A program made the translations under genes and the position numbers. Positions 1-64,000 of a stretch of DNA of 64,000 bases are shown here, piece by piece; within the stretch, counting starts at the first letter, position 1; each line of letters opens with the position of its first letter. A model generated the notes under the pieces. It was given only the letters and a program-made list of their open reading frames with translations. It ran no database searches and was not told the DNA's origin. Location of the stretch: the NCBI GenBank assembly GCA_021399435.1, contig JAJTUP010000013.1, positions 620,001-684,000 of the forward strand, given 5' to 3'. The stretch is from Diaporthe sp. PMI_573. Lineage: Eukaryota > Ascomycota > Sordariomycetes > Diaporthales > Diaporthaceae.

Positions 1-686
1 TGCAGCGGCGACTTGCCCTGGGCGGCATTGCAGGTCGGCAGGGTGCCAAGGTTCTCCAAGGGTCATTCCGAGGCGCGCATGGAATGTTTCAGACGGCCAA
101 ATGAAGACATGCTTCGCCCACAGCGAGGCCAAAACGCGGGCCACTTGCTGAGTCTGTAGAGCTTGCCCTTGGTCGGGGTTGGCCACAATGAGGCCAGAGG
201 AAGTGCTAACTGGACGGTGCTTGGGTGCTTATTGGTGCAGCCGGCCTGTTTGCGCTGCCCACTGTAATAAACGATGAGCAGACTGCAGTCCGTGCATCGG
301 AAAGTTTTGGTTTAGGGTGACGCCCGCGATCGTCTCCTCAAAGCTCTGTTGTCGGAATTCTCCAGAAAGGCACAGACTTCGTTGCGGACTGAGCTCTGCT
401 GGGGCTGCCGGGTACTCGCTTTGCTCGCCTGCATGCTGCTGGATAGTGGAGAAGTTGTAGAGAGACGGCTGGTTCCTGCGCATGGCAGACGCGTCCTCGG
501 GTTTGAGGTGCGCAAACGGGACATGCTTGCCCGTGCATCCAGAGACGAAGCCCCTGTCTAACAGAGTTGCCGCCCAAGGGAGAAGGCGTCTAGACCAGGG
601 AGATGTCGGACATGAAACAGTTTCTCGACTTCAGAGTCGAGCTACGGTACGGGAGAGCCATCATGCATTTTGGTCGAGGTGCAGAC

Positions 687-718
687 GGTGCAGCTGAGGT
701 GCAGCTGAGGTGCAGCTG
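687..718. repeat. Tandem repeat, 11-bp unit, about three copies
   Basis: The unit GGTGCAGCTGA occurs at 687-697 and 698-708, followed by a 10-base partial copy to 718. It contains the palindrome CAGCTG in each unit. Confidence 0.9.
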
Positions 719-1014
719 GCGCCGGAGAGGGTCATGCAACCAACCAACGAACCAGACAGCGAAGCATTGCATATACAGGCGCGGTGGGCGGACGAGGTAT
801 GTACTGTGTACAGTACTGTCAGACAGTGTGAGGGCACAAGCCGTTCTGGATGAGCTGGGCTAGGTCGACGATCTGGGTATGGGTTCTCAACCCTTGTGGC
901 ACGAGCCAGACTGCAGCACTGCAGCAGGAGTAATTGGGTTGACTGACGAGATGCCTGGGACTGGACGCCCGGCCCATTCTGCTGAGTAATCAGTCGAGTC
1001 TGGCAACCAGCAGA

Positions 1015-1044
1015 GTACCTCCGTACCTCCGTACCTCCGTACCT
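1015..1044. repeat. Tandem repeat, 8-bp unit, 3.75 copies
   Basis: GTACCTCC is repeated three times from 1015 and followed by GTACCT. It lies about 220 bp before the AP-2 mu start codon, probably within the promoter. Confidence 0.9.
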
Positions 1045-1165
1045 GCATCCCCTTACCCCTGAGTTGGCTTACTCATCACGGCCCGGGCAGAGCAACGGCG
1101 AGCAGACGACAGCTGCTTCTCAATGTGGCATCGCCGACCTGCCCCCCGAATCGCCTGAATCGAGC

Positions 1166-1203
1166 CGAGTCGAGTCGAGTCGAGACAAGACAAGACAAGA
1201 CAA
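1166..1203. repeat. Two adjoining pentanucleotide repeats
   Basis: CGAGT is repeated three times (1166-1180) and runs into four GACAA units (1184-1203). The pair sits about 60 bp upstream of the AP-2 mu ATG and would be in its 5' UTR. Confidence 0.9.
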
Positions 1204-1261
1204 GAAGTCAGCCAATGTTCCTCGCCGGCTCAGCCTCAGCCAGCACAGTCCTCCCTCCACA

Positions 1262-2627
1262 ATGTTATCCGGCATCCTGATCTTCAACCAAAAGGGCGAG
1301 AACCTCATCTTCCGCGCCTTTCGTAACGACTGCCGCCCCCGGCTCGCCGATGTCTTTCGCATCCAGGTCATCAGCAATGCCCAGGTGCGCTCGCCCATCC
1401 TGACCCTGGGCAGCACCACATTCAGCCATGTCAAGCACGAGAACATCTACCTTGTCGCCATCACCAAGAGCAACGCCAATGCCGCCCTCGTCTTCGAGTT
1501 CCTCTACCGCCTGATCCAGCTCGGCCGCGGCTACTTCGGCAAGTTCGATGAGGAGGCCGTCAAGAACAACTTCGTTCTGGTCTACGAGCTGCTCGACGAG
1601 ATTATCGACTTCGGCTACCCCCAGAACACAGAGACTGACACTCTCAAGATGTACATCACCACCGAGGGTGTCAAGTCGGAGAACAAGTTCGAGGACTCGG
1701 CAAAGATCACAATGCAGGCCACCGGCGCCCTGTCCTGGCGCAAGGCCGACGTCAAGTACCGCAAGAACGAGGCCTTTGTCGATGTCATCGAGGACGTCAA
1801 CCTGCTCATGTCCGCTACCGGCGCCGTTCTGCGAGCAGACGTCACCGGCCAGATCATTATGCGCGCCTACCTCTCCGGCACCCCCGAGTGCAAGTTCGGC
1901 CTCAACGACAGGCTCCTTCTCGACAACGACGGGCTGCTTAGCCTCCCTAGCGGCAACAGGATGGGCACTAAGGCTACCAAGGCAGCGGCTGGTAGTGTCA
2001 CCCTCGAGGACTGCCAGTTCCACCAGTGCGTCAAGCTGGGCAAGTTCGACTCCGATCGCATCATCTCCTTCGTCCCTCCTGATGGCGAGTTCGAGCTCAT
2101 GCGCTACCGCGCCACCGAGAACATCAACCTGCCCTTCAAGGTCCACGCCATCGTCAACGAGGTTGGCAAGACCAAGGTTGAGTACAGCATCGGCGTCAAG
2201 GCAAACTTTGGCACCAAGTTGTTCGCCACTAATGTCGTCGTCCGCATCCCTACGCCCCTGAACACCGCAAGAATTACCGAGAGGTGCACGCAGGGGAAGG
2301 CCAAATACGAGCCGGCAGAAAACCATATAGTGTGGAAGATTGGAAGGTTCACCGGACAGAGCGAGTTCGTGCTGAGCGCCGAGGCCGAGCTGACCTCCAT
2401 GACCAACCAAAAGACATGGAGCAGGCCCCCGCTGAGCATGAGCTTCAGCCTTCTCATGTTCACGAGCAGCGGGCTGTTGGTCAGATACCTCAAGGTCTTC
2501 GAGAAGAGTAACTATAGCAGTGTGAAGTGGGTCAGGTATATGACAAGGGCCGGAAGCTACGAAATCAGGTGAGTCGTGCTCCCCATCCGCGACCCAGACA
2601 GCCACTGACAAGTGGCCTAGATTTTGA
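1262..2627 (+). CDS. apm4: AP-2 adaptor complex mu subunit (clathrin endocytosis)
   Basis: Two exons, 1262-2568 and 2621-2627, give 437 residues. The 52-bp intron (GTGAGT...CCTAG) splits the last Arg codon, so the protein ends Glu-Ile-Arg-Phe, the conserved end of this family. Residues 1-140 are a longin-like N-terminal domain beginning MLSGILIFNQKGE; the rest is the mu homology domain, which binds tyrosine-based sorting signals in cargo. The product is the medium chain of the AP-2 heterotetramer acting at the plasma membrane. The frame continues upstream to 1064 without an ATG, so the ATG at 1262 is chosen. Length and sequence are typical of intact fungal AP-2 mu. A long antisense open frame across the gene is a codon-bias shadow. 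Confidence 0.96.
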
Positions 2628-3392
2628 ATAATGCGTAGGCTCCGGTAATTTTCATTGTTCTTCAGCATGGCGAGGCGTTCAGGGAAATTACACGGCTGGG
2701 CAACCGCTTCCAATACAATCCATAATCATCACTGCGGACGCTGTCCAACAATATAGGCTTAAGACCCTGACAGCAGCCCAGGAACGTGGTGCCAGGTACG
2801 GAAGACACCCGCATTGCCAACATGGCTTTGCGGACGAGTGAAGGCATGTTCACTGCCCTCCGCTCAGGACTGTCACCCTCACTCGAACAACGTCCGGCCT
2901 TGTTTGCTGGCTCTAGCCTAGGGCACGATTCACGTTGCGATCATCCAGCCAAGAATCCGTCCCAGGATTCTGAGTGCCAAGCCATCGTGGAGACGCCAAG
3001 CTGCTTGGGCAAGTCAAATGATGCGGTCAGCTCGCATGACGCGCATCCGAGCCGCCCGGCGGTCAATGTTGGGGCCACGGGCCGAGCGGCGCGGAACATT
3101 TTTATATTGACTCGGGCTTTCCCTACCAACCGAGTACGACAAGTGACTTCAATGGCGTGGCGGAAGGTCGAATTGTACATATCATCTAATTCAAGGGCAT
3201 TCCAACCGGCGACATCGGTAACAGCTCATCCGTGGGAACTCCGTGCCTCGTCTATACCAGCCAACATGAGACTCCACTATGAAAATTCCCGCCTTTGAAT
3301 GGTTCTATGCGACGCAGACTGCAAAATCACTAAGGTCAAATACAATGTCATGAAGTGGGACCGAACTCCCAGCTGTTTGCCAGCCGGATGGA
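2628..3392. other. Spacer between AP-2 mu and the MFS relic
   Basis: A 170-codon open frame on the plus strand (2786-3298) has no recognisable domain and no homologous partner frame. I see no convincing gene; the first part should contain the AP-2 mu 3' UTR. Confidence 0.5.
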
Positions 3393-5051
3393 TCAAACAC
3401 TAGCATCAAGTCTCGTTTCGTGGCGGCTGCCTTCAGTGCCCCCGCTCTCGCCCTTTTCATGTCGCTTGGCCCAAACGTCATGGTATCCTAACCCCAGGGA
3501 AGTGAAAAGGCACAAAGCCGACAAGGCGACCGCAAGGTAAAAGGTTCTGTCGAACGAAACCGCGTACGACCTTGTCACGGCCGGCAAGTCTTCAACAGGG
3601 ACGACCTGGCGGAATGCAGTAGCTCCCGCGGCGATGACAACCTCCAGGTTGACATGCGGGGCGTTCGCATGGATCTGAGATGCGAGGCTATCGTCAAAAA
3701 TAGTATTTGCCATTTGCATACCCGCACCACGACCAACGCCAAGTACGATCTGGTATCCAATCCACGTCCCAGTATTGGTTCCAACTGTCCAGGTCGAGAT
3801 GAGCCCTGACCCGACGCTTGACAAGACGGCCGAAAGGATGGCCTATGGGAGGTAATATCCCAGCTTGCTCACCGCGAAGCCGCTCAAAACGGCAGTGATG
3901 AGCTGGGAGATAATGCTGGGGAGCATGTGCACGCCGGCCGTGAAGGGCGACGAGCCTTGCACGGACTGGAAGTACAGGGGCAGCAAGCACGACGTGATAA
4001 AGGTGCAGCTGAACAAGCACAGGTTGGTCAGACAACCCGCAACCACGACCCTTTCGCGGAACATGCTCAGAGGCACCATAGCGTCCCCGCCCCCGAAGCG
4101 CCACTCCCATGCGACGAAAAGCGGGCCGACCGCTCCAGCCCCGCAGAACAGCCCGATGACCGTCGCCGAGGCCCTAGGGTACATGCCGCCACCGCCGTAG
4201 TACAGCGTCAGCAACAGCATCACCACGGCCGGGACGAGCAGCCCCGTCCCCACGAAGCCGAACCTCCTCCACCCGCCTGGTCGGCGTATGAAGCTGCGGA
4301 ACTTTGGCTTAGGCGCCGGCTTGGCGATGCGCACGGTGGTGAGAACGACGGCCGCGACCCCGCGGATGAGGGGCCCGCCGATGGAGCCCGAGCTGGCTCA
4401 CACCCATGAGAAGCCCGGTGATAGCGGGCCGGCGCCGCAGCGGGACCAGTGCGGCGATGATGGTTAGTGCGCCCTTGGAAAAGCCCGAGGCACCAAGTCC
4501 TGCAACCGCACGCCCCCCGATGAGCTGTTGGAGCTGGTGGCCAGGCCGCAGATGAGCGAGCCTAGCTCGAAGAGAAACACCGAGGCGATGTAGGTCTGCT
4601 TGTTGGGCAGGTAGGTGAAGAGCTTGCCCGTCATGGGCTGGAGGGCCGGCAGGGCGAGCTGGTACGACGAGACGTACCATCCGATGTCCTGGACCGAGTG
4701 GAACTCATTTGTGATGGTCGGCGTGGCGGTGCTGAGGATGGTGTTGTCTAGGAAGATGAGAATAGTGGAGATATTCAGCGCTATCAAGGCGAGCACCAAC
4801 GGAGGACCCGTGAGGTGCCCTGTCTCGCCTGTCGCATCTTTCTGGATGGTTTCCCCGACGTTGTTGGTGGTGACTGGCGGCACGGATGCTGCGATAGAGG
4901 GCGCGAGCGAGAGCGGAACAGGCTGGTGTGGATGTGTCAGGCTTGGCCGTAGGGAGCTTGTTTTGCTAGGGGCCTGCTGCTCGATCTTGTCGTCTGCCAG
5001 TGACGCACTATCCTGCGAAGATGGTGGACTTGTTTTCTCAAGATCGGCCAT
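3393..5051 (-). pseudogene. Decayed major facilitator superfamily drug transporter (DHA14-like)
   Basis: Reading the minus strand from the ATG at 5051, a cytosolic N-tail is followed by TM1 with a D-N-T-I-L motif. The frame is then lost near 4526 by one missing base, and restored near 4390 by one extra C in the GGPLI motif. Between GGPLI and the VRIAKPAPKP loop the usual TWRWCFYINLP segment is missing. A TAG stop at 3843-3845 replaces the expected Trp after KLGYYLP (TGG to TAG). Later, after GVGRGAGMQ, about 40 residues present in family members are missing before MANTIFDD. The C-terminus (AAGATAFRQVVP...FYLAVALSAL) is otherwise well conserved up to the stop at 3393. Two frameshifts, two internal deletions and a nonsense codon make it non-functional. 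None of the lesions looks like an intron. Confidence 0.88.
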
Positions 5052-5992
5052 TTGTGATGCGGCCGTGGTGTTTCTTGCTACACCCTTGGTTGTTACCCGA
5101 GAAGAAGATATCTAGAGCTATCTGAGCATGGACGGGCACTACTTGAGCCACTTGGCCCTCGCCACGAGTCCAATGCATATTATATGGAGTATATAAACAG
5201 TATCAGTATGATTCTGGTGCACCTCGGCTATATTTTCATTAGATGTTTACTCGTTGGGCTGCAAGTCAATCATGTCGGGTTACGGGTGCGTAAAATCGAA
5301 TCCCGCTTCTTCCCGCCTCGCAGGCCAACGCCGGCGCAGATGCACTCAATTGTTTCTTACGCTCGATCTAGACATATGAATCAGAAGACCGTCCCTGTTG
5401 GTCTGCTGTATTACCATTCTAGCAAATTACTGATTTGATCTGTAAGACGGCAGGACTTTACCCAGCCGGAGATTACTATCCCTCCCGTTCGTTTCCGCCT
5501 TTGGGTTTCCAAGTCCGCTGCACAAATCCGGGCCCGGTCAGAATAAGCAGTCTCACAAGTCCTTTCCACGCTGCGGAATCAGGCTGACATTATCTTTTGG
5601 TATGCACAAACAATTGACAATAACTGGGAGAAGATGTCTTGTTCTCCTGAGTCTTAAGGGGGCCCCCCCTGCAACACTCAGCAGCGTTTCAAATCGAACT
5701 CTTCTAGCGTTCTTTGTCGTCCAGTGAACCTTTGAACCCTTCCTCAAATGGCAAGACAAAGGCATTGCGTATATTAGTATGGCAATCATAAGACGATATA
5801 TAAATCTGCAATCTCCAGGACTCTCCACAATCGTCAGGGTTCAGTGAGATGTCCAAATACAACAGAAGCCATTGATGCCGTCAATTATGACCTCACCAAT
5901 CCTAGCTTCAACCAATCCTCATGCTGGAATCACAGCCTTTAATTTGACGGAATCGAAGGCACAGAAGCTTTGGTCTGGTGGTGATATTCAAG
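5052..5992. other. Spacer upstream of the MFS relic
   Basis: AT-rich, with no convincing gene. An ATG-started 59-codon frame at 5875-6054 overlaps the next predicted gene in another frame and may be chance. A run of Gs and Cs occurs near 5660-5668. Confidence 0.45.
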
Positions 5993-6613
5993 ATGGCAAC
6001 AAAGACCCTGCGGCCACGAGATTCCGGCTTGAGGTTGATGAAGACCTTTTGTGAAGTGTATCGAGAGACGGCTACAAATGTCTTTCGCTTCAAATTCACC
6101 TCTCGGGTCTCAATAGTGCACAACGATAAAACAACCGGAACGCAATGGGCCTTGACAGAAGAACAACGAGGCAAGATGAAACAAAAGCTCTGCATTGGAG
6201 CAATAGTTGGTGGCACCGAGCAGATGAAGAGCATTCCAGAGAGGCCTGCTTACCTTTTGGACAATGTACGGCAACAGGACAGCACGGAGGACATCATCAA
6301 AGATCTCGGAAGCCTGCTAAGAATCTCGGCCAGCCGCCGTCAGAAGAGCATGGCTGCATCGCAGTCCCACTGGGGCATTCAAAACTTTGTAGATGCGTAT
6401 GTGGACGAGACGACTATCGGAGACATAGCACTGAAGATGATCTCGCATCTGGAAGACCGGGTGTCACAGTGGCTTTTGCACACACTCAAGAATATTTCTG
6501 CCGGCAGCAAACACCACGATGATGGCCCACTCAGTACCGGACCAATGTCATCCTCAGAGGCATTTGCTGCGGTCGTGCTTGAATTTGAAATATGTCTCCA
6601 GCTGGCAGAATGA
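5993..6613 (+). CDS. Hypothetical protein of unknown function (weak)
   Basis: An uninterrupted 206-codon frame from the ATG at 5993 to the TGA at 6611-6613. I recognise no domain, signal peptide or membrane segment. The product is mixed-charge and soluble-looking, with a possible helical middle (DNVRQQDSTEDIIKDLGSLL). Codon use is less GC-biased than in the conserved genes, and the neighbours include decayed genes, so it may be a lineage-specific gene, the remains of a longer gene or a chance frame. No introns were inferred. Confidence 0.35.
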   Translation: MATKTLRPRDSGLRLMKTFCEVYRETATNVFRFKFTSRVSIVHNDKTTGTQWALTEEQRGKMKQKLCIGAIVGGTEQMKSIPERPAYLLDNVRQQDSTEDIIKDLGSLLRISASRRQKSMAASQSHWGIQNFVDAYVDETTIGDIALKMISHLEDRVSQWLLHTLKNISAGSKHHDDGPLSTGPMSSSEAFAAVVLEFEICLQLAE

Positions 6614-7464
6614 AGGTGACGGCCTGAGGATGCTCAAGTGGTCATAACATGTGAACGGATTGTCGATTCAAGTTGTTGACTATTCACAACAAGTAGACCT
6701 GTTCTACAGAGGGGTCCCGGTGTTGTTCAGTATGCATCGATAGTTGCCACGTAGAGGAGCTAAATGCAACCCAACAGAATCAAACAAAAACAACAGGTTC
6801 ATGATGGAGACCTCTGGATAATTTGTGGGGGTTGTTGCATTTCAAAAGGCTACGCGAGAAAGTTGCCGAGGCAGTGCGTCACTTGTCTTGAGATGTTCAT
6901 CCCTTCTTGATTTGTTTGTCGCGATTGGGAAAGGGCCTCTGGAATGCAGCCCTGCTATCAGTGCTGGAGCAGAAACGCATCTAAGAAAGCCGTCTTACGT
7001 TGGGAGAGCTGCGTTGTCTGGAGTTACGAATCAGCCATTGCTCTGCTGATGATTGAGAAATGTAAGCTGCTCCTCAGTGGTTACTCGTATTCGGGAGAAG
7101 AGCATGTTCCGCATGTTCCGGTGTCATGTCAGCTTACGCGCTCAGATGCCCTGGGACGAACGAGCCCGGGCGTTTGAGAATTGAAAGATCGGATTACATC
7201 ACACACGCTCCAGCTTGCATAGCCGGCCAACTCCGGCGGCCTTCGGATACTATATCTCTGGCCAAATCCGCTTTCCTCCCTGGCCGACACGCCCAAACTT
7301 CGTCGTTCGAACCCACTGCTTGTACGCTCTGGAGTGGATTTCGCAACCTTACTCGTGCTTCCTATCACAGCACAATCCCAATCCCGACTAAGCGCCAACC
7401 GTGAACTTTGGAGCCCACCCGCGTACAACTCAGACAGTTTCCGACTCGCTGGCGCCACCGGCAA
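6614..7464. other. Spacer and promoter of the Zn(II)2Cys6 regulator gene
   Basis: No gene recognised. The last 100-200 bp should carry the 5' UTR of the downstream regulator. Open frames around 7129-7470 on both strands are short and overlap each other. Confidence 0.5.
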
Positions 7465-10179
7465 ATGCAACCGTCACCGGCCCGTGTGGCAAAGGCCGGC
7501 GGCGGCACACCGGCGCCGTACGGGCATGCCTGCACGAACTGTGTCAGGGCCAAGTGCAAATGCATGTATGGCGATCATGTTGGCGCATGCGAGAGGTATG
7601 TTACTGCTTCCGTACAGTACCGATAGAGTTGCCCAGTCTGCCCCTCATTGTCTATCACTGGCAGACGTAGAACCTAAGCACTCAGTTCCACCTCGAGACC
7701 ACTTCTGAGCGTTGCTTGTCACGCCATGCCGTCACCTCCAGTACATTTTGTAACACACCCTCTCTGTTGACTCGATTTACTCACCACAATCCAGGTGTTT
7801 CCGTTTGCAGAAGGACTGCCAGCCTTCAGTGCCAAATCGCAAGCGGTCTCAGAAGAAGGTACCAGGTTCGAGGACAGCTCATCTGGAGGAAAAGCTGGAC
7901 GACCTCGTTTCCCTGATACGGTCCCAAACAGCTGTGAAGGGGCCCAATGAATCACCGCCAGTGCCGACCCCAGGATCACTGGGGCAATCGACATCCAATG
8001 CCACCGCCCTCCCCTCCCTGTCATCAGACTCAAGCCCCAACACCGTAGGCACGTCAGTCGCGACCTGCCGTGCATGGGGTGGCAAGACGAACTCATCCAG
8101 CAGCGCTGCAGACTCGGAACTCGACTACTACGTCCCAGAGAATGAGGCCCAGGAGCGCCTCGATCTCTTCCGGCGTGATTTTCCGCAGTTCGGCCCGATA
8201 GTTTACATCCCGCCGAATGTGACTGCCAAGGAGCTCCATCAGACTCGTCCTCTGCTAGTAAGCAGCTTTTAGATACAATCTTAACCCCTTCAAGAAGGAA
8301 TCTCTCCCATCTGTGGCCTGGCCTCAAAGGACTTATTACGCTGGTGGTTTGAGATAGGCTATGGCCACACTGTGGCGCTTTATTTCCCCTATTTGTATAA
8401 AAGTACTCCCTTGGTGCTCTGATAGCTGACTCCGAATGCTGCAGTGGATCTCCATCATGGCTTGCACAACCCGCTCTACGAAAGAGTCCCATCTGATTGG
8501 GGACAAAATTCGGCATATTGTCTCGGACAGGGTGGTGCGGCAGTACGACAGGAGCCTGGACCTGTTGCAAGGCTTGTTGGTCTTCCTTTGCTGGTCAGTC
8601 GTTGCACATTTCGTCTTCAATCCATAGTGTGTTGTGGAGTCCTCCTTTGCTTTCAGCATGCTGTACAACATGTCCCCGTGATGTTCTACACTATTTGATT
8701 TCACGTTTGAGGAGGATGTCTTTCTTATGACAGGCCAGTCACGCTTCAGTTGCTACCACTTTCAGGCAAACTTATCTACTTCAACCCCGTAAATTACAGT
8801 CAACGCTGATTGTCGACACATAGGCCACACTCCCACAAAAAGGAAAATCCGTTCATATCGATCTGGACTGGTATCGGAGTTGCCATAGCTCAGGACCTTG
8901 GGCTCACCGCTATCAAGACTGAAACGGCATTCACTTTTATGAAAAAGTTTGCATTCCACGGGATGAAACATCCACAGACTAAAGAAGGCACAATGGAAGC
9001 CAGGAGGACATTATTAGCTCTGTTTGTCTGGTGCAATACGTAAGTCTACTTTCTTGAACACAAATGGGACCGAAGCATGTAGCAACCTGCACCAGGCACT
9101 GACATGAACCACAGGGCCTCGCAGATGCTACGAAGAGACAACCAACTTCGCTGGACACCTCACATGGAGGAAAGCCTACGGCTTTTAACAGAGCAGCCTG
9201 AGTGGGAAGGAGACAAGACGCTTTCTATACAAACACGGTGTGCTCTCATCTCGGAGCAAATGAATGATCTATTCATACAACAGTCCATGCGTGGAGAGAA
9301 CCAGATATCGCCATTCTTTATAAGGGCGCTTGACGGGCAATTGCAAGATATTTGGAGGACACTACCAGGAATAACAAACGCTTCTCGTAATGGTAAGTTT
9401 CTTGGAAGGAGAACCGGTACAGCTGGGAGCATTGTGTTTGACGCTGTTCTTCCCGTCCTCACCGCCACTGTGTCTGTATGAATAGACCCTAACTCTCCCT
9501 CTCTCCCTTTCTCGCAGAAACAGTGCTACTCCACATGTACGCCACGGAAGTCGCCATCAATGAGCTTGCCCTGCATCTACCTCCGCCCACAGCTCATTCA
9601 GACGTTATGTTCCGCCTAGAGCGGCTGCAGAAGTGTCTCAAGGCCATCGAAAACTGGTTCGACACGTACGAGGTTACACCGCCGTCTATGGCGCTGGGCG
9701 GGACGTTCCACCTCTTCGTGCAGCTCGTTACCTGCCTGGTGACCGTCATCAAGCTCAGCACGCTCGAGGACTTCCCGGCCTGGGACACGGCCGAGGTGCG
9801 GCGACGACTCGACGTCTTTGCCTTGTTCGACCGCGTCGCGGCGCGTATGGACAAGATCCGTGTCGCGGTCGGAATTCAGGAGGACGACGAGCGCGAGGAG
9901 AGCATCTGGGCCAAGTCGGTCAAGGTCATGGGGCTCATGAAGGCTGGCGTCCAGGCGGACTGGGCGAGCAATGGGATCGCCGGCGGCGAGCCTGACCCGT
10001 CCGCGGCTGGTGCGCAGGCCCTTGACAACCGGCTGGCCATGACCGGGGGCAATGACGCGGTCATAGGGGCCAATTTGCAGATCAGCCAGGATGCCCTGAC
10101 TGGGGAGTTTGTGCATAATTTTGGGGACGACCCATGGCTGTCTGCAATGTTCATCCCTTGGGATGCGATGAATTTCTAA
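7465..10179 (+). CDS. Zn(II)2Cys6 fungal transcription factor
   Basis: Six exons: 7465-7595, 7795-8257, 8445-8593, 8824-9039, 9115-9392 and 9518-10179, giving 632 residues. The binuclear zinc cluster lies at residues 23-52 with spacing C-X2-C-X6-C-X8-C-X2-C-X6-C, and intron 1 cuts it just before the fifth Cys. A basic linker and short predicted coiled coil (HLEEKLDDLVSLIRS) follow, then a divergent fungal-specific middle domain (RPLLWISIMA, DLLQGLLVFLCW, IAQDLGL). It is expected to be a nuclear DNA-binding regulator; targets are unknown. All exon joins keep phase and bring together family-typical motifs. Introns 1-3 are long for this genome (199, 187 and 230 bp), and intron 2 ends in the introner-like block at 8381-8444. 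The neighbourhood of decayed MFS and HET genes suggests an accessory locus. Confidence 0.9.
8381..8444 (+). repeat. Introner-like block forming the 3' part of regulator intron 2
   Basis: This 64-base block starts TATTTCCCCTATTTGTAT and ends at the intron 3' AG (CTGACTCCGAATGCTGCAG). It matches the cellobiohydrolase intron at 21645-21709 (opposite strand) at 58 of 64 positions with no gaps, including the CTGAC branch-point candidate and the acceptor. The base before it is T where the cellulase copy has G, so its own GT donor is lost. The gene appears to use a donor at 8258 instead, because the intervening 123 bases contain in-frame stops. Confidence 0.85.
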
Positions 10180-10428
10180 GGCGATTCGATAGTATGCGGC
10201 GAAGGAGGTCAATGTAGAATAGCAAATCTGAAGCTCTCCAAGCTCACTATCTATACAGTAATTGATAAAGAATTAGGCTCTATCAAGCTTCTTTGCGATT
10301 AGAATCGATAGAAGCAGACAAAAGAGCAGTGTTACACTTCCTTGCATGGGAAGATGTTGTAATGCTCAGAGGCGAGATCAAGAGGTCGTCGGTATTCCCT
10401 CCAGGAGAATGTTCTCGCCGCATAGGCT

Positions 10429-10971
10429 CTATCTTAGAGCGATCTGTGAAGCCTTCTGAAGACTCGTTCCATTAATGGCCGCAATCGTAAATGTAGCGTT
10501 CAGATAGATCGACGAAGTCTTCTCAGCCTCGGCGTGCCAGTCTCCTCAATCACCTTAGATTATACACTGTAGACTTTTGTGAGTATCGTCTTGATGTTAA
10601 AATGACTTCATTGTGAGAGTTTCAGGCATACCAAGGCGTCAACCCATCCATACATAGCGAAATCCAAGCTCGTGGCATAATTCACACGCATCTTGACTGT
10701 CATTATGTAAAGATTTAGGGTGGACTCCTGCATGGAGCGTCCGCTCGCTCTGCGGAGTCAGAATGGCCAGACTGTCTACGATGGGCGGCCATCTATATGA
10801 AAGCGCACAGCGTGGCTCGTTGGGCCATTTGCTTTCTAACACTCTAACACGTGAGCCATCTTCCAGCCGCTGGTAGTCCATCAGATCGACTATTTGCCTT
10901 GGCCGGATGAGCAAGGAGCTTGTCGATGGGTCGGACTGACATCCTGGGTGGGTTTCGATACATTTTCGCAG
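10429..10971 (-). pseudogene. Decayed HET-domain (heterokaryon incompatibility) gene fragment
   Basis: The minus strand from 10971 encodes the usual HET preamble (RKCIETHPGC, PRQIVDLMD), then RCALSYRW and ACELCHELGFRYVWM. There TGGAT-TGAC is broken by a 4-base insertion (GGGT). A recognisable intron follows at 10567-10631 (GTATGC...CTACAG). The next exon reads Cys-Ile-Ile-stop-Gly-Asp-stop-Gly-Asp-Trp, with TAA where the family has Gln (CAA) and TGA at another position. Then comes the conserved AEKTSSIYLNATFTIAA. An upstream in-frame TAG bounds it at 10972-10974, and similarity fades after 10429. It is a fragment with frameshift, nonsense codons and missing C-terminus, surely non-functional. 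Intact HET proteins mediate non-self recognition and cell death in fungi. Confidence 0.82.
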
Positions 10972-12080
10972 CTAGTGCGTGACAAGGGACACACTTGACG
11001 CGAGATTTCCAGCCATTTGTCTACGAATCTTTGCGCGTTGTTGTAGAAACTCGCCTACGCCACGTGGTCAGTTGCTGAGGTGCGCCGGGATAAAATTGCA
11101 TATGGAGGGCACTGTGTAATATCTTCACACGCTGCCGGAATCAGATAGGGAGCAATGTAATTTTGGTCCACCGTGGTATTCTAAAGCAGTCCAGTCATTC
11201 GAAGGCCCTCAAGAGAGCCAAAAAAAAAAAAAAAAAATATGAACTAATCTCGAGCCTGCAGGGGTTGTCCGGCCGTTGGTGATCTGATTTGCCGTTGCAG
11301 CATCTAAGAAGAGCAGATTCAAAGCCTTGAGATCGGCAGACGAGACGTTGTGGGAGGCGCGTGGCCCGGCTTAGAACCTGCCAGGGAACTGGCCAAAGGG
11401 GTCCTGTACGCGCACACAATGTACCTGCCCCATACATGTCGTAGAACGAAGGTCTCGGATCAGAGCGAGCCAGAGTGGGAACTTACAATCAAGAGTCAGT
11501 GAAGTCTGCGGGCTTCCTACAACCAGCGTCCAGGTGAGACACGTGGGACAGTACCTTGGCCGGATGTCGTTATTCAGTCTGTTCCGAATGGACGACAGCC
11601 TGGTCAAGGCTGACACGTCGACGCCTAAGCTGTATTGCTGACGCTCTTCGCGCCAGCAAGTACAATGTGCAAATGAGGCATCCTCGGCTTTTGCGCGGTT
11701 AACAACAACCAAGATTGGTCTGTTGGACACGCAATAGCATAGCCTGTCATCATCGCCGTTGTCCCACTACCTCGAATTGCCAAATTCACAAGTACGAAAC
11801 GATAAATCCATGTAACGCATAAAGACTCCAAAATCTCCCGACACCAGTTTCCAATAAATGAATGGATTGGGCTACAGACAGTATTGCAATTTACCCTTTA
11901 CAGCTCCGCAGAATTGGATCCTTTCCACCAAAATATACCGTGGTTGCAATTGCCCAGACCGTGGACATGATTCCCTCGGGGTGTCTTACGTTCAGCACAC
12001 CCAGACGAACTTCCAGAGACGGAATACCAAACACAGCGGTCCAGATGTTGGCAACTAAAACCCGACAAAAATGTGGTCGT
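10972..12080. other. Spacer, no gene recognised
   Basis: Immediately upstream of the HET relic (about 10975-11060, minus strand) the sequence may still hold faint remains of its N-terminus. An 18-base A-tract lies at 11220-11237. The 119-codon minus frame at 11371-11730 has no recognisable domain. Confidence 0.45.
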
Positions 12081-12449
12081 CTATGCAGCACAGATCAGCT
12101 GGGAGCCAGAACAGTAAATGCTGCCAACCACGACGGTGTTCGTGGACAGGTAACTGGGGTTACCCTCAGTGAATGGCAATCCGCTACGCCCGGTGCCGTC
12201 AAGGTATTTGTAGGGGGTGCAGGTCACGGTCTCAATTTGAACCAGTTCGGTCGATGAGAGGTAGAGCTCGGAGACGGTGTCAAGACTGATGTCGGTGATC
12301 AGGGTTCCGATGGTGCCGGTGATAGAAGAGTTTGTCCCCAGGCGTCGGTCGACAACGGTGATTTCGACGGTGGGCCGAGTCGAGGCGCTGGCGGGGGCGG
12401 CGCTGCTGAGCGTGGCCGCCACGATGGCGAGAACGAAAGCCTTGACCAT
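12081..12449 (-). CDS. Small secreted protein, unknown function
   Basis: A single-exon gene of 122 residues from the ATG at 12449. The first 20-22 residues (MVKAFVLAIVAATLSSAAPA) form a clear secretion signal. The mature part of about 100 residues is rich in Thr, Ser and Val, contains three Cys (TCTPYK, IYCS, LICAA) and an N-glycosylation sequon (NSS). No known domain was recognised. Size and signal peptide fit the class of fungal small secreted proteins, some of which act at host or substrate surfaces. That class membership is an inference and says nothing about activity. The Cys-containing end close to the stop could hide a further exon. Confidence 0.7.
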   Translation of the reverse strand: MVKAFVLAIVAATLSSAAPASASTRPTVEITVVDRRLGTNSSITGTIGTLITDISLDTVSELYLSSTELVQIETVTCTPYKYLDGTGRSGLPFTEGNPSYLSTNTVVVGSIYCSGSQLICAA

Positions 12450-13617
12450 TTTGAAGTGTTTCGAAGATTTTGTTTACAAGACAAGTATGATTGATGAATG
12501 AGTTGGTTGCATTGTGGTGCTGGACAGATTTCTGATTGTTTCGATGTCAGAGAAGTTGGCTTCTTATTTCTATTCTTCCTTACACCTGCTCGTATCAAGT
12601 CCACAGATGCTTTCGATATCGTTAGCAACTTCTCAGAATGGTCCGACAAGCACATCATCGATACGAGAATATTTCGTAAGACGCTCCCAAGTTACCAATT
12701 GCAGCTGAGGTGTTTTGCTGTACTTCACGCGGCGATCAATTCTGTACAAGAATACGAATGCTCCTCGATATTGTGGCTGAAGGCAAGACACATAACACGG
12801 TAGTCATCAACCTCGGACAACTGAGACAAGTTTCGCTCCTGAATAAGCATTATTCGTATCTGATAGAAAAGCAATCCAGATTACGTTACACAGCTTTAAA
12901 GCTCATTCTCAGTCATTCTGACTACATGGAATTGTTTGCTCTTACGTTTCCTGTCGAATTGGGTGTGACACATAATGACCTGACTTTGTAGCGTCGAGCT
13001 GGACTGGTTGACCTCCCTAAGTTTTCGAAAATTACGAAGTCTCCTCGTTTCTGTCTATTTTTAGAGATTCTGCTAATGTCGATAAAGAGCGCAGGTGTTC
13101 TGGGCTGATGGCCTCGGCACTGAGCCTTTTGGCTGGTTGTTGTCAGCTATTAGTCATGGTGTAGTTCATGGCCGTCCTTCTTGTCGTGTACTTTACATTG
13201 GTGACCAGCAATTAGGCTGCGCTGAGGGGACTGGGGCAGTCGCTGGTGGGCCTCAAAATGCTTTGCTTCATTTGTCGTTCCGGATGTAAGTTAATCGACG
13301 TCTCTTTAAGAAGGCAGCGGCAATATCGGAATCAAACCGCTTCCACCCACCTGGGCACCCCTTTCTTGAGCTAGATGTTCCACGGTTGCACTGGCATCCA
13401 ATATTTTAGTCTCTTCATCCAGTTTATGTACTATAGTAAAGTCCTAGCAAGTAGCGTTCAAAGCGTAATAGAGTAAGAAAAGAATATCTCGTCAACTGAA
13501 ATCATCCTGAAGCAGCTGGCAATAGTAGCCCTCTTCTCCCTCCCTCCTAGAAGGCGCGCTGCTACTCGGTACAGGAGCAAACACCAACCGTATCATGCTG
13601 CAAATTCAGGGGGACGC
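12450..13617. other. Spacer between secreted-protein and protease genes
   Basis: AT-rich. Plus-strand open frames of 60-100 codons (for example 12498-12803 and 12710-12991) have no recognisable domains and start within the likely promoter of the small secreted protein. No gene is supported. Confidence 0.5.
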
Positions 13618-14937
13618 TCAACCAGTATACTCGACTAAATTGCTCTCCGTAACATTCATCACAGCCTGTCCAAGCATTATCTTCCTCCCTTCGCTGTCAA
13701 AGACGGCGTAACCCGCTTGAAGAAACGGGTTTCCCAGACTGACCAGTCCACCACCTACGCCATTCTCAAGACCGATAATTGATGGAATTGCACATTGCCC
13801 TGGGCTGTCTCCGGGGACCATAAGGAGATCGAGTGGTACATTGATCTTGGTCGCGTCGTTGTTAAACCCGAAGACCATTGACATGGAAGCGAGATTGCAT
13901 GGGATGTTCCCAAGCAAGACAGAATCTTGGTCGTTTGTGGTTTCGACACCCAGCGTTTGGGCGAGTGCTCGGACCGTATCGGCGGGTAGATCAAGCTCAG
14001 GATTACCCGTATCGAGGAGAGCAGGCTGGGTCCCATTGAGTAAGTTCCCTGATGCTCGCCTTTGCAATCCCCCTTGCTGCCCATTGCCTCCGGCGACTGC
14101 TACGGAGCTGAATCCCACGACGAATTCCGGGAATTCTCCTTGGTCATTGGCTAGCAGAGGAACTGCTTGGAGCTCACCATTGAATTTCGCTTTGTCCACG
14201 CCACCAAATGCGATTGATCCAGGTGTGCCCCCTGCAAATAGAAGGTTACCACGATGCTGTAGCAATGCTATCACGATCGTCAAGCGGATTGAGAACTTAC
14301 GGAAATCGTTGACATAAACTCCAAAGGCACTTGTCTTGGTGACGCCGGCTTCCTTCATCGAGACCGGGACATTCGAGTACGGCTTGTCAGACGCCTCATT
14401 GCCTACAGGGCCAACTCCAAACACAGCGAAAGAGGGAACCCCATCGGGCACGAACCCTTCCTCCTGGAGAGCAAACTCGGCAGCCGGTAGGGTTTGGTTC
14501 TTGTTCCCAAGGGTAAGAGAGCTTTTGACAAAAGGTCCCTGGTATGATTCGCCTGTGCCAAAGGTGGTGTTGAGGAGCAGGTCCGTCTTCTCGACAACAC
14601 TTGACGCATTTGGGCTGAAAGAGCCGAGGACAAGGCCGAACGAGTTCTGCGTACATAGCTGTTGTGGCTTCTTGCAGACGGAGCTCCCGGTCTCGGGAGA
14701 GATCAGGTCGCTGCTGCCGGTATCGATGATCATCTTCACAATCTGTGGGGGTGTACCGAGACCGACATCAACTAGCGGGAGAGGCCCCGTCTTGTTGCTG
14801 TTGAAGTGGGCAATTGGGACTTCCACTATACCACTAGAGAGCGTGCTGCCACCACCAGACGGTGCAGAAAGCACCTGGAACGCAAGTGCCGACGCAACGA
14901 GGAGTAACGTAGCCTGTCTAATCATGATGTTGCGCAT
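13618..14937 (-). CDS. Secreted pepsin-like aspartic protease (family A1)
   Basis: Two exons, 14937-14301 and 14231-13618, encode 416 residues. The 69-bp intron (GTAAGT...TTGCAG) is a multiple of three without a stop, so it reads through as an apparent insertion, but splicing gives VNDFRGTPGSIAFGG, as in the family. A signal peptide covers about residues 1-25; a second ATG at 14925 would shorten it by four. The first catalytic Asp is at about residue 72 (IIDTGSSDL) and the second at about 286 (ALLDTGNPELDLP). The second motif has Asn where Thr or Ser is usual, which may affect catalysis. Several N-X-S/T sequons are present. The enzyme should act outside the cell or at the cell surface on proteins. 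The C-terminus ends without an obvious GPI-anchor signal. Confidence 0.93.
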   Translation of the reverse strand: MRNIMIRQATLLLVASALAFQVLSAPSGGGSTLSSGIVEVPIAHFNSNKTGPLPLVDVGLGTPPQIVKMIIDTGSSDLISPETGSSVCKKPQQLCTQNSFGLVLGSFSPNASSVVEKTDLLLNTTFGTGESYQGPFVKSSLTLGNKNQTLPAAEFALQEEGFVPDGVPSFAVFGVGPVGNEASDKPYSNVPVSMKEAGVTKTSAFGVYVNDFRKFSIRLTIVIALLQHRGNLLFAGGTPGSIAFGGVDKAKFNGELQAVPLLANDQGEFPEFVVGFSSVAVAGGNGQQGGLQRRASGNLLNGTQPALLDTGNPELDLPADTVRALAQTLGVETTNDQDSVLLGNIPCNLASMSMVFGFNNDATKINVPLDLLMVPGDSPGQCAIPSIIGLENGVGGGLVSLGNPFLQAGYAVFDSEGRKIMLGQAVMNVTESNLVEYTG

Positions 14938-16748
14938 CAACGGAGCGAAGGGATCGAAAATGAACGTCACAAATCCAAAAGGCCCCCAGAGGTTAATCAG
15001 TGCAGAGTGTGAACAGGCAATGATCGTTGCTTTGTGCGAATTTAATACCACAAGAAGGCATTACCTCGAGATCGTAGGGACTCACACGATATAAAAAAGC
15101 TTTACATTGCATTCCGCTTAGGGGTTTTTAGTAATGTCGCTGGAATCAAGTTACTCTATTTGTACCAAATGTGGAGTTGTCGGCCTACCTGCACCCGTAT
15201 GAAAGTTAGCAAGGATACTCCTACTTTCGCAGCAGGGTAGGCCATGATGTTCCGATTTTCACGATTCAACACCCCTGAAAAGTGCTCATAATAGTGAGCC
15301 AATTGTCTGAGTCCTATGCCCCCTTGCTTTTCGAGTGATGCGAACCCGAGAGCTACTAGCTGTATGCGATGTGGCACGTCTCAGTTTGAACAGCTGGTAG
15401 CCGAAGCCGAAGTTTGTGTAAAACCAGATTCAAGATATTGAACGCAAATCATTTTGCTCCCTCTCGAACAATTTTGTCTTCATGAAGGCTCTCATGCCTT
15501 CATGGTAGGACTGCAGCTAAGTCACGTTGATATTCGCTTGGTTTTCCGTGCAATATGGAGATCTACTGAAGATCAACGGTGCACGAATAGGCATTTCAAC
15601 TGGTGAGCCTTTGCAATTGTGCAGCTCATGCTTCGAAGTTGATATCCAGAAGCGGTTCGCGCCGCTGAGCAACTTTACTAGCGACTTTTGTTTCACGCGT
15701 TCACGGCACGCGTAGATCCGGCAGAATGGTGCCTAGAAAATGGAAAGGCTTGTTTACTAGCCGGCTTTTACCAGAAAGCTTATTCTCGAACCCTATTGTG
15801 TAAGGAGATCATGGAGATCATTGCTCTCAGTGTTACACCACTGCCGGTTCTCACTAACGCCCCCCCAAACCGCCACCGTCTTGTCTCACACGAATTAGTT
15901 GGGCCGAATCACCGACTTGTGTGCTGCACTCATGGTGCTGTGCCCTGGGCCTTTTCTTTTCATGGCAAGCACTGCACTTTCGGCTCATCGCTGGTTATGA
16001 AATCAGGGACAGCATTCTGAAACAAAAAGCGAGATTGGATGATTCAATTCATTTACCATCTCCACCAGAGTGCTTGAGTAAGGCTCCGTTGGTCTACCGT
16101 TGTCCTGTTATCTCGTCTCGTGCCTTTTGTCATGCTTGTCGGCGGATGCGACTGTCAATGGGATGACAAACGGGTTCTATCAGCAGGATCGCTTTCACCT
16201 GCCATGTTTCAGGCGAGCGGCCTCTCAAGACACTGTCTTTACGTATGGATCTAGAGGTATACTTGAGGGAAAAGCCATCTCACCATTGGCGACCGTATTT
16301 TGCTTGGGTAAATGTTGGCCCCTGCTCGCTGGGAAACCTTTGTGCAGCCTGAGTAGGGGGGCTAGTCTTTTGTAACCGTAGGTGCTTGAGATTTCGGATG
16401 ACACCAAGCCTTCCAGCCCATATACGGATGAATCAGCTAACTATTAACAGTTTTCTGACTAGTTTTACGTGAGACAACCCGGAATCGCCATGCTTATTTA
16501 CTCCGTAAGCGTCTGGTGAATCCAGTGGCTTTGTAGTCTAGGATAAGTAACACCCATTGTAGCAGCGCGCGCCACTACAAACCCGTCCTAGGTCCGCACG
16601 CGCTAAAATACCGCTCTTTGGACAATATCAATGGACGGCGAGGGTCAGGGCATCAGCTGGACCCTCCGTGACTTTCGAATCAAAGATTTCGAACGGTATG
16701 TATGAGGTCGCATCACGTAGCTGATTCAACACCGAATTCAGAAACGGT
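14938..16748. other. Spacer, no gene recognised
   Basis: Promoter of the aspartic protease on the left, then about 1.6 kb of AT-rich DNA. Short plus-strand open frames (15688-16020, 15921-16166, 16100-16375) overlap in different phases, and none shows a domain. Confidence 0.5.
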
Positions 16749-17699
16749 TCACGGGTGGTGCGCATGACAGAATATCTGTATTAATTCAGACTCCCTGGAA
16801 GACAAGGTGCCAATCACGATGCATATGCCCTCTCGAGCCATCGGCATGCCACCAGGAAGCTGCGTCAACCAACCATCGAGGTTCTCATTGACAGTTCTCT
16901 TGACAGTGCATTGATTGCTCTGCTGGACAGATCGACTCTTCAACGACGAGCAATTGAAACTGTTTGCAAGGAGGTCACTGTTGCAGTTGCTTGAGTCTAG
17001 CGCACTCTGCAAGGCGTTTCCCTCCCAGCCGAAAACATAGTCGCCGTGGCTGCCGTAGCCGGTCTTGTCACCAAATGACCAGACAAACGGTTGGGAACCG
17101 TCTTCGGGCCAGTTGGGAACCCAGTGGTGTCCGCGCCGCGGGTGTACGCTGTCTCCAAGCACGTGTAGATCAGGCTAGGGTATTTCTTAATCTGTTCTGA
17201 CGTGCAAAAGCTTAGATCTCCTACCGTCATTCGGAAGCTTGGACGAAACTGAGATGCTTTGCCGTTGGTTAGGCAATATACCGTTATACCGCCGTTGGTG
17301 TTTGTGAAGCCAAGCGGGTTGCCCATGATGGGAAGACTATAAAAGGTCGCATTTTGTGCTCTGAAGAACATGACAGCTGTCCAGTAGTTGGACTTGTCCT
17401 CGGGCACGGTATAGGAAGTGTCAGTTGCTGTCGTTGCTACGTCATGTAGTCTGCGTGTATGGAGGCGTTGAACGCATTTCCGCCGACAATCTGGTGGAGA
17501 TGTGGGCATGGCAGAGCCCCAGGGTTGACATGAATGTGTTATTCAGGCGGGAATAGCATATTCTGTTGTCGTGTTTATCGTGCGTAGCAGCGGACTTATG
17601 GGTCGAGGCGGTCCACGACGAGCAAGAGAATCGAAGCATGAAGGCGGAGGCGGAGGGCGCAACCGCCACGCCGGCGGCAAGAATAGATTTCAAGCGCAT
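16749..17699 (-). pseudogene. Decayed DUF1996 secreted-protein gene
   Basis: From the ATG at 17699 a signal peptide (MRLKSILAAGVAVAPSASA) is followed by FMLRFSCSS and, in a shifted frame, VVDRLDP directly followed by TAA. In another frame HLHQIVGGNAFNASIHADYM appears, then a TAG, then SNYWTAVMFFRAQNATFY and FRMTVGDLSF. After FPTG the frame changes again to SFGDKTGYGSHGDYVFGW and ENLDGWLTQLPGG. These blocks are, in order, the landmarks of the fungal DUF1996 family. The central part of about 100 residues (with the CWDGKN and DHxSH motifs) is missing, and expected Cys residues are lost. Several frameshifts, two stops and a deletion make it a clear relic. The last frame closes at 16749. Confidence 0.85.
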
Positions 17700-19713
17700 A
17701 TCGCGAACAGTTCTTCGAACTTTCTGATCTTATTTCTGATTCAAAAGGGGAGCGATTGATTGCCGGTGTCACGGCCGGTTTGAGAACGTTTTTTTAACAG
17801 ATTCAAGTCGAGATCCGCATCAAAGACACCACTGGACACTTTATGCTTCTGAAATCAGGACCACGCACAAGTTGCTGCCGTCTGTAGTTTCAATTGAGTC
17901 TCTGTGATAATGTCTTTGTCCCAAATTCCCACGGGGCGCTGTTTGGAGGTTGCCAAACTGCCGGAATCCATGCAGCCCTCTCGATTCATCCAAATTTGCC
18001 GGTCCACTCAGTTGATGTACAACATGCATGACAATATAGTGCACGTTACACTAATCAATATACGGCATTCCAAAAAAATCGCCGAAAGGGACAGCCTTTG
18101 AATTGTGCTCTCCCAACGACATAACGTTTCAGAATCAACCTCCAGACCAACTTGAGCTCATCGGTAACATTAAACCTTGGTAGCGGTTCGTGAACTGATA
18201 ACAAGCTATTAATTTTCAAGACGCACCTGCTATCTCTCAAGTACGGTTTCAAATAGCGGTTGAGATTTCCGTTGCTATTATGCATAGTACGGGAATGTCC
18301 ATACAGGTGAATGGACGTTGGGCAGCGATGCACAAGCCTGGTGCCATGTCGACGATGAGTTGAGGAGGCCGAACAACTTTAGACTTGGCATTTCAAAGCC
18401 ATTGCTCAGAATTCGAAGCAACTTCCAAACGCTTGATATTTGTAGATTTATGTGCGAAGGATTTATTGGGTAGCAGGGGATCCGCTGGCCCGCCGGCTGC
18501 ACGCAGTATGCAGCATTCTCGGTTTGGTATGTGCGCAGAAGAAGTAGGCAGGGATACACTGCCCAGCCAGTTGCTGAGCTACGGAGATAATCTGCCGGAG
18601 TGATGATAAAAAAAATAAGTAATTACTGAGAGCCTGATGACAACCCACACCATTTCTGCTGACAGTTTCTGCTTGGATGTTGGGACGGTGGTTCTGGCTC
18701 CGGTTATATGAACAATACGCAACAATGTCTTGGCCAAACCTACTCCAAATACATCAAATGCCCTCCATCCCCATTGTCACCTGCCACGTCGGTAGTCATC
18801 TTTTCCTGTCCAATATTCTTTCTTTCAGCCCAAAACTCCCTTGGTCGTCATAATAACTCATTATAATCTTGTCAGGTCTCTCAATGACTGTTTTCAAGCT
18901 TGCAAACCCTTCGTTGGCCCCGATATTTCTTTTCCCATAATAAGCATTGTGCCAGAGTTAGCACTGTGTTCTTACTGAATGTCTGTGCTGCCTGGATAAG
19001 GACATTCCAAACTCGAATTGTTGAGGCTGGTATCTATTGCCACCCAGGCTATAATCTGGCTGTACACTGAGTCTCTTATCATGTTGATGACTTTTAAAGC
19101 CGTCCATCAGCACTGTCAATGCCCACTTGCACAATGGGTCAAGTTTAACCTTTTGCCGACTGCCATGACACAGACTGGGGTCAATGATGTGTATTGGAAA
19201 TCACACAATTCTAAGCTCTTCATCTCCTGCCAGAACCTGGTCTCGGACATGTCGAAAGCTTGCCCACGACTGGTAATGGGGAATGGTCGCAACGTCGCCC
19301 AACCTGTGCACTGGTGGTTGACACAAGCACGATCGAGGAATACAGCTCGGCACCTGGGAGTCGGACCACCCACCAACACGCTACCAATTCTATGAGTTTT
19401 ATAGAAAGGCGATGACCATCTCACTGCAGCCTTAGGACATCGAGACTTCTCTTGGTGCCGAATATTCCTCGGCCATTGTTTGATGGGTTAAATGGAAGAG
19501 TACGAGTACGACCAGGGTTAGGACAAGGGGTGGCGGCGGCGGCGGCGCGGCGCACGTCAGCCGAAAGGATCAACAAACTCTCAGCAGCATCTCCAAACCC
19601 ACAGCCACGATCCAAACTGCTTTCCAACCCTTTGGAGTATGAATCCAGTACCTAGCTAAATCAGTGGTACCAATCTTGTCCTAATTTACGGTCAACGCAT
19701 CAGCAAAGTTGGG
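17700..19713. other. Spacer of 2 kb, no gene recognised
   Basis: Only short frames on both strands, none with a recognisable domain. A GC-rich GGCGGC run lies near 19531-19550. The right end is presumably the promoter of the phospholipase-D-like gene. Confidence 0.5.
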
Positions 19714-21081
19714 ATGCCAAACACTGACAAGTCACTCATGGAGACCTTTACTCTCGGCACGGGTGCCTCGATCTACACGCAGAGGCTGCTACCGGCAATT
19801 CTGCTAGCCCAGCATGAGATCATCCTAGTGACTTGCTTCTGGGCACCTTCAAAGACGCTGACGGCACTCTCCAATGCGCTTGAGCAGCTCGCCCGGAAGC
19901 GAGAGACGCAACAGCCACCCCAACCCCTGCGGGTGCGCATCTGCTTCTCCTCGCGTTCCCTGCTCCAGAAACTCTCCCACACATCTTCGACAGATGGATA
20001 TGTCTACCCCAGCTCGGCCTGGAGCAGAGATTTGGGTCTTCCAGCCCCGGAGGTCCTGGCTGCAGGCAGGATGGAGCTGGACGTGAAGAGCCTGTTCTTC
20101 CTGCCGTTCGGCGTGATGCATCCCAAATTCCTGATCGTGGACCGCCGGCGGGCGTTCGTACCGAGCTGCAACGTTAGCTGGGAGGCTTGGCTCGAGGGAT
20201 GTCTGGAAATCTCAAGGAGGTTGCCGCGTGATGACCCCATTGACGGCCTACTGGGGTTCTACCGCATCGTCTGGCACAAGGATCTGGATCTGGAGGAACC
20301 CTTGCCATCATTCCCCGAGTACTGTACCAGAGGAGCATCCGTCGCTAACGTCAATGAGGAGAGCAGAGTACAGTCTCCAGCGGACATCGCAGTCAGGCTT
20401 ATGGACGTCCAAGTACCAGCTGCAGCAGTGAAGTGGCTCCCCAGTTGGCATCACCGCAACCCCTCTTTCTGCCTCTGGCCCTGGAAGTTCCCGTCGGTGC
20501 CGGATACTCCTCTCAACATCACGATTCTGAAATTGTTTGACGAGGCAAGTCGAGAGATTTATATCCAAACGCCGAATCTCACCTCTCCGCCAGTGCTCTC
20601 CGCCATCAATAAGGCTCTCACCCGCGGAGTAGACGTCACGATTGTAACCAGTCGGCGCATGATGCTGTTAGAACAGATCATTACAGCGGGCACGACGACT
20701 GGGTGGTGTATTCGAGGACTTGTCAAGCGATATCGGCGGCTGTGTAACTCGGCTCGAAAGCAAGTGCTGGCGCAGGCAGAGGCAGGCGAACCTGTTGACC
20801 TCGAGGCTCAGGCTGTCGCGCCGGGCTCTTTCCAGATTTCCTACTTCCGGTCAAGAGCAGGTTCGACCTCGGCTGAGGAGCCTGTACACTCGCACTTGAA
20901 GCTCAGTATCTTTGATGGGCAGCACACCGTGTTGGGCTCAGGCAACATGGACCGAGCGAGCTGGTTTACAAGCCAGGAGCTCGGCGTGCTCATACAAAGT
21001 GTCGACTTTGCGACCACGGTCAGGAAAACCGTGGATGAGGTTCTAGATGGCAGATTTGACTCTATTCTCACGACCTCTTGA
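19714..21081 (+). CDS. Phospholipase D-like (HKD) family protein
   Basis: A single-exon gene of 455 residues with ATG at 19714. It carries two HKD half-sites. The first is HPKFLIVD followed by PSCNVSWEAW at about residues 137-155. The second is HLKLSIFD followed by GSGNMDRASW at about 390-412. Both have H-X-K-X4-D, so the active site looks complete. Between them lie a Trp/Pro-rich linker and the conserved IYIQTPNLTSPPVLSAI and GVDVTIVTS segments. The family cleaves or transfers phosphodiesters, and fungal members of this length are poorly characterised. There is no signal peptide or clear membrane span, so a cytosolic or peripheral location is likely. The gene converges on the cellobiohydrolase gene, with about 250 bp between the stop codons. 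Confidence 0.88.
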   Translation: MPNTDKSLMETFTLGTGASIYTQRLLPAILLAQHEIILVTCFWAPSKTLTALSNALEQLARKRETQQPPQPLRVRICFSSRSLLQKLSHTSSTDGYVYPSSAWSRDLGLPAPEVLAAGRMELDVKSLFFLPFGVMHPKFLIVDRRRAFVPSCNVSWEAWLEGCLEISRRLPRDDPIDGLLGFYRIVWHKDLDLEEPLPSFPEYCTRGASVANVNEESRVQSPADIAVRLMDVQVPAAAVKWLPSWHHRNPSFCLWPWKFPSVPDTPLNITILKLFDEASREIYIQTPNLTSPPVLSAINKALTRGVDVTIVTSRRMMLLEQIITAGTTTGWCIRGLVKRYRRLCNSARKQVLAQAEAGEPVDLEAQAVAPGSFQISYFRSRAGSTSAEEPVHSHLKLSIFDGQHTVLGSGNMDRASWFTSQELGVLIQSVDFATTVRKTVDEVLDGRFDSILTTS

Positions 21082-21331
21082 GTGAGGCACCCTGGAACAG
21101 TCGGTTTCGAGGGCAAAACTTACCAGCCGAGCACAGCAAAACGCGGTCGGTCCAAAGCGAGGTCAAGAGAATGTGCCCTATTTGTATTGACAGAGATGGT
21201 GTTCGCAAGAACTATATACATCGAAGGGGAAGACATTTGGGAACGACACGAAATCCCGGATATTCTCTATGGACGATGACAGGCTCGTCATTACCGACAC
21301 CGTCCATGCGACTACCTCCCAGCCGATCCGA

Positions 21332-23074
21332 TTAGAAAGCCGGGTTGGCGTTGGTCAGGAGCTGCTCGAAGTACGCCTGGAACCAGGTGCCTGCCTCAGG
21401 AGCGGGCTTGAGGGAGTCGGACTGCCCGCAGTGGAAGTCGTACCGGGTGGCGCTCTGGTCGCTGGTGCCGTCCGACTCGCCGCCAGGCTTGACCCAGACG
21501 AAGGCATCCTCGAGCTCGAGGCCCGTGTTGGAGGTGGGGCGGAGGCCAAAACCGGTTCCTCTGGGGTGCTTGTGTCAGTCAACTATTTCCGCCCGAGTCT
21601 TCTCCGGATGAGTACTTACAAGGCGTTGCACCAGTCTCCCCATGCTGCAGCATTCAGAGTCAGTTATCAGAGCACCAAGGGGGTGGTTTCATACAAATAG
21701 GGGAAATACCGGTCTGGAGTGTAGGCTGCTTGCCGGAACGGCCTTGGTCGGTGATGAAGTGTGCGTTGAACCCCTCGGCCTTGAGGAGAGGTGCGATGGC
21801 CTGGACGTAGTGGGACTCGTCGTAGTTGGCGTTACCTTGAAGACATGTTAGTGTCCTGGTCTGCGGTTCCCGGTCAGTTCTTTCACCACAGGAGACTCAC
21901 CTTGGGTGTAAGACGGTGCAGTGGCGACGCTCCATGCGTTGTAGTTGGCTACGTTCGTCGCAAGCCCACGCACGGCAGCCGGGGAGCCAGCATCTTTGTA
22001 CACCTTGGCAAACAGGTCGGCGGCGGGCTGCAGGTTGGCCTGCCATCCCAGCCAGCCGGCGTGGCCGGCATCCATGTACATCGCGACGTTAGGCAGGTTG
22101 AGTTGCTTCAGGGCGTACTGCGTGGACAGCAGGTAGTTGTCCTTAGCATTGGCGCACTTGGCGACATTGAGGTTGGTCACCAGGTTGGCGAGCGAGTCGG
22201 GCTCGACGACCAGCAGGACCCGGATGTCTGAGTAGGTGATGAGCTGCTTCCGGATCGAGTCGATGTATGCCTGGTACTTAGCGGCGCCACCGTTGGCGTA
22301 GCTCAGCTCCCCATTGGAGGCAGCGGCCGCACAGTCACGGTCGGGGAGGTCATACACCACGAAAAGGCCAGCGTACGGGGTAGTGGCACCCTTGTTAGCA
22401 GCACGGATATCGGCAAGGGTACCCGCCATCAAGGTGTCAACCTTATCAGCGGTGTCGCTTTTCGGGGAGTCAGTCAGCCATCAGTACACGGATGCGGGAC
22501 GGGAGAGATACTCACAGCCACTGGAAGCTAGGCACCTTGGCGACCGCAGCGGCCTTGGTGGCCATGGCTGCCGACAGACTTGGAATGGCTAGGGAAGAGA
22601 CCTCGGAGGCATAGTAAGAGTTGGCCCACTGGTTAACGCCCTGGAAGGGGTTGCCGCTGTACGAGGCGGTGGTGCCGGCACCTCCAGGAATCGTGGTTGA
22701 CGGCTTGACCGAGGTGGTGGCTGAGCCTGCGGTGGTGGTGCTCGCCCTGGACGTCGTCGACGATGGGGCTGCGGTGGTGGTGGTGGTGGACGTTGTCGCG
22801 GCAGTGGAACTGCTCGCAGCCGAGCCGGGCAGGCACTGCGAGTAGTAATCATTAACTTTGTTGCAAGACGACCCTGACGCGCAGCAGGTGGCTCCCGACC
22901 AGCCGATTCCGCCACACTGTGAGCTGACCGCCGCTGTTAGTATTTCGAATCCGAGAGTCGAAGGCCAGGTGCGAGGTGGACCTACTACGTGGTGCCACAG
23001 TTCTGTCGCTCTTCGACAGGCGCGGCCAAAGCCATGCCGGCCAAGGCGGCGAGGAGTACGCTTTTGACGGCCAT
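21332..23074 (-). CDS. cel6A: GH6 cellobiohydrolase II with N-terminal CBM1
   Basis: Six exons: 23074-22986, 22923-22516, 22457-21901, 21835-21710, 21644-21620 and 21560-21332, giving 477 residues. A signal peptide ([19 protein letters not shown]) and propeptide precede a complete CBM1 ([15 protein letters not shown]...YYSQCL). A Thr/Ser-rich linker and the GH6 catalytic domain follow. The catalytic acid is in YDLPDRDC (about residue 207). Other landmarks are [32 protein letters not shown] and the C-terminal [15 protein letters not shown]. The enzyme releases cellobiose from the non-reducing ends of cellulose. The first donor was placed at GTAGGT because this restores the first CBM1 Tyr; using GTAGTA upstream would lose it. 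Exon 5 is only 25 nt. Intron 4 is the introner-like element described separately. Confidence 0.95.
21645..21709 (-). repeat. Introner-like element: intron 4 of the cellobiohydrolase gene
   Basis: On the minus strand this 65-bp intron starts GTATTTCCCCTATTTGTAT and ends CTGACTCTGAATGCTGCAG. Apart from the first G, the whole intron aligns without gaps to the end of regulator intron 2 at 8381-8444, with six mismatches. It splits a codon after its first base (ACC G|CA TGG). Correct removal is supported by the restored GH6 motif TLQTAWGDWCN. No target-site duplication is obvious at its ends. Confidence 0.88.
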
Positions 23075-23330
23075 TTTTCCTTGATGTGTCGGTCGAAGCG
23101 TTGTCAAGCGAAGCGAGAGGTATGGCTGGAGATGAGATTCTATCCACGGATTTGAATCGCGGCCGTCCTCCCTTTTATGAAGAAGCAAGTCTCGCACATT
23201 GACAGATGCGCCCCGCTACGTGTCGGATATGCGGGAAGACGGCCTCTGGTGGTTAATATCGAGGCGTTCACGTTCTGAACCACTGCCCCTCGGGCACGGG
23301 CGGCGCCCCATTTCCTCCGGCGCACGTTGC
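23075..23330 (-). promoter_or_regulatory. Probable cellobiohydrolase promoter
   Basis: A TATA-like CATAAAAG lies on the minus strand at 23179-23172, about 100 bp before the ATG. Two matches to the SYGGRG core bound by the carbon-repressor CreA/CRE1 occur on the minus strand: GCGGGG (23216-23211) and CCGGAG (23320-23315). These motifs are short and common, so their role here is an inference from the gene class. Confidence 0.35.
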
Positions 23331-26300
23331 ACCCTGCTTTTGGGTGAGGCCTGCTTGTGAAGCACGGCGGAGGGTGACGCTGTCTGGATCCAGGACTAGG
23401 CATTTAGGCAGCGCGTCCCGAGTGGAGCCGAGGGTCAAGGAAGCCAGCACAGGCAGAGCAGGGGAAGCGAAAGCTCATGGCCTCCGCGTGATCACATCAC
23501 ACAGTTTGCTCAGGGTAGCAACAGCTGACACCAAGATCCCTCACCATCGTCGACTCGCGTTATTGTGGGAGGCAGGACGACGTCGAACTTAGACACATTG
23601 GGCCGCCCCCAAGGGTACCCCAGTCTCGGGAGGCGACTGCAGGCAAATAACCCAAGACGGAAAGGATCGCTACTTCCGCCTACCAAAAGGGCATCCAGTG
23701 AAATGGTCCTCGGGTTGGCAGCCCTTGTGCGCAAGCTTAATCTCGGAGCCCCACGTTCCTGAATGTCCCTGATGGGAAAGCGTCAGATCATTGCCAGCTG
23801 TGTGGGGTGCCGTGGAGCTGCCCGCAGTAGCATTGCGTTGTCTGGGGGCAGGGGTGTCAATCGGATCTTGTTGACTGTGTTCCGGACGTCCTGCATGGGG
23901 ATGGAGGCTTCTCTGTTCTACGACATGCAAAAGACTGTGGTCTTGTTCGTCATCTGTCTACGATGGTAGCAGCGGCCGGTCGAGAGGCCACTGTCGCTCA
24001 GCCGCTTCATCAAACACGGGGAATAATCACACAGCAACGCCAGACTAACCGCGGGACCAGCTCGAGAACCTGCACTTCCCGTCTGCTGGCCGGTGCACCA
24101 TTAATATCTGGATAAATTGGTCGCCTCCCGGCTCCCTGGAGCAGATGTCTTGCGATGGTAACGTCTATCTCTTCCGTTTTCCTGCCTGACTTGTTCTCGC
24201 CACTCGTACCCGCGGGCTGCTCTGCTGATGCATGCTCGGGATGCCGCATTCGGACAATGGGACCTTCTGGCCGGGTCGCCATGCGTTTGTACCTTGTCCC
24301 CAAGCACGCCCTGCCAAACAAGCAAACGCCTTAAGCATTTCTGGCCCGGAATATTGGAGATCAGCAGATCAGCAAAAAGCTTGGTTGCTGGGCCTAGAAC
24401 CTGACATGACCGCGGTCCTGGTTCTGCCCAGAAACGTGGCCGTTGGTCGAGACTCGGCTATCATTCCTGGGCGTCATTGTGGTCTTGGCCAAATCGTTTG
24501 ACAAAGTGAGCCTCTCAGAGTTGTGATCAAATTTGAAATTAATCCTCATCCGCGCTTCGCTGGATGCTAAAAAAAAAAATAAAAAAAAAAAAATCATGGA
24601 CTCCGCACCTTCGAATAGGAATGCACTGTGCTGCAGACCGACTCGGACCGCAAAACACCCCATGTTACCTCGGTCAGCTTTACGGGTCCACACAACAGGC
24701 TTTGAGTCGACCCATCATTGACATTATGAACTGTAACTCATGAGATTGTTCGGAATTGCTCACTCTTGTATGGATATCGTACGAAGCAACCAACGCAAGT
24801 GCGACCGGTGTCTCCTGTCTCCCTGAGCTCTGCGAACTCAACACGTGGGAGGGAAGCACGCAAGCGGCAGCTCCCGTCTGTTGACGTGCTTGTCAATTAT
24901 ATATTGGCGAGGTATTTGCGTTGATAGTATAGTCAAGAATGTGAAAATGTAGCAAGATCTCTCTTGGAGACCCGCTCTGTAGAATGGGATCAGGATTGCA
25001 TAGCCTTTAGTGGTAGCGCACCCCAGCGAACCTGATTGTCAAGATGGTCTGCAGCAAGGCGCATTGTGTGGCCAACTTGCAATACAAAGGCTCAAAACAA
25101 TGCGTATATGTATGTTGCAAAAGTTTTGAAAAGGCCATGTTGCCTGGAACGAGTCGTGCTCGTTCAACTTTCCAGCACGAGCATGTCCTCTGAGTTTACT
25201 GTTAAGTTGCTTCTACTGGAACAGTGACTTATGAGAACCAGGAACTTGGAGTAAACGATTTGTCTTCGGATTCTACATGTCCAGATGTCTACATTGACTG
25301 GCTGTGTGATCGATTAAACTGTGGCCCGTGCCCTGATCCCATTACCTGAGCTTATGCAGTCAAAAGGCACTTCATCAACCTTCTGGTAAGTACGTATGTA
25401 ATTTGCAAAAGACATTGATGAAGTAATCGTGACATTCCGTCCTGGCGCGATTCCTGAGAGATTCGCCCAAGATCTTGAGCAAGACTTATTGGATGTGCGC
25501 GACCACAGACTCGGGAAGAAATGGAATTAATGTTTCTATTTTGCAATCAGGAGTTGAAAAACACGGAGTTTTGGAAGAGGAAATGATAAAGCGGAACAAA
25601 TTATACATAGAGCAACCAGGGCTGGGCTCCGCAACCATGCACACCTGTCGATTGTCTTGAACTCGTACTTGCAGTAACAATACCTGTGATGAGATGTGCT
25701 TAACGTGCAGCTCCTAGCACACTACTATGATCGGAGCAGGCCTCGAGCCTTCTCAAGGTCAGCTTCTACCATTGCCACCTCTCACCAGCAACTGCACGCG
25801 GAGATTTGTCTTCATCCCAGTGATTGTCCACCAGTAGGCTGCCATTCGATTCCAGTGTCGTGTGAGGGCTTCTGAGAGACAACCTGGCCCAGTCTTGGCA
25901 GAATTGCTAGCGAGAAAAATATCATGATGTCTTTCTTTGCGATGGTGAGTAATATTAGTGTCGTGACTTTCACATTGGTCCTATGGTGAGACTGACGGCG
26001 TCAGCTTCATCGGTTGCCGGAATACAAATCTGTGTGAATAAGCTCAGTAGATTTCAAGTCAGTCTGTCGTAGTCGATTCGAAGATTAGACACGCCATTCT
26101 TGACCAAACTCAAGATTAGTGCTTCACCAAACACTCAGGGTTAAAGACTCCAGTGTGATGAGTCGCTGCAAGCCGCCGTGAGATTAACCTCATAGACAGT
26201 GTAAAACCAGTAGTTAGTCGCATAACACCTAATTCCACTATAAAGTTCAGCATAAATAGACAAATACTGACCTAGACGAAGGTTTTTATTATTGAAAGAT

Positions 26301-26962
26301 TACCTAGGTACAACGTAGCACAAACGACCTCCAGCTTGCACTGCACACGATTCATTGCCTCTTTTCTAAGAATCCAATTTGAGCAGATGAAATCTCGTAC
26401 GTCCATCATGTTTGTAAATGGCGGAGTTGCGTGGATGAGTTGAAGATAAACAGGAGTCTACGTCAGCCACAGGGACTGCGTCGAGCTCATCAGTCATAGT
26501 CGTAAAATCCCATGCCCTTCTTTTTGGCACTCAGTCTCCTTGGAAGCACATGTTCATAGATATCTACTATCGACAGAGGCAGTAGGACTTGGACATGGAT
26601 CTTTGGGTCAACAATAAATTAGAGACATCCTACGGGCTGTCGTCGATAGATATATACGTCCCGGATAAAGAGTCCCTTATGCAAGGGATGTGGGCCCTCT
26701 TGCTTGGAGAAGATTGGAAGGATTTGATTGAGCACACTCAAACGCAATTAATTAATGGACTGGATGCAATTGGCAATCATCAGTATATGATCGAGACGCT
26801 CCGTGTTATGTCACACACTGTCTAATTCTATGATTCAATACTCAATGTTGTTGCCGTCTAAGCCATGCCGTTGTAGAGCCGCCGAATTGCAAAACGCCAC
26901 GTACAAATATGTCTCGTCCCTCATGTCCAGGTCCTGCCACCTAAGGACTTTACTTCCTCCGT
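23331..26962. other. Gene-poor spacer of 3.6 kb
   Basis: No gene recognised. It holds two interrupted A-tracts at 24569-24593. An ATG-started 76-codon frame at 26595-26825 on the plus strand (MDLWVNNKLETSYGLSS...) has no known domain and could be a gene fragment or chance. The stretch 24900-26500 is AT-rich with stops in all frames, as in old repeat or relic DNA, but no transposon protein is readable. Confidence 0.5.
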
Positions 26963-28761
26963 CTACGGCTTCCTCAGGCCCTTGCCGAGTAACTCTCCAC
27001 CAACTTCCTGAACCAACAGCAAGTCCTTGAATGTACTCTTCTTGCCCTTCACAGTATCATCCGCGGCCATAACCCTTAGCAGGTCCACTAACTCCCCGTC
27101 TAGCGGCGCGAGGTAGGTAAGGTATCCTAGAGCCAGCAGCATCCCCTGCAGCGCCTCGGTGGAGTCGCCCTCCTGGGCAATGGCCTCAAGCAGCGAGGCC
27201 GCGAGCTCTATCTGGTCGGCTTCGGGGAGCGCATCGTCCTGGCTGGTGCGCCGCTTGCGGTTGTTGGCCATCGCAATGTTGAATAGCAGCGAGGCCGCGG
27301 CGACGCGGACGTTACTGTGGTTGTCGTCCAGGAAGCTAGCTGAGATCAGGCCCGTGACTGCGGAGCGAAGGCCCTCGTGCGTGAGGATGTGGTCTGGATA
27401 GAGAGGGGTGGTGAAGAGGTTGCAAACCATCTGCAGTGTCACGAGCCTCAGTGCATATGGACAGTCCTTCAGGCTGTTTACGTAGGAGATGAGGGATAGG
27501 ATTGTGGTGTGTCCTTTCTCTTCCGCGAAGAAACCGCTGAAACGGGGATCAACAAGGCCACAGCGGAGAAGGTCGATGACTGTGAACATAAGCTCGGGAG
27601 GCAAGGTACTCGGCGAGGTCTGCAGGAATGTTTTGAGGGCTGTCAAATCGGGAAGCGGGTCGTTGGCGGGGCCTTCTTTGCCGCGAGCCTCTATGAAATG
27701 TGAGAGAGCTTTCACAGCTCCATGATCTGCTGCGGCGCCCATTTTTGCGAGTAGCTTCTGCAATGGTGGGATCTTGGTGAAAAGGACGGGCTTGGCTTCA
27801 GGGTTCTGCAAGCTCGGCAGCCTCAGTGACGCGTGAGGATGTGCTGGGTGTACCATCTGTACAAGCAGCTGAACGTTTCCACGCAGGGCTGCCTGGTCCG
27901 CTCCGGACCACCTGTTTTCTTCCTTGCCGTGGAGAAAGGTGATAAAGGTGGGAGTGGCTCGGATAGAGTAACGACTACCAACATCGAATGCTTGGGATAT
28001 GTCCACCTTGACTAGCGCTGCCTTGTCCCCAACCTCGGCTGCCAGTTCATCATACAGTGGGTACAGCAGCTTGCATGGGGCACACGTTGCGGAGGTGAAG
28101 AAGACCACGGCGCAAGACCCTCGGACACTTGCAAGGAGTGATTCGAGTTCGCTGGAGCTGGTGACCGTCCGAGCCTTGCCCTGCTGATGCTGGATCTGGG
28201 ATTGGACAGGCGCTGATGTTGCCTGGCCGTTCTGGATGCCCCAGATCCCTTCTCTGCTTTGCCTGCCTGCGTCGACCTGCTGGTTTAGTGCGGGCATGAG
28301 CATCCTTCCCATGGGCGATTGCAGCACCGCATCTGGCATGTGAAGGATGTGATCTGGTATTCCCTTGCCAATGAGGAAGGTTGCAAAGTCATTCGAGAAG
28401 TTGTTGCAATTATGCTTCCACAAGTCGTATGCCTACCGGTGTCAGCCAGGGCCCACCACCCCCGAGACCAGGTCATCACGGTACTCACCTGAACGGTGTA
28501 AATCTCCCTTAGTGACTCCAGATACGGCTGGATGACTTCCCTGGGTAGTTCCGTCTTGCCCAGGAGGAGGCGCTGCATGGGTCGGCCGAGGTGAGAAGAG
28601 CCAGGGGTTATGGCTACAACGTTGCCATCGTAGACATACTCAAGACCATCAAGCTCGATGGACGTGTGATAGATGGCGTCCAGCTGGAAGCCAAGCATGC
28701 CCATGGACATCTGGCGTGCAAGGCCTTGGGAGAGGTCATACACGAGCAGATGCACATCCAT
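26963..28761 (-). CDS. PPPDE (DeSI-type) peptidase-thioredoxin-PUL fusion protein
   Basis: Two exons, 28761-28489 and 28432-26963 (56-bp intron, GTGAGT...CGGTAG), give 580 residues. Residues 1 to about 140 are a PPPDE domain with the catalytic pair His32 (IYHTSIE) and Cys100 (HNCNNFSNDF), typical of desumoylating or deubiquitinating isopeptidases. Residues of about 175-280 form a thioredoxin domain with active site CAPC (208-211) and the cis-Pro ATPT motif. Residues of about 320-575 are a PUL domain, the helical-repeat module that binds Cdc48/p97 in Doa1/PLAA. The combination suggests a Cdc48-linked ubiquitin or SUMO peptidase with redox control; this is inferred from domains. It is intracellular, without a signal peptide. 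It diverges from GDA1 across 1.2 kb. Confidence 0.93.
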
Positions 28762-29972
28762 GGCTGGTAAATGTGCGACAAGAGGAACGGCGAAGGAAGT
28801 GGACTGGCGCAGAATGCAGACGCGGCAGATACGAGGGCAGGGGACGTGGAAGAAGACGGAGAAGGCGAAGGAGAAAGGAGTCGGGAGGATAAGAGAATAA
28901 GAGACTGCTGAAAGACAGAGCACAGGAAGAGAAGAATACTTGCCTCTTCTTCACCTTTGGCAGAGTGGAATGTGTTTGATGCAATTGCAAGTCGAGGTGG
29001 GTGTGTGCTGGAGGCAGCAAGAAGACGCGGCGTTTAGGCCGTCAGAGGACGGCATCATCATCATCATCCATCACGCGGCGGACATCACCAATCATCGAAC
29101 CTCGGCGAAGTGGACAGATGAGACGGCACGGAACGGCCAAAGTGTGGCTGAACTGTCCGTTCCGCAACAGACCGGTACACAGTACTCGCCCAGGACGCCA
29201 CAGCAACTCCTTAGACCTGCCTTGCCTGACAGGGATCCAAGATTAGAGCCAGGCTAGCAGTCGGGGGACCGTCTCCACCCAACCGCAGGGGCAAGGGACA
29301 AAATCAGGGACCGGCCATGACGCCCAGCCCACCTGGGCAGGCAGCTCAGCAAAGAAAGACTGCCGTGCCGAACTGGAGTGTCTGTCCCATGCAGCGCTGC
29401 AGGCTTCCTCTCCTGTAGTAGTGTAGTCTACCTGGCACATGGAAATTGAGACCGAAATTCTGCATCAGCGATTGAACAGCCATTTGCCATCAATCACTGG
29501 TCCCCCCCTTTTTTTTTCTTCTTCCTGGCCACTCGACTCGACTCGATTTGACACGACACGACAGACACTTGTCCCCTTCCACTCTGGTTTTCAGTTGCTG
29601 CTTGTGGGATTAGCCTGTGTTGCCTTGAGCCAGCCATTCTACCGGGAAACAGACACTTTGTTCTCCCCTTTCCTCCTCGTTACGCATGCGCTACGCCACG
29701 CGGTGATCCCTTCTTGTCTCTCGCTTCCCCTATCTATTCGCCTAGGGCTTATCGCGTTTAATGGAGGCCGTGGCTTGTGCTCGTGCCCACGAATTGCCTT
29801 AGCTACCACCTAGCCTTGAGACCGAACCGGCCCAGCAGTCGCTCGCTCGTCGCCGCCGATAGTTGCCGTCGACAGTTGAATCCACCACCTCGACTCGGTC
29901 CAACTCGACTCGACCCGGCTCGCTGACCCTCCAGCAGTCAGACCTCACCGTCACAGGGGACCAAACGCCCAC
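28762..29972. promoter_or_regulatory. Divergent promoter region between the PUL-domain gene and GDA1
   Basis: This 1.2 kb stretch separates two divergent start codons. It contains a (CAT)n-like run near 29052-29070, a C7T9-like pyrimidine tract near 29504-29520, and several CGACTCGACTCG-type repeats near 29530 and 29890. A 124-codon plus frame at 29439-29813 lacks an identifiable domain and is probably leader sequence. Confidence 0.45.
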
Positions 29973-31739
29973 ATGCGGCGTACTTCTGTCTCTCTGCCCA
30001 AACACAAACAAGGCCTCGCCCACGACCCACACGAGAAGCCGGCTCGCTACCAGCCGCGACAAGTCGGCACCCTGGAGAAACTCAAGAACGACATGATGTC
30101 CCAGGCCCAGAAGACGCGCTGGCTCAAGACCGGCGCACTAGTCTTCTTCGTCCTGGTCGGACTCTACTACTTCGCCCCTTCAGGCGTCGATGTCTACCGC
30201 GGCTCTGCTGGATCCGTATCCTCGGGCGGCGGCGGCGGCCAGACTCCCTCCGACTCGAGCTATGGCACGCCGTACTGCACAAAGTCCTTCTCCAAGGACA
30301 AGCCCATCGTCCAATATGTCAACATGATCGATGCGGGCAGTACTGGCTCCCGCATTCATGTCTACAAGTTCAACAACTGCGGCCCAACGCCCTATCTCGA
30401 GAATGAGGTCTTCCAGATGACCAAGAAGGTCGATGGAAAGAGCAGCGGTCTCAGCGCATATCCTGACGACCCACAGGCCGCCGCCGAAAGTCTCAACATC
30501 CTCATGGACGAGGCTATGGCAACCGTGCCGGACAAGCTCAAGGCTTGTTCCCCGATTGCTGTCAAGGCCACCGCGGGTCTGCGACTCCTCGGACCTGAAA
30601 AGTCGCAGAGTATCCTGGACGCCGTGCGCACTCACCTTGAGACCAAGTACCCCTTCCCCGTTGTGTCAGCCGATAACGAAGGCGTTGCCATCATGGACGG
30701 GAAGGACGAGGGTGTCTACGCGTGGATTACGACCAACTACCTGCTTGGCAACATCGGTGGGCCAGACGAGAGCTCCACCGCAGCTGTGTTCGACCTGGGT
30801 GGTGGCTCCACGCAGATCGTCTTTGAGCCTAACTTCAATGGCGTGACGGACGGTGGGATCCCGGCTAAGATGGCCGACGGCGACCACAAGTATGACCTGG
30901 ACTTTGGCGGGCGCCACTTCACCCTGTACCAGCATTCGCATCTGGGTTATGGACTGATGAGCGCGCGAGAGGCCATCTACGCTGAGCTCATCAACCAGGT
31001 CCACGAGGCGCACAGCAGCAGCGCGGACAACTCCTGGACGTCGAAGCCAGTCGTGAACCCGTGCCTTGCGTCGGGCACCTCCAAGGTCGTCACCGTCAAG
31101 CTGGGCGAATCACACCCGCTCGGCGCAACGCGCGAGTTCAACTTCACCGGCCCCTCATCTGGCGGCGCGTCCGCGCAGTGCCGCAGCCTAGCCGAGAAGA
31201 TGCTGAAGAAGGAAGCCGAGTGCAAGCTGGCCCCCTGCTCCTTCAACGGCGTGCACCAGCCCTCCCTGGCCAAGACGTTCACAACGCAGGACGTCTTCTT
31301 CCTGTCGTACTTCTATGACCGTACCCAGCCGCTCGGCATGCCCGATAGCTTCACCCTGCGTGAGATGCAGGACCTCGCGGCGCGCGTGTGCGGCGGCGAG
31401 CGTGATGGCGGCTGGGACGTGTTTGCCAACGTCGGCGGCGCCCTCGAGGAGCTCGCCGACCGCCCGGAGCATTGCCTCGACCTGAGCTTCATGGTTGCGC
31501 TCGCGCATGCCGGGTACGAGATGCCTATCGACCGCGAGGTGAGGATCGCCAAGAAGATTAATGACAATGAGCTTGGTTGGTGTCTGGGCGCTAGGTGAGT
31601 TTACCCCCTTATCACTGGACGTCATCGTCTATACCCGCGTGGCAATCAGATCAGTTCGTGCTAACATTTTTGTGTCCGTAGTCTTCCGCTGCTGTCTCAA
31701 AACTCGGGTTGGCAGTGCAAGGTCACTGAGATCCACTAG
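29973..31739 (+). CDS. gda1: Golgi guanosine-diphosphatase / apyrase family (GDA1/CD39)
   Basis: Two exons, 29973-31594 and 31682-31739 (87-bp intron), give 559 residues. A cytosolic N-tail and one signal anchor at about residues 50-69 (TGALVFFVLVGLYYFAP) predict a type II Golgi membrane protein. All five apyrase-conserved regions are present: IDAGSTGSRIHVY, KATAGLRLL, EGVYAWITTNYLLG, DLGGGSTQI and LGWCLGA. The last is completed to SLPLLSQNSGWQCKV only after splicing. The enzyme hydrolyses GDP (and UDP) in the Golgi lumen to GMP. This supplies the antiporter substrate for GDP-mannose import needed in protein and lipid mannosylation. A glycine run follows the anchor. The first in-frame ATG is used as the start. 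Confidence 0.96.
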
Positions 31740-32370
31740 GATGGGAAATCAGAATTATAGAGAAAGACAATGCATGTGTGTTACTAGCGGGTGTGCACTC
31801 GGTGTTCTTCTTGATCAGAGACAGCCACATAACACAAATTTTACGACATGGCCATATCAATAGGGGGCGGCCGGTGCTGTCTGTTCCACGGAGCGGTATA
31901 TCGGTCTCATGGGATGAGGCCCAGGGCATAGGGGCGGCTTCGCGAAACGCGATGGCGGGCATGGAGGACGAGGAATCTGTTACGTGTCGATGTACATGTT
32001 GACGTTGATGTATCGAATGAACCAGGCTTAAACATCCCACCATGAACAGGAAGGGAATGAAATGAAACAAGACCCCCAAAAAGGGTTTCTCTCTTACTCT
32101 ATCTCTATCACCTGACAGGCGCACAGAATAATCTGGACACGGTCCAGGTTTGTTCACATTGTAACGATATGGGTAGGCTGTCAAAAACAAAGTTCGAGAG
32201 AGAGGGAGTAAATGCACCCATTGATTCTCTCGAACAAGCAGCAGCAGCATTATGTGGGTATCTCGTAAACAAATGCAGGCTTGCATAACCAAAACACAAG
32301 TCGGCCACCAGGTCGGCCATCAACTGGCGCATAAGCCTGCCAAGCCAACGTTCTATGTACGTCTTCGAAC
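31740..32370. other. Convergent 3' region between GDA1 and the Mg-chelatase-like gene
   Basis: Presumably the two 3' UTRs. The 189-codon minus frame at 31723-32292 overlaps the last GDA1 exon and has no recognisable domain. Nothing else was seen. Confidence 0.55.
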
Positions 32371-33615
32371 TTAAACAGGCGCAGTGACAACCGCCAAAAC
32401 CTCCTCGACTACGTCCTCCGGCCCCCATCCCTCAAGTAACCTCTCAATGGCGCCTAGCTCGCTGCCCCACTGGATGCTCCTCTCCTTGGCGGGTTCGACC
32501 ATCTTGATACGGTGCAGGTAAACCTTGCGGGCGGCGACGCCCACAAGTGCCGGGGTGACGAACTCCAGCCCATGCAGGGCCGCGAGGGTCCGGACCAGTT
32601 GGTCGAGGTGCCGTGTCGCCTGCGGGGTTATGCCTCCCGCGACGGCGCGGTGCATGCGCAGGAACGAAATGATGTTCATTTGGTAGCGGAGGACGTCGAT
32701 ATCGATGGCAGTGCGGAGAGAGAGCTGGCGCAGGTGGGAGATGTCGGTGGCAGGGAAGGCGGGCGGCTTATTGTTGGTTGTGGCCGTGGTGGTATTGGCT
32801 GGCATGGCCAGGGGCTTCGGGCTGTTACGGTACAGGATATCGTTGGTGCTGCCGCGGCTGCGTCGCTTGACCACGCTGGCTGTGCTAGCAATGCTGGCCT
32901 GGTCGTCGCCCCTTCCGTCGTCGGTGTAGGATATGGATGATGCGTCGTCCCCGTCCAGGTGGGCGAATCCTTCCTCGTCGGGATCAACCCAGTGCGCCAC
33001 ATAGAAGAAATCGTTCAAGTGCTGCGTAACCCTCGCCTCGCCGCCACTATCTGCGCCCAGGACGGCCACCAGCATAAAGGTCTTGGGTGCCGTCTGTACA
33101 GATGTCCTTGTGAAGATTCGCTTTGTGCGCAGAAGCTCGAGAGCTTGGGTTTGCACGGCCTTGGGAGCCTTGTGCAGGTTCTTGGCGAGCACAACGTTGG
33201 CTATTTGGCTGTGCGAGGGCCCTGGCGTTTGGGGTGTCAGGGGCGCAATGGCCGGCTGGCCAAGGCGGCCTGGGGAATGGGCGAAGGAGATATGGCCGGC
33301 GGGAAAATAACTGTCATGAGGGTTTCGCGACAGATAGGGCGAAAGCGAGCGCGTGGTGGTAGGGCTGGAGGCGTGCGGCTGCAGCAGCAAGGAGCTGGCA
33401 AAGTCGTCGAGGGTAGTATTAGGGGTGCACTCGACGACGGCAGACCTGAGCCCAAAGGTGCGGTCGGTGATCAGCTGCAGCTCGGTGACTAGGTCGTTGA
33501 GGCAGTCGGTAGGGGTGCTGACGATGCAGTGCTCGTTGCTGATGAGCGACAACAGGCAGGCCAGCTCAACATCGCTCAGGGCATGCACCTTTGCGAGTAC
33601 ATGGTCGTCGGCCAT
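32371..33615 (-). CDS. Conserved fungal protein, possibly Mg-chelatase related
   Basis: A single-exon gene of 414 residues. The ATG at 33615 (MADDHVLAKVHALSDVELACLLSLISNEHC) is preferred because the upstream part of the frame lacks another ATG. The N-terminal block and the CTPNTTLDDFASSLL motif recall fungal proteins annotated as magnesium-chelatase-like, whose function in non-photosynthetic fungi is unclear. A conserved block (VLAKNLHKAPKAVQTQALELLRTKRI, then TFMLVAVLG and HLNDFFYVAHWVDP) precedes an acidic, Ser-rich linker. A helical C-terminal region (LRYQMNIISFLRMHRAVAGGITPQATRHL) ends the protein. No Walker A is visible, so ATPase activity is doubtful. It is soluble and probably nuclear or cytosolic. 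The gene diverges from ypt7. Confidence 0.85.
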   Translation of the reverse strand: MADDHVLAKVHALSDVELACLLSLISNEHCIVSTPTDCLNDLVTELQLITDRTFGLRSAVVECTPNTTLDDFASSLLLQPHASSPTTTRSLSPYLSRNPHDSYFPAGHISFAHSPGRLGQPAIAPLTPQTPGPSHSQIANVVLAKNLHKAPKAVQTQALELLRTKRIFTRTSVQTAPKTFMLVAVLGADSGGEARVTQHLNDFFYVAHWVDPDEEGFAHLDGDDASSISYTDDGRGDDQASIASTASVVKRRSRGSTNDILYRNSPKPLAMPANTTTATTNNKPPAFPATDISHLRQLSLRTAIDIDVLRYQMNIISFLRMHRAVAGGITPQATRHLDQLVRTLAALHGLEFVTPALVGVAARKVYLHRIKMVEPAKERSIQWGSELGAIERLLEGWGPEDVVEEVLAVVTAPV

Positions 33616-34384
33616 CTGCCTTTCCTTCTCCTGATATGCACCGACAGCCAACGATCATAATGGATTCGCTGGCTGGATGTGCTAGCTGTGTGGTGGACGC
33701 ATTGGTTGCTTTTGGTTCTGGGTTTTGGTTACGGTGACGGTGTTGAGGCGCGGCTGGTGGTGATGCATGGGCGAGGGATGAGATCAGCTCTGGGCCCCTG
33801 CAGCAATGACATCGGAGGTCGCTGTGATTTGGCCGCGGCGGTGAGTTTAGCTGCACAGGAGCAGAGGACAAAGACACGGCAGGCAGGCACGTGCTCCCTG
33901 TTCCTGCCTCCTGCTCTGGCTCCTTGGCTCATCCTCCTTGCCCCTTGCTGCTGCTTGCTGCTGTTATCGCCCGCCTCCACTCCCTCGCGTATCGTCTATC
34001 GCCTAGGCTACGTAGGTATCTGCAGTTACGGGTACACTGCCAGTCTGTCGCCATCCACCCGCTTGCTCGCTTGCTCTGCCTGCATTAGACTGCCCGATTC
34101 CCATCGTCCTTCTCGACACGGTGCTTCTCTTTTTTTTTTTTCCTTTTTTTTCCTTTCATTTGCCTTGTCTGCTCAACCGAGACATAGCCCTTCCCAGCAT
34201 CCGGACTTGTTGACTCGGTCTTTGCCTTCGACCCGTCCAACTGCTCTCTCTTACTCCAACTCCAAGTCCCACAGCCCGGCTGCCTCGACCAGAGCGCGCT
34301 TAAGTGCGTGTCGAGCGTCATCCATTGCCCTCCTCCTCCTCCTCCTTCCTTGCCCCAAACAACAACAAAACACAACCGCCCACC
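33616..34384. promoter_or_regulatory. Divergent promoter between the Mg-chelatase-like gene and ypt7
   Basis: A 769-bp intergenic stretch. The ypt7 side is strongly pyrimidine-rich (T-tracts at 34129-34153, CCTCC runs at 34328-34350), typical of highly transcribed fungal leaders. A long plus frame (33679-34464) through it contains no domain and overlaps ypt7 exon 1, so it is not called. Confidence 0.5.
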
Positions 34385-35262
34385 ATGAGCTCCAGAAAGA
34401 AGGTCCTTTTGAAGGTAGAGTGCACACCAACGTAACCCATGCTTCCAAAAGCTACCGTTTCTAACGATATCCCTCTCTGCAGGTCATCATCCTCGGGGAT
34501 AGCGGTGTCGGCAAGACCAGTCTGATGAACCAATATGTACGACCTCTCCATCTGCAAATGTGCACTGCAGCTAGACGGCATGCACGATCCCAGGCCACGG
34601 TGGCCTGTGTAACAGCGACACTGACGAGGTGGTTCCCAATAGGTCAACAAGAAGTTCAGTGCAAGCTACAAGGCAACGATCGGGGCTGATTTCCTTACGC
34701 GGGAGGTGCTCGTCGATGACCGACAAGTGACTATGCAGGTGCGACAAAAACCTTCCGTCCCGAATCCTGATCTACGCACATGGACGAGAGTGGGAGATAT
34801 TAATATCGGGCGTATATACAGCTATGGGACACAGCCGGCCAGGAACGCTTCCAGTCGCTGGGCGTGGCCTTCTACCGCGGCGCCGACTGCTGCGTGCTCG
34901 TCTTCGACGTCAACAACTCCAAATCCTTCGACGCCCTCGACTCGTGGCGCGACGAGTTCCTCATTCAGGCCTCACCGCGCGACCCGGATTCATTCCCCTT
35001 TGTTGTGCTGGGGAACAAGATCGACGTCGAGGAGAGCAAGCGCGTCATCTCGACCAAGCGCGCCATGACCTTCTGCCAGTCCAAGGGCGGCATCCCCTAC
35101 TTCGAGACGTCGGCCAAGGAGGCCATCAATGTAGAGCAAGCTTTCGAGGTCATCGCCCGCAACGCCCTGCAGCAGGAGGAGAGCGAGGAGTTCAGCGGTG
35201 ACTTTAGCCAGGACCCCATCAACATCCACCTCGAGAACGACAGGGACGGCTGCTCGTGTTGA
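34385..35262 (+). CDS. ypt7: Rab7-type GTPase Ypt7 (vacuole fusion)
   Basis: Four exons: 34385-34414, 34483-34536, 34643-34738 and 34822-35262, giving 206 residues, the usual length. All introns are phase 0 (68, 106 and 83 bp). The P-loop [10 protein letters not shown], switch motif [16 protein letters not shown] and ETSAKE boxes are complete. The C-terminus ends Cys-Ser-Cys, a CXC double geranylgeranylation signal. [25 protein letters not shown] and the [13 protein letters not shown] insert are typical of Rab7 rather than other Rabs. The protein acts on late endosomes and vacuoles, recruiting HOPS for fusion and serving autophagy. The start is fixed by the short exon [10 protein letters not shown], which is conserved in the family. 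Confidence 0.97.
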
Positions 35263-36370
35263 TTTTGGGGCTAGTTAGTGGAACCAGTTGACTTATCGGC
35301 TAATGGGGTTGTGGTTTTGCTCGACCAGGAGGGTGGTGGTCTGCCGAGCGATGCACACACCGGACGGTAAGGCAGCCGTGGGGGCAACGGAACCACCATG
35401 TGTCGACTGTTGTAGAAGACCGGGCATCGTCCCCAAGCTCGCATTCATCGTGGAGTCTCTGATGTGACCAGCGTGGAGAGGGCATTGAATTAAGAGGTTG
35501 CGGGACTTGCACACATCACATCGCGCACGGCACAAGTCACTAGATGAGACATGAGACACGAGGTGCTGCACGTTGTGGCCCGCCTGGATGGAACAAGATG
35601 GGATGGGGTGATGGAATGATGAATGAATCGGGCTAGTATTGAATATTTGTGCTATAGGACGGTGGGCAAACGGGGCACACGCAGGTGTCAGTTTGGTATG
35701 GAGTTGTACGCCGGCAGATACATCCGCGTATTCTTTAATCAGGTGCTTTGGAGACAACTGGCTTCCTCTTCATACCAATTTGAGCGGATTGATCAACTTG
35801 GTGTTGTTGGGTGGAAGGTTCCCTGCACCAGCACTGCTCATGTGGCGCCAGGCGACTTGGCCCGAAAGAGTCACCTTTCTCTCCGATTCCCAGCAGCACA
35901 TGCACCGGCCCAGGGGCTGAGACAGGGGACCCCACAGCCTGGAGAACAATCGATAAGGAACAACCGGCTGCCGCGGCGCCGGGAATAGACACCTAGACAG
36001 ATGGACCGACGCATGGTTCGCCCTGGCATTTGTCCGTCGTGTGCCGTCACCGACCTGACCTGGCCGACCTTGACTGTTTCGCCGAACCAAACACTTTCTC
36101 TTTTGGCTGGTTTCCTCTTTGGCCACCATTTTCGGTTGCACACTCTTTCTTGCGTCTTATACCCTTTCTGCGCATTACTTTTAGGGTCGTGGATTAGGCA
36201 CGTAGGAAGATCTCCCCCCCCCCTTTCAAGGCTTGGATTTGAACAACCTGGACGGACAATGGGATGAGCGCCTCTTGCTACATCGGCCGAGCACCCGACC
36301 TTAAAGCCAACCTTGGGCACAGAGCCCATCTCTTCTGCGTATCTGGCTCTCATCGATAACACAGACAGCC
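35263..36370. other. Spacer between ypt7 and the transporter gene
   Basis: No gene recognised. It should hold the ypt7 3' UTR and the promoter of the transporter. There is a C10 tract at 36215-36224 and TC-rich DNA in the 36080-36130 segment. Confidence 0.5.
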
Positions 36371-37889
36371 ATGGCGCCCCTTGAGCCCCTAGCCGCATCC
36401 GCCGAACTGTGCCCCGAGCCAGAAGAAATGCGCCGCCGATCCCTCTCCTCAGGCCCGCTGAGCTCCTCGATCACATCACTGCGGACATCAGGTATAACAG
36501 GCGCACGTGGAGGAGGGGGAGGAGGAGGAGGGCTCCTAGCGAGCCTCGGACTGGGAGGCTTCGCTCGCCGCACCCTTGGCATAACCCTGCTCCTCGTCAC
36601 CGTCTTCCTGTGGACCGCATCCAACTTCCTGGCCAGCTACATCTTCTCGGACCATACATACGACAAGCCCTACTTCGTCGTGTACATAAATACCTCCATT
36701 TTCGCCATCAGCCTGATACCGCTGTTTGCGCGGTACTACATGCGCCATGGCATGCAAGGAGTGAGGGCGGAGCTGGTGGAGCTATGGGTTAACGAGAAGG
36801 GCCGGGAGTACAAGCAGGGCGGCGGGAACAGGAGGGCGAGGGGGAACTCTCTTCTCGGGCAACCCACCGTGCTCAAGGCATCCGATGATGAAGAACACGG
36901 CTTGCTCAGCGGCCGGACCGGAGACGAAGACGACGACGATGATGCCGAGCGGGACGCGGAGGCGGGCAGCAGCACGGGCGACAGCACCACCAGTGCGATG
37001 CAGATCCAGGATGCGCCGGGCCTCGAGAAGCCCGCTGCCGAGAAGCTCACCCTCCGCGAGACGGCCTTCCTGAGCCTGGAGTTCTGCATGCTCTGGTTCT
37101 GCGCCAACTACTTCGCTTCGGCGTGCCTAGAGTACACCTCGGTCGGGTCGGTGACGATCCTGACGTCAACATCATCGGTGTGGACGCTGATCTTCTGCGC
37201 CGCCATGCGCGTCGAATCATTCAGCGCGCGCAAGCTGGCCGGCGTGCTGGCCTCGCTGGCCGGTGTCGTGCTCATCTCCAGCGTTGACCTGTCTGGTAAG
37301 AGCGACGAGGACCGCGGCAACTTCCCGCACAAGAGTCAGGCCAGCATTGCCATTGGCGACGGTATGGCCTTCTTCAGCGCCATCGTTTATGGGCTGTATA
37401 TCACCGTCATGAAGAGGCGCGTCGGCGATGAGGACCGCGTCAACATGCCCCTGTTCTTTGGCCTCGTCGGCCTGCTGAACCTGTTCTTCCTGTGGCCTGG
37501 CTTCTTTCTACTTCACTGGACCGGCATCGAGCCGTTTGAGTGGCCGCCTACGGGGAAGGTTTGGGCCATCATTGTCGTGAGTTTCTGACCTTTACAATTG
37601 TGATCGGGGCGGCGTTGCAAGGCACTAACCCTTGTCGCAGCTCAACTCTCTCTCCTCCTTCGTCAGTGACATATCCTGGGCCTTCGCCATGCTGCTCACT
37701 TCACCGCTGGTCGTCACTGTCGGCCTGTCGCTCACCATCCCGCTCTCACTCATCGGGGAGATGATACAATACGCCCAGTACTCGAGCTGGATCTATTGGG
37801 TCGGCGCGGGCATTGTACTGATCTCGTTTCTGTTTATCAATCACGAGAGCGCAGAAGAAGGGGAGAAGGACAGACAGATGACACCATAA
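36371..37889 (+). CDS. Drug/metabolite-type vacuolar membrane transporter (SLC35F5-like)
   Basis: Two exons, 36371-37576 and 37641-37889 (64-bp intron, GTGAGT...CGCAG), give 484 residues. A cytosolic N-tail with a Gly run is followed by TM1 (TLGITLLLVTVFLWTASNFL) and TM2. A hydrophilic loop of about 100 residues, containing an acidic run (DEDDDDDAERDAEAG), comes next. About eight more membrane segments follow, including LTSTSSVWTLIFCAAMRVESF and the C-terminal SLIGEMIQYAQYSSWIYWVGAGIVLISFLFI. The arrangement matches the EamA/DMT family members related to human SLC35F5 and yeast vacuolar YML018C. The substrate is unknown. The intron join (AIIV-LNSLSSFVSDISWAFAMLLTSPLV) restores family sequence. 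A location in the vacuolar membrane is inferred from homology. Confidence 0.92.
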
Positions 37890-40800
37890 TGTCTGACCCT
37901 TATATTCATCTTGGTCTTTGTGTCGCATGTGTGTATACAGTTCTTGTATGGCGTTGAAGGGGCCGTCTTGTTTGTCTCGGATGTGCTATAATTCTGGTTC
38001 TGGGGGCATATGCTGCCGATTAGATGGATATACGCGTCTTCTCTTGTAAATAGATGTACAGATCACCTGTCATTTAAGAAGATAAATTTACCGTCTCTTA
38101 AAACCCAATGCCACTGGCGGTATGACACAGCTCGACAGTTGAACCAGGGTACATTGCTTTATACCTAATCCTGTTTCGCTACAAAGCCAGGCTTAGCTCA
38201 AATCATTACCTTGAGGCGTTCTATTATACTACCAATCAAGCCAACCATAACTCCAGATCTGTAGTATTTGCCTTCGGCTTCCTGCTGCGGCTCGTGATCC
38301 TGACGGGTAGGGAGAAGAAATATTGGTATTCCGTCACTGCCTCGAAGAAAGTTTGGCATACTGATATCAACTGACACTAAACTCGAGCATCCAACTACGC
38401 GAAAGAAGTAAGTTATTATGGTCTCGCGTAGGTCTCACCTCGAGCACCTGCATATTTGTAGCGGAAAATAGCTGTGTTTCTGCCGATGTTTTGAACACAA
38501 GTGGGTTGAATGGGTACGTAGTACATTGTGTTTTATTTTGAGTCGCTGGATCTCTATAGAAACCATCTAAGGACTTGTACTTAGACGAGCAACAATGGGT
38601 TTTACATATGGAGAAGGCTGGCATAATGCTCCCCCGTCGGCCCTGCCTTTATTGCATAGGAGGCTACAAGTATTAATTACGGCCCATTGGATTTGTATGG
38701 CTTTGACGTATTTATGCTGCCGATACGCGTGTCCCACTATTGGGGGGTCCCGCAGTAGCTGATCACAGGAAGCAACCCTTGAGTGATATCTGTGTTATTG
38801 AGATCCTCTACTACTTCATATTTGAAAGAAATAGTTCAGTTCTTCATGTAAGTTTGGGATCATTGCATGGGATGCATTGAGGGGGGCAAACACACGAAAT
38901 ATCCACTCTTGAAGCAACGCATGTACAAGCACAATATAATTGTATTGTATCCCCCGAGAGGATTCCAAGGGTTTCGGTAAAATGGCGGTCTGAGGAAGAG
39001 AATAAGATGCCTTCGGGCCTAATGTATGGGAAGAGGGGTCCGCGAAGCCCGCCCTGTTCTCGGCTGTTTTGTAGTTACCCCCTTTGGCGGTCTGAAGCCG
39101 TCTGCAGTGGCAGCAGAATGGGCAGTGAACAGTTTCTTCACACGATATCGCAAGTCTTGCACATTTCCGTGGACCAGAATCATCATAAGGACGCTCGGCA
39201 CAAAAAAAAGAGTTTTCAAGTGGAACAGAAAAACTCGTGAAGATTAGTTAATTGGGACGTGACTAAGACGAGTGACACTGGTGCCGTTTGCGACATAGAC
39301 CGTGCACATCAACACTCGGCCCTTTAAAAGCATTCACCGAATTCATTCAATGCCAGCTTCTGACTGTATGATAAGTGAGTGAGTAAGCACAAAGTCTCAC
39401 CACTTTCCCTTTCCCAAACTGCCTTCTGCTTAACATGGCTCGATCCGGTGCATGCGGATGACGACGTGCAGCTACTCCAGTGCCTCCATGTGGCTATAGG
39501 CTGTCCAATGTATCTGATGCTAATGGTATTTATCTTCCTCACCTTCGCTGCTCAGTACCCCAAATACAATCTTCCAAGTGACGGCCAGCCAGTCTTGAAG
39601 TCGGTATCGACCTCCTTACTCTATTTGGCGGTAATCAAACAGGTCGCTAAGCCTGCACGGCTCGTCTCTCCAGTAGAGTGGCCAGGCCCGGCCACCCGTT
39701 TCTCAAGCGGCCTCAACGGGTGAGTCGACATCCGGCTGATAATTTTGGAGCTGGTTATAGGCACCTGCGTCCAATATGACTTGAGCTGCGGCGCAAGTCC
39801 GGCTTTCAACCTGCGTTAACACTCCAGACATTAGCTGTACCAAGTGTCTTTCCCACATAATAAATCATGGCTAATCGTGTCGATGTTCCTTTTCTGGCAA
39901 TAGCGGAACCAGGGCAAAACACAGTCGTACTCTGTTATGCTTTTCACAATAGCTGTTCCATTCTGCCACCCGCTATCAATCTTGTGAAGATCAGGCACGC
40001 CGTGATGGTCCGGTTACAAGGCCATGTATGAGCTAGGAGAGTGCAAATAATCACTAGATTTGGCTGCCAGGCTATAAATGCAAAGTTGAGAGCCTTGTGA
40101 TTATTGCCTTCCTTGCCATCGACATTTGCAATGATTTTAAGCAAAAAAAACAAACTCCCTATTTGATATCACAGGCACTGGCAACCTAGGACCGGAGTCC
40201 GTCCGGGGAGTGATCTTGCTTCAATGTCATCTTCTTCGTTCCCTCCTCTTCTTCAAGTTTCTTGTATGCGTCGAGCCAGAACTTCTCTAGCTTTGTCTAC
40301 TATTTCTCCATTTCTAAACAAATCAGAGCTGTCGCTGCTTAATCTGATGCTACCGGACGGGGCGTCAGCCGCAATACTAGCCATTGTCGGGTTTCCTTCA
40401 TGACTGCCCAACAGCCGACGTCAGAGCTTACGAAAATCACCCCTTTTGTGCTGAGATCGATGCAAGAACCGTCAAAGGATGCCTCAGAACCTCAAAGCAG
40501 GCCTTAGGAGAGCTAAGTAAGCATAAGGCGGATCTGCTGCACGTGCCTTTGCTGTGATCGATTAGACCGATTGATGCATGCATTCAATAAAATAATATTA
40601 TGCATCTGAAGCGCTGGTTCTAGCCTCTGTGTGGTCATCTGGTAACGCGTTTGCACAGGTCCAGCATTATTACCCATAGTTTGAGGAATCCCCCCCACCC
40701 CCCGAGGCTATGAATGTAGAATCCAGAAGTGGCCATTGTTGATTGTTTGTGCCTACCCTAGCTACAGTTCTCCGAGCATTCGAACCTGTTCAGACGTGTA

Positions 40801-41328
40801 TCACGATTTGAGATTTTTTTTTTTTTTTTGAAATAATCAACATAATTAGAAATGCGGAAGGTGGTATTATGTGACTCGGGAGCGTACTGTTATTGCACCG
40901 GTTCATAACTTGGAAAGGCTTATTGTGGCTGGATCAGCCGCATTCAAAGAGCACTAAAGGCTCACACAACTCGTGCGGATCGAAATGGAACTCGGGACCA
41001 TGTGTTGATCTGCGGGTCTTTCAAGGCAGTTAGTTGGCAGGCCCTCATCGGAGGCAGGTGCAGGTGCAGCGGTACTCTATACGCCGCGGCTGGGAACAAT
41101 AAATGTAATTAATTAATTCGACCGCGGAAATCACTCGCTTCAACTGACGTATCTCCGCAATCAATACCACGAAATAGCTAGACCTACTACAGAGACAAAA
41201 CGATTCATGAAGGATGTTCAGCGCAAATGTCGACAGGAAAGCCCATCTCGACACTCCCCATCGTTTCCCAGTCCGATCCTGCCCTCGGCCATTCGTTGAA
41301 ACATCCTGACCCCCATCTACGCAGCTTT
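37890..41328. other. Gene-poor spacer of 3.4 kb
   Basis: AT-rich DNA with stops in all frames and no recognisable protein. A 16-base T-tract lies at 40814-40829 and a short C-run at 40690-40702. A 115-codon plus frame at 39379-39723 has a hydrophobic stretch (MYLMLMVFIFLTFA) but no other support. This may be old, worn repeat DNA. Confidence 0.5.
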
Positions 41329-42547
41329 TCATTCGTGTGAATCCTGCCCTGGGTTTGCCGTCTCGTATCGTAACAACTTGATAGCCTTGTACAAGCAAAA
41401 AGCCACCAAGGAACCGATCGCCGGACCGACCCAGTAAATCCAGTGCTCGGTTGGGAAACTGGCGGCGATAACACAAGGCCCCAGGCTCCGGGCAGGGTTT
41501 AGACTTCCACCTGTGTAGTACACACCGCTCATCTCGGCGATGAAGAGCGCGAGACCGATACCAACTGGGGCGACGAAGGTGGCACGGTGCTTCTCGGCAG
41601 CAAGCATAAATATGGTGAAGACCAGCTCGAATGTCAATATAGCCTCGATAAATACACCCTGAGCGAGGGAGACCCCGTCGCTTAGGGTAGTACTGACGTT
41701 GAGTTCGGTTGGGAACATGCAGGATGCCAGGCCTGCTGCTGCAATACCGCCGAGAAGCTGAGCGACTAAGACGAAGATAGCACGGATAGGGGTGATGGCT
41801 CGGATGAGGACAAGGGCCAAGGTGACCTGATATACCCAGGGTGGGCGAGTTGTAAGCTGATGCCAAAGGACATTGAAGTTTCCAAAGCGAGACGTAATGA
41901 TATAAACTCAACTTGGATACTCACAGCTGGGTTGAATAGACCGCCCGAGATTCTATAAAAGACCCACACATTGACCATGAGAGAGAAGCCGAAGCACAGG
42001 GCAATGTAAGTCTGAACCGAGATGTTGAAGCCTGATGAGCCATCCCCAGGCTGGACAGTCGCGACAGCAGTGCCGGTGAATGCAAAGAAGAGAAACAGTG
42101 TTGTGCCAACAAATTCGCCAAGGGCGGCCACGATGTCTGTCATTGGGAGCCATGTCAGTCTAGCTCGGGAGTCTGTCCAGAGTAGCGCGTACGGTTCTTG
42201 ATACTCGCACCCGCAATGTACGAGTGTAGTCCAGACTTGACAACTTGCCGCTTCTCTTTCTGGGAGAGGGAGGCAAAGTCCACTTCAGCCTCGCCGGTCT
42301 CTGCAGCTCGAAATTGCTGAGTGAAGGTTCGGCTGAAAAGCGTGGGGCGAGTCGGATTAGGCCTTTGGCTTGCAGCCTCTAGGTCCTCTGTGAATGGCTT
42401 TTCTGACCCTCCAGATGCCCGATTCAGGGAGTTGGAATTGTGCTCGGGCCCGAAGTCATGGTGAGGTGTATCACCAGTGCTTGGCGTGGTGTAGGATACC
42501 TGCTTCTTGGTAGCAGCGGGGCGTAGCTGGCTGTCTTGGGTTGCCAT
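41329..42547 (-). CDS. Aquaporin (MIP family water channel)
   Basis: Three exons, 42547-42193, 42136-41925 and 41826-41329 (introns 56 and 98 bp), give 354 residues. A hydrophilic N-tail of about 118 residues precedes six membrane helices. The first begins HIVAALGEFVGTTLFLFFAFTGTAVA. The two pore loops carry NPA (ISGGLFNPAVTLALV, across intron 2) and NPAR (TGGSLNPARSLGP). The loop before the second NPA is short, as in orthodox aquaporins rather than aquaglyceroporins with their extra insert, so water is the likely main permeant. The long N-tail with Ser/Thr-rich sequence could be a phosphorylation target, as in other fungal members. A TATATAAG-like motif lies on the minus strand at 42677-42670, about 125 bp upstream of the ATG. 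Confidence 0.95.
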
Positions 42548-45500
42548 GTTGACGGTAGTGGCTGTGAAAGCGAAATCTCGGTGGGAATTTGTCAGAACTG
42601 ACTGTGTGGTTATGAGAACTGAGCGACTGAGATGAACTGATTTCACGACCTGGGAATGTCAACGCTGATCTTATATATCGAGGAGGGCATCCAAGTTCCC
42701 ACCCCTTTATATGTCCATATGTTATCTTCCATGGCCATGTGTAACTTATTACGTCGCCATAGCAGATTTCTAGATGCTTCTAAGCTCAGGATAGGCAGCT
42801 TCGTCGTCGAGCGATGATCTCGACCATGGATCTAGTCTTCTGCACTTCTGCCCAATCGAAGCGAAGATCTTTCAAAAATAGCCCTTGCCTCCCTCCCCTA
42901 TTCCGCGTCCACTAGGACAGACAGTCCCTCGGCCTCGCACACTGAGTGGCCATGCTCCTATCGGACTCAGCCGAAAACCTTTTGGGACGGGATTGGGGAC
43001 GGGGATTTCATAGGTTCCAGTTGATCAGAGGATTCCGCCTGCTGTGACTAGTAGAACAGACCTGAGTTGATTTGAACTAGTTCATGGACAACGTCGGCAC
43101 TCCATCCAAGACTCATTGGTGATTCCTCGACAGCGTTCAACAAAGCTAGTTGCCGACGATGCAGAGTTTCGAGATCCACGAGGCACAACGAGAGCCGAAG
43201 GGCGGCATTTGGTCTGATGGACGCTATATGACTTAGCCACAACGTTGTTGACCTTAGCGGGGCCTAGTATGTGCCATTCCTGCAGCCCTTACGCGACGAG
43301 GAGGACTTCGTGCACGTCATTATCGTCCCACGTTGGCAGAAAGTATGCAAAGTGGCGCCTGGTGGTTGCTACTAGCCTCCGCTGTCTGTCTCTAGGAGAT
43401 ATCGGGTGCGTGAGTCCGTCGAGGATGGAGGGGGAAGCACAAGCTGACATGTGACGTCCCGTGCGCTACATGCTCCACGTCGATCAAGATAAAAGCAGCT
43501 GTTTGATAGAAGTCTTCGGCTCCATCCTGCAGGAAGGCTTGACGCAGTGTGCCCAATACTCCCTGGGACATCCTTGAGACAGGAAAACAAGCAGCGCTCT
43601 ACCTTTATTCCCGCTAGGTTGTGTGAGCTCAGATATCAACGTCACAATTGTTACATGATGGCACGTGGTGTGGATAATGGGCTTTTCTGGTGGCTTTAGC
43701 ATTCCAGATGCACACGTATCTACGAGCCACGACGGAATGCTTTGTCCAATTGCTGCAAGTTCAGACCGAGGTGTCAACGAAATTGACCGAAGTTTTCGTC
43801 TCACGACCTCAGGGATATGTCCGTAATGCGCATAAACTTCAACTCGCACCCGCTGATGAGCCAGATGCTGTGTAACCAACATTGTCCAGATCATCGGCCA
43901 CACCCGGCAGAACCCCACGCATAATTCAAGCCTGTCTGCTGTAGTGGGTGACCCACAGCAGACCCGAAGTAGATTCATCTCAGGTAATTTGCCCCGCGGC
44001 CAAGGTTGCTCACCCCCAACATCTAATACGATGCTGCTCGATCTGTCAATGACCACATTCTTCCCTGCCAGCCCTTTTATCTCAGACCGCAATCATTTTG
44101 GTCTTAGGAAAAGATGGACTGAACGTTCAGATGTCTTCGTCGCAACGGATATTCCCGATACAGCCACTGTTTGCAGATAGACCATGCTGTGGCTAAATGT
44201 CCAGCCACCCAATCCAGCCGAGTCCTTGGACGTGATCCAGGATTGCACTCACGATCACCTACATTTACAGCGACCGGGGCTGAACTTCGGATCACTGTTG
44301 ATAGCTCAGGATCGATGCCTAAACCAGGCTGTAGGCATATATGGATATGTTTCAGTAGGCAGCCGTCCGCATACTTTTGCTTTTTCCTTCCCCGCGCTGG
44401 TATTAGGGTCGAGATTAGCTGGTATTACACGAGTGAAACAACCTGGAACCACCAATCTTTATCGTCCCAAATTGCTCGATCGGCGCCTCACCCGCTGCTG
44501 GACAACCCCCGCTCAACTCCTCATCTTTGCCACTAAACCTGCATTCCTGCTGCGGATCAGCCTCACGGTATCGCCCGATGCCTGAAAGGAACAGGGCCTT
44601 GGGTTGAAATCTCGAAGTTCATTGTCGGCCGACGTGGCCTGTGTGCCAATTCTGCGTAGACCTCGATGAGTGAGGCTGTCTTCTAGTGTCCGAAGTTGCC
44701 AGGACAGGAGCCAGGGAAAGATTGTCAGGATAACGTGGTCGGGAGGGAAACAGTTTTGGTTTTCCGGTCCTGTTTCCTACTGCAACGGATTGTCGCAGAT
44801 TTTCCGTCCCAACACGCGGCAGGTGGTGACCAATTGCTTCCAAGGTTCCGTGCAGAACGCAACATGAACAATGAGGTCGGTAATCTTGAACCCCTCACGT
44901 AACTGTACTTTGAGTCAGTCTGCTTGGTGTTCTAGACAGTACATAGATGTATCAACTACTTTCAATCCATCGATAACCCTATGACATTCATACTTGAGTG
45001 AGCCCCTCAGAGAGGTTCAAAATTCTATGTATGATCGGGGACCTAGGCTTGACACCTGAGACACTGTCGAGTAGGTAGATCCCGATGGACCCCGGCGCTA
45101 ATCCAGGTGTCGAATAAAAAGAGTGAGGAAGCCTTCACTTGTCACCTACTAGGTAATCACCGCCCGTGTGTGCAGACGCGAGGTTACAGGGATGCAAAAT
45201 GGTGTCGGGTTCTCCCGACTCTGTCGCTGTATTCTTAAGCATAATCCGTCTGCGTGCTGAACATGCCATACTTACCCGTACTCTCCTCGTATATAACTCT
45301 TATCAGTAAAATGTTTCGACCAATTAGGGTGACTCTGACATCCTACTCGATCCTCGACAATGCGCCAACAACGACGATGGTTGGTTCAGCGCTGGTCAAC
45401 CTGCTGTTGAAACCAATTAAGCAGTTCCACTGGAAACACGAGAGCTTTTAGCGTACTGAAGTCGCTGGGAGCCAGATTTGCTGGTTTCAGTGACGTGCGA

Positions 45501-46294
45501 GGCGTCCATCTCAGCCCTAGTGTATCCCAGATTCGTGCAGCCGTCCAATGCTCTTCTGAACTCGCATTCCCAATCACAATCGCATGCGCTGAGACAAACC
45601 AATTCCGCCCTCTATTTCGCATGTGACAGTATGATTGAACGAGGTTTAGCGCGCTCTCCCTGCCTTTCCCTCCCTATGAATCACTGCATCCCTCGTACAT
45701 TGAGGTCTGAGGACGCCTCCATGTTAAAACTCTGCCGCAGGGGAAACCTTGGATTGTTTTCCTTCACTACTAAAGGCACGGATGCGTATGATAGGGATCC
45801 GGTCGTGGCAGACTGGGTCACCCGAATGGGTAGGGGCGAGGCGGTCAAGTATGGAATGGGGACCAGCGAGGAGCTTAAGTAAGATGCATGCATGCAGTAT
45901 CGTTTTGGCTTGTGTTGATATTTAATTTACATTTCTAATGTGCGCACTGAAGACAACTGCCAGCGTCCGAGACTCCCAGACATCTCGTGATATGGAACAG
46001 AAAGACAAAGGGATCCAGATCAAGGTCCCAATGAAGCGTAAACTATTTGACCAGTTAACCTGGCAAATATAATCAAGTCACAGATGGGCTCCAGGGATAC
46101 ACGTTAGGCTTGCCACACAAACGGACTGGGTAAACTCAATAAGCTTATCTAGAGATAGCGAGGGTTTTCTTGGGAGCTCGTGTGAGCGTGTGTCGATGTA
46201 GATATAAAGGGAAAGAGGTGTCAACTGGGACTACAGCTGTGGGATTGTCACATTTTATAGAGGGATCGCGTCGAGACTATGTTGGTCTTTACTA

Positions 46295-46310
46295 TATTAG
46301 TATACTAATA
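46295..46310. repeat. Perfect 16-bp palindrome
   Basis: TATTAGTATACTAATA equals its own reverse complement. It lies in a TA-rich segment without genes and could be a remnant of a repeat end or simply chance in AT-rich DNA. Confidence 0.8.
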
Positions 46311-46770
46311 GGGCTTCTATAGACTATTTGTATTCTTTGAGTGCCTCTACTAAGCTGGAACGGCAATGAGTGTCCTATAAGGACAAGGAACAATGTGTCT
46401 TATCGACGATAACAGTGATAATCGCTATGCAAGGCTTTAAACAGTGACTTTTCAATCTACTTCTGCAAGCCAGTGTTCTGTTAGATGCCACTATTTCGCA
46501 CTATATCTCGTTGTATAATGGCACTAACGATGAGACTCGGCCGCTTAGGGTGTGTCCTGGGATCTATCATATCTATCGTTTAGCTGCATAGAGGTGGCTG
46601 GGTAGAGTGCAATGGTATATTCTTTTAGTGAGATGAACGACGTCAAGCAATCAAGTTAGTGATATTTGGTCGTCTCTTCTGCAATGCGGTTGGAACAATT
46701 TCAGCAGAAGAAAACGTTCTCACTTAGCACGCCAGCCACTTTGTAAGTAACAGCCAGACCAAGTTAATTT

Positions 46771-46858
46771 GAGAGACTAAGAGACAGACAGACAGACACA
46801 GAGACAGAGAGAGAGAGAGAGAGGGAGAGGGAGGGAGGGAGAAAGAGAGAAAGAAAAA
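46771..46858. repeat. Polypurine microsatellite (GACA)n/(GA)n/(GGGA)n
   Basis: About 88 bases that are purine on the plus strand except for the C in each GACA unit and two early T/C bases. It runs from GACA units through a long GA run to GGGA and GAAA units. It ends some 40 bp downstream of the cyclase stop codon and would be pyrimidine-rich in that gene's 3' UTR. Confidence 0.92.
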
Positions 46859-46895
46859 TCAAGGTCTGGGTCAAGTTACAAGTAACTGCAAGATC

Positions 46896-48086
46896 TCATG
46901 CAAGTGCCAACATGTTAGCAGGGCTACCCACACCGCCATGAACATTAAGGGGTGCAGAAGTCAGGAAGAATGTCCAACGTTGACGCTCGCGGCACGAAGC
47001 AGCGACATCCTCAAGCCAGAGCAACTCCGCGATAGGGCAACCCCAGCCAGCGAGCAGGACCTCGTGGAATGTGAATCCGGCCTTATCGTCTGCCGGGAAG
47101 CCCTCCCAGCCCGGCGAGTCCCCTCCCACGGCCGCAACGTGGCTGTCCCAGAGCCACTTCAGCAGTTTCAGGTCTTGGTGAACCCCAGATGACGCGGCTG
47201 GCCAAGCCTCCCCAATCTCTCTCTCTTCTTCGGTGCCTAGCTCGGCATAGCGCACATGGTATCCCGAGCGTATCAGGAGGATGTCACCGGTCCTCAGCTC
47301 CAGTGGCTCCGGGGACTGTTGTTGCTGCCACTGGAAGCAAGCCATAAGGTCATCATATCTGATTCCGTGGGGCCTGACCGCGTCGTACTGCATTCCGTTT
47401 GCCACTGACCACGACCAATAATCGATCAGAACTCCTCGGGCAGCGACACCTCCTGCCTTGTGCCACCAGTTCATGCCTAGGCGTGGTTTACCAGTTGTAA
47501 GATCAACAATATCTTCCCGGGTAGCACCGTTATACCAGAGCTGCTCCTTTTGATACGCGAAATGTCGCAAACCATCCCACTGCGAGCTCCTTTGCGTGTT
47601 AAATGTGATCTATAAAAGAGTCAGAAGCTGAAGTTGGCTCACATTGAGCAGGGTTCCAATGCTTACTATGTCATCTGCAACGTATCCCAGGAGTTTAACG
47701 GAATGCTCGTAGGCGTCCTTGTACCTCGCAAACGCGGGGGTTACGGGCTTTCCGACCTCCCAGCTGGGGTGGACGATGTCAGCGTGCATGAACCTGGTCA
47801 AAAAGAATGCCGCAAAGGAATGCGCAGGTGATTTACTTCAAGCTAAACCGGAGGCCTTCGCGAATTTCGGTAGCCGCGTCCTTTACTACCTCTTGTGACA
47901 GCCAGTTCTGTTCGCACTGTTTAGAAAGCAGACACTATAATGGAACTAATGACTGCATATATATACCAATGTTCCGATGTTATCATCCTCGCCCCAGAGC
48001 CCCCAAGCCGAGTATGGAGGATCTCCTTCCCGGAGAGGTAGATTGCTGAAGGCTGGTATGGTCTTGTCACCTGCATTTGCTGGCAT
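46896..48086 (-). CDS. Putative cyclase, PF04199 (kynurenine-formamidase fold)
   Basis: Four exons: 48086-47967, 47907-47837, 47793-47667 and 47609-46896, giving 343 residues. Exon 1 reads MPANAGDKTIPAFSNLPL...AWGLWGEDDNIGTL, and splicing continues NWLSQEVVKDAATEIREG, as in the fungal members. Exon 4 carries the core motif NTQRSSQWDGLRHFAYQ (residues of about 110-124), then TGDILLIRSGYH, GWGCPIAE and the closing NVHGGVGSPAN. Family members are metal-dependent hydrolases or cyclases acting on small amide or lactone substrates; the substrate here is unknown. Intron 2 is only 43 bp, near the lower limit in fungi; the other two are 59 and 57 bp. There is no signal peptide. No biosynthetic partner genes are recognisable nearby. 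Confidence 0.88.
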
Positions 48087-50195
48087 TTCGGGTTTTCTCC
48101 GTCTAAGTGGGACCGGGCCGGAAGAGTATATACTTGAGCAGGAAACCTCGAATCTTGTTCATTCACGTCGAAGATGCTAGAGTATGTGCAGGCAAATGTT
48201 GCGATGCCGACCCCTCTTGTAGTGAAGATTCTCCTTGGCCCCGAGTGTCAATTGCCGACGACGGACTCTCAATGCCAACCGCTGCGGGGTCGACCACCCC
48301 TGATGGTTAGAGAGGGAAATATCTCGTCGCCGGTGGTGTGCCAGCAGGCAATGAGACGGTAATGAGATTGAACGCACACACATGGAGTGCAGCGTATCTC
48401 TTCCCTGCACCGCTGGCATACTTCTTTTACGACGCCCTTAGTAAATGGCTACTTCTCTTGACTCGGCTTGAGGATGGATTATGTGGCGGTGAGATGATAT
48501 ACTAGTATGCCCAGCTTTATATACGTATTGTGATTACTGATGAGGCAACGAAAACAAGACAATTGTGGTCACTGCCGTGTATAAAGTCGGGTTGGCGAAG
48601 CTGCAATAAGCGAGGAGACGAGCTCACACCCCTGATGGCCGCAAGCATGACTGACTCGGGAAATTGTCGTGAGCGCTGCCCTCCCGAGAAAGTAGAGGAT
48701 AGTGTTGGCCACAAGCGAGCCCGGTTCATGGTCAGACGTCCATGGTCCGAAGACAGAAGGTGGTGGTTTCCGAAGGCGGTGGTCGTCAACAAGGCCGTAG
48801 CACGTATGATCAGCAATGCCGGACGAAGGTATGGCCTCACATGATTATTGTTTCTCATCCGCTTCTCAGCTTCAGAATCTGCGCCGTTGATGAAAACCAA
48901 GGCATTGAGCAGATGTTCCGCGCACAAGAGCCATGTACACGAGATACATGGGCATGTCTGGGGTTCACGATGGCCGGCACGGCATTCGTAACGTTGACGA
49001 TGTCGAGGTCTCGCCGGATAGTGGCGGTTGTGCGGCGCGGCTAGGCCTCATCCCAGGCTGGAATTTCCATCATTAAGTGAGACTCGCCGCATGATCAGCC
49101 TTGTGAGCAACAGCCGGCGATCAATGTCTACTCAGAAGACTGAGAGATTCCGGCACTTCAGAGACGGTGGATCGCAATGCAGTTGGCGCTGTGGGCGCAA
49201 GTGTGCTTAGAGAGTTCCAATGCTCAGAACCATACCAAGAGCGGCATCGTGCTGGAGCATAGAGTCTAAGAGAGCGCCACGTGCGGTCTTGAACTCCAGG
49301 GACTGCGGTAGATCTGCAGGGTCCTTCTGTACATGTGTGGATATTGTGCTTGCAGCAATTTGCAGGGGCTGCTTGTCGGGATCGGGCGGCCCCACCGTCC
49401 CCCACAGGCGGGCAGCTGCCCTATGACTTCATCCATATGTGACCTGCCAACCGGCCTGTGGCTTTGAAATGTCCAACGGTGAGGGTGGCGCACAATGAGA
49501 TCACTACAACGACGCACTTTGTCTTGTTCCTGACCTCGGCAATCTGGACCGTTGAGAGCCACTACCGGACCAGACTACCGGTTTCCATCGTCATGCCCTC
49601 CTCCTTCTTTCTCTCGCTCTTTCCTTCTTCTGGGTGCATTTAGCTTAGCATGGCACAATCTCAGACCTGATTCCCTCTTCCACATTTGATGGCAATGAGT
49701 CCAAGCCACGGGCTTCCCTTTTCTTTTCCTTTTCCATTCCTCGCCAGCCCGAGCTGTCTATCGTTCAACTTCAGCACCTGTTTCGGTACCGCATAACCTA
49801 GCGTGTCTTTGGGCATCGTCGAAGCACACCGCCAACAACGAACTCCACCAATATAGTCCGTTCATGTCATACGTACCACGGCCCAACCTCATCCCTCCTC
49901 CTGTCCACGCCCGTGGATCCGGCGTCGAAACTCTGGTGACGTGGTGCCGTCCCACGACCCACGACAGAAGGAAGACCAAGCACATCGAGATCGCCAGTCA
50001 CGCGGTCGATTCACTTCCAACTTCCCCGCCACAGTACCACCTGCGATATATCCACCGCATGTCCCTCCTGCGGCTCTGTTCCACTCCGCCGTGCCATATC
50101 TACCTTGTCTGCGTCGTCTGCCGAGACATTCTTCTCTGGTGTGTCTTGAACTCTTTGGCCGCAACTATATCTGTCCTCGCACACGAACACACCTC
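48087..50195. other. Spacer of 2.1 kb, no gene recognised
   Basis: Left end is the promoter of the cyclase gene, with a TATATACT-like motif near 48127. Overlapping frames between 48517 and 49562 on both strands have no domain I can name. A minus-strand segment near 49207-49395 is somewhat protein-like (QSLEFKTARGALLDSMLQHD) and may be a worn gene fragment. Confidence 0.45.
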
Positions 50196-51881
50196 ATGGC
50201 AAACACCGCAGAAATACCGCCAGACGGGGAGTCGCAGTCTCTGGCGCACTCCATTAACACTGCGATCGCGTCGAGCCACACACGGATCAACAGGTTGATC
50301 CTCGACCGAATGCCCCATGCCGTACCTCCCCAGGCAGACAACCCCTCGGCCTACATCACCGGCTTATTGCACATAGGCGCAGTCTATATTGCATTCGAGT
50401 CTCTCTGGCAGAACATCATCGGCGTCCACACCGAGATTGCGCCTCTGCCATATACATATCCCTTCCGAAAAGACACCGACACCACCAGTCCCGGCCTCAA
50501 CCATGACACGACACCGCCTCGAGTTACAGAGCGGACCCGGCATATCCTCGAGACAGCGTACTGGCCTAGCATGCTGCGCGCTGCTCGTGCCAAAGCTGAC
50601 GTCCGTGCCATGACGGCCTGGCCAGCACACGTTGTAGACGAGCAGTTACGCTCGGCAGGCACCACCGGCGCACTGGGGGACTTCCTGACACATATCAACG
50701 AGGTTGTCGATGGCAGGCCGCACCTCCTGCTCTCTTACGCCTACAGTCTTTACCTTGCTTTACTGTCTGGAGGGTCGTACATCCGCGCTGAGCTTATGTA
50801 TCTCCGAGCTGGATTCTGGCTGGCTGTCCCGGACCCTGTCAGGCCAGGAATGATACCTTGTACCAGAGAGCCTGGTGATGAGCCAGGGAAGTTGAGGCGG
50901 CCCTCGACGTTCGGGTCTGATTCAGGATCACATGGACTCGCCCGGGAAGACCCTTCAGTTGCCCTGCCGCTCTCGTTCCTCGATTTCGATACCCCGCTTG
51001 GCCACGAGAACCCACGGCAGCTGGCCAAGGACCTCAAAGCCGAGTTCAAGCGTCGCTTTGCCGGTGCAGAGCAGGAACTCACCGACTCCGAGCGGCGTGA
51101 CATAGTCGCCGAGTCGGTGGTCATCTTCGACCACCTTGAGGCGGTTGTGGGGCAGCTGGACAAGATCTGCGGCAGCGGCGCAGGCGGCACGCGGCTGGGA
51201 AGCTCTCGGCGCCATTCTACAAAGGCTGACCCGCAACGGATGGGAATCGGATCCCGGCTGAGAGACAGCATTGCTATCGCCAAGGGGAGGCTCTTGAGAA
51301 CTGTGAAGAGGTCAAGCGGGGCGGGTAGCTCCGTCACGGCCACTACGCCGTCAGCCGTGAGGATGGCTGCAACGTCCACGAAGAACACAACTGCTAGCCC
51401 AGCTGATACATCCCAGAGCTCCAAGGCGTCACCGGCTCCATCGCGCGGGTTGTCTCAGAGCGCGCAACGAGACGAAGCCGACACGCACCTCGCTCGCGAC
51501 GCGATCGTGCCGGGCGAGGGTTTCCGCACGGTTCGGTACAGTGACCACGACAACCAGCTGGATGTCGATGCCAAGGTGGCATGGTGCGAAGTCGGGGGTT
51601 ACGACGGCACTGCGGACGACGACCGTAACAGCGCGGGTCGGGATTCCCAAGTCTGCCCCATATCTCTGAATCCCACTCTACCGGCGAAGAAGAGCCTCGG
51701 AACAGCTACCTCAGAGTTGGACAATACAGAGCGCGCGCCTGGCAACGCCGTTTACGCTGCTTTGTCGAACGTCGCCGTGATATTTGGCGTTGCCATGGCT
51801 TTCGCCGCGTATCTATACGTGCGCCGGTGTGGTGGGATCACGACGATGGGTCCAGCTAGTCTCACAAGTGGTGACTGGTGA
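50196..51881 (+). CDS. Heme-oxygenase-like, C-terminally anchored protein
   Basis: A single-exon gene of 561 residues. The frame is open further upstream but has no other ATG, so MANTAEIPPDGESQSLAHSINTA at 50196 is chosen. Residues of about 15-410 resemble the fungal heme-oxygenase-like family. A candidate proximal heme-ligand His is at position 28 in SSHTRINRLIL, with YITGLLHIGAVYIAFESLW and LLLSYAYSLYLALLSGGSYI as further landmarks. The region of about 300-350 is a low-complexity insert. Residues of about 430-485 are Ser/Thr/Ala-rich. One membrane helix near the end (VAVIFGVAMAFAAYLYVRR) predicts a tail anchor, as in known heme oxygenases of the ER. Whether it cleaves heme is not shown by the sequence; many fungal members are uncharacterised. 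Confidence 0.88.
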   Translation: MANTAEIPPDGESQSLAHSINTAIASSHTRINRLILDRMPHAVPPQADNPSAYITGLLHIGAVYIAFESLWQNIIGVHTEIAPLPYTYPFRKDTDTTSPGLNHDTTPPRVTERTRHILETAYWPSMLRAARAKADVRAMTAWPAHVVDEQLRSAGTTGALGDFLTHINEVVDGRPHLLLSYAYSLYLALLSGGSYIRAELMYLRAGFWLAVPDPVRPGMIPCTREPGDEPGKLRRPSTFGSDSGSHGLAREDPSVALPLSFLDFDTPLGHENPRQLAKDLKAEFKRRFAGAEQELTDSERRDIVAESVVIFDHLEAVVGQLDKICGSGAGGTRLGSSRRHSTKADPQRMGIGSRLRDSIAIAKGRLLRTVKRSSGAGSSVTATTPSAVRMAATSTKNTTASPADTSQSSKASPAPSRGLSQSAQRDEADTHLARDAIVPGEGFRTVRYSDHDNQLDVDAKVAWCEVGGYDGTADDDRNSAGRDSQVCPISLNPTLPAKKSLGTATSELDNTERAPGNAVYAALSNVAVIFGVAMAFAAYLYVRRCGGITTMGPASLTSGDW

Positions 51882-52711
51882 TTGCATCCTGTCATGAGAG
51901 GCATACCGGGAGCATACGGACTCTTGTTAGGATTTCGTGTTTTTTATGCATGTGTCAGTGGAAACGGAATACATGCATATGGCGTTATGACAGCATCCAA
52001 ACCAGCAGACGAGGGATGGAAAGCTCCAGGATACAGGACATAGATGAATGATACCCTATACTTCCTAGATCATAGATAGACGATGAAAAACCCTTCATGG
52101 GCTCCGTCCACCCTGTGTTTCTCGATAGACACCGGTATCTCATGGGGTGGAGGGGTTGGGGGTTCCTCATCTGGAAGCACCTGAGTGGAATAGAGACCTA
52201 TAAACAAGTCGTCAAAACGAACCTCGACACAAATCTCATGGTATGTTGGGACAGGCAGTTTTACAGTGTGACTATGTATTCGTTTTCATGATTTGTGGGG
52301 CATGTCATCTGGACTTCTCCCCATGGCTATTTACTCCGGATGCGGTGCCATCTACTGATCATCCCTGGACTGCCATCTATCCTCCTCCCCTTCACCTGGT
52401 CTCACATACCCCGTCGGTCCAAGAATCAGGAGAAGCAAGGCCAAACCGTGTCCACAAATACGCCTATCCCTATGCCTCGAACACCTCAACTGGAAAATGC
52501 TACAATGCTGTAAGAGATGCCTCGTCCATCCCAACAGGTTTTCGGGTCAAAGTGACCCAAGTGTTCCAAGTGAGGCAGGCCTTCATGGGGGCTCGTCTTC
52601 TCGAGCCATAAAGTTCCGCGGCCTGCCCAAGATGCGGCCCAGTACACTTGTGTGCATCAACGTCTCGTATGTGCCAACAGGCAACATACTGCCTGCGGTC
52701 ACTTACGCCAC
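51882..52711. other. Convergent 3' region between heme-oxygenase-like and Cdt2 genes
   Basis: Two 3' UTRs are expected here. The 122-codon plus frame at 52243-52611 has no recognisable domain. Nothing else was seen. Confidence 0.55.
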
Positions 52712-55081
52712 TCACCACTCATCCTCTTCGTCGGTGTCCCAGTGACTGCTCACACTAGCCCACCCGCAACCCCATCTGCGGCCCTCGCCCTCGCCCTTGG
52801 TCCTCAGCTCCCGGGCGCTGGGTCTCGTCACCGGCTCACCACCTTCACCCTCATCTTCTCGCGCGTCGACGCGGCTGTTGCCGTCGTACCAACATCGCAC
52901 CATGAAGTCATCCCCGACAGTGACCAGATTGCCCTCAGCTGTCCAGGATATCGAACCAACCTCCCTCTCGTGACCACGCACCAGGGGTGTGCCGAGCGGC
53001 GAACCTCCCACGTTACGGATGATGGGGACGTCGTCCTTGCTGCTACCGGCCCCGCCACCACCAGGGGCGCCTGAGCGGGCCGCGAAGGAGCTTGTGCGAG
53101 AGAGTGCTGGCCTGCGTGCCGTTGACGGAAAAGACGACAACGTCATAGTCGAATCAGGGCTGCTGTTCTGAAGGCCCAGCCTGGCGGCTTCGAGCTCTCG
53201 CTCAAAGTAGCGCTCGTCCGTGGGAAATAGGACGGGGCAGTTGTCGGCGCTGCCGACGGCCAGCATCTCACTGCGGCCGCCACGCAAGGGCCGCAGTGCG
53301 GACTTGACGTAGAAGGAGGTGGCGTGAAAGCTGGGGTGGCGGAAGCCATACAGCGGGCCTGGAAGCTCGTCCGCGGGAGCGTGCTTTGGGCGCTTAACAG
53401 GCGCGCTGCCAGGTGCGGGACCGAGAAACATGTGGGATGTGCTGTAGGCGTAGACCGTGTTGTCCTTGCAGAGGGCGTACAGTCTGGAGCCGTTGGTGGA
53501 CATGGCCAAAGACGAGATGCCAAAGTGCCGCCAACTGGTGTGCGAGGCGGGCGTTGCCGTGTAGCTGAGGGGTGCAGGCGCGCGGTGGTTTCGACTAGTG
53601 TGGATAGAGCGGATGTCCCACAGTTTGATAGAGGTGTCGGCTTCGCAAGCCGACAGGAGCAGGTGCTCGCGGCCCGAGGGCAGCCACTGCAGGGCCGTCA
53701 CCGAAACCTCGCTGATGCGGCCAGGCACCTCGCCGCGGGAGGCTATGTCTGTCTGGTGGTCGGTGGATGTCGTGGTCGGGGCGAGCAGGCCAACAGAGCG
53801 GGTCTGGTGGCGTGGCATGGCCTCGTGGGCGCCAAAGAAGGAGTTGACGACACAGCCGGTGCTGATCTTGCGCATGGTCGTGAACTGCAGGCCGGCCTCT
53901 CGCTCCAAGACAATGGGGTCCATGACTGCTGTTCCGCCGTTGCACCGAAGGTCCCAGATCTGAATGCTGCCGTCGCGTCCAGACGTCGCCAGGACATTTC
54001 CCTGCGATTGGCCCGGTTGGAAGCGGACCTGCTTCAGGGAGGCAGTGTGCTGGCCCAGGATGGAAATTGGCGTCTGGGTCATCATATCGATCACCTTGCC
54101 ACTCTGGTCACCTGAGGCAGTTGCCAGCCGCTGGTCATCTTCAGAGAAGGCCATGTCGATGATGGCGTTACCATGAACCTGGAAGCACAGGTGTGTCCTA
54201 TCGAAACGTGCCTTGGGGGAGGAATCCAACAGGCGCACTCGTCCCTCCTCGTCCCCGACAGCTACCAGGCTGTTGGTGTTGCATGAGGCTGTGCAGAAGG
54301 GAATGCATCTTGCCAGGCCCTCGTGGCTGGAACAAAAGTGGGCGTCAGTTGGACCTGAGCTGAAGTCTGCCGTTTCTGAGCGCCAATCGGATGTTGGTGT
54401 CGATAAATAAGAACGGCCTGCACGTGGCATGCCTCCCAGCTGGCGCTGGAAAAGCTGAGCTCCCATCCCCATGTGAGTGAGCTGCTTCAGGCGCTTGGGC
54501 GGCTCTGGGTCGTCGTCAGAGTCGTCATGGTCGCATTCGAAGTCTGATATGTCCTCTGTCATCTGACTGCTAGTCGCGAGAGACTGCAGTGGGCTTAGAA
54601 GTGCTGGTTTGACGCCTGCAGGATCAGCATCCCGGGCACACGGCGATGAATTGAAGAGGGGTGGTGGTTTCATGGGTGACGAGTCGGGAGGAGTGTGGTG
54701 ACCCGTCTTTCGCCTCTTGAACTGCCTTGGGGTCTCGCTCTCGGCATCGTTGTCGTCGTCTTGATCGTTCTCGTCCTGTACATCGTCCGCATTGGGGGTC
54801 CCCAGAGGTTTCATTGGGATTGGTGCGTCCTTGAGCTGGCGCTGGCGTCTATTAATGGCCGAGCCGGTGATGGCACCCAAGGCACGTGAGCTCTGGTCGA
54901 CCGAAGGGCCATTCGGGGCGAGACGCGTGGACCGACGGGCGAAGAAGGCATTGAACTTGCGGGGGGTTATGGAGGGAGCACGCTTTTGCTTGGCGTGACG
55001 TGCTGGTGGTGGTGGACGAGGGGGGGAAGAGGGGCCGTTGGTAACTGGGCTGGACTGAAGTCGGCCATCGTTCAGGTCCAT
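52712..55081 (-). CDS. cdt2: WD40 protein Cdt2 (CRL4 ubiquitin ligase substrate receptor)
   Basis: A single-exon gene of 789 residues from the ATG at 55081 (MDLNDGRLQSSPVTNG). The first 230 residues are disordered, with proline runs, basic clusters and acidic stretches (DVQDENDQDDDNDAESE). The WD40 propeller starts at about residue 235. It contains two WDXR boxes, IWDLRCNGG and LWDIRSIH, the signature used by DDB1-binding substrate receptors. The pattern LATASGDQSGKVIDM...SILGQHTASLKQVRF matches Cdt2/L2DTL. The complex ubiquitinates Cdt1 and other factors on PCNA-bound chromatin to limit re-replication, and in S. pombe degrades Spd1. The C-terminal blade is split by Ser/Gly-rich inserts. It is nuclear. 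It diverges from the spb1 gene. Confidence 0.9.
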   Translation of the reverse strand: MDLNDGRLQSSPVTNGPSSPPRPPPPARHAKQKRAPSITPRKFNAFFARRSTRLAPNGPSVDQSSRALGAITGSAINRRQRQLKDAPIPMKPLGTPNADDVQDENDQDDDNDAESETPRQFKRRKTGHHTPPDSSPMKPPPLFNSSPCARDADPAGVKPALLSPLQSLATSSQMTEDISDFECDHDDSDDDPEPPKRLKQLTHMGMGAQLFQRQLGGMPRAGRSYLSTPTSDWRSETADFSSGPTDAHFCSSHEGLARCIPFCTASCNTNSLVAVGDEEGRVRLLDSSPKARFDRTHLCFQVHGNAIIDMAFSEDDQRLATASGDQSGKVIDMMTQTPISILGQHTASLKQVRFQPGQSQGNVLATSGRDGSIQIWDLRCNGGTAVMDPIVLEREAGLQFTTMRKISTGCVVNSFFGAHEAMPRHQTRSVGLLAPTTTSTDHQTDIASRGEVPGRISEVSVTALQWLPSGREHLLLSACEADTSIKLWDIRSIHTSRNHRAPAPLSYTATPASHTSWRHFGISSLAMSTNGSRLYALCKDNTVYAYSTSHMFLGPAPGSAPVKRPKHAPADELPGPLYGFRHPSFHATSFYVKSALRPLRGGRSEMLAVGSADNCPVLFPTDERYFERELEAARLGLQNSSPDSTMTLSSFPSTARRPALSRTSSFAARSGAPGGGGAGSSKDDVPIIRNVGGSPLGTPLVRGHEREVGSISWTAEGNLVTVGDDFMVRCWYDGNSRVDAREDEGEGGEPVTRPSARELRTKGEGEGRRWGCGWASVSSHWDTDEEDEW

Positions 55082-55936
55082 GGCCGTTGTGGTTCGACCA
55101 GTCTCGCGGGCGGTCTGTCTCCCAGGGATTTCTTGGCAGGCGTAGTGTTTGTTGACGGATTGCGTACCGTACAAGGAGAGGAGGGGGCCTCGACGTCGAG
55201 CAGGGGCTGAGGATCCAAGTCGAAGGTCAGAAAGAGGGCGAGAAGACAAGCAGAAAGACAGACAAATAGGCAGGCTGTCTCGAAACAGAGAAGGGTGTCG
55301 GCTGGTGAGGGTGATGTTTACAAGGCGAGGTGAGGAGGTAGGAAGAAGGGATTGAGGGATTGAGGGATTGAAGTCAGCTTGGAATGGAAACTGAGCAGGT
55401 TGTGATCTGGACGAGTGCAGAATATCGAGTGCAGTGTGGACCATGAGGACGATGTCATCAACCACAGCAATCAATCCGCTTCGACCAACGCGCAAAAACG
55501 CCACCAGGAGACCGTGGAGCTCTGCTGTGCAGCCTGAGCTCCCCTGCACGCGTTGGAACCGCGTAGCACTTTAGCCTTCGGTCCAATCAACACCATCCGC
55601 CGCCAGGTCGAGCTGGGCTGGGCCCCTGCACCTGGCCTCGGCTCTGGCCTTGGCCCTGGGCCAGGTGAGCCAGAGAGGGTTCTGAACCCTGGGTCCCCAG
55701 GCATGCACGCTTCTCAATGCACCCCAACCCCCAAAAGAGCGATAAGAGATAAGCACTTGGTCGGAGAAAAAAAGTTCTCGATTCCCTAGAGTCTGTCGCA
55801 TTGCGCCTCTCGACTCGGTCCCATTCCCAGTCCTGTGCACCTCTGGACGGCCGACATCACAACGACAACCGTCGCCTGACCACCACGACCACACACAGCA
55901 CAGTCGCTGCGCCCCTCTCCGGCTCGACTGCCTATC
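55082..55936. promoter_or_regulatory. Divergent promoter between cdt2 and spb1
   Basis: An 855-bp stretch between two divergent ATGs. It contains a small tandem repeat GGGATTGA (near 55349-55371) and a GCTCTGGCCTTGGCCCTGG-like repeat near 55640-55665. The spb1 leader is rich in CGACT and CACA runs. Open frames crossing it (such as 55571-56122 minus) overlap spb1 exon 1 and are not called. Confidence 0.5.
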
Positions 55937-58652
55937 ATGGCGATCCAAAAGAAACACGGAAAGGGTCGTCTCGACAAGTGGTACAAGCTCGCCAAGGAGA
56001 AGGGATACCGTGCCCGTGCCGCCTTCAAGTTGATCCAGCTCAACAAGAAATATGGTTTCCTCGAGAAGAGCAAGGTCCTGTTGGATCTTTGCGCCGCCCC
56101 TGGTGTAAGTACATGGCTTCATACATTCCTATGCTGCATTGCATGATATAATACCAAAGCCTCACTTACTAACCGGTACTTGTGCCGCACAGTCATGGTG
56201 TCAGGTCGCCGCAGAGGTTATGCCTATCAACAGTCTCATCGTTGGTGTCGATCTCTCGCCCATCAAGCCCATCCCAAAGGTCATTACCTTCCAGAGCGAT
56301 ATCACTACGGAACAATGCCGTGCAACTATTAGGAAACACCTCAAGACATGGAAGGCCGACACTGTCCTCCACGACGGTGCCCCTAACGTGGGTACGGCCT
56401 GGGTCCAGGATTCCTTCAACCAGGCAGAGCTGGTCCTGCAGTCGATGAAGCTGGCTACCGATTTCCTCGTCGAGGGCGGCACCTTCGTCACGAAAGTCTT
56501 CCGCTCAAAGGACTACAACTCCCTGCTCTGGGTCTTCAACCAGCTCTTCACCAAGGTCGAAGCCACCAAGCCACCCTCGTCTCGAAACGTCTCCGCCGAA
56601 ATCTTCGTCGTCTGCCGCGGCTTCAAGGCCCCTAAGCACATCGACCCCAAATTCCTCGACCCCCGCGCTGTCTTCGAAGAGCTCGCCGCACCCACCCCTA
56701 ACAACGAGGCCAAGGTCTACAATCCCGAGGTGAAGAAGCGCAAGAGAGAGGGTTATGAGGAGGGCGACTGGACCCAGTTCAAGGAGGTCCCTGCCTCCGA
56801 GTTCATCCAGACCACGGATCCTATTGCCATCCTGGGAAGCAAAAACCGCCTGCACTTCGACCAATCCAAGAACGGAGATGTGGCACTCGCAGCGCTGAAC
56901 AAGCTACCTGAGACGACAGACGAGATCCGTCGGTGCTGCGACGACTTGAAGATTCTCGGTAAGAAGGAGTTCAAGCTACTGCTGAAATGGCGGATCAAGG
57001 TCCGCGAGAAGTTTGGCTTCCCCACCAAGAAGAGCAAGCAGGAGCCCGAACTTGCCGAGGAAACGGCAGAGGTCGAAGACATGGACGAGGAGATGAGGAT
57101 ACAGGAGGAGCTACAGGCACTCAAGGAGAAGGAGGGGACGAGAAAGAAGAAGGAACGGCGCAAGGAGAACGAACAGCGACAGAAAGACATAGTGCGCATG
57201 CAGCTCAACATGACCGCCCCCATGGATATCGGTATGGAAGAGCGAGGACCGATGGGCGAGGACGCCATGTTTCAGCTCAAGGCCGTCGACAAGGCGGGCG
57301 CCCTGGGCAGGATATCAAAGGGCAAGATGGTCAAACTCGGCGAGCAGGACACCAGGAAAGACCGAGACAGCGGTCTGGGTACGTCACCAGACTCGGACGA
57401 GGACAGCGATGAGGAGGAGGACAGGCTAGAGCGGGAGCTTGACGGCATGTACGATGCCTACAAGGAGCGCAAAGCAGCAACGGATGCAAAGTACCGAGCC
57501 AAGCGGTCAAAGAAGGAGCACGATGACGACGAATGGGAGGGTGTGTCTGCCGACGAGAAGGAAGCCAGCGACGAAGAGAGCGAGCTGGATGAAGACAGCG
57601 ACGAGGACTCTGATGCTGAGGACGACGGCACATCTGGCAAGAAAACCCTCCTGACGGACCTTGAAAAGGATACGGGAGACTCGTCAGGGCTGTCAAAACG
57701 GGCCAGGGCCTTTTTCAACCAGGACCTGTTCAAGGACATGGAGGGTCTTTTGGACGAGCCTGAGGACGAGCCAGCCGAGAAGGTGGGGGTTGAGGTTGAG
57801 GAGATGGACGTCGACATGGCTGACGAAGTTTCTTCGGATGAAGACACACCAGCCAATGGATCGAAACCAAAAGCACCCGTAGCTGTTGATGCCTACGAGG
57901 ATGAAGGTGAGGAGTTTGAAGTAGTCAAGCCAACAAAACAGCAGAAGGTTGAGCAACATGAGGAGCATGAGAGCGACTGGGAAGAGGAGGAGAGGCGGGA
58001 ACGGCGCGAGCGTGACAACAGGCCAGGTAGGCTCCCCGCACATGCCTCTTTACCCACCCACCCACCAAGGTCGACTTGAGCTGACACCAAGTTTACAGAA
58101 ATCGACATCATCACGGCCGAGGCAATGACCCTGGCGCACGAGCTCGCGACGGGCAAGAAGTCAAGCCACGACCTGGTGGACGATGGTTTCAACAAGCACG
58201 CGTTCCGGGCGGACCGGGACGGGCTTCCCGATTGGTTTACGGAGGATGAGTCGCGGCACGACCGGCAGCAGAAGCCCATCACCAAGGCTGCGGCGGCGGC
58301 GATCAAGGAGAAGCTGCGGGCGTACAACGCGCGGCCCATCAAGAAGGTGCGCGAGGCCAAGGCGCGCAAGAAGCTCAGGGCAGCGGACCGGCTGGAGAAG
58401 CTTAAGAAGAAGAGCGACGTGCTGGCAGCGTCCGAGGGCATGACGGAGAAGGAGAAGGCAGACAGCATCTCCAGGCTCATCTCAAAGGCCAACAAGAAGG
58501 TGCGCCGGCCGCCGGTCAAGGTGGTGGTGGCCAGGGGCGCGAACAAGGGCAAGGGCAGGCCCAAGGGCGTCAAGGGGAGGTACAAGATGGTAGACTCCAG
58601 GATGAAGAAGGAGATGCGGGCGCTGAAGAGGAAAGCCAAGGCAAAGAAGTAG
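55937..58652 (+). CDS. spb1: Spb1, 27S pre-rRNA 2'-O-methyltransferase
   Basis: Three exons, 55937-56104, 56193-58026 and 58099-58652 (introns 88 and 72 bp), give 851 residues, the usual size. Residues 1-205 form the FtsJ/RrmJ methyltransferase fold. It has the SAM motif DLCAAPGSWCQVA (intron 1 lies between Gly and Ser) and the K-D-K-E catalytic set in [32 protein letters not shown] and [10 protein letters not shown]. The middle (DUF3381 region) is followed by a long acidic and coiled-coil stretch. The conserved C-terminal Spb1 domain reads [21 protein letters not shown] through [17 protein letters not shown] to the basic tail [15 protein letters not shown]. The enzyme methylates the peptidyl-transferase-centre G of 25S rRNA in nucleolar pre-60S particles. 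Confidence 0.97.
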
Positions 58653-59542
58653 TGGAGATAGTGCCCTGTTTTGGCTTAGATAGGGATGGGTATAGAATAT
58701 ATGCCACAGTAGATGCACAGGCTACCCCGAGCGAGGCCGGCTTTTGGCAATCAGTCTGGTGGAATATGTGATCTTTGTTAGCTACGTTTTGGTGCTGAGC
58801 TGCATCTTAACCAGGGGCGGCACAACACGCTCTCGGGTCGTCACTTTGGACGTGGCATTGATGATGAGCTTAGGGCAGTTGCTCTCTGCGGGTTTGGGAC
58901 CCTGACAGCCCGTCCCAAGGCACAAGGTCACCGGGCAAGACTCGCCCGAAATTTGGATGCAATGCTTGTTCATGGTGAGCTGGCTTGAACAAGAACTTTG
59001 CGGGCCAGATTAAGAGGCGAGTGGGGAGGCGACATGACGAAAGGGCTCTTCTCGAACCTTCTCGCGGGACGGTTAGAATGACCGTTTCTGTGCGGTACGG
59101 CCCCGAACACAAAGAGCTGATGTGGCCTTTGACACAAGTCACATAACGTACTTCCCGTTTCTGACGGATAAGACAGACGGCAACACCATTGACTCAACCT
59201 CGTCAGTCAGTCTCGTCGACTTTCTGGTCACTCACTCACTGGTCTGGCAAGCCACGCGCGAGGTGGGGCAAGCACAAGTACCTGCGCCTACTTGTACAAG
59301 CGACTTCCTCCCTTCCACAACCGAGCAAGGGAACACGGTGCTCCAGCCATTTGGCACTGCAACCAACATCGCTTCTGTCTTGTGACTCTTGAGACTCCAG
59401 TCCACTCTCTGGTCCTCTTGAGTCATCCTGAACATCAGACCTCATCATCTCTGTACTACTCGTCGGCATCCTCTCCACCGCACATGCTACACACGCACAC
59501 ACGCACACACACACACGCACGCACAAAGAGCCAGGAAACAGC
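58653..59542. other. Spacer with a CA microsatellite
   Basis: The spb1 3' UTR, then the promoter of the small membrane protein gene. An imperfect (CA/CG)n run, mostly ACAC with G interruptions, lies at about 59488-59526, just before that gene's ATG. No further gene was recognised; frames at 58870-59435 overlap in both strands. Confidence 0.6.
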
Positions 59543-60133
59543 ATGTCAACAGACCTCCTCCTCCGCCGCGTCACCTCGGTGGCCCTGGCCATCTTCTTCT
59601 TCTCGGCCGCGTCCGGCCGCTTCACGCCAGTCTCGTGGCTCACCCAGTCCGACTGGGTCACCCATCTGGACGGGCCCTGCCTGGCAGACCGCGTCATCTC
59701 GCCCGTGCTGCTCGGCGGCGCCGCCATTCTCCACTGGTACATCGCCTCGCAGCGCACCGCCCTCCCGCTGACCATCACCATCCCGAACCCGGGCCAGGAC
59801 ATCGCCCGCGGCGGAGGGGCGCCGGCGGCACCCGGTAACACCCTCGTCCTCGGCCTGTGGCAGCCGGCATACTACTGGCCCCTGGCTGTCGCCGAGGCCG
59901 TGCTGCTGTACGCCATCGCGTCCGGCGGCGCCAGCGTTTTCGCAACGCGATGCGTCATCGTGGCTCTGGTGACCGGCGTCTGGGTCCTCGGCTGGAACGC
60001 CCTTCCGTGGTACCGCAAGGAGCAGGCCTGGGCTATGATGAAGGAGTATGTCTTGCAGCTTATCATCATGGAGATGGTGAACATGGCCTTTGGCGGCGGA
60101 TCGGACCGGAGGAGGAGGCGGAGGAGGTTCTAG
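59543..60133 (+). CDS. Small multi-pass membrane protein, unknown function
   Basis: A single-exon gene of 196 residues starting at the ATG at 59543. About four hydrophobic segments are visible: TSVALAIFFFSAASG, VISPVLLGGAAILHWYIAS, YYWPLAVAEAVLLYAIASGG and CVIVALVTGVWVLGWNAL. A weakly hydrophobic MMKEYVLQLIIMEMVNMAFGGG follows, and the C-terminus is strongly basic, seven Arg in a row before the final Phe. GC-rich coding bias supports a real gene. No known family was recognised. The Arg-rich tail could be a cytosolic retention or lipid-contact signal in an ER protein; that is an inference only. It is transcribed in the same direction as spb1, about 0.9 kb downstream. Confidence 0.75.
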   Translation: MSTDLLLRRVTSVALAIFFFSAASGRFTPVSWLTQSDWVTHLDGPCLADRVISPVLLGGAAILHWYIASQRTALPLTITIPNPGQDIARGGGAPAAPGNTLVLGLWQPAYYWPLAVAEAVLLYAIASGGASVFATRCVIVALVTGVWVLGWNALPWYRKEQAWAMMKEYVLQLIIMEMVNMAFGGGSDRRRRRRRF

Positions 60134-60835
60134 GGACCATCTCACAGGCTCGGCAGGACACCTTCTGGGCCGTCTGGGGTTCTTTCGGCTTGCATCATGT
60201 TTGCATTACTGGAGCGGCCAGGGTTCATTGTTCTGGCTCGTGGCTGGCTTGGAGGAGTTCATTCGGGTTTTGGTCCAGACAATCTCGGCGTATCCTGCCA
60301 TCGACTCTGAGCCAGTAGCAGCATTTGATACCATATCCACTTCTTCTCACACGCATGCACCGTCTATTTCTCGAATCAGAAGCACAACGATACTTGGATC
60401 ACTGCTCACTGTTAGTTCTCATCTGGTTTCATGTCCAAGTGGGCCTGCTTCTCCAAGACAACCTGGGCATGCTTCCAAGTACCCTAAGGCAACATGGCTC
60501 ATGCATCCATCCATTCAGAAGGACATTTTGTTCCGCGTATCAATGCTGGATTCGTGGTGTACAATAACGCACTATGTGGATAGTTTCATCGTTCAAAAAA
60601 AGAAAAGCGATGAAGTGACGAGTTTCTTGTTTTATTCCCCAGCTGTTACAGTCTCCAGCAGGCTTCTTCGAGAATACTCTGGCCACCCATTAAAGCCAAC
60701 AAACAAACTCAGCGGTCCTTTCACCCCAGAATCCTGCTTATATCGGCCAGCACATCCCTGGGTCAGACTCCATGGACCGCAAAGCACATATCGACAGCCT
60801 CTACATGCCAGCAGCAGCCGGCAAGACAACACGAT
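60134..60835. other. Spacer, no gene recognised
   Basis: Downstream region of the membrane protein gene. Open frames here (60090-60914, 60325-60567, 60632-60907 minus) overlap one another and have no domains. Confidence 0.5.
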
Positions 60836-61758
60836 ATGGTCTGCCTTCCAGACCTCAGCAGTCTCCCTCTCTTTCAATACCATGACCCAGCCACTGAGAA
60901 CCCGCAAGACCTAACTTACCCCGATAGCTTTCAATCGCGCCGTATAAATAATTACGTTATAGATCCGGCAGTTTTGCACCCCGAAGCCCGAACTTACAGT
61001 AAGAGCCCCAGTCAACCCCTCAACTCCAGCCCGTCCCACGGGATTAAGAGCCGCGCCGACATCCTAACCTACATGGTAGACAATGAAGAGCCCTGTCACA
61101 TCTGCGGGAGCCAGGGCAGCAGTTGCTTTGGCGACAGCTGTGTGAGGTCGTTCCAGAGCCGCACGGAGAGGGTGGAGCGCACCGGAAAACTGCGCATCGA
61201 GGCGCCGGCTGGTGAAGCGAACGTCAGCATGGGGTACGGCGTGTGTACGGGGGCCGGGATTCGCAGGGGAGATATCGTTGGCGAGTACCTGGGCCGGTTG
61301 TTGCCGCTCGACTGGGACACTGCCCGTGGCCAAGACCACTCATATTCTTTTGAGCTTGAAAATGTGGGTGTGGTAGATGCGGGTGAATATGGGAACGTAT
61401 GTGAATTCTCCCCGTGTCCTGCCAGACCTCTTCAACGATTTAGAAATCTGCGGCGGTAATCGAAACCAGATTTTGAAACAAGACATATGACAGATTCTAA
61501 TCTATCTCGACACAGATCACTCGCTTCATCAACCACCGCTGCAAACCAAACTTGGAAGTTGAATTCATAACGTACGGCCGCCGCAGGTGCATTGCATTCG
61601 CTGCCGACCGTGATATCGCCCCCGGCGAGCAGCTCTTCATCCACTATGGTGATGATCATTTTGCGAGGTCCAAGCCGTGCCTGTGCAACTTCGTGCCATA
61701 CCCTCACATCCCACCTAAGGGCAGCGAGTCGCCAAGGAAGGTTCCGGGGCTTGACTAG
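60836..61758 (+). CDS. SET-domain protein (putative lysine methyltransferase)
   Basis: Two exons, 60836-61396 and 61516-61758 (119-bp intron, GTATGT...CACAG), give 267 residues. A Cys-rich preface (PCHICGSQGSSCFGDSCVRSF) precedes the SET domain: YGVCTGAGIRRGDIVGEYLG, then SYSFELENV. After splicing it continues GNITRFINHRCKPN, IAFAADRDIAPGEQLFIHYG and a short C-L-C post-SET-like end. The NHXCXPN and EQLXXXYG motifs that bind SAM and shape the pseudoknot are intact. The preface may be a reduced pre-SET. The start is uncertain: the ATG at 60836 gives an atypical Pro/Ser-rich N-terminus, and an internal ATG at 61073 is directly before the Cys-rich part. The residues before 61073 (KSRADILTYM) look family-like, which favours the longer form or an upstream exon. 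Substrate unknown. Confidence 0.82.
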
Positions 61759-62773
61759 ACAATCTGGTTTCCAGCAAAGGCCGGAAAGATGAATGTAAAT
61801 ATCCGTTGCTGTTGTCGATTCAGAGGATATGAAACATGATGATGCTATTGAAGGGGACTATTGAAGGGGAACTTTAAGCGTGAGCTTGTGTTTTCGAGTG
61901 CTCAGTATCCTGAGGATATTTCCTGGGGCTTTGTAGAGGAGGCGTAGTCAGCGCAGAGTTTACTGAGGCAATTTGGCATAGCTATGAGAGCAACGGGATG
62001 AAAGGAACTAATTCATTGCCATCTCAAATCTTACAAGACCCGAGATATCGACTGGCTGTGATTATAATACGTGTTCGTTCTGCAGATGTAGGCTCCACCA
62101 GTTTTTCCCTGCTCGGTGTTCGCTCCGACAGCCCCCAGCACGTCGTATTATTGGAGTTCAAATAGGCCCCTTTGGTGTAGTAGGCATTGAGTGAACTCGA
62201 AAGAGTTTAAGCAAGAGACGGAGCATTTAGATTTTTATTTGTAAAAGCGGGACAGAGGAAATGTATACTGAGATGGCCCGTTTCGCAGCTAGACATACTG
62301 GAGGTTAAGTACTTGGTGGCTTTCTACAACTATTAATATCGGGTCCTATTCCTATGCCACAAATACTGTTGGTAGGTAATTTCTTCACCTAAATTTCAAT
62401 TGGAAAACGAGATTTCACTGTGGAAAGCGGGGGCATATTGGAAGGCATCGGACTAGACTGCCCAGGTGGCCAGTGAATCCATCCGTGACAGGATCTGAGG
62501 ACTCATCAACAGCGAAATTCACTCTTTGTTACGTGAAATGTTCTTTCTGCTGGAAATGCAATACTTTAACGGCTTAATAAAGGTAGACCTAGCCTGGAAC
62601 CCAACTTCAACATATTCTCCTCTCAACATTCTACCTCTCCTAGACTCGATGCAACAGCATCGGTGGTTTTGCAGCCTTGGGTTCTGGCCCCTAAGAGTCA
62701 GTCTACCAAACATCCTCTTCACAACATCTATGTCCTTGCCCATTACCCTTCTTCGCTACAGGGTCTTGGGAGG
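61759..62773. other. Spacer of 1 kb, no gene recognised
   Basis: AT-rich DNA with a short direct repeat, TTGAAGGGGA(A/C) twice at 61847-61871. No open frame of note. The right end is the promoter of the F-box-like gene. Confidence 0.55.
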
Positions 62774-63608
62774 ATGATGGCCAGTCAACCCATGGAAGAG
62801 GAGGGCAGCGTCCCCAACACTACTTTGGTCTCAAGGCTTCTCACGGTAGTCCCCGTTGAGATACGTCTTCAAATCTACGAAAATGTCTTCCATGGTTCGC
62901 GAGTAAGACTCCGCTCAGTCCACCGACCCACTCCTAAGACAAAGACCCTCATACTCCGACCTTCACACCACTATCAACTCCTCCTCGCCAGCCGTCAGGT
63001 CTATGCTGAGGCTTTGTCCCCCTATTGGTCCTCGACAATCATAGACAGCAATCTGCACTCACCTTTCGATACGGCCAACTTTGTTGAGATCCTGCGCACG
63101 ATTCCTTACTTCGCCCAACCTTTGATCAGAGAGGTTCGCTGCAATAGTTTTCGAGAGGTTCCGTATCTCAATCTCAATCAGTTTGTGGGTCTTTTCGCGA
63201 GAATCGAGATTATTGTGCTGAAGCCCGCTTCGCTTTACGTCTCTCGCCACTTCTACCTGGACAGCACCTGGTCTGACGAGATCGTAATCAGCCGAGCGCA
63301 GTGGGACTTGCGCAGACGGTTTCCCACGTTCGGCTTGGGTGGCCCCAACAACGTCCAGGTCCTACAGAAGGTGCAGTTCCCTGTGATCGCGCGGTCGTGG
63401 AAGAATACGCAAATCCGTTTGAGCGTTAGGAATAAAGACTACCCTGCCAACGTACGTCTTTAGAGAATATAAGTTACAGCATACTGGAATACATATAACT
63501 GACTTTGAAAACCCTAAACAGGTCTTCTTCACCAACCACTTGAAGGTCCTTGTGGCCGAGGGCGACATTGACACGTTGGATGTGGCGGGTATTCAGAAGG
63601 TCTTGTGA
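62774..63608 (+). CDS. F-box-like / DUF7730-type fungal protein
   Basis: Two exons, 62774-63451 and 63522-63608 (70-bp intron, GTACGT...AAACAG), give 254 residues. Two consecutive ATGs (62774 and 62777) open the gene. Residues of about 20-45 (LLTVVPVEIRLQIYENVFHGSRVRL) form an F-box-like helix pair, and HYQLLLASRQVYAEALSPYWSSTII is the conserved block that follows it in the large family of fungal proteins annotated DUF7730 or 2EXR. No other domain or membrane segment is seen. Many paralogues of this family occur in each Pezizomycotina genome, and their function is unknown. Splicing adds VFFTNHLKVLVAEGDIDTLDVAG at the C-terminus. Codon bias is weaker than in core genes. Confidence 0.82.
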
Positions 63609-64000
63609 CAGAGAAATGTACAGCTCCAGGCTATACTTTTTAAGCCTGTGTTGTCATTAGAAGCCTCCGATGACACGCTGTAGACAAGGACGGGAGCACT
63701 GCGGCGGTCCTGGAAGAGGTACTAAACCCCGCAAACTATGCTGGCCTTCACAACAATACTCATGGGAAGTCGACATTGGCACCCAAACTTTGATTGGAAG
63801 CATGGTTGGCGGGTGATTTCTCACTCCCGGTCTCTAGCAACTCATCGAAGCGATGACACTGAAGGGACAGTATCAATAGGCAATTCCAGTGTTCTCACAT
63901 AGTTATGACTCTCGTTGTAAGTTGCAGAAAGGGCTCCATGTGTCTGTAACGAGTAAGACCTCGGTAAGTCGACCGGTATGCAGAGATGAATTTTTGGCTA
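63609..64000. other. Right-edge spacer
   Basis: No gene recognised in the last 0.4 kb; it should begin with the 3' UTR of the F-box-like gene. Confidence 0.6.

Follow-up and report, generated by a model that had tools for sequence, protein, structure and literature searches.

Introner-like elements (ILEs) were reportedly described in Dothideomycetes by van der Burgt and colleagues in 2012. In the accessible text of Collemare 2015 (PMC4457414), ILEs of this class appear as near-identical spliceosomal introns that reside in many unrelated genes of one ascomycete. The available portions of Gozashti 2022 (PMC9860276) describe ascomycete introners as lacking terminal inverted repeats (TIRs) and target-site duplications (TSDs) and as biased toward genes, and interpret fungal introners as RNA-based and propagating through reverse splicing. 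According to the same source, DNA-transposon introners of algae and protists are short non-autonomous introns with insertion preferences, many of which have TSDs, TIRs or both, or recruit a splice site from the sequence they enter. A further group, the sister stwintrons of Hypoxylaceae and Xylariaceae, is presented in the accessible text of PMC8469720 and PMC12403724 as proliferating introns, for example of 184-207 nt, that insert seamlessly without target duplication and that give rise, via deletion between short repeats, to shortened canonical derivatives termed cropped sister introns. Text searches of the literature consulted returned no paper pairing Diaporthe with introner or Diaporthales with introner-like, and none on the isolate name PMI_573.

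We analyzed a window of 64,000 nucleotides from Diaporthe sp. PMI_573, for which a preliminary description had proposed that a GH6 cellulase gene and an unrelated Zn(II)2Cys6 gene share an intron belonging to an introner-like family. Our analysis supports such a family, with corrections to the repeated unit and to the status of the GH6 copy. The two window introns very probably belong to an introner-like element family of this genome, in which a GT-to-AG spliceosomal intron occurs at more than 100 places. Like the Dothideomycetes ILEs, as far as the available text of PMC4457414 describes them, the Diaporthe family consists of nearly identical spliceosomal introns spread over many unrelated genes of a single ascomycete; it differs in belonging to the Sordariomycetes (Diaporthales). 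The window features are as follows.

7465..10179, plus strand: Zn(II)2Cys6-type gene (our model, 632 aa, five introns)
7596..7794, plus strand: ordinary intron 1 of this gene, used as negative control
8256..8257, plus strand: TA of the TA|TGG target, 5' side; TGG resumes at 8445
8258..8444, plus strand: full-length 187-bp introner, the entire intron 2, GTAAGCAG..CTGCAG
8381..8444, plus strand: block of the original match, 3' end of the element
21332..23074, minus strand: GH6 gene with CBM1 (Cel6A-like), start to stop codon
21561..21619, minus strand: ordinary GH6 intron 5, retained, 25 nt downstream of the introner (exon 21620-21644)
21641..21644, minus strand: CATG adjoining the 3' end of the GH6 copy (junction G|CATGG)
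21645..21709, minus strand: GH6 intron 4, 65 nt, made up of the introner's 3' third and the first base of a GT donor

The similarity between the two introns reported earlier is real: 21645-21708 aligns without gaps to the reverse complement of 8444-8381 with 58 of 64 bases identical (E=3e-14). It was the sole pair reported when the window was compared with itself by BLAST (E 1e-3). The CTGAC noted in both copies is present in each, and both end in CTGCAG. Because the two genes are encoded on opposite strands (GH6 minus, Zn(II)2Cys6 plus), both copies are in the sense orientation. The preliminary description took the 65-bp intron to be what is repeated; this proved wrong, as the unit is the whole GT..AG intron, mostly 187-190 bp. 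The matching block makes up all of GH6 intron 4 except the first base, and only the last third of the 187-bp intron 2 in the Zn(II)2Cys6 gene. Relative to the full element, GH6 intron 4 lacks about 122 nt, with GT joined to ATTTCCCC. Judged by its sequence, the GH6 copy is an internal deletion derivative in which GT and AG are retained. Removal of intron 4 yields a protein with 100% identity over 477 aa to an NCBI protein of Diaporthe sp. PMI_573; removal of intron 5 likewise agrees with the annotated protein, and comparison with solved structures reveals no gap at that position. The closest relative of the Zn(II)2Cys6 protein is from Diaporthe batatas (90% identity over 100%).

The family extends far beyond these two copies, as had been predicted: the union of all places found amounts to at least 162 copies or fragments in the genome. 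As searches by DNA sequence and by pattern underlie it, this count is a lower bound; 122 copies or pieces, all unique, were read as sequence, and 40 further places were counted by location. Searching with the 65-mer gave 40 scored matches among 81 candidates in its own genome, and 34-base patterns for the element ends, allowing up to three mismatches, matched 112 places (5' end) and 145 places (3' end), versus none across the genome for the backward-pattern controls. Intron 1 of the Zn(II)2Cys6 gene, an ordinary intron (198-base query, 7598-7795), had one genome match, itself. Ten contigs (C161, C173, C160, C101, C145, C138, C169, C146, C124 and C35), totaling 7.93 Mb of the 83.7 Mb assembly, hold 110 of the 162 places, and introner density ranges from 37 per Mb on C161 to 2.9 on C112 and 1.5 on C1.

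Nothing indicated that the copies stem from an assembly that is doubled or mixed. PF00562 had three matches, the number expected for the nuclear polymerases of a single haploid genome, and the 23 matches to PF00227 fall at 14 places, about one set of proteasome genes. One of these 14 places is on the ten introner-rich contigs (C35), no clear depletion of the kind that would point to an accessory nature. For WD40 matches, also used as a marker, 150 of 682 candidates were scored. A telomere-repeat pattern had no match in the genome; such repeats are perhaps missing or skipped. The Rpb2-family match at C112:203442-204539 has a single in-frame TAA, which may mark an intron.

End-to-end copies number 111. 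Duplicated flanks surround four copies, two of which sit in one duplicated segment shared by C161 and C177. Dropping these four leaves 107, and 106 remain for junction analysis after one without a flank is set aside; 11 partial pieces, among them the GH6 window copy, are outside this analysis. Separately, the duplicated segment itself (C161:140862-142069 and C177:251813-253022) carries two introners in each version, at equal spacing.

The length of the element is 187-190 nt in 67 of the 111 end-to-end copies and 187-192 nt in 79. A typical full copy reads GTAAGCAGCTTYTGG...CTGACTCTGAATGCTGCAG. GTAAG begins 104 of the 111 copies and AG ends 107, the other four being without a terminal AG. Two copies, L094 (C101:179336) and L068 (C138:174326), start with TAAAG instead of GTAAG, and their donors may be dead. 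In the flanks of 30 matches, the repeat continues upstream of the 65-mer and stops at GT; since it stops at GT and AG in the flanks read, no larger repeat surrounds the element. Six copies share a length of only 128-130 nt, consistent with a loss of sequence between two CTGTGGCC repeats. A single 128-bp subfamily was considered and rejected, as the six copies form no clade and their common ancestor spans 25 copies (support 0.368); repeated deletion between the CTGTGGCC repeats is therefore as likely. In the copy at C161:182486-182606, GTAAG is fused directly to a later part of the element. A stable RNA fold is a trait of ILEs; here, folding is modestly stable, with z scores of -1.99 for one full copy and -1.27 for the GH6 copy, and the consensus fold is weak (-3.45 kcal/mol). 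Nearest-neighbor identity between copies has a median of 0.947, and the best pair outside duplicated segments reaches 0.984. Comparison of the copies with one another demonstrates past multiplication of the family.

Several lines of evidence place the copies within coding sequence. The element interrupts all reading frames with stops in 106 of 110 flanked copies. Once it is removed, a codon-usage score is best on the sense strand at 97 of the 110 junctions and on the opposite strand at 13; calibrated on 185 known coding chunks, this score chose the right frame for 156 and a wrong one for 29, 16 of these on the wrong strand. In 75 copies both flanks independently score as sense, and the frame is continuous across the junction in 65 of these. 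Five spliced proteins (an aldehyde dehydrogenase, a GH3 beta-glucosidase, an aminotransferase, a glutamate synthase and GH6) were aligned to PDB chains, two alignments each; all are gapless at the junction, and the nearest gap is five residues away. The junction is seamless in all six genes aligned with relatives. In the Zn(II)2Cys6 protein, RPLL|WISIM is gapless against 11 related proteins, and around QT|AWGDWCN the GH6 protein remains in step with nine relatives, with no residue gained or lost. Among 20 spliced peptides searched against Pfam (19 of 33 prepared, plus L032), a domain spans the junction above the curated cut-off in nine and below it in four more, of which the match in L085 (DUF2157) looks spurious; no Pfam domain crosses the junction in the other seven. 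The expectation that matches would lie mainly in introns, and not in parts of a larger repeat, is thus borne out by the sense coding context of 97 of 110 copies, the internal stops in 106 of 110 and the edges at GT and AG. Among those examined, nearly all copies appear to be in the sense orientation and in coding exons. We infer that the elements are spliced from the reading frames, the comparisons with relatives and, for GH6, the identical annotated protein.

A target motif recurs at the junctions. Of 106 junctions, 43 read A|TG, versus 2.2 expected and a maximum of 9 in 2000 draws from same-phase positions of the same exons. By the same reckoning, CA|TG is found at 23 (0.8 expected), TA|TG at 14 (0.3) and C|ATG at 9 (0.5), and an ATG starting within -3 to +1 of the junction at 63 (8.9 expected, maximum 18 in 1000 draws). 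CATG is present at 32 junctions and A|T at 47 (6.3 expected). As read from these junctions, YA|TG and C|ATG sites are preferred; 63 of 106 junctions are without A|TG, and 43 are without an ATG starting at -3 to +1. One of the 106 rows is a diverged copy on C145 whose upstream flank is a neighboring introner. When copies are split into thirds by nearest-neighbor identity, with the four duplicated flanks included, A|TG or |ATG is seen in 13 of 37 in the lowest third versus 22 of 37 and 23 of 37 in the others. C precedes the junction in 11 of 24 copies of one clade versus 7 of 83 elsewhere (Fisher p 1e-4, 107 copies), a comparison that is exploratory because the clade, with support 0.368, was picked after the tree was seen. 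Direct repeats of 4-9 nt, as a TSD would leave, are found in the flanks of 0 of 106 copies, and repeats of 3 nt in one versus 1.7 expected. No significant TIR was found: the best candidate, the 8-nt GCAGC-TTC, did no better than 189, 446 and 685 of 2000 shuffles with end windows of 20, 25 and 30 nt, respectively.

These properties resemble those of the ascomycete introners in the accessible text of PMC9860276, with which the Diaporthe family shares the absence of TSDs, the absence of a significant TIR and the bias toward genes. That text gives no nucleotide motif for the ascomycete families, whereas the Diaporthe family has one; the comparison is with the text description rather than with the logos in Figures S3-S5. 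Similarly, the words motif, target and insertion site are absent from the available text of PMC4457414. Algal and protist introners, as that survey's available text describes them, are likewise short non-autonomous introns that favor certain insertion sites. Unlike many of them, the Diaporthe element carries both splice sites itself, without a TSD or significant TIR. Relative to the accessible texts of the systems compared, the target motif of the Diaporthe family is new.

The sister stwintrons, in the portions of PMC8469720 and PMC12403724 available, are likewise proliferating introns of Sordariomycetes that insert seamlessly and without target duplication and that have shortened canonical derivatives. 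They are nested double introns whose bordering exons display no pattern, whereas the Diaporthe element is a single canonical intron with a YA|TG preference. The near-terminal 10-nt repeat pair of the stwintrons was not found among the Diaporthe copies: its 5' element occurs in L040 only, and there internally (position 138 of 189), and neither of the two partner sequences searched for is in any copy. The [D1,2] stwintron arrangement, with the donor split between G1 and T2 and a unit starting with GGT, does not fit either, as GTAAG begins 104 of 111 copies and G directly precedes the element at 23 of 106 junctions.

Introners also cluster. Pairs less than 1.5 kb apart number 13 in the same orientation and none in opposite orientations, with one pair repeating another through a duplicated segment, and some pairs are separated by only 70 and 154 bp. 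Two or three same-orientation introners each are found at C160:388113-388531, C161:182486-183032, C161:334337-335360 and C146:173516-174170. The closest arrangement is the following.

C145:359495-359874 (L019 2678-3057), minus strand: near-nested pair, CACA[introner]T[GTAAGCAG..]

Here the copy at C145:359684-359874 lies 1 nt upstream of a diverged, retained copy (family-profile scores of 183 and 56 bits). Judging the order of insertion by divergence only, the diverged copy is probably the older. Introns this nearly nested need ordered splicing, a hint at how stwintron-like structures could start.

How, then, might the family have spread? An ordinary dispersed repeat, segmental duplication or chance similarity is almost certainly not the answer. 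Four copies do have duplicated flanks, two of them in the C161/C177 segment, as such an origin would predict, but 107 of 111 remain after these are removed, in the flanks read the splice sites mark the limit of similarity, and the bias in sense and frame is pronounced; the unduplicated flanks and this bias refute it. That the unit ends at its splice sites, inserts seamlessly and lies nearly always in sense points to spliced intron RNA as the moving form. Through reverse splicing, the excised intron RNA would enter transcribed DNA directly, or else pre-mRNA; reverse transcription or repair would follow, and the ATG motif would stem from a preference for certain sites, either by the complex or by the intron RNA. 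We consider such reverse splicing of the excised RNA into transcribed DNA or pre-mRNA the most likely mechanism, at about even probability. The variant in which the excised RNA enters mature mRNA, is reverse transcribed and has its cDNA replace the gene would share the seamless, exonic and nearly always sense insertions. It should, however, erase nearby introns, and the diverged C145 copy 1 nt away and GH6 intron 5, 25 nt away, remain, as do the introner pairs 70 and 154 bp apart. The kept neighbors at C145 and in GH6 argue against this cDNA route, which we regard as improbable; what remains is insertion by reverse splicing at the DNA or pre-mRNA level, or else a DNA route of unknown kind.

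Transposition at the DNA level, whatever its type, is overall a minority possibility, and the target motif is compatible with some DNA-based routes. For a non-autonomous DNA transposon, a MITE-like introner with its own splice sites and a transposase acting in trans as in many algal introners, the short palindromic CATG at 32 of 106 junctions would suit an enzyme, and an 8-nt near-terminal inverted repeat (GCAGC-TTC) is present. Even in the most favorable case, though, 189 of 2000 shuffles do as well as that repeat or better, direct repeats of 4-9 nt occur at 0 of 106 junctions and of 3 nt at one versus 1.7 expected, the element ends coincide with the splice sites, and insertion is seamless in the aligned genes; we judge this origin rather unlikely. 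A non-autonomous rolling-circle (Helitron-like) element inserting between A and T would explain the lack of target duplication and the A|T at 47 of 106 junctions (6.3 expected), although A|T is not strict and C|AT is frequent in one clade. Helitrons have the terminal signatures 5' TC and 3' CTRR. Such ends are absent: the element begins with GTAAG and mostly ends with CTGCAG, so that its reverse strand starts with CTGCAG and ends with CTTAC. Moreover, nothing requires a Helitron to end at GT and AG, and a Helitron-like origin appears about as improbable as the cDNA route. A Crypton/tyrosine-recombinase origin would be a further lead.

A proto-splice site would read AG|G. The target motif is unlike it and may for this reason reflect a guide or an enzyme. 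We speculate that reverse splicing of the excised intron RNA, into transcribed DNA or unspliced pre-mRNA, could be direct and sequence-guided at YA|UG or C|AUG, with the intron's own sequence tuning the cut, a tentative proposal that we hold to be somewhat unlikely as formulated; the tuning is suggested because C before the junction is more frequent in the one clade (11 of 24 copies) than elsewhere (7 of 83).

The origin of new spliceosomal introns is an old open question. With more than 100 copies, exact ends, a target motif, possibly clade-dependent sites and kept neighboring introns, the Diaporthe family makes rival mechanisms (DNA transposase, cDNA and direct reverse splicing) testable in a sequenced isolate and opens the birth of introns to study. 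If direct, sequence-guided reverse splicing is true, the family would offer a mappable example, in nature, of spliceosomal introns that enter genes with neither a DNA transposase nor a cDNA involved.
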